A stretch of DNA of 37,048 nt from an uncultured Lysobacterales bacterium. Lineage in GTDB: Bacteria > Pseudomonadota > Gammaproteobacteria > Xanthomonadales > SZUA-36. The notes beneath the pieces are model-generated. The model ran no database searches and had not been told where the DNA came from. It worked only from the letters and a program-made list of their open reading frames with translations. Every line of letters starts with the position of its first letter. The first letter of the stretch is position 1. The stretch is taken from NCBI GenBank assembly GCA_937927755.1, contig CALBDB010000163.1, positions 1 through 37,048 on the forward strand. Reading direction: 5' to 3'. This document shows, piece after piece, positions 1 to 37,048 of this stretch. The translations under genes were made by a program, and so were the position numbers.

Positions 1-119
1 CTGAAACCCAGGTCTTACTCACGTTTTTAGGTGGAAAGCTGGTTTCCGGCCAGCTACCTATGGAATCCACCGGGAACCGGGAACAATAAACGTCATCATT
101 TAAAAAAAGAATCACTAAT

Positions 120-1289
120 ATGTTCAATAACTTCCCGAAAGTATCTCCAAACAGCATGATAGCAAGAATCTTCCTTGCATTCCTGACATCAGCGGGGCTC
201 TTTTACGTCAATATCATGCCCACCATTGTCTCCGGCCTGATCGATGCCCTGGGCTTCACAAACCAACAGGCCGGAAACGTGGCCTCGGCCAACATGTACG
301 GTGCAGCCGCGGGTGCATTGTTTATCGTGTTTTTTATCAAGCGTCTGAACTGGCAACTGGCGGCGACACTGTTTCTGAGCGGGTTGATCGCGATTGACCT
401 GATGTCAATGAAACTCGCCGACCCCACTGTCCTGATCATTGTCAGGTTTATCCACGGGTTTATTGGCGGCATGCTGGTCGGCACTGGTTTTTCACTGATT
501 GCCCGCACGTATCAACCTGACCGCACTTTCGGCGTCCTGCTATTTGTTCAGTTCGGGTTTGGGGGCCTGGGGATCATGCTGATCCCGGGACTGGTACCGG
601 AATTTGGAACGCAGGTCCTGTTTTACTCACTGGTAGCCTTTAATGTCGCTACATTCCTGATGCTGCCCTTCCTGCCGGCTTATGAAATAGACACCGCCGG
701 GGAAAAAGAAAGGAAAGCCACCGCCAACGGCATCCAGAAACTCCCGGCAGCCCTGACTTTGGCTACCATATTCCTGTTCCAGGCAGCCAACATGGGCTTG
801 TTTGCGTTCATTATCGGGCTCGGCGAATACTTCAAGCTCGAGATGGGTTTCATATCCACTACGCTGGGCATCGCTAACTGGCTGGGCCTTGCCGGCGCCG
901 GCCTGGTGATTATCATCGGCAGCAGGTTTGGTTACCTGAAGACACTGTTCTCGGGTATTGCGTTTACTGCCCTGGCTATCTGGGCTTTGTCATTCGCCAA
1001 TGTTCCATGGATATGGGTTGCATCAAACTGCCTGATCGGCATTACCTGGGGCTTTACGATTTCCTACCTGCTGGGCCTGGCGTCACGGTTCGATGTCACG
1101 GGCCAGATGGCCGCCATGGGAGGCTTTGCCTCCAAGATGGGTCTGGCTTCCGGGCCGGCCGTTACTGCGGTGCTGCTCGGCGAAGACAATTATGAATTGA
1201 TTATTATCGTCGCCACCGTGGTGATGATCATCACTGCCATTACGGTATGGTTACCCTCCAGAATCCAGGATCAAATTAAGTCGGACTAG
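120..1289 (+). CDS. MFS transporter (YbfB/YjiJ-like)
   Basis: The 389-residue protein is almost wholly hydrophobic, with about 12 membrane segments split by a charged central loop near residues 190-205 (an EKERK stretch), which is the usual layout of a major facilitator superfamily permease. The first segment begins around residue 14. A loop like the MFS A motif is weak, so the substrate cannot be read. The start ATG follows an A-rich stretch without a strong Shine-Dalgarno sequence. It is followed after about 100 bases by a LuxR-type regulator on the same strand, but no shared pathway is evident. The family call is confident; the substrate and any link to the Calvin-cycle genes downstream are unknown. 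Confidence 0.8.
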   Translation: MFNNFPKVSPNSMIARIFLAFLTSAGLFYVNIMPTIVSGLIDALGFTNQQAGNVASANMYGAAAGALFIVFFIKRLNWQLAATLFLSGLIAIDLMSMKLADPTVLIIVRFIHGFIGGMLVGTGFSLIARTYQPDRTFGVLLFVQFGFGGLGIMLIPGLVPEFGTQVLFYSLVAFNVATFLMLPFLPAYEIDTAGEKERKATANGIQKLPAALTLATIFLFQAANMGLFAFIIGLGEYFKLEMGFISTTLGIANWLGLAGAGLVIIIGSRFGYLKTLFSGIAFTALAIWALSFANVPWIWVASNCLIGITWGFTISYLLGLASRFDVTGQMAAMGGFASKMGLASGPAVTAVLLGEDNYELIIIVATVVMIITAITVWLPSRIQDQIKSD

Positions 1290-1393
1290 CTAAAAATCGG
1301 GCAAACCCAAAAATTCGGAATAGCAGCAAGCAACATTAACCGCTCTGCTTGCAGGCTCTGTTGTGATTTGCACGGTTGGAGTAACATACGACC

Positions 1394-2029
1394 ATGGTCA
1401 GACAACAGGGCAAAAGGGGCTACGGACAGACAGCAATCCTGATTGGAATTGCTGACAAAAGCCCCCTGATGAGGGTGGCGCTCAAGCATTTATTTTCAGG
1501 GGATGACCGTTTCGAGATTGTCAGTTCCAGTGCGAACTCCCAGACCTTTTTGAAGCAGGTTGAAAAAGTACCCATGGATGTGGCCATCGTTGGCTGGGTG
1601 ATACCACCGGGTGACGCACGCTACATACTCGATCAGTTGCAGCCGAGCCTGAATGCACCGCGCGTGGTGGTTTACACGGGATTCGAAAGTGACACTGTCC
1701 CGCTTCAGGTGATGGCCCACGGCGGTGCAGCATTTGTGTCAAAAAACGAAGACCCCGCATATCTTCTCGATACCACTGCCCAGGTGGCGAAAGGCCGGAT
1801 GGTATTCCCCTACATGGATGTCAAACAGATCAATGCCAACCCACTGGCTACGCTTACCAAGCGCGAACTGGAGATCCTTTCATCGCTCGCGGCCGGACGC
1901 ACCAACAAGGAAATTGCCGCCCAGAAAGGCGTCTCGACCAACACGGTCAAATATCACATCAAAAACCTGTTTGAAAAACTGGGCGTCAGCAACAGGGGCC
2001 AGGCCATCGCCCTGTACCTGAAGAGTTAA
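1394..2029 (+). CDS. NarL/LuxR-family regulator with degenerate receiver domain
   Basis: The 211-residue protein has a CheY-like receiver fold at about residues 14-130 and a LuxR-type helix-turn-helix at about 148-211, containing LTKRELEIL, GRTNKEIA and STNTVKYHIKNLFEKLGV. The receiver keeps the conserved Thr95 and Lys117. The position that normally holds the phospho-acceptor Asp is Gly67, in the stretch DVAIVGWVIP, and the N-terminal acidic pair is reduced to one Asp (Asp21). It therefore probably does not work by ordinary Asp phosphorylation and may be constitutive or respond to a ligand or partner. No histidine kinase gene lies nearby. It sits directly before the CBB cluster, where many bacteria carry the LysR-type cbbR. 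Control of the cluster is inferred from position only, because a likely terminator separates them. Confidence 0.82.
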   Translation: MVRQQGKRGYGQTAILIGIADKSPLMRVALKHLFSGDDRFEIVSSSANSQTFLKQVEKVPMDVAIVGWVIPPGDARYILDQLQPSLNAPRVVVYTGFESDTVPLQVMAHGGAAFVSKNEDPAYLLDTTAQVAKGRMVFPYMDVKQINANPLATLTKRELEILSSLAAGRTNKEIAAQKGVSTNTVKYHIKNLFEKLGVSNRGQAIALYLKS

Positions 2030-2045
2030 TTGCCGCAGTCGGATC

Positions 2046-2073
2046 AAGCCCATTCCAAACGGGTGGGTTTTTT
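2046..2073 (+). terminator. Probable rho-independent terminator after the LuxR-type gene
   Basis: AAGCCCA (2046-2052) can pair with TGGGTTT (2064-2070), with one G-U pair, and the T run continues to 2073. It lies 17 bases after the stop codon. The loop is 11 bases, and an alternative pairing of TGGGT with ACCCA just downstream is possible, so the exact fold is uncertain. Confidence 0.55.
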
Positions 2074-2111
2074 CCTACCCATATAATTCATTTTAGCCCC
2101 CCCAAAGCAGG

Positions 2112-2140
2112 TTACGGGCAGGTGAAGTCCTTTCTATACT
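2112..2140 (+). promoter_or_regulatory. Candidate promoter for the CBB cluster
   Basis: TATACT at 2135-2140 is a good -10 match. The hexamer 17 bases upstream (2112-2117, TTACGG) is a poor -35, which would suit an activator-dependent promoter. The predicted transcript would start near 2147, about 55 bases before the fbp start. A second, perfect TATAAT at 2082-2087 has no -35 at all. Confidence 0.3.
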
Positions 2141-2202
2141 GCCAAGCAATCGAAACAGCGCACCCAATGGCGCTCCACCGCTGGTATCTGAAGGAGAAGT
2201 TC

Positions 2203-3243
2203 ATGAGCGAATACCCAAGCCTGAAAAATTACCTGGCGGATTGGGCCGGGGATTCAGAAACGCGTGCAGCGGTCTCCCAGACAATCGAGGCAATTGCAGC
2301 AGCCTGCGTTGAGATCTCGGCCCTGGTGGCCCGTGGACCGCTGGCCGGCGAATTGGGCGCTGAACAGGGTGACAACGTGGATGGCGACACCCAAAAAGCC
2401 CTCGACCTGATTGCCAACGACCTGATCATCGAAGCCATGCACAACGCACCCGTGGCCTGCCTTGTATCCGAGGAATTGGAGGAGCCAAGCACGATCAACA
2501 AAGGCGCCCCGTTGTTTGTCACCACCGACCCGCTCGATGGCTCCTCAAATATCGATACCAATGTTTCCGTTGGTACGATTTTCTCAATATTACCCACCGG
2601 GCAGAATGGTGAAGACCCCTGCTGCCTTTTACAGGCCGGTAAAGAGCAACTTGCCGCCGGCTACGTTATCTACGGCCCCCGGACGGCATTGGTAATGACC
2701 CTTGGCGAAGGCACCATGGCATTTACTCTGGACCCGAGGACCCGTGAATTCCGATTGACGAGACCGGCTATAGCAATCAAACCCGATACTACCGAATTTG
2801 CAATCAACAGCTCAAACGCCCGCCAGTGGGATGGGCATATACGTGCCTATGTGGATGACTGCCTGGAGGGTGAAGACGGCCCGCACGGCACCAATTACAA
2901 CATGCGCTGGATTGCTTCGCTGGTGGCGGAATGCCATCGCATACTCGCCCGCGGCGGTATTTTTCTCTATCCCGGCGATATTCGCCAGGGCTATGCTACC
3001 GGCCGGTTGCGGCTAATGTACGAGTGCAACCCCATAGCATTCCTTATCGAACAGGCCGGTGGTGCCGCCACCACCGGCACCCAGCGGATAATGGATATTG
3101 AACCGCAACAGATACATGAACGCATACCCATGATTTTCGGTTCAATCCATGAAGTGGAACTGGTCGAAAAATACTACGCCGGCCTGAACCCTTCCCACGA
3201 GCGCCCCCAACTGTTCAAGAACCGCACCTTGTTGCGCCACTGA
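2203..3243 (+). CDS. fbp: Class I fructose-1,6-bisphosphatase
   Basis: The enzyme hydrolyses fructose 1,6-bisphosphate to fructose 6-phosphate in the cytoplasm, as part of RuBP regeneration (and of gluconeogenesis). The 346-residue product carries the class I metal and phosphate motif DPLDGSSNID near residues 109-118, preceded by conserved acidic residues (SEELEEP), and the C-terminal sugar-phosphate region MYECNPIAFLIEQAGG. The frame is open upstream to 2122, but the ATG at 2203 was chosen because AAGGAGAA lies at the right distance before it and the upstream residues do not resemble the family. It is the first gene of the CBB cluster; prk follows after 15 bases. In a cbb operon this gene is also called cbbF. 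Confidence 0.95.
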   Translation: MSEYPSLKNYLADWAGDSETRAAVSQTIEAIAAACVEISALVARGPLAGELGAEQGDNVDGDTQKALDLIANDLIIEAMHNAPVACLVSEELEEPSTINKGAPLFVTTDPLDGSSNIDTNVSVGTIFSILPTGQNGEDPCCLLQAGKEQLAAGYVIYGPRTALVMTLGEGTMAFTLDPRTREFRLTRPAIAIKPDTTEFAINSSNARQWDGHIRAYVDDCLEGEDGPHGTNYNMRWIASLVAECHRILARGGIFLYPGDIRQGYATGRLRLMYECNPIAFLIEQAGGAATTGTQRIMDIEPQQIHERIPMIFGSIHEVELVEKYYAGLNPSHERPQLFKNRTLLRH

Positions 3244-3258
3244 AGCCAGGAGAAATCT

Positions 3259-4134
3259 ATGTCTGTCAAACATCCCATTATTTCTGTCACAGGATCTTCA
3301 GGAGCCGGAACAACTTCGGTCAAACAAACTTTTGATCGCATTTTTGAACGCGAGGGCATCAAGGCCACTTCCATCGAAGGTGATGCTTTTCACCGTTATG
3401 ACCGTGCCGACATGAAAATTGTCATGCAGGAAGAAGCTGAAAAGGGTAACAATCACTTTAGCCATTTCGGGCCGGAATGTAACCGGTTGGAAGACCTGGA
3501 AAGTGTATTCAGGCAATTCAGTGAGAGTGGCACAGGCCGTATCCGCAATTATGTCCATGATGATATCGAAGCCGAATGCTACGGAACGCCACCCGGTACA
3601 TTTACCGAATGGCGGGAAATCCCCGATGACACCGAATTACTGTTCTATGAAGGTCTGCACGGTGCAGTGGTCACCGGCGAGGTCAACCTGGCCCAGCATT
3701 GCGACTTGACAATCGGTGTCACACCGGTAATCAACCTTGAATGGATTCAGAAAATACAGCGTGACAAGGGTGAACGCGGTTACTCGACCGAAGCCATCCG
3801 CGACACCATTCTGCGCCGCATGCCGGACTACATTAACTATATCTGTCCGCAATTCAGCCAAACGGATATCAATTTCCAGCGTATCCCGACAGTGGATACC
3901 TCGAATGCCTTCATCGCCAGGTATATTCCGACAGCGGACGAATCCATGGTCGTTATCCGCTTTAAAAACCCGCGTGGAATCGATTTCCCCTACCTGGTAT
4001 CAATGATCCACGACAGCTTCATGTCACGCGCCAACACCATTGTCATTCCCGGCGGCAAGCTGGCCATCGCCATGCAGCTGATCCTGACACCGATGATATT
4101 GCGCCTGATGGAACGCAGGCGGCGGGCGCGTTGA
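3259..4134 (+). CDS. prk: Phosphoribulokinase (proteobacterial type)
   Basis: The enzyme phosphorylates ribulose 5-phosphate with ATP to make the RuBisCO substrate RuBP. At 291 residues it has the length of the octameric proteobacterial class. The P-loop GSSGAGTTS lies at residues 12-20, the conserved EGDAFHRYDR region at about 40-49, and EGLHGAV follows near 130. An AGGAGA ribosome-binding site stands before the ATG. It lies 15 bases after fbp and 6 bases before the phosphatase gene, so the three are almost certainly cotranscribed. PRK has essentially no role outside the Calvin cycle, so this gene with cbbM is strong evidence for a working CO2-fixation pathway. It is also called cbbP. Confidence 0.96.
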   Translation: MSVKHPIISVTGSSGAGTTSVKQTFDRIFEREGIKATSIEGDAFHRYDRADMKIVMQEEAEKGNNHFSHFGPECNRLEDLESVFRQFSESGTGRIRNYVHDDIEAECYGTPPGTFTEWREIPDDTELLFYEGLHGAVVTGEVNLAQHCDLTIGVTPVINLEWIQKIQRDKGERGYSTEAIRDTILRRMPDYINYICPQFSQTDINFQRIPTVDTSNAFIARYIPTADESMVVIRFKNPRGIDFPYLVSMIHDSFMSRANTIVIPGGKLAIAMQLILTPMILRLMERRRRAR

Positions 4135-4140
4135 GCAACG

Positions 4141-4839
4141 ATGTTTGACTTTCAACCAAAGGCGATTGTCTGGGACCTCGATGGGACCCTTGTTGATTCG
4201 GCGCCGGACCTGGCCTCGGCACTGAACACCGTGCTGGATATGCGCGGCTTTTTCACCCTCCCCGTCAGCGAGGTCCGCAAGATGATCGGTAATGGCGTGC
4301 CAAAGCTGGTCGAGAGGGGCTTCAATGCTGTTGGGGTACGCCCTGATACGGCACAGCTTGCTGATTTGGTTGAAATATTTGCGCGTGAGTACAAGGCCTG
4401 TGCAACCGACAACACGCGCCCCTACCCGGGCGTTGTCGAGGCACTGCAGGAACTTAACAGCATGAACATACCGATGGGTGTGTGCACCAACAAACCGGAG
4501 GCCTTTACCAGGCAGATACTTAAAGGTCTCGGTCTATCCGGCTTTTTCCGCAGCGTGGTTGGTGGTGACTCCACCAGTGAACGCAAACCCGATCCGGAAC
4601 CCGTGCTGGCCTGTCTGCGTGGCCTGTTCACGGAACCTGCAGCGAGCCTGATGATTGGTGATTCCGTGCATGACGTACACGCAGCCCATGCAGCAGGTGT
4701 TTATATCGGCGTGGTCCCATGGGGCTACAGGTCAGCACCGGTGGAGGAGTTGGGTGCAGATTTTGTAATACACGAACTTGCCGGTTTGGCCGGAATGATT
4801 CGTGCCGCGGGGCAGACACTAAAACCTACTGCGCACTAG
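4141..4839 (+). CDS. gph: Phosphoglycolate phosphatase (HAD family)
   Basis: This 232-residue HAD hydrolase has motif I DLDGTLVDS (nucleophile Asp near residue 12), motif II in GVCTNKPEAF, the motif III lysine in KPDPEPVL and motif IV GDSVHD. The sequence around motif I and the cap fit Gph/CbbZ, which dephosphorylates 2-phosphoglycolate made when RuBisCO reacts with O2. This suits a form II enzyme, whose CO2/O2 specificity is low in the characterised members. The ATG lies 6 bases after the prk stop with no strong ribosome-binding site, which suggests translational coupling. In cbb operons the gene is called cbbZ. Other HAD phosphatases of this size exist, but the context makes this call secure. 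Confidence 0.9.
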   Translation: MFDFQPKAIVWDLDGTLVDSAPDLASALNTVLDMRGFFTLPVSEVRKMIGNGVPKLVERGFNAVGVRPDTAQLADLVEIFAREYKACATDNTRPYPGVVEALQELNSMNIPMGVCTNKPEAFTRQILKGLGLSGFFRSVVGGDSTSERKPDPEPVLACLRGLFTEPAASLMIGDSVHDVHAAHAAGVYIGVVPWGYRSAPVEELGADFVIHELAGLAGMIRAAGQTLKPTAH

Positions 4840-4844
4840 TTTGT

Positions 4845-4866
4845 AGGCGGCTAAAAAAAACCGCCT
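4845..4866 (+). other. Hairpin between gph and cbbM
   Basis: AGGCGG (4845-4850) and CCGCCT (4861-4866) form a 6-bp stem around a 10-base loop rich in A. There is no T run after it, so it is not a clear terminator. It could protect or separate the abundant cbbM message. Confidence 0.4.
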
Positions 4867-4899
4867 GAAGAGATTTTAATTGAAAGAGAGGACAAAACT

Positions 4900-6282
4900 A
4901 TGGATCAATCCGGCCGTTATGCAGACTTAAGTCTGAAAGAAGAAGACCTGATCGCCGGTGGTAATCACATGCTGGTCGCCTACACCATGACCCCAATGCC
5001 GGGCTTTGGCGGCTACCTGGAAACAGCAGCCCACTTCGCAGCGGAGTCATCCACCGGCACCAACGTCGAGGTTTCCACCACCGATGACTTTACCAAGGGC
5101 GTTGACGCCATGGTTTATGAGATCGACGAGGCCAACGGCATAATGAAAATTGCCTACCCGATCGAGTTGTTTGACCGCAATATCATTGATGGCCGCACGA
5201 TGGTGGTTTCATTCCTGACGCTGGCGATCGGGAACAACCAGGGTATGGGTGATGTACAGTGCGCGCAAATGCAGGATTTTTGGGTACCGCGCAAGTTGCT
5301 GCAACTTTACGATGGCCCTTCAAAATCCATCAATGATCTGTGGACCCTGCTTGGCAGGGACTACAACGACGGCGGTTACATAGCCGGCACCATAATCAAG
5401 CCCAAGCTGGGTCTGCGTCCCGAACCCTTTGCCGAAGCCGCTTACCAGTTCTGGCTCGGTGGTGATTTCATAAAGAACGACGAACCCCAGGGCAACCAGC
5501 TTTTCTGCCCGATGAAGACAGTATTGCCAATGGTTGCGGATGCCATGAAACGCGCCCAGGACGAGACCGGTGAGCCAAAACTATTCTCGGCCAATATAAC
5601 TGCTGATGACTACCATGAAATGTGCGCCAGGGCCGATTACGTGCTCGAAACTTTTGGTGAAGATTCTCCGCGAGTGGCCTTGCTGGTCGACGGCTATGTC
5701 GGCGGCCCGGGCATGGTAACCACGGCTCGCAGAAACTATCCGGACCAGTACCTGCACTATCACCGTGCCGGTCATGGTGCGGTCACCTCACCCTCTTCCG
5801 TGCGCGGTTACACCGCTTTTGTACTGGCGAAACTTTCCCGGCTGATGGGTGCTTCCGGTATTCACGTTGGCACCATGGGCTTTGGCAAGATGGAAGGCGG
5901 CCGCGATGACCGCAACATCGCCTACATGATTGAGCGCGACAGCGCCGACGGCCCATTCTTCCACCAGGAGTGGTATGGCATGAAACCGACAACGCCGATC
6001 ATTTCCGGTGGCATGAACGCCTTGCGACTGCCGGGCTTCTTCAAGAACCTGGGCCACGGCAATGTCATCAATACATCAGGCGGCGGCTCATACGGCCACA
6101 TCGACAGCCCGGCGGCAGGTGCTATCTCACTGAAGCAAAGCTATCAATGCTACCTCGAAGGCGCCGACCCCATCGAGTTTGCTAAAGAACACAAGGAGTT
6201 CGCACGCGCATTCGAGTCATTCCCGGGTGATGCCGATCAGCTGTACCCGGGCTGGCGCGAGAAGTTGGGCGTACACAGGTAA
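4900..6282 (+). CDS. cbbM: RuBisCO form II large subunit
   Basis: The enzyme carboxylates RuBP to two 3-phosphoglycerates. Its 460-residue length and sequence match form II (Rhodospirillum rubrum type), which needs no small subunit, and none is encoded here. Catalytic residues are intact: Asn112, Lys167 in IIKPKLG, carbamylated Lys192 with metal ligands Asp194 and Glu195 in [10 protein letters not shown], the HRAGHGA histidine segment near 290, the loop-6 lysine in [11 protein letters not shown] near 330, and [13 protein letters not shown]. Numbering runs one ahead of R. rubrum. A strong ribosome-binding site (AGAGAGGAC) precedes the ATG. It is followed by a terminator and then cbbQ and cbbO, the classic order for form II clusters. 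Confidence 0.97.
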
Positions 6283-6306
6283 TCCGGGCTGGCTCGTTAC
6301 ACAAAG

Positions 6307-6331
6307 AAGCCCCACTGAAAGGGGCTTTTTT
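6307..6331 (+). terminator. Rho-independent terminator between cbbM and cbbQ
   Basis: AAGCCCC (6307-6313) pairs with GGGGCTT (6321-6327) around a 7-base loop, and the T run extends to 6331. It lies 25 bases after the cbbM stop. It should reduce read-through, so that RuBisCO is made in excess over its activase. Confidence 0.85.
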
Positions 6332-6363
6332 GTAACAACAGGAGATAACCAAGGAACACTCAA

Positions 6364-7170
6364 ATGAGCAACGTGGAACAATATAAAATTGCTGTTGAAC
6401 CCTTTTACGCCCCACAGGGCAATGAAGTCGACTGGTATGAAGCCGCCTATGAAAAGCGGCTGCCGGTGATGGTCAAGGGCCCCACAGGCTGTGGCAAATC
6501 ACGTTTTGTCGAATACATGGCATGGAAACTCAAAAAACCATTGATCACCGTTGCCTGCAATGAAGACATGACGGCATCAGACCTGACCGGCCGTTACCTG
6601 CTGGATGCCAACGGTACCCGCTGGGTTGACGGACCATTGACCGTCGCCGCCAGGCTGGGCGCAATCTGCTACCTGGATGAAATCGTCGAAGCCCGCCAGG
6701 ATACGACCGTTGTCATTCACCCCCTGACCGATCACCGGCGCGCGCTTCCGCTGGACAAAAAAGGCGAATTGGTAGAGGCCCATGCCGACTTCCAACTGGT
6801 CATTTCCTACAATCCCGGCTACCAGAGCCTGATGAAAGATCTGAAGCAATCCACCAAGCAACGTTTTGTCGGTATGGATTTTGACTATGCAAGCCCTGAT
6901 CTGGAAGCGTCCATCCTGGTCACGGAGACTGGTATCAACGAGGAGATCGCCAAGAAGCTGGTCACGGTTGGACAGGCGGCGCGTAACCTGAAAGGCCACG
7001 GCCTGACGGAGGGCATTTCGACACGCCTGATGGTCTATGCGGCAAACCTAATCGACAGTGGCCTGTCCGCCCGCGAAGCCTGCCGCCTGGCCATGGTCAG
7101 GCCGATCACCGATGACGCCGATATCCGCAGCACGCTCGATCATGCGATCGATGCCGTGTTTATGGAATAG
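6364..7170 (+). CDS. cbbQ: RuBisCO activase AAA+ subunit CbbQ (MoxR family)
   Basis: The 268-residue protein is a single AAA+ ATPase with Walker A GPTGCGKS at residues 39-46 and Walker B ICYLDE at 101-106; the asparagine in SYNPGYQ is the likely sensor 1. GRYLLDANGTRWVDGPL is typical of the CbbQ/NorQ/MoxR group. CbbQ hexamers work with CbbO to remove inhibitory sugar phosphates from RuBisCO using ATP. The adjacent cbbM and cbbO favour CbbQ over NorQ. AAGGAA lies upstream of the ATG. Expression probably depends on read-through of the terminator after cbbM or on a local promoter that is not obvious. Confidence 0.94.
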   Translation: MSNVEQYKIAVEPFYAPQGNEVDWYEAAYEKRLPVMVKGPTGCGKSRFVEYMAWKLKKPLITVACNEDMTASDLTGRYLLDANGTRWVDGPLTVAARLGAICYLDEIVEARQDTTVVIHPLTDHRRALPLDKKGELVEAHADFQLVISYNPGYQSLMKDLKQSTKQRFVGMDFDYASPDLEASILVTETGINEEIAKKLVTVGQAARNLKGHGLTEGISTRLMVYAANLIDSGLSAREACRLAMVRPITDDADIRSTLDHAIDAVFME

Positions 7171-7188
7171 AAGTCTTCGCCGACAACC

Positions 7189-9453
7189 ATGAGCCGAGAA
7201 ACCATCGATCAATGCCGCTACCCGGAACACCGTGCCACGCTCAAATGCAATTTTCCGCAACTGGAAGACGTCTTTGACGACTGCATGGACGAGGCTGTCA
7301 AAAGCCTCTCCGGAGACGGCATCCAGGCATACCTGGAGGGCGCCTCGCTGGTCAGCATGATCGGCCGTGGCTTCGAGCCGGTACTGGTTTATCTGGAAGA
7401 AGTGCCACAAATTTGCCAACGGGTCGGCGAGCAGGCAGCCGGGCAAATTGCGCAATCTGTCTGGGACATCAGCCGCACACCCAATGGCGTATCGATCCTT
7501 TCATTCCTGCAGGCCCTGCCCTCTGCGGCCCGCCGCCTGCAAAGCAAAGGATCATTTGATCATTTTATTGAAATCGTCTTCGATTTCATGGAACGCACCA
7601 CGGGCTCCATCCACGGGCATCATACGACCATACCAAGCCCTGCACTCGCCGACCTGCTCGATAACACGGCCATATTGCTCGGCCAGATTTCCCTCGAGGG
7701 ACTTAAAAACTGGGTTGATTACGGTATCCGTTATTATTCAAGCCACCCGGAACGGCAAAAAGACTACTTTTCACTAAAATCGGCCGATTCCAGGGCCATT
7801 TTACAGCGCGAACGACACGGCACATTGTTCGCCGACAACCAACGCCGCCTCGATATGTATCTGAAGTCACTGTGGGATGAAAAGCAGCAACTCGTACCCT
7901 ACTCCACCGGCTTTGACGAGCGGCTAAAACCGCAGCCGTATTTTGATTCGACGGGCATGCGCATACCGGACGTTTGGGATGACAGCGACGCGGGTGTGTC
8001 CGGGCTGGACCGGTACCGGGCGACGCTGGCGCATATGTCCGCCCACCGGCGCTGGAGCGACAAGATCATCGTCGACAACTACAGTCCGTTTCAACGTGTC
8101 GGCATCGAATGCCTTGAAGACTGCCGGGTTGATACACTGGCCGGCAGAAAATTCCCCGGGCTGTACAAACTGTTCATGGCATTGCACCCGCAACCGTTTG
8201 AGGGTGCCTGCGGCGAGGAGAACGAATCCTGTATCCGCCATCGCCTGGCCATGCTTTCCTATGCCTGCATGAACCCGCACCACCAATATGAGAACAAGGA
8301 CATCATTGAATTCGCCAGACGTTTTCACACCATCATGCAAAAGGGCGAGTCCAGCCTGAAGGAGATGGCCGCACTGGCCGTGTCATTCATCGCCCGAACC
8401 CGCACGCAGGCCGATCAAAGTCCGAACATCCATTTTACCGATACCGATATCAGCTACCGGGATGACAATCGCCACCTGTGGATTTACATCGAAGAAAGCG
8501 ATGATGAGGAAATGTTCAACCGGGAGCGAGAGAAGTCCGTTGATGAAGAAACCCAGACCCTACCGCCCCGGCATTACCCTGAATGGGACTACCGGGCTAA
8601 AAATTACCGCCCCGACTGGGTGAGCCTTTATGAGAACCTGCACCCTTCCGGTGCAGCGCAGAAAATCGATGACCTGTTGAAGAAACATGCTGCCCTGGCA
8701 AAACAGCTTAAGCGACTGCTGGACTTACTCAAACCGCAAAATGCCGTGCGTGTCCGGTTCCAGGAGGAAGGCACCGATCTTGACCTTGACATTGCCATTC
8801 GTTCATTGATTGATTTTAAAAGCGGGGTGACCCCGGACCCGCGCATCAATATGAGCCACAGGCATGACGGGCGTAATATCGCTGTGACCCTTTTGCTGGA
8901 TCTTTCAGCATCCCTGGATGATATACCTGCAGGCTGCAAGCAAAGCATCCTTGAGCTGAGCCAGGAAGCCGTGGCCCTGCTGAGCATGGCAATCGATGAG
9001 TTGGGCGATCCCTTTGCCATTGCCGGGTTCTCGTCGAATACCCGTCACCAGGTCCGCTACCAGCACATCAAGGGTTTTAATGAAAAATGGGATTACGAGG
9101 TAAAATCCAGGCTTGCGGCAATCGAAGCCGGTTATTCGACCCGCATGGGTGCCGCCATACGCCACGCAGGCCATTATCTTTCCCACCAGCAAACCGACAA
9201 GAAATTGCTGTTAATCCTGACCGACGGAGAACCATCAGATGTTGACGCCGATGACGCGTTTTCATTGATCGCGGACACGGCCCAGGCCGTCAAGGAACTC
9301 GACCAGGCTGGCGTCTACACCTACTGCATCAACCTTGACCCGGATGCAGATGAATATGTGCAGGATATATTTGGAAACCAGTACACCGTGATTGACAGGG
9401 TTGAAAGCCTGCCGGAAAAACTGCCGCAGTTGTTTATGGCCCTGACAAAATAA
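7189..9453 (+). CDS. cbbO: RuBisCO activase adaptor CbbO (VWA domain)
   Basis: The 754-residue protein is the size expected for CbbO. A long helical N-terminal region (about 1-500) is followed by a C-terminal von Willebrand factor A domain with an intact MIDAS: Asp571, Ser573 and Ser575 in DLSAS, and Asp679 in TDGE. In characterised CbbQO systems this subunit binds the CbbQ hexamer and uses its metal site to dock on RuBisCO. A low-complexity acidic stretch (ESDDEEMFNRERE) lies near residues 438-450. It starts 18 bases after cbbQ with no visible ribosome-binding site, so coupling to cbbQ is likely. It is the last gene of the cluster. Confidence 0.93.
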   Translation: MSRETIDQCRYPEHRATLKCNFPQLEDVFDDCMDEAVKSLSGDGIQAYLEGASLVSMIGRGFEPVLVYLEEVPQICQRVGEQAAGQIAQSVWDISRTPNGVSILSFLQALPSAARRLQSKGSFDHFIEIVFDFMERTTGSIHGHHTTIPSPALADLLDNTAILLGQISLEGLKNWVDYGIRYYSSHPERQKDYFSLKSADSRAILQRERHGTLFADNQRRLDMYLKSLWDEKQQLVPYSTGFDERLKPQPYFDSTGMRIPDVWDDSDAGVSGLDRYRATLAHMSAHRRWSDKIIVDNYSPFQRVGIECLEDCRVDTLAGRKFPGLYKLFMALHPQPFEGACGEENESCIRHRLAMLSYACMNPHHQYENKDIIEFARRFHTIMQKGESSLKEMAALAVSFIARTRTQADQSPNIHFTDTDISYRDDNRHLWIYIEESDDEEMFNREREKSVDEETQTLPPRHYPEWDYRAKNYRPDWVSLYENLHPSGAAQKIDDLLKKHAALAKQLKRLLDLLKPQNAVRVRFQEEGTDLDLDIAIRSLIDFKSGVTPDPRINMSHRHDGRNIAVTLLLDLSASLDDIPAGCKQSILELSQEAVALLSMAIDELGDPFAIAGFSSNTRHQVRYQHIKGFNEKWDYEVKSRLAAIEAGYSTRMGAAIRHAGHYLSHQQTDKKLLLILTDGEPSDVDADDAFSLIADTAQAVKELDQAGVYTYCINLDPDADEYVQDIFGNQYTVIDRVESLPEKLPQLFMALTK

Positions 9454-9461
9454 GAAACGGT

Positions 9462-9539
9462 GCAGTAGCGACGTTGACGTTGCGATCAAGCCATGCAAAA
9501 CCCCGACCTATCGCGACCAGCTGCGCTGATCGCACCTGC
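9462..9539. repeat. REPIN-like pair of inverted REP palindromes
   Basis: Two imperfect palindromes lie head to head just after cbbO. The right one (9510-9539) starts ATCGCGACC and ends GATCGCACCTGC. The left one (9462-9490) resembles its reverse complement, starting GCAGTAGCGA. The right unit matches the single unit at 11909-11938 at 24 of 30 positions. The stem is GCGACCAGC against GCTGATCGC with a 3-base loop. The general form resembles the Pseudomonas REP ending GTAGGAGCGA. The left unit is more degenerate. Confidence 0.6.
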
Positions 9540-9576
9540 ATTTCCGTACAGTCTTTTCGCATTCGGCCCAAGACCA

Positions 9577-9607
9577 AATAAAAGAGGGATGGGTTACCCC
9601 ATCCCTC
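9577..9607 (-). terminator. Terminator of the multicopper oxidase gene
   Basis: GAGGGATGGG (9584-9593) and CCCATCCCTC (9598-9607) form a perfect 10-bp stem with a 4-base loop. Read on the minus strand, the stem is followed by TTTTATTT, so it ends transcription from the oxidase gene. On the plus strand it has no T tail, although it may still slow transcripts arriving from cbbO. Confidence 0.82.
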
Positions 9608-9638
9608 ATAACTCACTATAGGTAAAACAAAAACAAAT

Positions 9639-11756
9639 TTACAATGAATCGCAGACCGGTGCTCCTGCGTAATCTGCCAGGCCGGCGTCATTGCTGCTGA
9701 CCGAGGTCACACAGAATGTCAAATTGACCTTGCCCTTGGCGCTGTCGGTCGACTCAATGACCGTGCTGCCAGTAGCATCGGTTGTGCCGATGAGCGTCAC
9801 GCTGCTGATATCTCCACTGAACTCACCATGGACATCTGCACCTTCAACCAAGCCACCAAGATCGTCTGTGATCACCACCGTGGCCCTGCCGATCTTCTGA
9901 CCGCCGCCGATTCCCGAGGTGGAAACTGTGACCGTGTCCACCTGCACGCTGGTCGGCGAGCCACCGGACAGAGTCGTGGCGCTTGCCGTGTTGGAGTACG
10001 GCGATGAACCGTGTGTATTGCTGGCCTGAACCCGGTAGAACCAGGTCGAGCTTTCCGCTAAACCAGTATCGGAATAGGATGTCGTATCGGCTGATACGAA
10101 GTCAATGAATGTGAAATCTGTGCCATTGGCTGAAATCTCTATATCAAAGGTCGTTTCATCGTTCGAATTATCGTTCCACGACAGGTCAATCTGGCTTGAC
10201 GAGGCTGCTATTGCCGTTAAGTTATCAGGCGCTGATGGCGGATTGCCGCCGGGAATAACCGGATCGATATAATCAGTGTACCCGTGGCCAGCCGGGAAGG
10301 TCGGCGGACCCATGCCGCCCACGACATCCGTCCAGCCCATGGCGCCCTGGTCTTCATGCTCAAGGATATGGCAATGCATGATGGTACGCCCTTCGTAAAC
10401 TGTAGCATCCGGATGTGTTGAATCGAGATCGAAGCGAATCGCGCAATTATTGGCCACAACGTCGTAATACTCGCCGTCTTCATAGTCTGCGCAAGAGCCG
10501 TCAATCTGAACGTGGTAGATATGCAGATGGAACGGGTGGTTGCGCGCGCCTTTGAGCTGCCAACGCTGTAAGCCCGTCTGTTGATCGGCGTTTAGCCTGA
10601 AGGTTGGAACTTCACCGTCATATTTGGAACCATTGATAGTCCTGGCTCCCATATTGACGGATTCGGTATTGCCCACCGTTTCGTTCCTCAGGTCACGCAG
10701 ATAATGAGGACGCACTACAGACCATGTGGCCGTTTCGCCAATGCTCGTGTCGTAGGGTGACGGAGTGGGGTTGGCAGTACCATCTACCACTATCCTGGCA
10801 ACCTGTGTGCCACCAACAGAAATGCTTGATTCACCGCTGCAACGAACGGCCAGATCAGCGCGGGAAGCACCAGTAATCTTGATTGAGTTATCGGCCAAAA
10901 CCAGTGGTGCCTCCGTGCGCCAAACACCATCCCGGGCCATCAACGCAACTTCACAATTTGCGCCGATACTTACGGTATCCGGGATTGCATCACGATCTGC
11001 AAGCAGAATTCTAAAATGCTCCCAGGTATTCGGTGGCATGATCAAGTCACCGTTTACGTGTCCGTTGACGGTCCACGTGGGTGACAAAGTACCGGTGATC
11101 AAGGTGTCGCCTCCGGTTCCGGCGGCATCGGGGTCAAGATAACCGATCACGAGCGGCCTCTCGGTCATGGATGCTACGCTGGCCGGTATTCCATCGGCGC
11201 TGTCATCGATGATGATCAGACCAAACGCACCACCCGATACCTGCAGGAATGTCGAACCGTGGTGATGGGCGTGGTACCAGAACGTGCCGCCCATATGGTC
11301 AGGCAGAATCTCATAAACAAAATCCCCGCCAGCGCCGCCTTCAAAACTGCGGGTGACATCATCCCCGGGGGTTTCACCGGAAATATGTAAGCCGTGGGTA
11401 TGGAGGTTGCTGACGTTCGGGTCTTTGAAAACATTGTGTGCCGCCTCGGGGGCTTCATAAGGCAACCTGTTTCTGAATTTGAGTACGTAGGTATTACCGG
11501 GTGTCATGTGAATGGTTGGCCCGGGTATCGAATCACAACCACCTTCCTGCCGGTAAACACGCGTGGTAATGGTTTCACCACCGATGACCAGGTCCGCCTC
11601 CGCGATCTCCATCGTGCCGCTGAAGTGGTCTCCTTCATTGGTCCACTGGAATTTTTCGGGGTCGGAGATGCTGGCGGTGCCCAGGCATTGCTCGGCCAAT
11701 AAAAACGCGGGCCACATGGCGAAGAGCAGAATACATATTCTGATAACATTTTTCAT
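9639..11756 (-). CDS. Secreted multicopper oxidase with FN3 and Ig-like tail
   Basis: The 705-residue protein begins with a signal peptide (cleavage probably after Ala21). Cupredoxin domains follow with all four copper motifs: HTHG (119-122), WYHAHHHG (160-167), HPFHLH (407-412) and HCHILEHEDQGAM (461-473). Trinuclear-site histidines and the type 1 ligands His407, Cys462 and His467 are present. Position 472, where CueO and CotA have the axial methionine, is Ala, followed by Met473. A fibronectin type III domain (about 498-590) and a C-terminal Ig/invasin-like domain (about 600-705) replace a simple C-terminus. The start at 11756 was chosen over the longer frame (to 11828) because of AAGGGA and the signal peptide. 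The substrate (metal ion, phenol or other) is not readable. It has its own terminator and seems monocistronic. Confidence 0.88.
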   Translation of the reverse strand: MKNVIRICILLFAMWPAFLLAEQCLGTASISDPEKFQWTNEGDHFSGTMEIAEADLVIGGETITTRVYRQEGGCDSIPGPTIHMTPGNTYVLKFRNRLPYEAPEAAHNVFKDPNVSNLHTHGLHISGETPGDDVTRSFEGGAGGDFVYEILPDHMGGTFWYHAHHHGSTFLQVSGGAFGLIIIDDSADGIPASVASMTERPLVIGYLDPDAAGTGGDTLITGTLSPTWTVNGHVNGDLIMPPNTWEHFRILLADRDAIPDTVSIGANCEVALMARDGVWRTEAPLVLADNSIKITGASRADLAVRCSGESSISVGGTQVARIVVDGTANPTPSPYDTSIGETATWSVVRPHYLRDLRNETVGNTESVNMGARTINGSKYDGEVPTFRLNADQQTGLQRWQLKGARNHPFHLHIYHVQIDGSCADYEDGEYYDVVANNCAIRFDLDSTHPDATVYEGRTIMHCHILEHEDQGAMGWTDVVGGMGPPTFPAGHGYTDYIDPVIPGGNPPSAPDNLTAIAASSSQIDLSWNDNSNDETTFDIEISANGTDFTFIDFVSADTTSYSDTGLAESSTWFYRVQASNTHGSSPYSNTASATTLSGGSPTSVQVDTVTVSTSGIGGGQKIGRATVVITDDLGGLVEGADVHGEFSGDISSVTLIGTTDATGSTVIESTDSAKGKVNLTFCVTSVSSNDAGLADYAGAPVCDSL

Positions 11757-11908
11757 TTTAGTTGTCCCTTGCTGACAAAAAGATAATTGATTACAGTCGC
11801 CTTCCCATGAGCAACTGTCTTTAAGCATAGAACAAACTCCGACTTTTAGCTTTTATTTTTTAGCCTTGCATCAATAAATTTGCGGAAGCTGCGTGAAATG
11901 CCAAGGGC

Positions 11909-11938
11909 ATCGCGACCGGCTAGGCCGATCGCTCCTAC
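11909..11938. repeat. Single REP-like palindrome
   Basis: This is a 30-base unit in the same orientation as 9510-9539 and identical at 24 of 30 positions. The stem GCGACCGGC pairs with GCCGATCGC around TAG, with the same internal mismatch as the other copy. One stem pair differs between copies as G-C here and A-T there, which preserves pairing. It lies upstream of the oxidase gene, so REP units flank that gene on both sides. Confidence 0.6.
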
Positions 11939-12001
11939 GCTCATGCACCAATTTTTCAGCAGCGGCGCTCGCGTCATGATTGGACTAAAGACCCATTTTT
12001 A

Positions 12002-12030
12002 GAGACATCCATTGAACAAAACAGTAATAT
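12002..12030 (+). promoter_or_regulatory. Candidate promoter for tmRNA
   Basis: TAATAT at 12025-12030 is a fair -10, with GAGACA at 12002-12007 as a weak -35 and 17 bases between. Transcription would start a few bases before the mature 5' end at 12050, leaving a short leader for RNase P to remove. Confidence 0.35.
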
Positions 12031-12049
12031 AGCGCTCCAAGAAAGTACC

Positions 12050-12411
12050 GGGGGCGACCTGGCTTCGACGTGGGTCGTGAAACTCTAGGTGCATGCCGAG
12101 CTGCAGATAACTCGTAAAACTGATTGCAAACTTTTAGTTGCCAATGACGACAACTACGCACTAGCAGCTTAATAACCTGCCTTAGTGCCTTCCGCCCGAA
12201 GCGTGCCTGTGCGAGTCGGAGCCCGGGAGTCACCCAACACAGGACCGCGGTGAAGCACGCCTGGTGTGGATCCGTTAAAACTTATCCAGGCTCGTTGCTG
12301 GTTTTCCCTGCCGACCGGGTAGCCTTCAATTAAATTAATAGGACGGATAAGCATGTAGAGCCGAAAGCGAATCACTTGCGGACGCGGGTTCGATTCCCGC
12401 CGCCTCCACCA
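12050..12411 (+). ncRNA. ssrA: tmRNA (transfer-messenger RNA)
   Basis: The 362-base RNA rescues stalled ribosomes. GGGGGCG at the 5' end (12050-12056) pairs with CGCCTCC at the 3' end (12401-12407), with one G-U pair, to form the acceptor stem. A T-loop (GGGTTCGATTCCC) and an encoded CCA (12409-12411) follow. CTGGCTTCGACG near the 5' end matches the conserved D-loop region. The internal frame runs from GCC at 12140 to TAA at 12170-12172 and encodes ANDDNYALAA. It is a one-piece tmRNA as usual in gammaproteobacteria. Open reading frames over this region, including one with a WWRRRESNPRP stretch on the minus strand, are artefacts. Confidence 0.96.
12140..12172 (+). other. tmRNA proteolysis tag frame (ANDDNYALAA)
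   Basis: The resume codon GCC at 12140 is preceded by TAGTT, close to the E. coli UAGUC before its resume codon. Ten codons then give ANDDNYALAA, ending at TAA with a second TAA after it. The C-terminal ALAA is the signal known to be read by ClpXP. Only the Glu-to-Asp change at position 4 differs from the E. coli tag. Confidence 0.93.
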
Positions 12412-12418
12412 TATAACC

Positions 12419-12441
12419 AAACCACCGCTACGGTGGTTTTT
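12419..12441 (+). terminator. Terminator of ssrA (possibly bidirectional)
   Basis: AAACCACCG (12419-12427) pairs with CGGTGGTTT (12431-12439) around CTA, followed by further T to 12441. It begins 8 bases after the tmRNA CCA end. On the minus strand it could also end transcription of the DUF2784 gene, although the T tail there is weaker. Confidence 0.88.
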
Positions 12442-12454
12442 CATATAGCGAAAG

Positions 12455-12847
12455 CTAACCGACCCTGTGTGAGATGCGTTTTGATTTAGTCCGCATCCTC
12501 CGCCAGACCAGGGTGTAGATAATGACATTGATGAGTAAAACTGCCAAGCCGAGTTGGAGTTGCAACTCAGGAGTCAGTCCAGATGGGTAGACCAACGGCA
12601 CCAGGTAGTGATCAATAAAACCACTATCGTAACCGCTCCTGCCGGCTGCAGTCCGAAGATCGTTTTCCAGGTAGGTCAATGGGCAAATCCAGCCCTGAAA
12701 TTCAATTAGCATACCCCACAGGGCACATGGAATATGAAACCAGGCAAGGAGATGCCGCCAGAAAACGAGTAAACCACCAAATACGACAAACAGGATAAAT
12801 GTCGCATGCAAGAGCAATGTCAAGTCTGCAAGCAAAGCGTAGGGCAT
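12455..12847 (-). CDS. DUF2784 family membrane protein
   Basis: The 130-residue protein has hydrophobic segments at about residues 3-25, 38-55 and 98-120. It carries the family's typical text: LLHATFILFVVFGG, a tryptophan-rich region, ALWGMLIEFQGWICPLTYLEN and GFIDHYLVPLVYP. It is probably an inner-membrane protein; no activity is known to me. The frame continues upstream to 12970, but those residues are charged and unlike the family, so the ATG at 12847, where the first membrane segment begins, is preferred. No good ribosome-binding site is visible there, so the start is less sure than the gene. It converges on ssrA and shares its terminator region. Confidence 0.8.
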   Translation of the reverse strand: MPYALLADLTLLLHATFILFVVFGGLLVFWRHLLAWFHIPCALWGMLIEFQGWICPLTYLENDLRTAAGRSGYDSGFIDHYLVPLVYPSGLTPELQLQLGLAVLLINVIIYTLVWRRMRTKSKRISHRVG

Positions 12848-13009
12848 AGTTAAAAAGCCTGTGGGTAAACCATGATTTAACGCCTGTAAACGACAAATGG
12901 CAATCCGCTCTCTCCAGTAAGCAACCGTTATGCGAGTCCTCGTAAGTACCCTGACCTTTGCAGCCAGCAATTATTCGGAAAAAGAGTTAAAGCCCTTAAT
13001 TTCGGTTTA

Positions 13010-13042
13010 TAAACAAAAAGCGGGGACAAATGTCCCCGCTTT
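13010..13042 (-). terminator. Strong terminator after the large modular protein gene
   Basis: AAAGCGGGGACA (13017-13028) and TGTCCCCGCTTT (13031-13042) form a perfect 12-bp stem. Read on the minus strand, the stem runs into TTTTTGTTTAT. It lies about 20 bases past the stop codon of the gene ending at 13064. Confidence 0.9.
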
Positions 13043-13063
13043 CTGGTTGTGGCTACTTAAGAA

Positions 13064-16000
13064 CTACTTACAGGTCTGGTTACCTGCAGGTCCTTTACAC
13101 TTACCTGAACAGCACTGACCAGCGCTGGTGCAGGACTCGCCTTTTTGCAGTAACAGGCATGTTTCAGAAACGGAATCCAGCAGTTGCAACTGGAAGTCAC
13201 GGAACTCACATTGCCCCAGGCTGAAGCTTTCTGCAGCTTGCAAGCTACCCTCTTTTGCAGAGGCCTGGTAAGACGACTTCGGATTACTACCCGTAGTGTC
13301 TACTGCAGGCAGGGTTTCCTGATCCACGTGCCATGTCACCGTGTTTCCACAGATATTGGCACTTTGTGGCACCACATCAGTGAACTGCAGGTTGATCGGG
13401 CTCGGCGTCTTCTTGCCCTTGCTGCGGATCGTGATGTTATCCACTGAGTCCACTACCAGCGGCAAACCTGAACTGATGTCGGTGGTAAGAACGCGAATAC
13501 CACTCTGCGCTACTCCCTCACCACACAAGTCAGCCAGCCCATTACCGTCAGGATCATCACTTACAACCGTCAGCAAGCCAGTAAACTCATCTGGCGCCAG
13601 CGGATCGCCGAGGCTCTGTGGCGTGAAGCGCACCGTGACATCCAGTGTCTCTTCACCCGACGGCAATACGATCGGGAACACACTGGGCGACTGCACTGTG
13701 AATTCATCAACAGATGAAGCGGTGATCGAATCGATGGTCAATGGGCACAGACCGCTATTTCTCAGAACCGTGGTTCTTTCGGAATAACAACCCAGGCTTC
13801 CATCCAGATCCGTGACTGTCGCCGGGAAGGCAAAGTCACCAGTCAGACCGGTTGGATCGATCACCAGGTTCGGACAAGGTGAAGTGCCGCTGATATCGAC
13901 AAACTCCATCATCTCATCCGGATCATCACTGGTGACTTTCACCTGCGCTACCTCGGGTACGTCATTACACACCACTGGTGCATAACGGATCGGGTAATTG
14001 AAGTCGGCATCCGGGCTCAGTACCAATGGTAAATCGATATCTGATGGAAGGATGAAGGAACCACCCGGTGGAACCAGTTCGATATTGGAGATTTCCAGAT
14101 CACACATACCCTGGTTGAAGAGGGTAAGGTCAAGATCTGCAAAACCGTTTTTACAAACATTGCCGAAATTACCATCGTTCGCTATCGCCAGGTTGATATC
14201 CGGCGGTGGAACCACACCATTGACCGGTGTAGATACCGGTGCCAACGATGAGGAAGCGAGGTAGGTATGACTGGTGATATCGACCGTGGCGTCGCGTGTC
14301 AGCGGCGGTTCATTATCAAAGGCCGTCGGTGAGAAACGCACCGGTATCTGCAGCGAACTGGCGGGCGCGATAACCGTGCCATCGTTGTTGCCGGACGGAA
14401 TTACAAAGTCACCCGGCTGGGCGTTGGCACCAAGCGCAATCGACACCAGGTCGAGCTCCAGCGGACATGCGCCGTTGTTTTCAACTGTAAGGTTGATATC
14501 CTTGATATCGTCCGCACAGACATTGCTAAACGCACCACTGTCAGCAATAAACGTGCTGATCACAGCTTGCGGTGAATTACCCGTGAGATCCAACACCTCG
14601 GATGGCGTATCGGGATCATCCGAGTCAATGGTCAGCTCTCCTGCGGCCGCGCCGACATCACCAGTGGGGCTGAATTCGATATCAGCCGAAACCGATTCGC
14701 CGTTTTGCAGCGTGAATGGGAATGAGATGACCGTAGCAAATTCAAATTCAGAAGAACCGGAAGTGATAGCCGCATCGCTAACTATCAAATCGCACGCGCC
14801 GTCATTAAGAATGGTTAATTGCTGGGTATTGACATCACCAAGACAGATATCGCCATAGTCAGTATCCATTATGGTAACCAGGTTGGCCTCGCCAACCGAA
14901 GCATCTGCAGTAACCTCGATCGTCGGGCGATCCGGATCATCACTTGGTATGGTCAGTATGGCCGTACTCGGCTCACCCGTGGGTGTATAGGCCACCTCGA
15001 ATGGGAAACAGAAATCCGGGCTGATCGTAACCGGGTAGCCGGACGAAGGCACGGTAACCGCAAAATCTGCATTGTCGGAGGTGATCACGTCAACCTGCAG
15101 GTCGGCGCTCCCGGTATTGCATACTTGCAGATCCTGGTATAGCGGACCATCACCGGTACAGGTATCACCAAAATGAACATTGCCGGGAACCGTAATAACC
15201 GGAACGCCTAAATCACTGAGGTTGATCACCTCGAATAAAACACCGGGATTGTTGGCTGTATCCGGTGGCGGCAAACCGTCAGGCGCATTGGCTGAAGCCC
15301 AGGCGCTGAAGAGTTTTCCACCGGCACAGGCGTTACCGTTGTAATCGCCATATTTCGGTGAACCCCCGCCTCTCAGACAAAGTTCGGGGTTGCCGGAAGG
15401 CCCTGGATTTAGACAATTTGTAAACGTAATACCGTCATCATCACTGAAGTCACACCTTATGCCAGAATCAGGCGTTACATTTGGACTATCGCCATCTCCA
15501 CACTGGCCAGCCAACTGCGGCTGGTTAGGGCAGGCTTCTGCAGCGTTGGAATACTGGGTATCGGTATTACCCCAGCGGGTAAGACCCGGCCAACCGATAT
15601 CACACCAGTTATCCGGTACCTCGGAGAGTACAAATTCCTCCATTGGTACCAGGTCACCGCCGCTATCAAGACCGAGCCGTGCACCGTAATAGTCAGTGGT
15701 GTCAGTCGGGGCAGACATGCGTTGTTCGTACCAGGTGACAACGGCGTCACCACCCGTTGCACACAACCACGGCATGACACGCCGGGCGTCAACGTTTTCA
15801 TTTGCCCTTGCCACACGGCCAATACCATTCCAGGTGAAGCCACCATCAAGTGAGTCAAACACGATGATGTCTGAGAAGCCTGTATCGGTAGCGGCAGCTT
15901 CCGTGTTGACGACAACTGCGAAGTAAATGTGATTTGGATCGGTATCGTCAACAATCACCGTTTGACTTGTAGGATTCTGATCACAACGATCATGACCCGC

Positions 16001-17440
16001 AAACGGACAACGGTAGCCATTCCATGCCGTGACAATACGTGGCCAACCAGGTACTTCGGTGAGACCATTCACACAAGAGGTGAATTTGTGAACATAGAAA
16101 TTTCCATCACCCGTGTTAATCGTTGCCACGTAGACAAAGCCATCAGAGCCTACAGTGATTCTCGGAAAAACGTCGTTATTCTGAATATCAAATGGCGCAG
16201 TCCATGTAACACCACTGTCTGATGAGCAAACAAGGGCTGCATTCTGATCGGTCGGATCAAAATTACGCCAGGTGGAATACACCTGATCATCATTCGCCGT
16301 ATCACCGGGATTCCAGCGGTCGGCCGCGATATGTTCCTGATCGGGAAAACATTCGTTTGGTATATCCGGTTGACCCGCAGGTGCCCTTGTGGGGCATACC
16401 ACGGCCGGATTAACCAAGCTTGGAAGGAATGTAACACCGTTGTCATCCGAACGGGCCATACCGGTGCAATCTATACCCAGCGTTGCTGTAGGTGGTACAA
16501 CGACCGGATCTCTGTAACCGGAGCTACAGGTAGCGGTTGTATCAATCCATGCCATGTAGAATTTTCCACTTTGACCCCAGGCAATAGAAGGATCACCATT
16601 ACCAGCACCCACCCGCCCGCTGTTGGGGAAAGTCGCGCCTCCGTCGTTTGAGGAAACCCACCTGCGGCTTTGCAGTGCCACGACCACATTTTGGCCATCG
16701 GGTGAGGTTGCAATTTCAAGTTCACCGTTGCCGCTCGTATTGATGCGGTCATTTGCACCCATTTCAGCGGTGATATCTACCGGTGTTGTTTCCAGGCTGA
16801 CCGATGTTGGTGATTTGTCCGAAACCGGCAGTGAACTGGGACTTTCAACGGCCCGAAGTTGATCGAGCTCGCTCTGAACATCCTTGGGAGCACCCGAAGT
16901 TGCAAAATCGAGACTGCTGGAAACATCCTTAAGCTGCTGGATTAAATCGGGCGCTGCGTTGGTTGGAACATTTCCTGATACCGTATATAGAGTGCCCCCT
17001 GCCGCGATGTAGGTTGTTACTCTCAGCAATTCAGAATGTTCAAGCACCGGAGCGTTATCAGGCTTAGGTGGTGAGATAACACGTGTAACCTGCATTGCTG
17101 GCCAACCGCCAACCTGCATAAATTCCTTCTCTTCTTTCCTGATATTTGCAGCCACCCCCTGAAGCTGATTCATCGCATCGCTGTGATTCAGACGTGGCTG
17201 TACAAATATCTGAACATATGCGGACGGTGTACTAGTGTCTCCGGCCCTTACATTGACCAAAGTGTGCGAATTTCTCGACACTTTTTGAGACACGGACCAA
17301 CCGTCCGGCACCCCGACATCAAATGTGTAATCGACCTTATTGAGATTCAAAGACAGGCTTTGCCGGCTCATGTCCTGTGCATAAACGGACATGGCCATAC
17401 ATAGCACCGTTGTAGTAACTAAAGTGAAAAATCTAGGCAT
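13064..17440 (-). CDS. Secreted modular protein: BNR/sialidase-like part, ASH-type modules, knottin-like tail
   Basis: The 1458-residue protein has a signal peptide (residues 1-21, ending VYA). Next is an alpha/beta region resembling PsbP/DUF1795 domains (about 30-180). A beta-propeller-like region (about 230-770) carries Asp-box (BNR) motifs such as SSNDGGATF, RSDDNGVTF and SSDSGVTW. About five Ig-like ASH/choice-of-anchor-D modules follow (about 780-1300), four with an SDDPD motif. Modules 2-4 each have two cysteines exactly 16 residues apart. The last 33 residues hold six cysteines as C-x8-C-x5-CC-x3-C-x8-C, a knottin-like pattern. There is no sortase or membrane anchor. The ATG at 17440 was chosen for GGGAGAGAG and the signal peptide. 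It appears monocistronic with a strong terminator. It is probably extracellular or on the cell surface; enzyme activity is not demonstrated and it may be purely adhesive. Confidence 0.85.
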   Translation of the reverse strand: MPRFFTLVTTTVLCMAMSVYAQDMSRQSLSLNLNKVDYTFDVGVPDGWSVSQKVSRNSHTLVNVRAGDTSTPSAYVQIFVQPRLNHSDAMNQLQGVAANIRKEEKEFMQVGGWPAMQVTRVISPPKPDNAPVLEHSELLRVTTYIAAGGTLYTVSGNVPTNAAPDLIQQLKDVSSSLDFATSGAPKDVQSELDQLRAVESPSSLPVSDKSPTSVSLETTPVDITAEMGANDRINTSGNGELEIATSPDGQNVVVALQSRRWVSSNDGGATFPNSGRVGAGNGDPSIAWGQSGKFYMAWIDTTATCSSGYRDPVVVPPTATLGIDCTGMARSDDNGVTFLPSLVNPAVVCPTRAPAGQPDIPNECFPDQEHIAADRWNPGDTANDDQVYSTWRNFDPTDQNAALVCSSDSGVTWTAPFDIQNNDVFPRITVGSDGFVYVATINTGDGNFYVHKFTSCVNGLTEVPGWPRIVTAWNGYRCPFAGHDRCDQNPTSQTVIVDDTDPNHIYFAVVVNTEAAATDTGFSDIIVFDSLDGGFTWNGIGRVARANENVDARRVMPWLCATGGDAVVTWYEQRMSAPTDTTDYYGARLGLDSGGDLVPMEEFVLSEVPDNWCDIGWPGLTRWGNTDTQYSNAAEACPNQPQLAGQCGDGDSPNVTPDSGIRCDFSDDDGITFTNCLNPGPSGNPELCLRGGGSPKYGDYNGNACAGGKLFSAWASANAPDGLPPPDTANNPGVLFEVINLSDLGVPVITVPGNVHFGDTCTGDGPLYQDLQVCNTGSADLQVDVITSDNADFAVTVPSSGYPVTISPDFCFPFEVAYTPTGEPSTAILTIPSDDPDRPTIEVTADASVGEANLVTIMDTDYGDICLGDVNTQQLTILNDGACDLIVSDAAITSGSSEFEFATVISFPFTLQNGESVSADIEFSPTGDVGAAAGELTIDSDDPDTPSEVLDLTGNSPQAVISTFIADSGAFSNVCADDIKDINLTVENNGACPLELDLVSIALGANAQPGDFVIPSGNNDGTVIAPASSLQIPVRFSPTAFDNEPPLTRDATVDITSHTYLASSSLAPVSTPVNGVVPPPDINLAIANDGNFGNVCKNGFADLDLTLFNQGMCDLEISNIELVPPGGSFILPSDIDLPLVLSPDADFNYPIRYAPVVCNDVPEVAQVKVTSDDPDEMMEFVDISGTSPCPNLVIDPTGLTGDFAFPATVTDLDGSLGCYSERTTVLRNSGLCPLTIDSITASSVDEFTVQSPSVFPIVLPSGEETLDVTVRFTPQSLGDPLAPDEFTGLLTVVSDDPDGNGLADLCGEGVAQSGIRVLTTDISSGLPLVVDSVDNITIRSKGKKTPSPINLQFTDVVPQSANICGNTVTWHVDQETLPAVDTTGSNPKSSYQASAKEGSLQAAESFSLGQCEFRDFQLQLLDSVSETCLLLQKGESCTSAGQCCSGKCKGPAGNQTCK

Positions 17441-17772
17441 AACTCTCTCCCTACCCAATGTGATTGAAAAGGGATCGTAGACACGGACCGAGGCGGCCCT
17501 CAAGTCACTGGTGGTTGTATAATCAGGCGCTTGCTCTTGCGGCAAACCACGGAAGGTTCGGGTGTTTTTATCGCCAACTTAACAGCTATCAATTACTTGA
17601 TATTTTTTTTATCCCTCTTCAAGTAGAAACCACACACCAAAGAGCATTTGTGCAATGAATGCCTTGGAGCACTCCCCCAGTGTGTTCAAATTAAGTATAG
17701 GACAACATATTTGTTTTTTCAGAGACCCGGAAACTTTGACTCAACAGGGGTCTGAATAGGGGTCGGAGCCCT
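17441..17772. other. Intergenic region without a recognisable gene
   Basis: This stretch lies between the 5' end of the large modular protein gene and the 3' end of the iron-sulfur flavoprotein gene. TATCAA (17587-17592) and TTGATA (17597-17602) form an AT-rich inverted repeat followed by eight T. AGGGGTC(T/G)GA is repeated at 17746-17755 and 17758-17767. The promoter of the modular protein gene should lie near 17450-17550 but I cannot point to convincing hexamers. Short reading frames here have no family resemblance. Confidence 0.5.
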
Positions 17773-19338
17773 TTACCCAGATCCTGTCTGTTTCGCTTCC
17801 GGATCCACAAAACCCGAATATCTTACCCCTGAAAGCAGCGCCATTTCGCGATGCCAGGTTGCAAGGTCATCTTTTACAAACTGGTTTAAATGGTCATGGC
17901 CACAGGCACGCGCCATTACCTGCATTAATTCGATGCTGGCACTGAAAAAGTTACCCAGCTGAACTGAAGATTTTTCAATATCCAATCTCTTGCGCAACTC
18001 TGATTTTTGAGTGGCGATACCTGTTGGGCAGTTATTCGTATTGCACATCCTGGCAGCGACACAGCCGATGGCTTGCATGGCGCTGTTTGAAAGGGCAACA
18101 CCGTCAGCACCCAAAGCCAGCGCTTTCACAAAATCAATGGGTACTCGCAGCCCACCGGTAATAATAAGCGTCACACGGCCGCTTGCATGCTGCTGATCAA
18201 GAAACCGGCGCGCCCTGGCCAATGCCGGGATCGTCGGCACACTGATATGATCACGGAACATTTCAGGTGCCGCGCCGGTGCCGCCGCCACGGCCATCAAG
18301 GATGATGTAGTCTGCCGAGGCCTCCAGTGCAAACTGCATATCCCGTTCAATGTGATTGGCGCTCAATTTAAAACCGATGGGTATGCCGCCGGTAATCTCC
18401 CTTACCCGGTCGGCAAACCGTTTGAAGTCTGCTACCGATGACATGTCTTTGAAAGTTGGCGGAGATACGGCCGGTTGACCCTCGGGAATGCCTCTTACCT
18501 CGGAGATTTTCCCCCTGTTTTTAGCACCAGGCAGATGGCCGCCCGTGCCTGTTTTGGCGCCCTGACCACCCTTGAAGTGAAATGCCTGCACCCTTTCCAG
18601 CAGTTCTTCCCGGTAACCAAAACCAGCGCTGGCGAGCTCATAAAAATAACGGGAGTTCTCAGCCTGCTCTTCCGGCAGCATCCCACCCTCTCCGGAACAG
18701 ATGCCCGTGCCAGCCAGTTCGGCGCCTCTTGCCAGGGATATCTTTGCTTCCTCGGACAGGGCCCCGAAACTCATGTCAGAAACTATCAGAGGAATCTTCA
18801 AACTCAGCGGCTTCTCCGCTTCCGGCCCCACGATCAGTTCCGTGGCAACACCCTGATCTTCCATCAGCGGCCTGGAGGCCATTTGAGCAGCCATGATCTG
18901 GATATCGTCCCAGTGCGGTAGTTGATTACGTGGCACCCCCATGGAGGTCATCGGGCCATGGTGACCCAATTTCGACAGGCCTTCTCTGGCGAGTTGGTGA
19001 ATAAACGCCACGGTCGGCTCTTCCGGTGTAGGAACTGCTTTTGGCAGACCAGAGGCCCGGGGTTCTATTCCCGGTCCTTCTTTCCCGACCTGACCGGCGG
19101 AAAACTGTTTATGTGACCCGTCACAATACGGCGCATTACGCGTGTGTTTACACGCACACAGGTATGCTTTTCCGTCCTGCTCTGCTTTGAAGGCTTTGGG
19201 TTTGAAAGGCGTTCCCGCATGTGACCCGTCGCAAAATGGCTGGTTGCTGGAACGGCCGCACACACAAAAGAAATATTCCGTATCTTTGTCAAGGTCTACG
19301 CCTGCAGGCTTGTTGTCAGAAATAATCGGATGGGTCAT
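17773..19338 (-). CDS. Double-CDGSH / glutamate-synthase-like FMN protein
   Basis: The 521-residue protein fuses two CDGSH [2Fe-2S] modules to an FMN-binding glutamate-synthase-like barrel. The modules have ligands Cys25, Cys27, Cys36 and His40, and Cys61, Cys63, Cys72 and His76. The barrel (about 100-500) has a GGQGAKTGTGG stretch, the glycine-rich DGRGGGTGAAP, and Cys426, Cys432 and Cys437 in C-x5-C-x4-C, the [3Fe-4S] spacing of glutamate synthase. It lacks the glutaminase and C-terminal GXGXG domains, so it is unlikely to make glutamate from glutamine. An electron-transfer or reductase role is inferred. The ATG at 19338 is preferred to the GTG at 19350 because GAGGAAAG just before it serves as ribosome-binding site. 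It is the last gene of a three-gene operon, 8 bases after the reductase gene. Confidence 0.88.
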   Translation of the reverse strand: MTHPIISDNKPAGVDLDKDTEYFFCVCGRSSNQPFCDGSHAGTPFKPKAFKAEQDGKAYLCACKHTRNAPYCDGSHKQFSAGQVGKEGPGIEPRASGLPKAVPTPEEPTVAFIHQLAREGLSKLGHHGPMTSMGVPRNQLPHWDDIQIMAAQMASRPLMEDQGVATELIVGPEAEKPLSLKIPLIVSDMSFGALSEEAKISLARGAELAGTGICSGEGGMLPEEQAENSRYFYELASAGFGYREELLERVQAFHFKGGQGAKTGTGGHLPGAKNRGKISEVRGIPEGQPAVSPPTFKDMSSVADFKRFADRVREITGGIPIGFKLSANHIERDMQFALEASADYIILDGRGGGTGAAPEMFRDHISVPTIPALARARRFLDQQHASGRVTLIITGGLRVPIDFVKALALGADGVALSNSAMQAIGCVAARMCNTNNCPTGIATQKSELRKRLDIEKSSVQLGNFFSASIELMQVMARACGHDHLNQFVKDDLATWHREMALLSGVRYSGFVDPEAKQTGSG

Positions 19339-19346
19339 AGCTTTCC

Positions 19347-20330
19347 TCACTGAGGGATTAAATTTCTACCGTGTGGCGCGCTGCGATCCAGGTCAGGACC
19401 AACAGGCACCACTCCGGATGGGTTGATCGTCGTGTGGCTTACATAATAGTGATGCTTGATATGGTGTATATCAATGGTCTTTGCCACACCCTCATGTTGA
19501 TAAAGCTCCCGAGTGTAGGCCCATAGGTTGGGATAGTCCTCAAGACGGCGAATATTGCACTTGAAGTGACCCACATACACGGGGTCGAACCGTATCAACG
19601 TCGTGAACAGACGCCAATCGGCCTCGGTCAGCACATCTCCAAGGAGGTAACGTTTAGCAGACAACCGCTGCTCCAGCCAGTCAAGTGTGTCGAAGAGCGG
19701 CACAACGGCTTCTTCATAAGCTTCCTGCGTGGTTGCAAAACCGGATTTATACACACCATTGTTGACATCAGAGTAGATGCGCTCATTTATATCATCAATT
19801 TCCTCGCGCAGTGCTTCCGGATAATAATCGCCAGGACTGGCCCCTGCCTCATCAAATGCACTGTTGAACATCCGGATGATCTCAGAAGACTCATTGGAGA
19901 CGATCGTATTGGTTTTTTTGTCCCACAATACCGGAACCGTGACCCGGCCTGAGTAAGCCGGGTCAGCCGCGGTATACACCTCATACAGGTAGTCGGCATT
20001 ATTGAGCGGATCGGCGATAACGCCATCCCCTGGTTCAAAAGTCCAACCATTTTCCGCCATATGCCAGTGCACCACAGAAATGGATATGTAATCTTCCAGG
20101 CCCTTCAGTGACCGGAAAATCAGTGTACGGTTCGCCCATGGGCAGGCCAAAGAGACGTACAGGTGATAGCGTCCCGGCTCAGCCTTGAAGCCACCAACAC
20201 CAGATGGGCCCGCACTGCCGTCAGCCGTCACCCAGTTGCGAAACTGCGCATCACTACGGACAAAGCGCCCGCCAGCCTTACCCGTATCATACCAACGGTC
20301 CTGCCATTTTCCGTCGACCAAAAGACCCAT
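19347..20330 (-). CDS. Glutathionyl-hydroquinone reductase (YqjG/xi-class GST)
   Basis: The 327-residue protein has the xi-class glutathione transferase pattern. A thioredoxin-like N-terminal domain carries the catalytic SLACPWA motif (Cys63), and an all-helical C-terminal domain includes RFDPVYVGHFKCN. Enzymes of this family (YqjG, PcpF, ECM4) use glutathione to reduce glutathionyl-hydroquinones. WTFEPGDG and VPVLWDKKTNTIVSNESSEIIRMFN are also typical of the family, the latter holding the glutathione-binding site. It lies 2 bases after the DoxX gene and 8 bases before the iron-sulfur flavoprotein gene. E. coli has the same pairing, yqjF (DoxX-like) with yqjG, which supports a role in handling quinones or related electrophiles. 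Confidence 0.92.
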   Translation of the reverse strand: MGLLVDGKWQDRWYDTGKAGGRFVRSDAQFRNWVTADGSAGPSGVGGFKAEPGRYHLYVSLACPWANRTLIFRSLKGLEDYISISVVHWHMAENGWTFEPGDGVIADPLNNADYLYEVYTAADPAYSGRVTVPVLWDKKTNTIVSNESSEIIRMFNSAFDEAGASPGDYYPEALREEIDDINERIYSDVNNGVYKSGFATTQEAYEEAVVPLFDTLDWLEQRLSAKRYLLGDVLTEADWRLFTTLIRFDPVYVGHFKCNIRRLEDYPNLWAYTRELYQHEGVAKTIDIHHIKHHYYVSHTTINPSGVVPVGPDLDRSAPHGRNLIPQ

Positions 20331-20332
20331 GA

Positions 20333-20719
20333 TTAACTACCCTTCCTGGAATCGAGTGAAAAAGCACCACCACCCAAAGACACGATCATCAGGAAACCAC
20401 CCGCAATTGCTATGTTTTTCATAAACATGATCATTTGCATCTGGTCACCAAAATTGGCGTGGAAAAGAAACGCTGAAAGCAGGCTGAACCCAGCCAGTAA
20501 AAATGCAGCGATTCGTGTTTGCCATCCCAATATAACCGCTAGCCCGCCGAGGAGTTCTAAAGCGATCACAAGGGGAAGCAGCGCGCCTGGAACACCCATG
20601 GACTCCATGTAAGCCTGGGTTCCGGCATAGCCGGAAATTTTGCTGAAGCCTGATGTGACAAATATCAATGACAAAAAAACTCGGGCCACCGGGGCCGAGA
20701 TGGTTTGCAGTAGGTTCAT
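20333..20719 (-). CDS. DoxX family membrane protein
   Basis: The 128-residue protein has four membrane segments and the DoxX-type text ARVFLSLIFVTSGFSKI near the N-terminus, then ALELLGGLAVILGW. The ATG at 20719 was chosen over one at 20731 because GGAG lies directly upstream of it, between the two. It is the first gene of the operon with the glutathionyl-hydroquinone reductase and the iron-sulfur flavoprotein, and it faces a LysR-type regulator. DoxX-like proteins are often linked to quinone or redox chemistry, but the exact activity of this subgroup is not clear to me. Confidence 0.9.
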   Translation of the reverse strand: MNLLQTISAPVARVFLSLIFVTSGFSKISGYAGTQAYMESMGVPGALLPLVIALELLGGLAVILGWQTRIAAFLLAGFSLLSAFLFHANFGDQMQMIMFMKNIAIAGGFLMIVSLGGGAFSLDSRKGS

Positions 20720-20762
20720 AAGTTTCTCCATTTGGTTCTATTTCACACTGATATTTTAATTA

Positions 20763-20802
20763 TTGTGAATGATTTTAAAAACAGCAATAATTGCAAATGA
20801 TT
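20763..20802. promoter_or_regulatory. Candidate LysR operator between divergent genes
   Basis: TTGTGAATGATT (20763-20774) and TTGCAAATGATT (20791-20802) are near-identical direct repeats 28 bases apart, and GCAAT-A-ATTGC (20784-20794) is a perfect inverted repeat overlapping the second. They sit between the start of the regulator gene and the start of the DoxX operon, where LysR-type proteins usually bind. Confidence 0.4.
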
Positions 20803-20822
20803 GTTAACTAAAACAGAACAAT

Positions 20823-21731
20823 ATGATGGGTCAACTTGAAGACATGCGTATTTTTGTCCGTATCGTCGAAGCCGGTGGCATTGGCAAAGCGGCAGATCAG
20901 TTGGGCATGGCGAAATCCGGGATCAGCCGGCGATTGGCAGCACTGGAAAACCGCCTGGGCGCACCATTGATTAATCGCACAACACGCAGTTCCAGCCTGA
21001 CCACTATTGGTCGGGAGTATTACGAGCGTGCGGTCAAATTAATTGGTGATGTGTCTGAGTTGGACAACCTGGCAAGGGATGAAACAACTTCCCTCAAAGG
21101 CCAGTTGCGACTGGCGGCGCCCTTATCATTCGGGTTGGCTCACTTGTCACCTGTCATTGATGCTTTTTCGCGTGAACACCCGGGATTGACGATCAACATC
21201 GACTTTTCGGACCGACAGGTGGATCTTGTTGAGCAGGGTGTGGATCTGGCTGTTCGTATTGCTGACCTCAAGGACTCCAGCTTGCATGCTCGTCGTATCT
21301 GTCCGATTCGACTGCTGCTGTGCGCTAGCCCTTCTTACCTTGAGTTACATGGCACGCCCCGGACAGTTGAAGATTTAAGGCGTCACGAAGTGCTCGGTTA
21401 TACGCTCGGTGGTGGCCAAACCATCAGACTGAGCAACGACCGGGGGGACGAGCATTTGGTCCCGGCCTCAGCGCGAATGGCAGCCAATAATGGGGATTTC
21501 CTGCATGCCATGGCTGTTGCCGGTCATGGCATTGTCGCGTTGCCAACCTTCATTGTCTGGCAATCCATGGCCGGGCAAAGCCTGGTTCCCGTATTGGAGT
21601 CGTATAGCCTGCCAGCATTGAATGCCTGGGCCGTTTACCCGCAAACCCGCTACCTCTCTCAGCGTGCCCGCCGGTTTATCGATTTCACGGTAGATCGATT
21701 TGGAGATAATCCTTACTGGGATGAGTTTTAG
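20823..21731 (+). CDS. LysR-family transcriptional regulator (CrgA-like group)
   Basis: The 302-residue protein has an N-terminal winged helix (about residues 1-62) with IGKAADQLGMAKSGISRRLAALENRLGAPLINRTTR, and a LysR substrate-binding domain from about residue 92, starting LRLAAPLSFG. The text matches the group that includes CrgA and many electrophile or aromatic-responsive regulators. It diverges from the DoxX/hydroquinone reductase/iron-sulfur flavoprotein operon with about 100 bases between starts, so it probably controls that operon and itself. Two ATG codons lie in a row at 20823; no clear ribosome-binding site distinguishes them. In E. coli the LysR protein YhaJ controls yqjF, which offers a parallel but not a proof. 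Confidence 0.92.
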   Translation: MMGQLEDMRIFVRIVEAGGIGKAADQLGMAKSGISRRLAALENRLGAPLINRTTRSSSLTTIGREYYERAVKLIGDVSELDNLARDETTSLKGQLRLAAPLSFGLAHLSPVIDAFSREHPGLTINIDFSDRQVDLVEQGVDLAVRIADLKDSSLHARRICPIRLLLCASPSYLELHGTPRTVEDLRRHEVLGYTLGGGQTIRLSNDRGDEHLVPASARMAANNGDFLHAMAVAGHGIVALPTFIVWQSMAGQSLVPVLESYSLPALNAWAVYPQTRYLSQRARRFIDFTVDRFGDNPYWDEF

Positions 21732-21810
21732 CGACAGCACTAGCTGGCTCGCCACCGACCGCCGATAGCATTAAAGTTTCCCGGGCACGATCCGGCCAGA
21801 ACCGTCGATT

Positions 21811-21831
21811 AACTGATTGATTTTATCAGTT
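21811..21831. other. Hairpin between convergent genes
   Basis: AACTGAT (21811-21817) and ATCAGTT (21825-21831) form a perfect 7-bp AT-rich stem around a 7-base loop between the LysR gene and the oppositely directed symporter gene. There is no convincing T run on either strand, so a terminator role is only possible. Confidence 0.35.
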
Positions 21832-21905
21832 TGTAGAAATCCCCGGTTGCCGCTACCCCCGCCATTTTAATGAGCGTGTGAGTCCCTTAAGTTTGGCCGT
21901 CAGAG

Positions 21906-23399
21906 CTATTTTTGTTTTTCCTGCTCAATTCTTTTTTCCCAGAACTCAGCATTTTTGATCCCCAGGGCCTTCGGGTCAAAGCTGTACTTTTTGACACCGG
22001 CAGCCTGTTGCGCCTCGTAGTCCCGCAGGGCCTTGATCGCGGGTTTTGAGACCAGGAATATGATCAGGATACCGATAATATTGAGCCAGGCCATCAGGCC
22101 AACACCGATATCGCCGAGGGCCCAGGCCAGGCTGGCCGTCCTGATGGCGCCGTAAAACACCGCTGCCATCAAGCCGAACTTGAGGATCAGCATCAGGCCG
22201 GGTACATGGAAGGTTCGCTTGATATACGCCACGTTGGTTTCTGCTATGTAGTAGTAGGCGAGCAGCGTGGTAAAGGCAAAGAAGAACAGTGCAACGGCGA
22301 CAAATGGCCCGCCCACACCCGTAGCCACGCTCTCGACTGCAAGCTGGGTAAATGCGGGGCTATTGGGGTCTACGGTTATCGCCAGGGCGCCATTTGAAAC
22401 GGCAGCGTCAACACCTGTCACGTGATATGCGCCGGTTATCAGGATCATGAAAGCCGTGGCGGAACACACCAGCAGCGTATCCACATACACGGAAAAGGCC
22501 TGCACCAGGCCCTGCTGGGCGGGGTGCTGTACTTCGGCGGCAGATGCGGCGTGCGGGCCGGTGCCCTGTCCCGCTTCATTGGAGTAAATACCCCGTTTTA
22601 CCCCCCAGCCTATCGCCGCACCCAGGCCTGCCATCGGTGTGAATGCATCGCCGATAATCAGGGCGAAGATACCCGGAACTGCGCTGATGTTCATGATGAT
22701 GATCACCAGGGCGCTGATGACATAGCCCAGCGCCATCATCGGCACGACGAACTGGGTAAAGTGCGCGATTCGTTTTACGCCGCCGAAAATAATGAAGCCA
22801 AGGAACACCACGACAACACTGCCAACCGCCAGTTTGATCTGGCTGACTTCTCCAAACGGACTGTTGATCAAAGTCCCCCCGCCGACTGCCAGGTCAACGG
22901 CGTTGCCGATCGCGTTGGCCTGTACACCGGGCAACAGGAACCCGCAGGCCAGAACGGTCGACATTGCGAATATCCATGCATACCATTTCTGGCCGAGGGC
23001 CTTTTCAATATAAAACGCAGGGCCGCCACGATATTGCCCTTCATCCACTTCCTTGTAAATCTGTCCAAGCGCCGACTCAACATACGCAGTTGATGCGCCT
23101 AAAAATGCCACCACCCACATCCAGAAAACCGCGCCAGGGCCACCAAAGCCAATTGCAGCGGCAACGCCGGCAATGTTACCGGTGCCCACGCGGCCGGAGA
23201 GGGATACTGCCAGTGCCTGGAAAGTGGATATTCCCCGAGTCGATTCCCTGCCCTTGAATAGCAGACGGAGCATTTCCTTGAACTGCCTGACTTGCGCGAA
23301 ACGCGTCATGATTGAGAAAAACAGGCCGGCTCCAAGGCACAGGTAGACCAGTGCGCTGCTCCATACGTACGAATTTATTGTTGCGACAATTTCATGCAT
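21906..23399 (-). CDS. Sodium:alanine/glycine symporter (AGCS family)
   Basis: The 497-residue protein has about 11 membrane segments and the AGCS signatures GRVGTGNIAGVAAAIGFGGPGA near residues 72-93, YRGGPAFYIEKALG and GIYSNEAGQGTGPHAAS. Family members (AlsT, DagA) import alanine or glycine with sodium. The ATG at 23399 is preferred to a GTG six bases upstream because GGGA lies 8 bases before it. It appears monocistronic, and nothing around it names the substrate more exactly. Sodium coupling fits a marine or saline habitat but does not prove one. Confidence 0.93.
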   Translation of the reverse strand: MHEIVATINSYVWSSALVYLCLGAGLFFSIMTRFAQVRQFKEMLRLLFKGRESTRGISTFQALAVSLSGRVGTGNIAGVAAAIGFGGPGAVFWMWVVAFLGASTAYVESALGQIYKEVDEGQYRGGPAFYIEKALGQKWYAWIFAMSTVLACGFLLPGVQANAIGNAVDLAVGGGTLINSPFGEVSQIKLAVGSVVVVFLGFIIFGGVKRIAHFTQFVVPMMALGYVISALVIIIMNISAVPGIFALIIGDAFTPMAGLGAAIGWGVKRGIYSNEAGQGTGPHAASAAEVQHPAQQGLVQAFSVYVDTLLVCSATAFMILITGAYHVTGVDAAVSNGALAITVDPNSPAFTQLAVESVATGVGGPFVAVALFFFAFTTLLAYYYIAETNVAYIKRTFHVPGLMLILKFGLMAAVFYGAIRTASLAWALGDIGVGLMAWLNIIGILIIFLVSKPAIKALRDYEAQQAAGVKKYSFDPKALGIKNAEFWEKRIEQEKQK

Positions 23400-23969
23400 T
23401 TGCACATTCCCGATGGTTTTTCACCCGTAGAAAGTATCTTACGGTTCTGTTTTTTGTATTTTTAATGCTAAGCCAACTTGACCTGCTCGTATTAACTGGT
23501 CCAGTTGTTAAGTTAGTCTAAGCGGGCATTTGACAAGTTTCCATTGTTTCTTTCATTTCCTTCGGCAGCGTCTCTTCTGGCGTTAGAGGTCGGTATCTAT
23601 GCTCGGCCACACCCACTGCCCGGCAAGTACGCCGCTCCGAGCAGCCCAACTTTGCTCTCACGTGCACCACGGCCCCTCTGCGCCTCGCCGGGCTCAGAAT
23701 TCCACCTCACGCGGCTTGCGGCTGATCGTTTCGGGGGTGTATCGTTTTCTTGCCATGTTCCAGTTCTGCTGTCAGTTAAATACTAACTTGAAACCTGAAC
23801 CAGTTTTTTCAGGCTTGGTCACCAGGGAAAGTCATCACTTATTTCAGAAGAAGGAAAAAATGAATAGATGCATTGCAGTGCGGGTTTTCACTAGAATACG
23901 ACCGGTGGGTTACATGAAACCTGGTCTTTTTCTACTGGATGCAAACGCTTTTCTGAATGGAAAATTGAA
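23400..23969. other. Long intergenic region with a GC-richer patch
   Basis: This 570-base gap lies between the 5' ends of the symporter gene and the first sulfatase-fold gene, so promoters for both should be here. The middle (about 23560-23740) is visibly richer in G and C than the AT-rich flanks and is open in two plus-strand frames (23544-23786 and 23599-23973). Neither resembles a known family, and their overlap argues against both being real. CCTGAA (23794-23799) and TTCAGG (23808-23813) form a short stem. I recognise no riboswitch, JUMPstart or ops element. Confidence 0.5.
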
Positions 23970-26585
23970 TTGAAAATCAGGCTGTTGTTCTTCTTCTCGT
24001 TGCTGATAGTAACATTCCAACTTCTCATTTCGTTTCCGATAAGCATCTGGATTCAGAACCAATTCAACTTCTCTGTAGAGTTGGTCTATGCCTTGGACCT
24101 GTTGGGTGCAGTGTTTTCTGCCGTTTCGGTAATTCTGCTGATTCTCGCCCTGGCAGTCCCCGAAAAGGCCCGCAACTATCTGCTGCCGTTGTTTGTGCTG
24201 CTCTCGGTGCTCATTTACCTGCAGCAGAATGTGCTGGTCTGGGATTATGGTTTCCTTGACGGCCACCAGATCGATTTCCGGAAGAATAACTTTCCAGGCC
24301 TCATTGACCTGTTTGCCTGGAGCCTCGGGTTACTGATATTCGTGCGCTTCCGCAAACAGGTTACAAATTGGGCGGGATCAATCCTTCTGTTCTCAGGGCT
24401 GTTGACCGTCCTGGCGACAGCTATTGCGCTTAACTCCCTCGAGTTTGAGGTTGATCGCACACCGGGGACAATAAGTGAACTTGACAAGTTTTCCTATTCA
24501 GACCAGCAGAACATCCTGCTTTTTATTCTCGATGGGTTTCAATCCGATTTATTTTGGGATTTGATCGACAATGAGCCCGGCATAAAAGAGGCTTTTCCGG
24601 GCTTCACTTTCTACCCGAATACCTCGTCGGTATATGCCAAGACATTCCCCACAATCCCCTTGCTGCTGACTGGCAAAACCTATAAAAAACAACAGCCCTT
24701 TGTGGATTTTCTTTCGCGCTCCTATGAAAACTCATTACTGACATCCCTGGTGGATGAGGGCTGGGATGTCGGGCTTTACCCGCAGTTTAAATCAACCATC
24801 GTGATTGATGATTCGATCATGAGCAATTACGTGGAGTTGCTGGGCAAGGATGAGAAACTCAAAGACTATCGCGTGGCGCTGGATCTGTCTTTCTTCCGGG
24901 CTGCCCCGCACTTGCTGAAAAGCCTGGTTTACAACGATGGCGATTTTATTTTCCAGGGTAACCCCGCTGTTAACCCGGATAGCAGCGCAGCCTTAGTGGG
25001 AAGTGCAGACCAAACTGGCTTGCCAATACGACATCCCCACGAAGGGATCAATTTCCTCGGCAACATGCAAACCCTGGGAAATACCCGGCCAGGTAGACCA
25101 ACATTCAGGTTTTATCATCTGAATATGCCGCACAGGCCGTTTCTGCTGGACAGGGACCTGAATTACGGCCGCCTGGACGACGATTTTTCTGCATATCGAG
25201 AATACGCTTTTGCAAGCGTTAAGCTGATGATCGCATACCTGAATGAGATGGAGCGCCTGGGTATTTACGATAACTCATCGATCATCATTACCGCAGACCA
25301 CGGTGGCGGGGAGATTACCGACAAGAAATACATTTCGGCCGACAGGCAGTATGTCGCGATAAGCAAGGATGGAGGCAAAAAGGCTTCCGGGCGACCATTG
25401 TTACTGATTAAACGCATTAATGGCCGCAGCCCGTTCCGTCTTTCCCCGAAACCGGCTTCCCTGCAGGACATTGCCCCGACGATTGCATCTTTTGCGGGTA
25501 TTAGCGGGCAGGAGTTTGATGGCCTGGCTGTGGACGAAATAGTAGATGGAGAGCCCAGGTCCAGAATTTACTATTTCTACTCTTTCACCGGCTTTGATTC
25601 ACGCTACCTTGGTGATTTCCACATTTACCAGGTTGATGGCGATGTTTATCAAGAATCATCCTGGAAGGAGAAAGGCATACTCACTGGCCCCGAGGTCAGG
25701 AACAAGCAAAAAGATTACGTTTTAAACAGTGATATCAACTATGGTTCCGACGCAAAGAACAGCGCCGATTATATGAATGCATTCCTTACAAGTGACAACC
25801 ACGTTTATGAGCCTTCTCAATTGGTATCGGACAGCGGCTCGCTGGATATCTCCCTGAGACTGAAAGAGAGTTTAGAAAGTAATGCGTTCTATTTGCTTGA
25901 ACTGGAGTTGGCAGCCCTGGATGGAACATCCAACGTGACCATTGAGCTGAACTCGGTCGAAGTACCTTCCTATCCGTTCAGTAATGATGCCGGCAGAAGA
26001 ATTGCCTTTTTTAACCCGGTTGGTACAGGGGTAAAAGACAAGCTTGATATTCACCTGGAAACGAGAACGGTATCAACTGGCAAATCCCCCCTTTCAATAT
26101 CGAAACTGAATCTCAGGCCTGCAAACCTGGCAACAATTGGCAAGGGTTCAGTCATTCACTTTTCTGATGGGTTGGAAGGCTATTATATAAACGGCTTCTG
26201 GGACGCAGAGCCTTGGGGCAGATGGACCTCCAGTACAGAATCAGCTCTGCATTTTCTTGCGCCAGGTGACTTTTGCCTGGATAGCTTCATTTATCTGAAC
26301 GTCGGAAAATTTTACCAGGGAGTGGATCCCGGAATGTTTATGGTCAGGTTAAACGGTGAGACATTAAAACTGGTCAGTTCGGATAGACACACCAACAAAT
26401 CTGACTATTATTTTGAGTGCCCACAGGGTCAACTGAAGGATTCCGGGGTTAATCGGCTGGTTTTATCAACCGATAAAGTTGAATCTGCACTTTCCAACAT
26501 CGACAGCAGAATGCTGGGCGCCGCTATTGGTGCCCTGGAAATTACTGACAAACACCTCGAAATTTCAAAAGAACCAACGAAGTAG
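23970..26585 (+). CDS. Membrane sulfatase-fold protein (alkaline phosphatase superfamily)
   Basis: The 871-residue protein has four or five N-terminal membrane segments (within about 1-155) and then an alkaline-phosphatase/sulfatase-fold domain (about 180-510). Asp188 in FILDGFQSD and Asp443-His444 in TADHGGG are likely metal ligands, and Thr225 in KTFPTIP is the likely nucleophile, as in EptA/LtaS-type transferases; there is no sulfatase Cys-x-Pro-x-Arg. The remaining 360 residues look beta-rich. It probably transfers phosphoethanolamine, phosphoglycerol or a similar group to a surface glycan outside the inner membrane, but hydrolysis is possible. The only start codon in frame near the first membrane segment is TTG at 23970, with GGAAAA upstream. 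It converges with a related gene only 28 bases away. Confidence 0.8.
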   Translation: MKIRLLFFFSLLIVTFQLLISFPISIWIQNQFNFSVELVYALDLLGAVFSAVSVILLILALAVPEKARNYLLPLFVLLSVLIYLQQNVLVWDYGFLDGHQIDFRKNNFPGLIDLFAWSLGLLIFVRFRKQVTNWAGSILLFSGLLTVLATAIALNSLEFEVDRTPGTISELDKFSYSDQQNILLFILDGFQSDLFWDLIDNEPGIKEAFPGFTFYPNTSSVYAKTFPTIPLLLTGKTYKKQQPFVDFLSRSYENSLLTSLVDEGWDVGLYPQFKSTIVIDDSIMSNYVELLGKDEKLKDYRVALDLSFFRAAPHLLKSLVYNDGDFIFQGNPAVNPDSSAALVGSADQTGLPIRHPHEGINFLGNMQTLGNTRPGRPTFRFYHLNMPHRPFLLDRDLNYGRLDDDFSAYREYAFASVKLMIAYLNEMERLGIYDNSSIIITADHGGGEITDKKYISADRQYVAISKDGGKKASGRPLLLIKRINGRSPFRLSPKPASLQDIAPTIASFAGISGQEFDGLAVDEIVDGEPRSRIYYFYSFTGFDSRYLGDFHIYQVDGDVYQESSWKEKGILTGPEVRNKQKDYVLNSDINYGSDAKNSADYMNAFLTSDNHVYEPSQLVSDSGSLDISLRLKESLESNAFYLLELELAALDGTSNVTIELNSVEVPSYPFSNDAGRRIAFFNPVGTGVKDKLDIHLETRTVSTGKSPLSISKLNLRPANLATIGKGSVIHFSDGLEGYYINGFWDAEPWGRWTSSTESALHFLAPGDFCLDSFIYLNVGKFYQGVDPGMFMVRLNGETLKLVSSDRHTNKSDYYFECPQGQLKDSGVNRLVLSTDKVESALSNIDSRMLGAAIGALEITDKHLEISKEPTK

Positions 26586-26613
26586 TGGGGCTCAGATCAA
26601 CTTCATTGCTGGT

Positions 26614-28755
26614 TCAACCACCCGGTTCCAGGCCGATATAACTAAACAATACCGAGAGTTGCCTCGGATCTTTTCCCGTGCTCATCGTTTTGCCCATGGT
26701 GAAATCTATTTCAAGAGGTTCGGATCGCGGTAAATCGTCGGGGAGTGGAAAAACGTGGCGTCTCTCGCTTAACTGTGCCTGGTCCAGTTCTGCAATTATT
26801 TTTCCCTGTACAGATATCCCCATCCACTGCCCCTTTATCGATGAGGGGGCATGAGCTTCAACAACCAGTACCGCAGTGCCCTGGCTTGGTAGAGACAGGA
26901 TAACCTGTGCCTTGTTCCCATCGACCCAGCGCACTGGAATGTTATGTCGCTCCAGAAAACTGAATCCCCGGGTAAAGCTTGTGAAGCTGGGATCGTCTAC
27001 TTTCAATTGCAAAGGATAACTGCCCTCACCCGTTGATACCGGAAGTGTCCAGTTACTCTCATCAAATACATGCCCACCAATGCGGTAACGCTTTACATTT
27101 TTCAGTGCTTGCAATTGCTGCGCTTTTGCAGCCGAATCGTAAGTGTAAAACTGCCGCAACCGACCAGGCTCAATATCCTTGTCGAAAATCGATACGCCGT
27201 TGTATGTGTGTGCGATCCCCAAAGCATCTGCAATTGTGGCTGGAATATCTCCCGTGGTAACGGCGTGATCAGAAAAACCCAGTGCACCTCGCGCATCAAA
27301 TGGCTTGATTAACAGGAGACTGCTGGCCCGTCCCATTAACGATTCCGGGACAACATTGCCCGCCTGTCTCGGAAAAGATGGTGGCAGCCATGGACTTCCA
27401 TGGTCTCCATTGACGACAATCATGGTTTGATCATAAACGCCCTTGCTCTTGAGGGTTTCAATCAGTTTTTCTAGTTGTAAAAGCGTGCAAAGGATCTGTT
27501 CACGCTGATTTTGCTGATTGATGGGCTGCGGTCCGACATAGTCGCAATTGCGGTCAAACAATAGAGGTGCATGAGCACCTGCATGGTGGATGTAGTTGTA
27601 TGACCCCGGTATATCTTCCACCTTCATTTTCAGTGTAAGGATATCCAGAACCCCGGAGTGTTTAGGCTTGTTCTCGAGCAGGTTTCTGAGCCGCCAGCGC
27701 CCTTCATCGTAGATTCGTTCACGTAGAACTATTGGCGTGGTTTGAAAAGCTCCAAGATCAAGTGCCGATAACACCGTGAACATCAATCGGTCCGCAGGGG
27801 TTTTTACATCTACACCGGCGAAAACCTCGTCGTGTGTACCGGTACAGGCGGTGTAAAGTCCCTTGCAGAAAACTCCCGGGTGAAATTGGAAACCAAAGGT
27901 CCTGTACCCATGCTGTGAGAGCAACGTAACAATTGATCGCTCATTCAGCGTCTTGCCGACGTATTCCCAGGAAAGGGGTTGAACCAGTTCCATGTCATAT
28001 CGGGATTCAAGCGCTTCACCCGACATATAAAAAAGCACGCTTGGGTAAGTGCTCTGGTACCTGCCGGTTGCCTGTGTAAACAAGGTAAAGCCGTCGAGTG
28101 CGCCGGCGTAGTGCTCATAGTTGGACGCCAGGACGTCGTGCAACATAGCCCCTTGTGCCTGGTCTGGAACAATATGGATAACATTACGTTGGCCGGACAG
28201 ACGGTAAAACTGGTCAAAATAAAGGGAGTCCCCGCCAACGATTTGCCGCCCGGGGAACAGGGTTTCAGAATGCGTAACCGTTGAGCTGATAAATCCAGCC
28301 GTTAAAAACAGCAATGTAAAAAAGGACACGGTAGATAAGAACTTTGACTGGTTTCGCATTAGCCAAAACAGGCCGCCAAGCGCCAGGGCCACACCCAGTT
28401 CAACGTAGGAAAGCCAGGTCAATGCCAACCAGTCGATCGGTTTTCCATCAAAAGGGTGATGGCCAGCCAGGTTCAGAAAAAACCTGGACTCAAGAAAAGC
28501 AATGGTGCTCAGAAAGACCAGGAACCACAGAAAAGCCGAGATCCTGGAGGCCCGCATCAGGAGATACAGCAGTGCAATAAGAACCAGCGAGAGAACACCC
28601 AGGATTAAAAGAACATCAACAAAGCGGACAGAGAATTCGCCAAAATTCTGTGACAGGACCTGTACAGGTGCGAAGAAGAATATCTGCAGTACAAAAGTTG
28701 AGACAACCAAGCCAGCCGGAACGCTTTTGGCTCGCTGCTTTGCTCTGGAAAGCAT
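26614..28755 (-). CDS. Second membrane sulfatase-fold protein
   Basis: The 713-residue protein repeats the layout of its convergent neighbour: membrane segments at about 12-160, then a sulfatase-fold domain with Asp198 in HIVPDQAQG, Ser235-Thr236 in QSTYPSVL as likely nucleophile region, and Asp451-His452 in NGDHGS. A beta-rich C-terminus of about 160 residues follows. Spacing between these landmarks is nearly the same as in the neighbour (38 and 215 against 37 and 218 residues), yet the sequences are far apart. The start at 28755 overlaps the stop of the upstream glycosyltransferase as TGATG, so the two are translationally coupled. This ties it to glycan assembly, probably as a transferase of a phospho-group; the donor and acceptor are unknown. 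Confidence 0.8.
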   Translation of the reverse strand: MLSRAKQRAKSVPAGLVVSTFVLQIFFFAPVQVLSQNFGEFSVRFVDVLLILGVLSLVLIALLYLLMRASRISAFLWFLVFLSTIAFLESRFFLNLAGHHPFDGKPIDWLALTWLSYVELGVALALGGLFWLMRNQSKFLSTVSFFTLLFLTAGFISSTVTHSETLFPGRQIVGGDSLYFDQFYRLSGQRNVIHIVPDQAQGAMLHDVLASNYEHYAGALDGFTLFTQATGRYQSTYPSVLFYMSGEALESRYDMELVQPLSWEYVGKTLNERSIVTLLSQHGYRTFGFQFHPGVFCKGLYTACTGTHDEVFAGVDVKTPADRLMFTVLSALDLGAFQTTPIVLRERIYDEGRWRLRNLLENKPKHSGVLDILTLKMKVEDIPGSYNYIHHAGAHAPLLFDRNCDYVGPQPINQQNQREQILCTLLQLEKLIETLKSKGVYDQTMIVVNGDHGSPWLPPSFPRQAGNVVPESLMGRASSLLLIKPFDARGALGFSDHAVTTGDIPATIADALGIAHTYNGVSIFDKDIEPGRLRQFYTYDSAAKAQQLQALKNVKRYRIGGHVFDESNWTLPVSTGEGSYPLQLKVDDPSFTSFTRGFSFLERHNIPVRWVDGNKAQVILSLPSQGTAVLVVEAHAPSSIKGQWMGISVQGKIIAELDQAQLSERRHVFPLPDDLPRSEPLEIDFTMGKTMSTGKDPRQLSVLFSYIGLEPGG

Positions 28756-31190
28756 CAGTCCCCGGAAACGCGTTTTTTCAGACCAAGCCATTTCTGCTTG
28801 GCCCAACGCAATGGCAAAGTCAGCTGCCAACTGGTCGAGGCCTTCAACTCTGCCAGCTTGTCTTCCAACTTTTTCAGTTGGTGCTTCTGCACGGCCAGGC
28901 GGTTCTCTAACTGGCTGATCTTCATGTCGTCGGGAAACCTGATCCGTCGCATATTTGATGCAAGCTGACCTTCTTCGAGAGCCTGTTTTGTTGCTTCGAG
29001 ATAAGCATGGCCAAACTTCTGATCGGGCTCAAGGTGATTGCCTTCCGCCCACTCGTTCCAGGCATTTACAAAGACCATGCGTTCCTCACCCTGCAAGTGG
29101 CCATTGGCGTGGTCAACCGCGTGGGCAAGCCAGTGCTGGTACTTCTCCGGGGTGGAGTCGAGGAATATACTTGCGCCTTCATGACGGCGGGCCCAGTTAT
29201 CCCATGCCGGTGTCACGCAGCGGATCCACTTGTAGCCGGGAGTCTCCTTGGACATCATCGAATCGGCAAGGCCCTCGTAGGTGTGTATGAAATTGTTATC
29301 GCAAACGCTTTTGAGTTCCGATCCGGCCCCTTCGAGCAGATCCGAGTCGCCTGTCAGTTGCGGACCCTTGTTCCACCAGTCCGGGGCAAACTCCACGGCG
29401 GCGTCAAAACCGATCTCATGCGGGTCACACTTGGCAAAACTCTCAACACGCACCAGGTACAACTCCCCTACCCCTGCCTTGCGCGCTTCTTCACGCCAGG
29501 TTTCCGCGGTCCTGGCCGGGTCCGGGAGCCTGTCGGTGCGGTAGACCAGGAAAAGTGGCTTGCCGTTGACACGGATGTATCGCTTGTCCTCGAATATCGG
29601 CAACAACGAGCGGATGTGGCTTATATCATCCTCCTCGCTGTACTCCTGAAGCATCAGGATATCCTTTTCCTTGCCGTCCCAACGGCGTGTCCAGCTTTCA
29701 TTGGCCCAGCACAGACAAAACGGGAAGTCAGGCTTTCCAGAATTGAGCAATTCCTGCAACGGGTGCTCCAACAGTCTGCGTCCGCTGAACCAGTAATGGT
29801 AGTAACAAAAGCCCTCGATACCGTATTTCCTGGCCAGTTCGGCCTGCTTTATACGGGTTTCTTCCTGGCGCAGGTCGTAGTAACCAAGATCGGCTGGTAC
29901 ATGCGGCTGATAGTGCCCGGCAAACAGCGGCTCCGCCTTTGAAACATTGGCCCACTCGGTAAAACCCTCACCCCACCATTCATCATTCTCCGGAATCGGG
30001 TGATACTGGGGCAGATAAAACGTGATCAGGCGGGGTGGCTTTTGCTGTGCCGTATCCACCAGCACCCTGGCAAGACGCAAGGTGGCTTCAGCCTTGGAAA
30101 CGGAAAGCACCGTGGCCATCAGCTCGGCGGTTTTTTCAGCGGTAAGGTTTTCCGACACGTACATTGATCCCCGGCGGCTGATTTCTTCCAGCTTTTTCTC
30201 GTCTGTGTAAAGAGAAATCACTTCCGCTGCAAATTCTCCGGGGCTGTCCTTTGGTGTCGCCAGGTGTCCAATACCCTTGATGCCCTCCAAACCTATCGCG
30301 GTCGAAACCAGCGGAACACCGTGGTACAGCGATTCGATGATCTTGCCCTTGACCCCTGCGCCAAACCTCAGGGGCACGACCATCATCCTGACACTCTGGT
30401 ACAAGCTATGCAGCTCTTCTTCACTCACGCGCCCCAGGATCCTGATACTCTCCGAATCCAGTGCAGCGATATCAGCAGGCGGATTTACACCAACCACGTT
30501 TATGGCAATACCAGGGATCTGCTTCTGTATCAGAGGAAAAACCTCGTTGCAAAACCATAAAACAGCATCGTGGTTAGGGGTGTGGCCACATGCACCAATG
30601 TAAAGCAGGTCTTGCCGCTTGCCAAAGTCCCGGTCTGAACCGGGAACATCCTGGTAGAAGAAAAGCGGGACGGTGAATATTTTTTTATCCGGGAATTTTT
30701 CCTGCAGAAACTTCTCTTCGACGTCGCTGAAGGTCAAAAGGACATCGCTGTTTAAAAATACAAAATCCTCCTTCTGCTCGTAGAGGTTCGCTTCTTCCAG
30801 TATTGACTCGTCGTTCTCTAGCTCGGCCTTGCGCCGCAACCTGAGGTAATGCAAATCGTGGCATTGGTAAATAATTGCAGCATTGGAATGCTCTTTAACC
30901 GCGGGTAAAAATGCTGATGCCGGATCGGGCCTGTGAAAAAAAACGTAGTCGATTCCCTGCCCGTTTTCCTTCAACCAGCTTTCCCAGTTTTCACGGTACC
31001 ATTCGCCATCCAGGGTTTCGATCCCCAATTGGTTAAGCCTGGTCGAATACGGGTCCACCCGCCTGAAATCCGCCGGCAGGAACTTAACCTCGAGCCCCAT
31101 TTTTACAAGCAACTCGAGATACATGAAGTTTGTGCGGGAACCCGCATACATGTCGTAATGCGGAACTTCATAATCTACGAGGAGCAGCAC
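28755..31190 (-). CDS. Bifunctional GT4 glycosyltransferase with WbsX/GH99-like domain
   Basis: The protein has at least 811 residues. The N-terminal half (about 1-360) is a GT4-type glycosyltransferase with GAGVKGKIIESLYHGVPLV. The second half (about 390-720) is a WbsX-like glycan-processing domain related to GH99, with FYLPQYHPIPENDEWWGEGF, FCYYHYWFSGRRLLE, CWANESWTRRWDG and NAWNEWAEGNHLEPD. A coiled coil (about 750-780) and the STSWQLTLPLRWAK motif common in polymodular glycosyltransferases close it. The domains fit O-antigen or capsule assembly. The start given is GTG at 31190 behind AAAAGGA, but the same frame stays open and protein-like to 31325 without a usual start codon, so the true N-terminus is probably about 42 residues longer (see the next entry). 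It overlaps the next gene by one base. Confidence 0.82.
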   Translation of the reverse strand: MLLLVDYEVPHYDMYAGSRTNFMYLELLVKMGLEVKFLPADFRRVDPYSTRLNQLGIETLDGEWYRENWESWLKENGQGIDYVFFHRPDPASAFLPAVKEHSNAAIIYQCHDLHYLRLRRKAELENDESILEEANLYEQKEDFVFLNSDVLLTFSDVEEKFLQEKFPDKKIFTVPLFFYQDVPGSDRDFGKRQDLLYIGACGHTPNHDAVLWFCNEVFPLIQKQIPGIAINVVGVNPPADIAALDSESIRILGRVSEEELHSLYQSVRMMVVPLRFGAGVKGKIIESLYHGVPLVSTAIGLEGIKGIGHLATPKDSPGEFAAEVISLYTDEKKLEEISRRGSMYVSENLTAEKTAELMATVLSVSKAEATLRLARVLVDTAQQKPPRLITFYLPQYHPIPENDEWWGEGFTEWANVSKAEPLFAGHYQPHVPADLGYYDLRQEETRIKQAELARKYGIEGFCYYHYWFSGRRLLEHPLQELLNSGKPDFPFCLCWANESWTRRWDGKEKDILMLQEYSEEDDISHIRSLLPIFEDKRYIRVNGKPLFLVYRTDRLPDPARTAETWREEARKAGVGELYLVRVESFAKCDPHEIGFDAAVEFAPDWWNKGPQLTGDSDLLEGAGSELKSVCDNNFIHTYEGLADSMMSKETPGYKWIRCVTPAWDNWARRHEGASIFLDSTPEKYQHWLAHAVDHANGHLQGEERMVFVNAWNEWAEGNHLEPDQKFGHAYLEATKQALEEGQLASNMRRIRFPDDMKISQLENRLAVQKHQLKKLEDKLAELKASTSWQLTLPLRWAKQKWLGLKKRVSGD

Positions 31191-31315
31191 TGGCTTCCTT
31201 TTCCAGTTTGCGGACAGGTTTTCCGGGACAGGATTGTTGTCATTTTTATTGGTAATGATGGCTCTGCCCCAGGCGCTGAATTGCTTTAAATTGATCAGAC
31301 GTATTTTCGTTTCAT
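31191..31315 (-). other. Probable coding 5' extension of the glycosyltransferase, out of frame by one base
   Basis: ATG at 31315 begins ATG AAA CGA AAA TAC and reaches TGA after six codons. One extra A in the run of four at 31304-31307 would join it to the downstream frame as MKRKIRLINLKQFSAWGRA and onward to the GTG at 31190. The extended frame has no stop and a plausible composition. It could be an assembly or sequencing error, a real frameshift, or chance. Confidence 0.45.
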
Positions 31316-31339
31316 TACCCGCTAATTACAAATAAAGTC

Positions 31340-32917
31340 TCACTGGTTTTTAAAAGGAGGTCTCCGTTTGTAACCGCCCTGTTCAAAAGCGTAAGCCAGC
31401 TTTATCAGCTTTTCATCACTGTAGGCTGTGCCGATAAATGAAATTCCAATCGGCAAACCGAGTATGTCACCGGCGGGCACCGTAATGCTGGCATAGCCGG
31501 ATATTGCTGCAAGTGATGAACTGTAAATACCCGTTGATTGATCACCGTTGATATGATCGGTCAGCCAGGCTGTACCCCTGGTAGGCGCAATCAGGGCATC
31601 AAGATTGTGGGTTTCCAAGGCGTTGTCAATTCCGTTTCTGGCGATCCGTTTACTTTCCGCGAGTGCTTCCAGGTAGGCATCGTCGGTCAATGGGCCCTTG
31701 GCCTGCGCTTCTATCAATGTCTCCTGCCCGAAATGGGGCATCACGGTGTCGGCGTGGGCTTTATTGAACTCGATTATCCCCGCCAGGTTGTTTATTGGCG
31801 CACCGGAGTTCTCAAGATAGGCGTTCAAATCCGCTTTGAATTCGTAAACAAGCACTTCATGCTGAGCGCTGCCCATGCCTTCCCTGTCGACTTCCACGGG
31901 ATCGACGATCTCGGCACCCAATGATCTGAGTGTCTCGATGGTGTCTTCCAATATCCTTTCGACACGGGCATCAACACCTGCACCACCATGGTTGCGATAA
32001 ACGCCGATCCGGGCACCGTTCAGGGCCTTGTCTGACAAACCTGCACTGAAGTCCGGCAAAGATTCAGGGAATGAATACGCCAGCGGATCTGCGGGATCCC
32101 GGCCCACCATCGCTGAGAATAATATGGCGGCATCCTTCACTGTGCGCCCCATCGGACCTGCCGTATCCTGGCTATGTGCAATCGGAATGATGCCGCTGCG
32201 GCTGACCAGGCCCAGGGTTGGCTTGATTCCGACTATGCCGTTGATACTGGACGGACATACCACCGATCCGTTGGTCTCCGTACCCACGCCAACACTGGTC
32301 AAGCTGGCTGCAACCGCCACTGCCGAGCCACTGGATGAACCACAGGGATTGCGTGCCAGGTCGTAAGGATTTTTGGTTTGGCCGCCAACACTGCTCCAAC
32401 CGCTGGATGACCAGTCGGAACGAAAGTTTGCCCATTCACTGAGGTTGGCTTTAGCAAGGATTACCGCGCCGGCCTCGCGTAATTTCGCTACAACAAAGGC
32501 ATCCGCCGGTGGCCGGTGGCCTTTCAATGCAAGCGAACCCGCCGTGGTCTCCATTTTGTCGGCTGTATCGATATTCGCCTTTAACACGACCGGTATGCCA
32601 TGCATGGGCCCTCGCGGGCCGGATACCTCTCTTTCCGCATCGAGTGCCGCGGCAATCCCGAGCGCGTCGGGGTTTACCTCGATGATAGAGTTCAGCGCAG
32701 GACCGTTTTGGTCAATCGCCTCGATCCTGTCGAGGTAAAACCTGGTCAACTCAATTGAACTGAGTTCGCCCTTCTGCATCAGGGTCTGTAGAGATGCGAT
32801 GTCATGCTCGGTGTAATCAGCGAGAATCGCTACCGTTTCCACCGGCTGCAGTTCCGGCTTACAGGCAGCCAGCAGCAATGAAACTGCAACACATTGAAAT
32901 AACCTGCTAATCGTCAT
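31340..32917 (-). CDS. Lipoprotein amidase (amidase signature family, peptide-amidase-like)
   Basis: The 525-residue protein starts with a lipoprotein signal peptide whose lipobox LLAAC places the lipidated Cys at residue 19, so it acts outside the inner membrane. The amidase-signature catalytic set is intact: Lys113 in VVLKANID, the cis-serine Ser194 in PCGSSSGSA and nucleophile Ser218 in GTETNGSVV. GGQTKNPYDLARNPCGSSSGS and KPTLGLVSRSGIIPIAHSQDTAGPMGR resemble the peptide amidase (Pam) branch, not the tRNA amidotransferase GatA. The ATG at 32917 was chosen for GGAG and the signal peptide. A LysR gene lies 78 bases upstream on the same strand. It probably releases ammonia from an amide outside the cell membrane; the substrate is unknown. 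Confidence 0.9.
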   Translation of the reverse strand: MTISRLFQCVAVSLLLAACKPELQPVETVAILADYTEHDIASLQTLMQKGELSSIELTRFYLDRIEAIDQNGPALNSIIEVNPDALGIAAALDAEREVSGPRGPMHGIPVVLKANIDTADKMETTAGSLALKGHRPPADAFVVAKLREAGAVILAKANLSEWANFRSDWSSSGWSSVGGQTKNPYDLARNPCGSSSGSAVAVAASLTSVGVGTETNGSVVCPSSINGIVGIKPTLGLVSRSGIIPIAHSQDTAGPMGRTVKDAAILFSAMVGRDPADPLAYSFPESLPDFSAGLSDKALNGARIGVYRNHGGAGVDARVERILEDTIETLRSLGAEIVDPVEVDREGMGSAQHEVLVYEFKADLNAYLENSGAPINNLAGIIEFNKAHADTVMPHFGQETLIEAQAKGPLTDDAYLEALAESKRIARNGIDNALETHNLDALIAPTRGTAWLTDHINGDQSTGIYSSSLAAISGYASITVPAGDILGLPIGISFIGTAYSDEKLIKLAYAFEQGGYKRRPPFKNQ

Positions 32918-32995
32918 GTCTCTTCTCCAAAACGAACGGCGTCGAACCAGCAAAACCCTGTCGCCAGTGAGTCCGGGAGCCGCCTATGCAACTAC

Positions 32996-33904
32996 TTATT
33001 TTCCAGCCCTTAGTTTATCCCATAAAAGAATAACTTCGGGCCTGGTATTGGCCGTATAACGATACAGTTCGATCGTGAACGGAATTCGGTGGGATTTGTC
33101 ACCCATCTCCGTGAGTAAGCCCAGCTTCAGATCTTCACGGATGGCAGTGTATGGCAACCATGCCATCCCAAAGCCTTCAAGCACCAACGCCCTGATGGTC
33201 TCAACCGCTCCGGTCTCCATTACCGGCTTGAGGTGGATCTCATTGGCGTGCTCAATTGACTCCTGGTTAACCAGGTTTGCCATGGCAGACGCGGGCATAT
33301 AACCAACAAAAGGTACCGGCTTCTCTGCGGTGGTTGGAAAATGATAGGTTTCATCTTTACGCAGGGTTGTCTTGCAGACCGGTAGCAGTTCATCACTACC
33401 AAGGGTCACTGATCTGAACAGGCTGGAATCATTACCCCTCTTGCTCACGGAACCGCCATATGCCAACAGGAAATCCAATTCCCTGTCTTTCAGCAGTTCC
33501 ACAAACCCCATCCCTGCTTTCAGCCCGGTTACCAGCTGGATTTTCCGATCACCGAGAAACGCCCGGACACTCTGTAGCCATGCTGGCACAAAATGAACAG
33601 CGAGATGATCCGCGACACCCAGGTTCAGGGTTCGCAATCTCGTACGTTCACGGTAGCCGAAGTCTTCCCGTATCTTGTAGATTGTGCGGATCACCAGGTT
33701 TGCGGTATCGACCAATTGTGTGCCCGCGTCCGTCAGTGATATGGGGTGGGTGTGCCGGTCAATGAGAGATGTCCCAAGCCAGTTCTCCAGCGAATGAATT
33801 CGCCTGCTGAATGCAGACTGGCTGACATTTCGATGTGTCGCTGCCTTGGAAAAACTACCCGTATTCGCCAGGCTGATAAAATCTTCCAGCCAATTCAGTT
33901 CCAT
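32996..33904 (-). CDS. LysR-family transcriptional regulator
   Basis: The 302-residue protein has an N-terminal helix-turn-helix (about residues 14-46) with TGSFSKAATHRNVSQSAFSRRIHSLENWLG, and a ligand-binding domain of the LysR fold from about residue 90. The frame runs upstream to 33991, but ATG at 33904 starts exactly at the usual LysR N-terminus (MELNWLEDFISLA) with GGGGA before it. It lies directly upstream of the amidase gene on the same strand and diverges from the TonB-dependent receptor, so it probably controls one or both. No ligand can be named. Confidence 0.92.
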   Translation of the reverse strand: MELNWLEDFISLANTGSFSKAATHRNVSQSAFSRRIHSLENWLGTSLIDRHTHPISLTDAGTQLVDTANLVIRTIYKIREDFGYRERTRLRTLNLGVADHLAVHFVPAWLQSVRAFLGDRKIQLVTGLKAGMGFVELLKDRELDFLLAYGGSVSKRGNDSSLFRSVTLGSDELLPVCKTTLRKDETYHFPTTAEKPVPFVGYMPASAMANLVNQESIEHANEIHLKPVMETGAVETIRALVLEGFGMAWLPYTAIREDLKLGLLTEMGDKSHRIPFTIELYRYTANTRPEVILLWDKLRAGK

Positions 33905-33960
33905 TTCAATCCCCGAGTTTAAATCCGGTTGCTTAATCAACTTATGCGGCTGCAAGTACA

Positions 33961-33979
33961 TTATGCATCGTTTACATAA
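33961..33979. promoter_or_regulatory. Candidate LysR operator
   Basis: TTATG (33961-33965) and CATAA (33975-33979) form a perfect 5-bp inverted repeat with 9 bases between, which contains a T-N11-A core. It lies between the divergent LysR and TonB-dependent receptor genes, 57 bases from the regulator start. Confidence 0.4.
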
Positions 33980-34017
33980 CTTTAGAAACAATTAGCAACG
34001 GTCATCTGACTACAGAT

Positions 34018-34026
34018 TGGTATATT
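34018..34026 (+). promoter_or_regulatory. Candidate extended -10 promoter of the TonB receptor gene
   Basis: TGGTATATT at 34018-34026 matches an extended -10 element. No good -35 lies 17 bases upstream, which would fit activation by the adjacent LysR protein. The leader to the start codon would be about 65 bases. Confidence 0.35.
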
Positions 34027-34097
34027 GAATTGCGAATCAGGGTGGTTCGTAATCCTTAGTGGGGAACGAAAATTCAAAACTACAGGAGTAAACTCAT

Positions 34098-37048
34098 ATG
34101 AAAGTTATTCCATTATGCAGGCACATACTTTTTTACTCGATTTGCATGGCTCTGGCGGGACCTGCCTGGGCCCAAACCACCGACCAGGCTGCCGGCGACA
34201 CAGAGGAAGAGATGGTATTGGAAGAAGTCATTGTTACCGGCTCCCGTTTACGCCGCGACAGCTACACCGTTTCAACCCCGCTGGTCATGATGGAGTCCCA
34301 GGCCATCCAGGATACGGGTATTGGCTCGTTGACGGAGATACTGGTTGACGAGATACCAGCGATATTTGAGGGTACTAATAACACCAACTCACAATCCCTG
34401 GTCAATGCAACCGGTATAACGACCATGAATTTACGTAACCAGGGGAACGACAGGACCCTGGTGCTGATCGATGGCCGGCGTACCGTGCCCAACCAGTACA
34501 GTTCAAACGGTGTAAGCCTCAACAGCGTTCCGACCCCGTTTGTGAAGCGCGTCGAAATCATCACCGGCGGCTCTTCAGCGGCCTATGGTTCGGATGCAAT
34601 CGCCGGCGTGGTGAATATCATCACGCAGGACGACTACGTCGGCCTGGGCTTTGAAGGCCGTTACGGCGGCTATACCGATGGTGGCGGTGAGGAGGTTACA
34701 GCGGTTGCACAATATGGCACATTTTTTGCGGATGAACGCGGCTACCTGTTCTTCGGCGCAGTTTTCAACGATGAGAAGGGCATCGCGCCTTATGAACGTG
34801 ACAGGCATTTAATCGAAGCCTATTACATCTACGATGACGACGAAATGTGTAATGCTGTGCTGACCGAGGACCCGGCACGCTACTTGTGCATCCGTGACGT
34901 TCCCGATAAGAGTGATTGGCGTAACCGCAGTGACGGCATCGCCGGTGGCGTATTCGAGGAAAGGTCTAGCGGCAGGGCAGGATACTGGTACGACGAAAAT
35001 GGCCTGCGTGATGACTGGTGGGAGGAAACATACGGTATCCATACCCAGCAATTTGTGCAACTGAAGGTTCCGGAAGACCGCTACTCAGTGGCCTTCAAGA
35101 CCTCTTACGAGTTTGACAACGATATGAAGGCCACTTTCTCGATCCAGTATGCCGACATGAACTCTTTCAATCACAAGTCCCCGGAAGATGAATATGAAAG
35201 TGGCGAAGTCGTCGTCAATGACCCGGATACACTTTTGCCGACCGGAACGATCAGACCCGGATCCATAGATCCCGATAACCCATTTGTTCCTGAGGAGATC
35301 CGGGAAATTGCCGGCAGTTCAGTCAGTTGGGACCGCCGTATGTTCGAGGTTGGCAATATCACAACCGACAACAACCGCACCACCTTACGTAGTTTGTTCA
35401 TATTGCAAGGTGAGTTTGCCGACGACTGGTATTGGGATGCCTCCGTTAGCTACGGTAAAACCCACCAGAAGCAACTCCGGTCCAATGAAATTGACGTACG
35501 CAAGGAACGCCAGGCGCTGGATGCCGAATATGCCGAAGACGGTGTAACCATCCAGTGTGCAGACCCTGACGCCCGCGCAGCGGGGTGTGTACCGTTGAAT
35601 ATTTTCGGTGTTGGCTCGATCACACCCGAGATGGCAAACTGGATACGTGTCAACCCGACCATTGATTCCCAGATCGAACAGACACAAGCCCTGTTTTACG
35701 TGTCCGGCGACCTGTTTGAAATGCCGGCCGGTTCCGTACCCGCAGTATTCGGCATCGAGTATCGCAAGGATGCCGTGGATGTGAAAACCGACGAAGGCAG
35801 CCAGTTAGGCGGCATCACGTTTAACGTGATCCCGACATGGGACGCCGATTACAATGTCTGGGAAGGCTTTACTGAAATGGCATTCCCATTGACGGACAAG
35901 CTTGACCTTGAGGTATCCGCACGCGTCGCTGACTACAGTCCATCGGGGATCGATTTGATCTTCAGTTACACGGCAGGCCTGATTTGGGAGCCCGTGGAAG
36001 GCTATAGGCTTCGTGGCAACTATGCCCGTGCCCAACGAGCCCCGACCCTCGCCGAGCTGTATTCACCACCGCGTGGTGACTACGATTCGATTAACGACAT
36101 CTGCGATGGTGTAACAGCCACCTCAGACGATCCCGGACATGCCAACTGCCGCCTGGAACCGGGCATCGCCGCCGTTATTGCCGCAGAAGGCGAATTCGAA
36201 GATGACAACAACGGTTACGGTCCTGCTGCGGGTAACCCGGACGTGTTTGAAGAAACTGCCGATACCTGGACCCTCGGTATCAGTATCAACCCGTCGTGGG
36301 CACAAAATCTGCGCCTGGCCGTGGATTACTGGAACATCTCCATTGACGACAAGATCACCGAATACCAGAATTCAGAGATCTTGAAGCAATGCTATGACTC
36401 CTCGCAGCCGTGGGGTGACAGCAATCCATTCTGTAACGAGATCAGCCGCCACGAGGACGACGGACAGATCTTCCAGATCCTGAATCGCCAATACAACCTT
36501 GACAGTGGCAATACCGAGGGTATTGACGTGGCCATGAATTATGTCTGGGATTTCAACTCCGGGGCCAACCTCACGTTCAATCTGGACTGGACCCATATGA
36601 TGGAAGATAGCGAGACCTACGTGGGTCTGGACGGGAAGGTGAAGATCGATTACACCGGCCAGGTCGCCTATAAAAATTTCGACGACCGGGCTCGCGCCTC
36701 CCTGATCTGGCAATATGAAGGCTGGCGGTTACGCTGGACGACCAAGTACACAAGTTCAGCCATTGACGCCAAAGATCGTATGGAAGAATGGGAAGGGTTC
36801 ATGGAAGATAATGATGAAAGATGCGCCAATGGCGACGACGATTGCATCACGAATCCGGAACCGTTGGATTACTACAAATTCCCATCCTACTGGACGCACG
36901 ATCTCACCGCGTCTTATACCATGCGGACGAAATGGGCCGACATGCTGCGTTTATATGCCGGTGTCAGGAACATATTCAACGACAAGGGCCCGTTTATCCC
37001 TACCAGCGGCGATACCTATGCGAGTGGACCAGGCAACTTCGACAGCCC
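34098..37048 (+). CDS. TonB-dependent outer-membrane receptor (3' end missing)
   Basis: The frame is open for 983 codons to the window edge. A signal peptide (cleavage probably after AWA, residue 25) precedes a TonB-box-like segment EEVIVTGSR (42-50). The plug domain follows with NLRNQGNDRTLVLIDGRR, VKRVEIITGGSSAAYGSDAIAGVVNIIT. The beta barrel contains ARAQRAPTLAELYSPP and, near the edge, LRLYAGVRNIFNDKGP, which usually lies close to the C-terminus, so perhaps only 20-40 residues are lost. AGGAG stands 9 bases before the ATG. It imports a large or scarce ligand across the outer membrane. The divergent LysR and amidase genes hint at an amide-bearing ligand such as a peptide, which is inference only. 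Confidence 0.92.
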   Translation, partial: MKVIPLCRHILFYSICMALAGPAWAQTTDQAAGDTEEEMVLEEVIVTGSRLRRDSYTVSTPLVMMESQAIQDTGIGSLTEILVDEIPAIFEGTNNTNSQSLVNATGITTMNLRNQGNDRTLVLIDGRRTVPNQYSSNGVSLNSVPTPFVKRVEIITGGSSAAYGSDAIAGVVNIITQDDYVGLGFEGRYGGYTDGGGEEVTAVAQYGTFFADERGYLFFGAVFNDEKGIAPYERDRHLIEAYYIYDDDEMCNAVLTEDPARYLCIRDVPDKSDWRNRSDGIAGGVFEERSSGRAGYWYDENGLRDDWWEETYGIHTQQFVQLKVPEDRYSVAFKTSYEFDNDMKATFSIQYADMNSFNHKSPEDEYESGEVVVNDPDTLLPTGTIRPGSIDPDNPFVPEEIREIAGSSVSWDRRMFEVGNITTDNNRTTLRSLFILQGEFADDWYWDASVSYGKTHQKQLRSNEIDVRKERQALDAEYAEDGVTIQCADPDARAAGCVPLNIFGVGSITPEMANWIRVNPTIDSQIEQTQALFYVSGDLFEMPAGSVPAVFGIEYRKDAVDVKTDEGSQLGGITFNVIPTWDADYNVWEGFTEMAFPLTDKLDLEVSARVADYSPSGIDLIFSYTAGLIWEPVEGYRLRGNYARAQRAPTLAELYSPPRGDYDSINDICDGVTATSDDPGHANCRLEPGIAAVIAAEGEFEDDNNGYGPAAGNPDVFEETADTWTLGISINPSWAQNLRLAVDYWNISIDDKITEYQNSEILKQCYDSSQPWGDSNPFCNEISRHEDDGQIFQILNRQYNLDSGNTEGIDVAMNYVWDFNSGANLTFNLDWTHMMEDSETYVGLDGKVKIDYTGQVAYKNFDDRARASLIWQYEGWRLRWTTKYTSSAIDAKDRMEEWEGFMEDNDERCANGDDDCITNPEPLDYYKFPSYWTHDLTASYTMRTKWADMLRLYAGVRNIFNDKGPFIPTSGDTYASGPGNFDS

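What the first reader, a model, noticed from the sequence alone, without database searches (positions are those of the whole stretch)
13064..17440. Giant secreted protein ending in a six-cysteine knottin-like domain
The last 33 residues have the pattern C-x8-C-x5-CC-x3-C-x8-C, as in small inhibitor-cystine-knot proteins, at the tip of a 1458-residue protein with a BNR propeller-like part and Ig-like modules. A disulfide-locked tip on a long stalk would make a good binding, inhibitory or protease-resistant end.
Basis: partly seen in the sequence, partly recalled or inferred. Interest (0 to 1): 0.6.

Follow-up and report, generated by a model that had tools for sequence, protein, structure and literature searches.

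The report
Bacterial knottin tail on secreted enzymes
A very large secreted bacterial protein ends in a tiny six-cysteine domain that looks like a venom-type knottin, and the same domain caps the C-terminus of many secreted proteases from distantly related bacteria, which suggests an unnamed, widely shared add-on that probably helps those enzymes hold on to something.

Summary
The gene lies on the minus strand (17440 to 13064, 1458 aa) and ends in C-x8-C-x5-CC-x3-C-x8-C-K. The knottin reading holds up. A 37-aa AlphaFold2 model reaches pLDDT about 92 over the tail. Its best solved-structure matches are nearly all cystine-knot peptides. A profile of 47 bacterial tails finds spider and scorpion ICK peptides (best E 0.0004). 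Two natural variants lack cysteines 1 and 4 together, as a C1-C4 bond predicts.

The tail is a mobile module. It caps an S8 protease in the same genome. It recurs on unrelated secreted proteins in Xanthomonadales, Myxococcales, Acidobacteria and other MAGs; roughly 35-41 of 50 carriers are peptidases. In 50 of 54 full-length copies the match ends exactly at the stop codon, usually with Lys or Arg last. Orthologues of the S8 protease carry PKD/Ig-like domains, a short Gly-rich tail or nothing there. No Pfam or NCBIfam model names the domain above cut-off.

Most likely it is a cationic, disulfide-locked binding module that keeps extracellular enzymes on substrate or surface. That function is inferred, not shown. 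A sorting signal or a plain protective cap remains possible.

The parts
13064..17440 (-). complete gene, 1458-aa secreted multidomain protein (P0001)
   Evidence: open frame from ATG 17440 to stop 13064, RBS and terminator
17443..17450 (-). Shine-Dalgarno-like GGAGAGAG
   Evidence: sequence
17375..17440 (-). signal-peptide-like N-terminus, about residues 1-22 (MPRFFTLVTTTVLCMAMSVYAQ)
   Evidence: sequence read by eye; no signal-peptide predictor was available
16796..17374 (-). N-terminal region, residues about 23-215, no Pfam match
15221..16783 (-). BNR/Asp-box propeller-like part, residues about 220-740 (weak)
   Evidence: five Asp-box-like motifs; Pfam BNR_2 E 0.05, BNR E 0.12, below cut-off
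13511..15208 (-). ASH/HYDIN-VesB-type Ig-like repeats, residues about 745-1310
   Evidence: Pfam PF22544, PF15780; NCBIfam NF012200 choice_anch_D, 5 stretches
13181..13510 (-). unassigned conserved region, residues about 1311-1420, shared with M36-peptidase and BNR-type relatives
   Evidence: 55-60% identity to L039, L040, L013; no Pfam match above cut-off; AF2 model poor
13067..13159 (-). C-terminal knottin-like domain, residues 1428-1458, C-x8-C-x5-CC-x3-C-x8-C-K
13014..13045 (-). intrinsic terminator hairpin
   Evidence: -25.1 kcal/mol, z -6.5

Best explanation
The tail is a bacterial inhibitor-cystine-knot (knottin) module that works as an accessory domain of extracellular enzymes. After export and disulfide formation it would fold into a protease-resistant miniature domain at the extreme C-terminus. 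Its conserved basic C5-to-end segment (K/R-G-x-x-G-x-K-T-C-K/R) would bind an anionic or protein partner, so that the catalytic part stays on insoluble substrate, extracellular matrix or a cell surface. In the window protein the Ig-like repeats would be the stalk, the propeller-like part the working head and the knottin the gripping foot. Shown: recurrence, modularity, C-terminal position, conserved basic residues. Predicted: the knottin fold. Inferred: export route (a type II secretin gene is present), disulfides in vivo, and binding.
For: Fold: AF2 pLDDT 92 in the tail; 5fzv ICK toxin rmsd 0.5 A, probability 0.99, and other top matches almost all knottins or colipase/Dickkopf-like folds; profile hits to ICK peptides E 0.0004-0.02; C1 and C4 co-lost in the L035 and L036 tails, 47 other tails have both. 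Module: same tail on an S8 protease in this genome, on S1, S8, M36, M10, M12B-like, M4, M6 peptidases, an SGNH hydrolase, a GSDH and BNR-like proteins in several phyla. The same C-terminal part sits behind an M36 head in L040. Position: 50 of 54 full-length matches end at the stop codon. Charge: C5-to-end segment +2 to +6 in all 49, last residue K/R in 45 of 50. Swap: S8 orthologues have PKD/Ig-like domains at that place; the PKD domain of the S8 protease MCP-01 binds and swells collagen (PMC11294657) and PPC domains of the M4 protease E495 bind protein substrates (PMC3327674). Secretin GspD present.
Against: No ligand is known. Foldseek E-values are not significant (0.27 and worse), as is usual for 30-residue domains. 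Disulfide connectivity was not measured. The two C1/C4-less tails are related proteins and may be one event. Conserved basic residues could equally serve a sorting receptor or solubility.
Confidence: 0.5

Rival explanations
1. C-terminal sorting or surface-retention signal: a folded knottin with a free basic C-terminus that an unknown receptor or processing enzyme recognises, a non-membrane counterpart of GlyGly-CTERM or PEP-CTERM.
For: 50 of 54 full-length copies end exactly at the stop codon, last residue nearly always K/R. The window protein is built of choice-of-anchor D repeats. Carriers are unrelated except for being extracellular.
Against: Only one to four copies per genome. No transmembrane helix or cleavage motif as in GlyGly-CTERM (PMC3237569). 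One protein has an internal copy as well (L021/L031). No partner gene was searched for systematically.
Confidence: 0.2
2. Protective cap: a disulfide-locked end that only shields the C-terminus from carboxypeptidases and from the proteases that carry it.
For: Most carriers are proteases; extreme C-terminal position; knottins are known for protease resistance (general knowledge).
Against: Many non-Cys residues are conserved across phyla, above all the basic ones, more than a mere plug needs. Orthologous S8 proteases do without it.
Confidence: 0.18
3. Protease inhibitor or autoinhibitory tip, like squash or spinach trypsin inhibitors.
For: Fold match to spinach trypsin inhibitor SOTI-III; most carriers are proteases.
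Against: The C1-C2 loop, which holds the reactive site in squash inhibitors, varies in length (x5-x8) and residues. Metalloproteases and non-proteases carry the same tail.
Confidence: 0.06
4. A cysteine-rich domain that is not a knottin (another disulfide pattern such as hevein-like or EB-like).
For: Connectivity not measured; four-cysteine variants exist; hevein has a similar spacing (general knowledge).
Against: Model, structure and profile matches are to ICK peptides; 45 of 50 tails have no aromatic residue, which hevein-type chitin binding needs.
Confidence: 0.06

Closest known systems
Inhibitor-cystine-knot peptides (omega-atracotoxin-Hv1a 1axh, maurocalcin 1c6w, U3-scytotoxin 5fzv)
   Same: Six cysteines with a CC doublet and similar spacing, predicted fold, basic residues after the doublet
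   Different: Those are free secreted animal peptides; here the domain is the C-terminal tip of large bacterial enzymes. Sequence matches to the Pfam toxin families stay below their cut-offs.
LEAP-2 (2l1q, PF07359)
   Same: Matches the C2-C3-C5-C6 part (G-A-S-C...EC....C), like the four-cysteine variants L035/L036
   Different: Vertebrate hormone/antimicrobial peptide with four cysteines; below Pfam cut-off
PKD and PPC C-terminal domains of bacterial proteases
   Same: Sit behind the same kinds of catalytic domain and are exchangeable with the tail in S8 orthologues; MCP-01 PKD and E495 PPC1 bind substrate
   Different: Larger beta-sandwich domains that do not depend on disulfides; no sequence relation
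GlyGly-CTERM / PEP-CTERM / choice-of-anchor proteins
   Same: Short homology domain at the extreme C-terminus of varied exported proteins, basic last residues
   Different: No transmembrane segment or cleavage motif; few copies per genome
Myxo_Cys_RPT (TIGR04201)
   Same: Bacterial cysteine-rich repeat
   Different: Only one of 47 tails matches, at E 0.07

Membership tests
Knottin / inhibitor cystine knot fold | Six Cys with C-x(3-8)-C-x(3-8)-CC-x(1-4)-C-x(4-13)-C type spacing | tested here: met
Knottin / inhibitor cystine knot fold | Disulfides I-IV, II-V, III-VI with the third threading the ring | tested here: inconclusive
   paired loss of C1 and C4 in L035 and L036 fits I-IV; coordinates of the model were not available to measure bonds
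Knottin / inhibitor cystine knot fold | Fold similarity to solved ICK structures | tested here: met
   (probability 0.99, rmsd 0.5 A to 5fzv, though E 0.29); profile E 0.0004 to 1axh
Pfam animal toxin families (Toxin_29, Conotoxin_I2, Toxin_27, Omega-toxin) | Score above the curated cut-off | tested here: not met
   window tail 19.3 against 25 bits for Toxin_29; best family E about 1e-4 among 47 tails
Hevein-type chitin-binding domain (PF00187) | Conserved aromatic residues for sugar stacking | tested here: not met
   45 of 50 tails have none; no Pfam match
Squash/spinach-type trypsin inhibitor | Conserved reactive-site residue in the inhibitory loop | tested here: not met
   C1-C2 loop variable in residues and length
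GlyGly-CTERM / PEP-CTERM sorting signals | Signature motif, transmembrane helix, basic cluster | tested here: not met
   no helix; the chain ends one residue after C6; no NCBIfam match
choice-of-anchor D proteins (NF012200) | choice_anch_D repeats above cut-off | tested here: met
   108.9 bits against 45, five stretches
BNR/sialidase propeller | BNR or sialidase profile above cut-off | tested here: not met
   BNR_2 E 0.05, BNR E 0.12; Asp-box-like motifs only

The most novel reading that the evidence does not exclude
The tail is a new kind of C-terminal address label: a folded cystine knot with a free basic C-terminus that bacteria of several phyla put on different exported enzymes so that one receptor or surface retains them.
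Probability: 0.15. Interest if true: 0.8.

Novelty: new variant of a known kind. Interest (0 to 1): 0.52.

Why it matters
Knottins are known chiefly from animal venoms and plants. Here a knottin-like domain serves as an exchangeable C-terminal part of bacterial proteases across several phyla and has no Pfam or NCBIfam entry. A 31-residue domain is easy to synthesise and test, and it may be a ready-made fusion tag for immobilising enzymes. It would also explain annotations that call such bacterial proteins conotoxin- or toxin-like at low scores.

Tried and rejected
Plasmid records: no tblastn match to the tail. Viral contigs: no relative. Best BFVD fold matches are conotoxin-like baculovirus proteins, giant-virus membrane proteins and an uncharacterised algal-virus protein, no E below 0.05. 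A degenerate DNA pattern for CC[ST]xGxxC-type sites in the genome gave eight sites; of those translated, only the window and the S8 protease are tails in real genes. The third hit in this genome (C175:548-604) lies in a frame inside a phosphate-transport-like gene and is chance. AF2 of residues 1290-1458 with three sequences failed for the domain in front of the tail (pLDDT 39). Nine paper searches found no description of this domain.

Full report
What is there. The window is one contig (C163) of a 3.4-Mb draft genome in 191 contigs. The gene runs on the minus strand from ATG 17440 to the stop at 13064 and encodes 1458 residues. A GGAGAGAG lies just upstream of the ATG and a strong terminator hairpin just downstream of the stop, so it is probably transcribed alone. 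The N-terminus reads like a signal peptide (by eye). Five Asp-box-like motifs suggest a propeller, but Pfam support is below cut-off. Ig-like repeats of the ASH/HYDIN-VesB type follow, which NCBIfam calls choice-of-anchor D. An unassigned region of about 110 residues precedes the tail, residues 1428-1458.

Taxonomy. The search at order level includes the genome that holds L052, Lysobacter sp. CFH 32150 (same coordinates). A genome of the same genus as the window corresponds to L048, a Lysobacterales MAG. The window therefore comes from an uncultured member of Xanthomonadales/Lysobacterales. Neighbouring genes encode Calvin-cycle enzymes.

Is the tail real? Yes. None of 20,000 shuffles of the protein has the motif. 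In the same genome the tail recurs at 50% identity at the end of an S8 subtilisin-like protease behind a Gly/Asp-rich linker. In the family, 11 of 39 genomes had a match at E 0.01 with the first two-sequence profile, some of them partial. With better profiles, matches at E 1e-4 were found in 11 of 348 genomes drawn from the order, 10 of 284 from the phylum of a Myxococcales MAG, 19 of 297 from the phylum of an Acidobacteria MAG and 1 of 246 from the phylum of a Phycisphaera-titled MAG. In the class sample, 2 of 369 matched at E 0.001, the window's genome and one weak, broken hit. A named scan gave 16 loci with record titles from Xanthomonadales, Myxococcales, Acidobacteria, Deltaproteobacteria, Planctomycetota and Holophagales. 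MAG titles and binning can be wrong, so single occurrences in a phylum should be read with care.

The module moves. Relatives of the window protein share its last 390-530 residues (56-57% identity) but differ in front: L039 also has Asp-box motifs, while L040 has an M36 metallopeptidase. Across 49 carriers Pfam finds 15 Trypsin_2, 11 S8, 4 M36, 3 M10, 4 M12B-like, 1 M4 and 1 M6 (some overlap), plus an SGNH hydrolase and a glucose/sorbosone dehydrogenase. Active-site motifs give similar numbers, so roughly 35-41 of 50 are peptidases. Some carriers are cut by the locus ends, so these are lower bounds. Of 54 distinct copies that reach the profile's end, 50 finish exactly at the stop codon, 2 one residue later, 1 is followed by 99 residues because a second copy comes after it, and 1 by 13 residues.

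Is it a knottin? Four lines agree. (1) AF2 with 17 aligned tails gives pLDDT 92 over the tail. (2) Foldseek against the PDB returns mostly ICK peptides and related knottin-like folds, with 5fzv at 0.5 A over 29 columns and probability 0.99; E-values are above 0.2 because the domain is so small. (3) A profile of 47 tails reaches omega-atracotoxin (E 0.0004), maurocalcin (0.0008), LEAP-2 (0.001) and other ICK peptides, and sub-threshold Pfam hits are nearly all ICK families. (4) The two tails without C4 also lack a C1 at the usual place, while 47 others have both (Fisher p 0.0009). These two are related proteins, so this is perhaps one event, but it fits a C1-C4 bond. A weaker case, L084, lacks C4, and its nearest upstream Cys looks like the last Cys of a preceding repeat. 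The disulfide pattern itself has not been measured.

How it probably works. The segment from C5 to the end carries net charge +2 to +6 in all 49 tails and 45 of 50 end in Lys or Arg. Aromatic residues are almost absent. The catalytic domains do not need the tail: S8 orthologues in the same order carry PKD plus Ig-like domains, a Gly-rich short tail with KCNPRKEECG, or nothing. PKD and PPC domains at this place bind insoluble or protein substrate in characterised proteases (PMC11294657; PMC3327674), although the review also lists PKD/PPC domains that do not bind collagen. By analogy, and because the basic residues are conserved across phyla, the best reading is a charge-based binding module. 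The genome has a type II secretin, a plausible export route for folded disulfide-bonded proteins. All of this functional part is inference.

Alternatives. A sorting signal is suggested by the exact C-terminal position and the choice-of-anchor repeats, but copies are few per genome and there is no membrane segment. A cap is possible, but the conservation exceeds that need. An inhibitor is unlikely. Each has a clear test, listed under next steps.

Literature. Nine full-text searches of open-access papers found no description of this domain. Subscription papers and preprints were not searchable, so prior description cannot be excluded.

Noticed in passing
window 2122-9453: Calvin-cycle cluster: FBPase, phosphoribulokinase, HAD phosphatase, RuBisCO large subunit, CbbQ-type AAA and a VWA protein (CbbO-like position); no small-subunit gene was seen among the Pfam-scanned ORFs, so a form II type arrangement is likely.
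   Followed up: no
window 13181-13510: Conserved unassigned region (residues about 1311-1420) in front of the tail, shared by an M36 peptidase and a BNR-like protein of the same family; perhaps a new domain.
   Followed up: partly
L107, end of the S8 protease: An orthologue of the tail-bearing S8 protease in the same family ends in a Gly-rich linker and GPKCNPRKEECG, a short basic two-cysteine end at the same place.
   Followed up: no
L021/L031 (G010 C126): Glucose/sorbosone-dehydrogenase-like protein with two copies of the tail separated by MopE-like C-x-DG-x-DNDCDG repeats.
   Followed up: partly
many carriers, e.g. L038, L043, L088, L093: MopE-like CxDGxDNDCDG repeats often lie directly before the knottin tail and seem to serve as linker.
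   Followed up: partly
L035, L036, L084: Four-cysteine forms of the tail without C1 and C4, resembling the LEAP-2 cysteine pattern.
   Followed up: partly
window 28758-31190: Fusion of group 1 glycosyltransferase and WbsX-type domains beside two sulfatase-like proteins.
   Followed up: no
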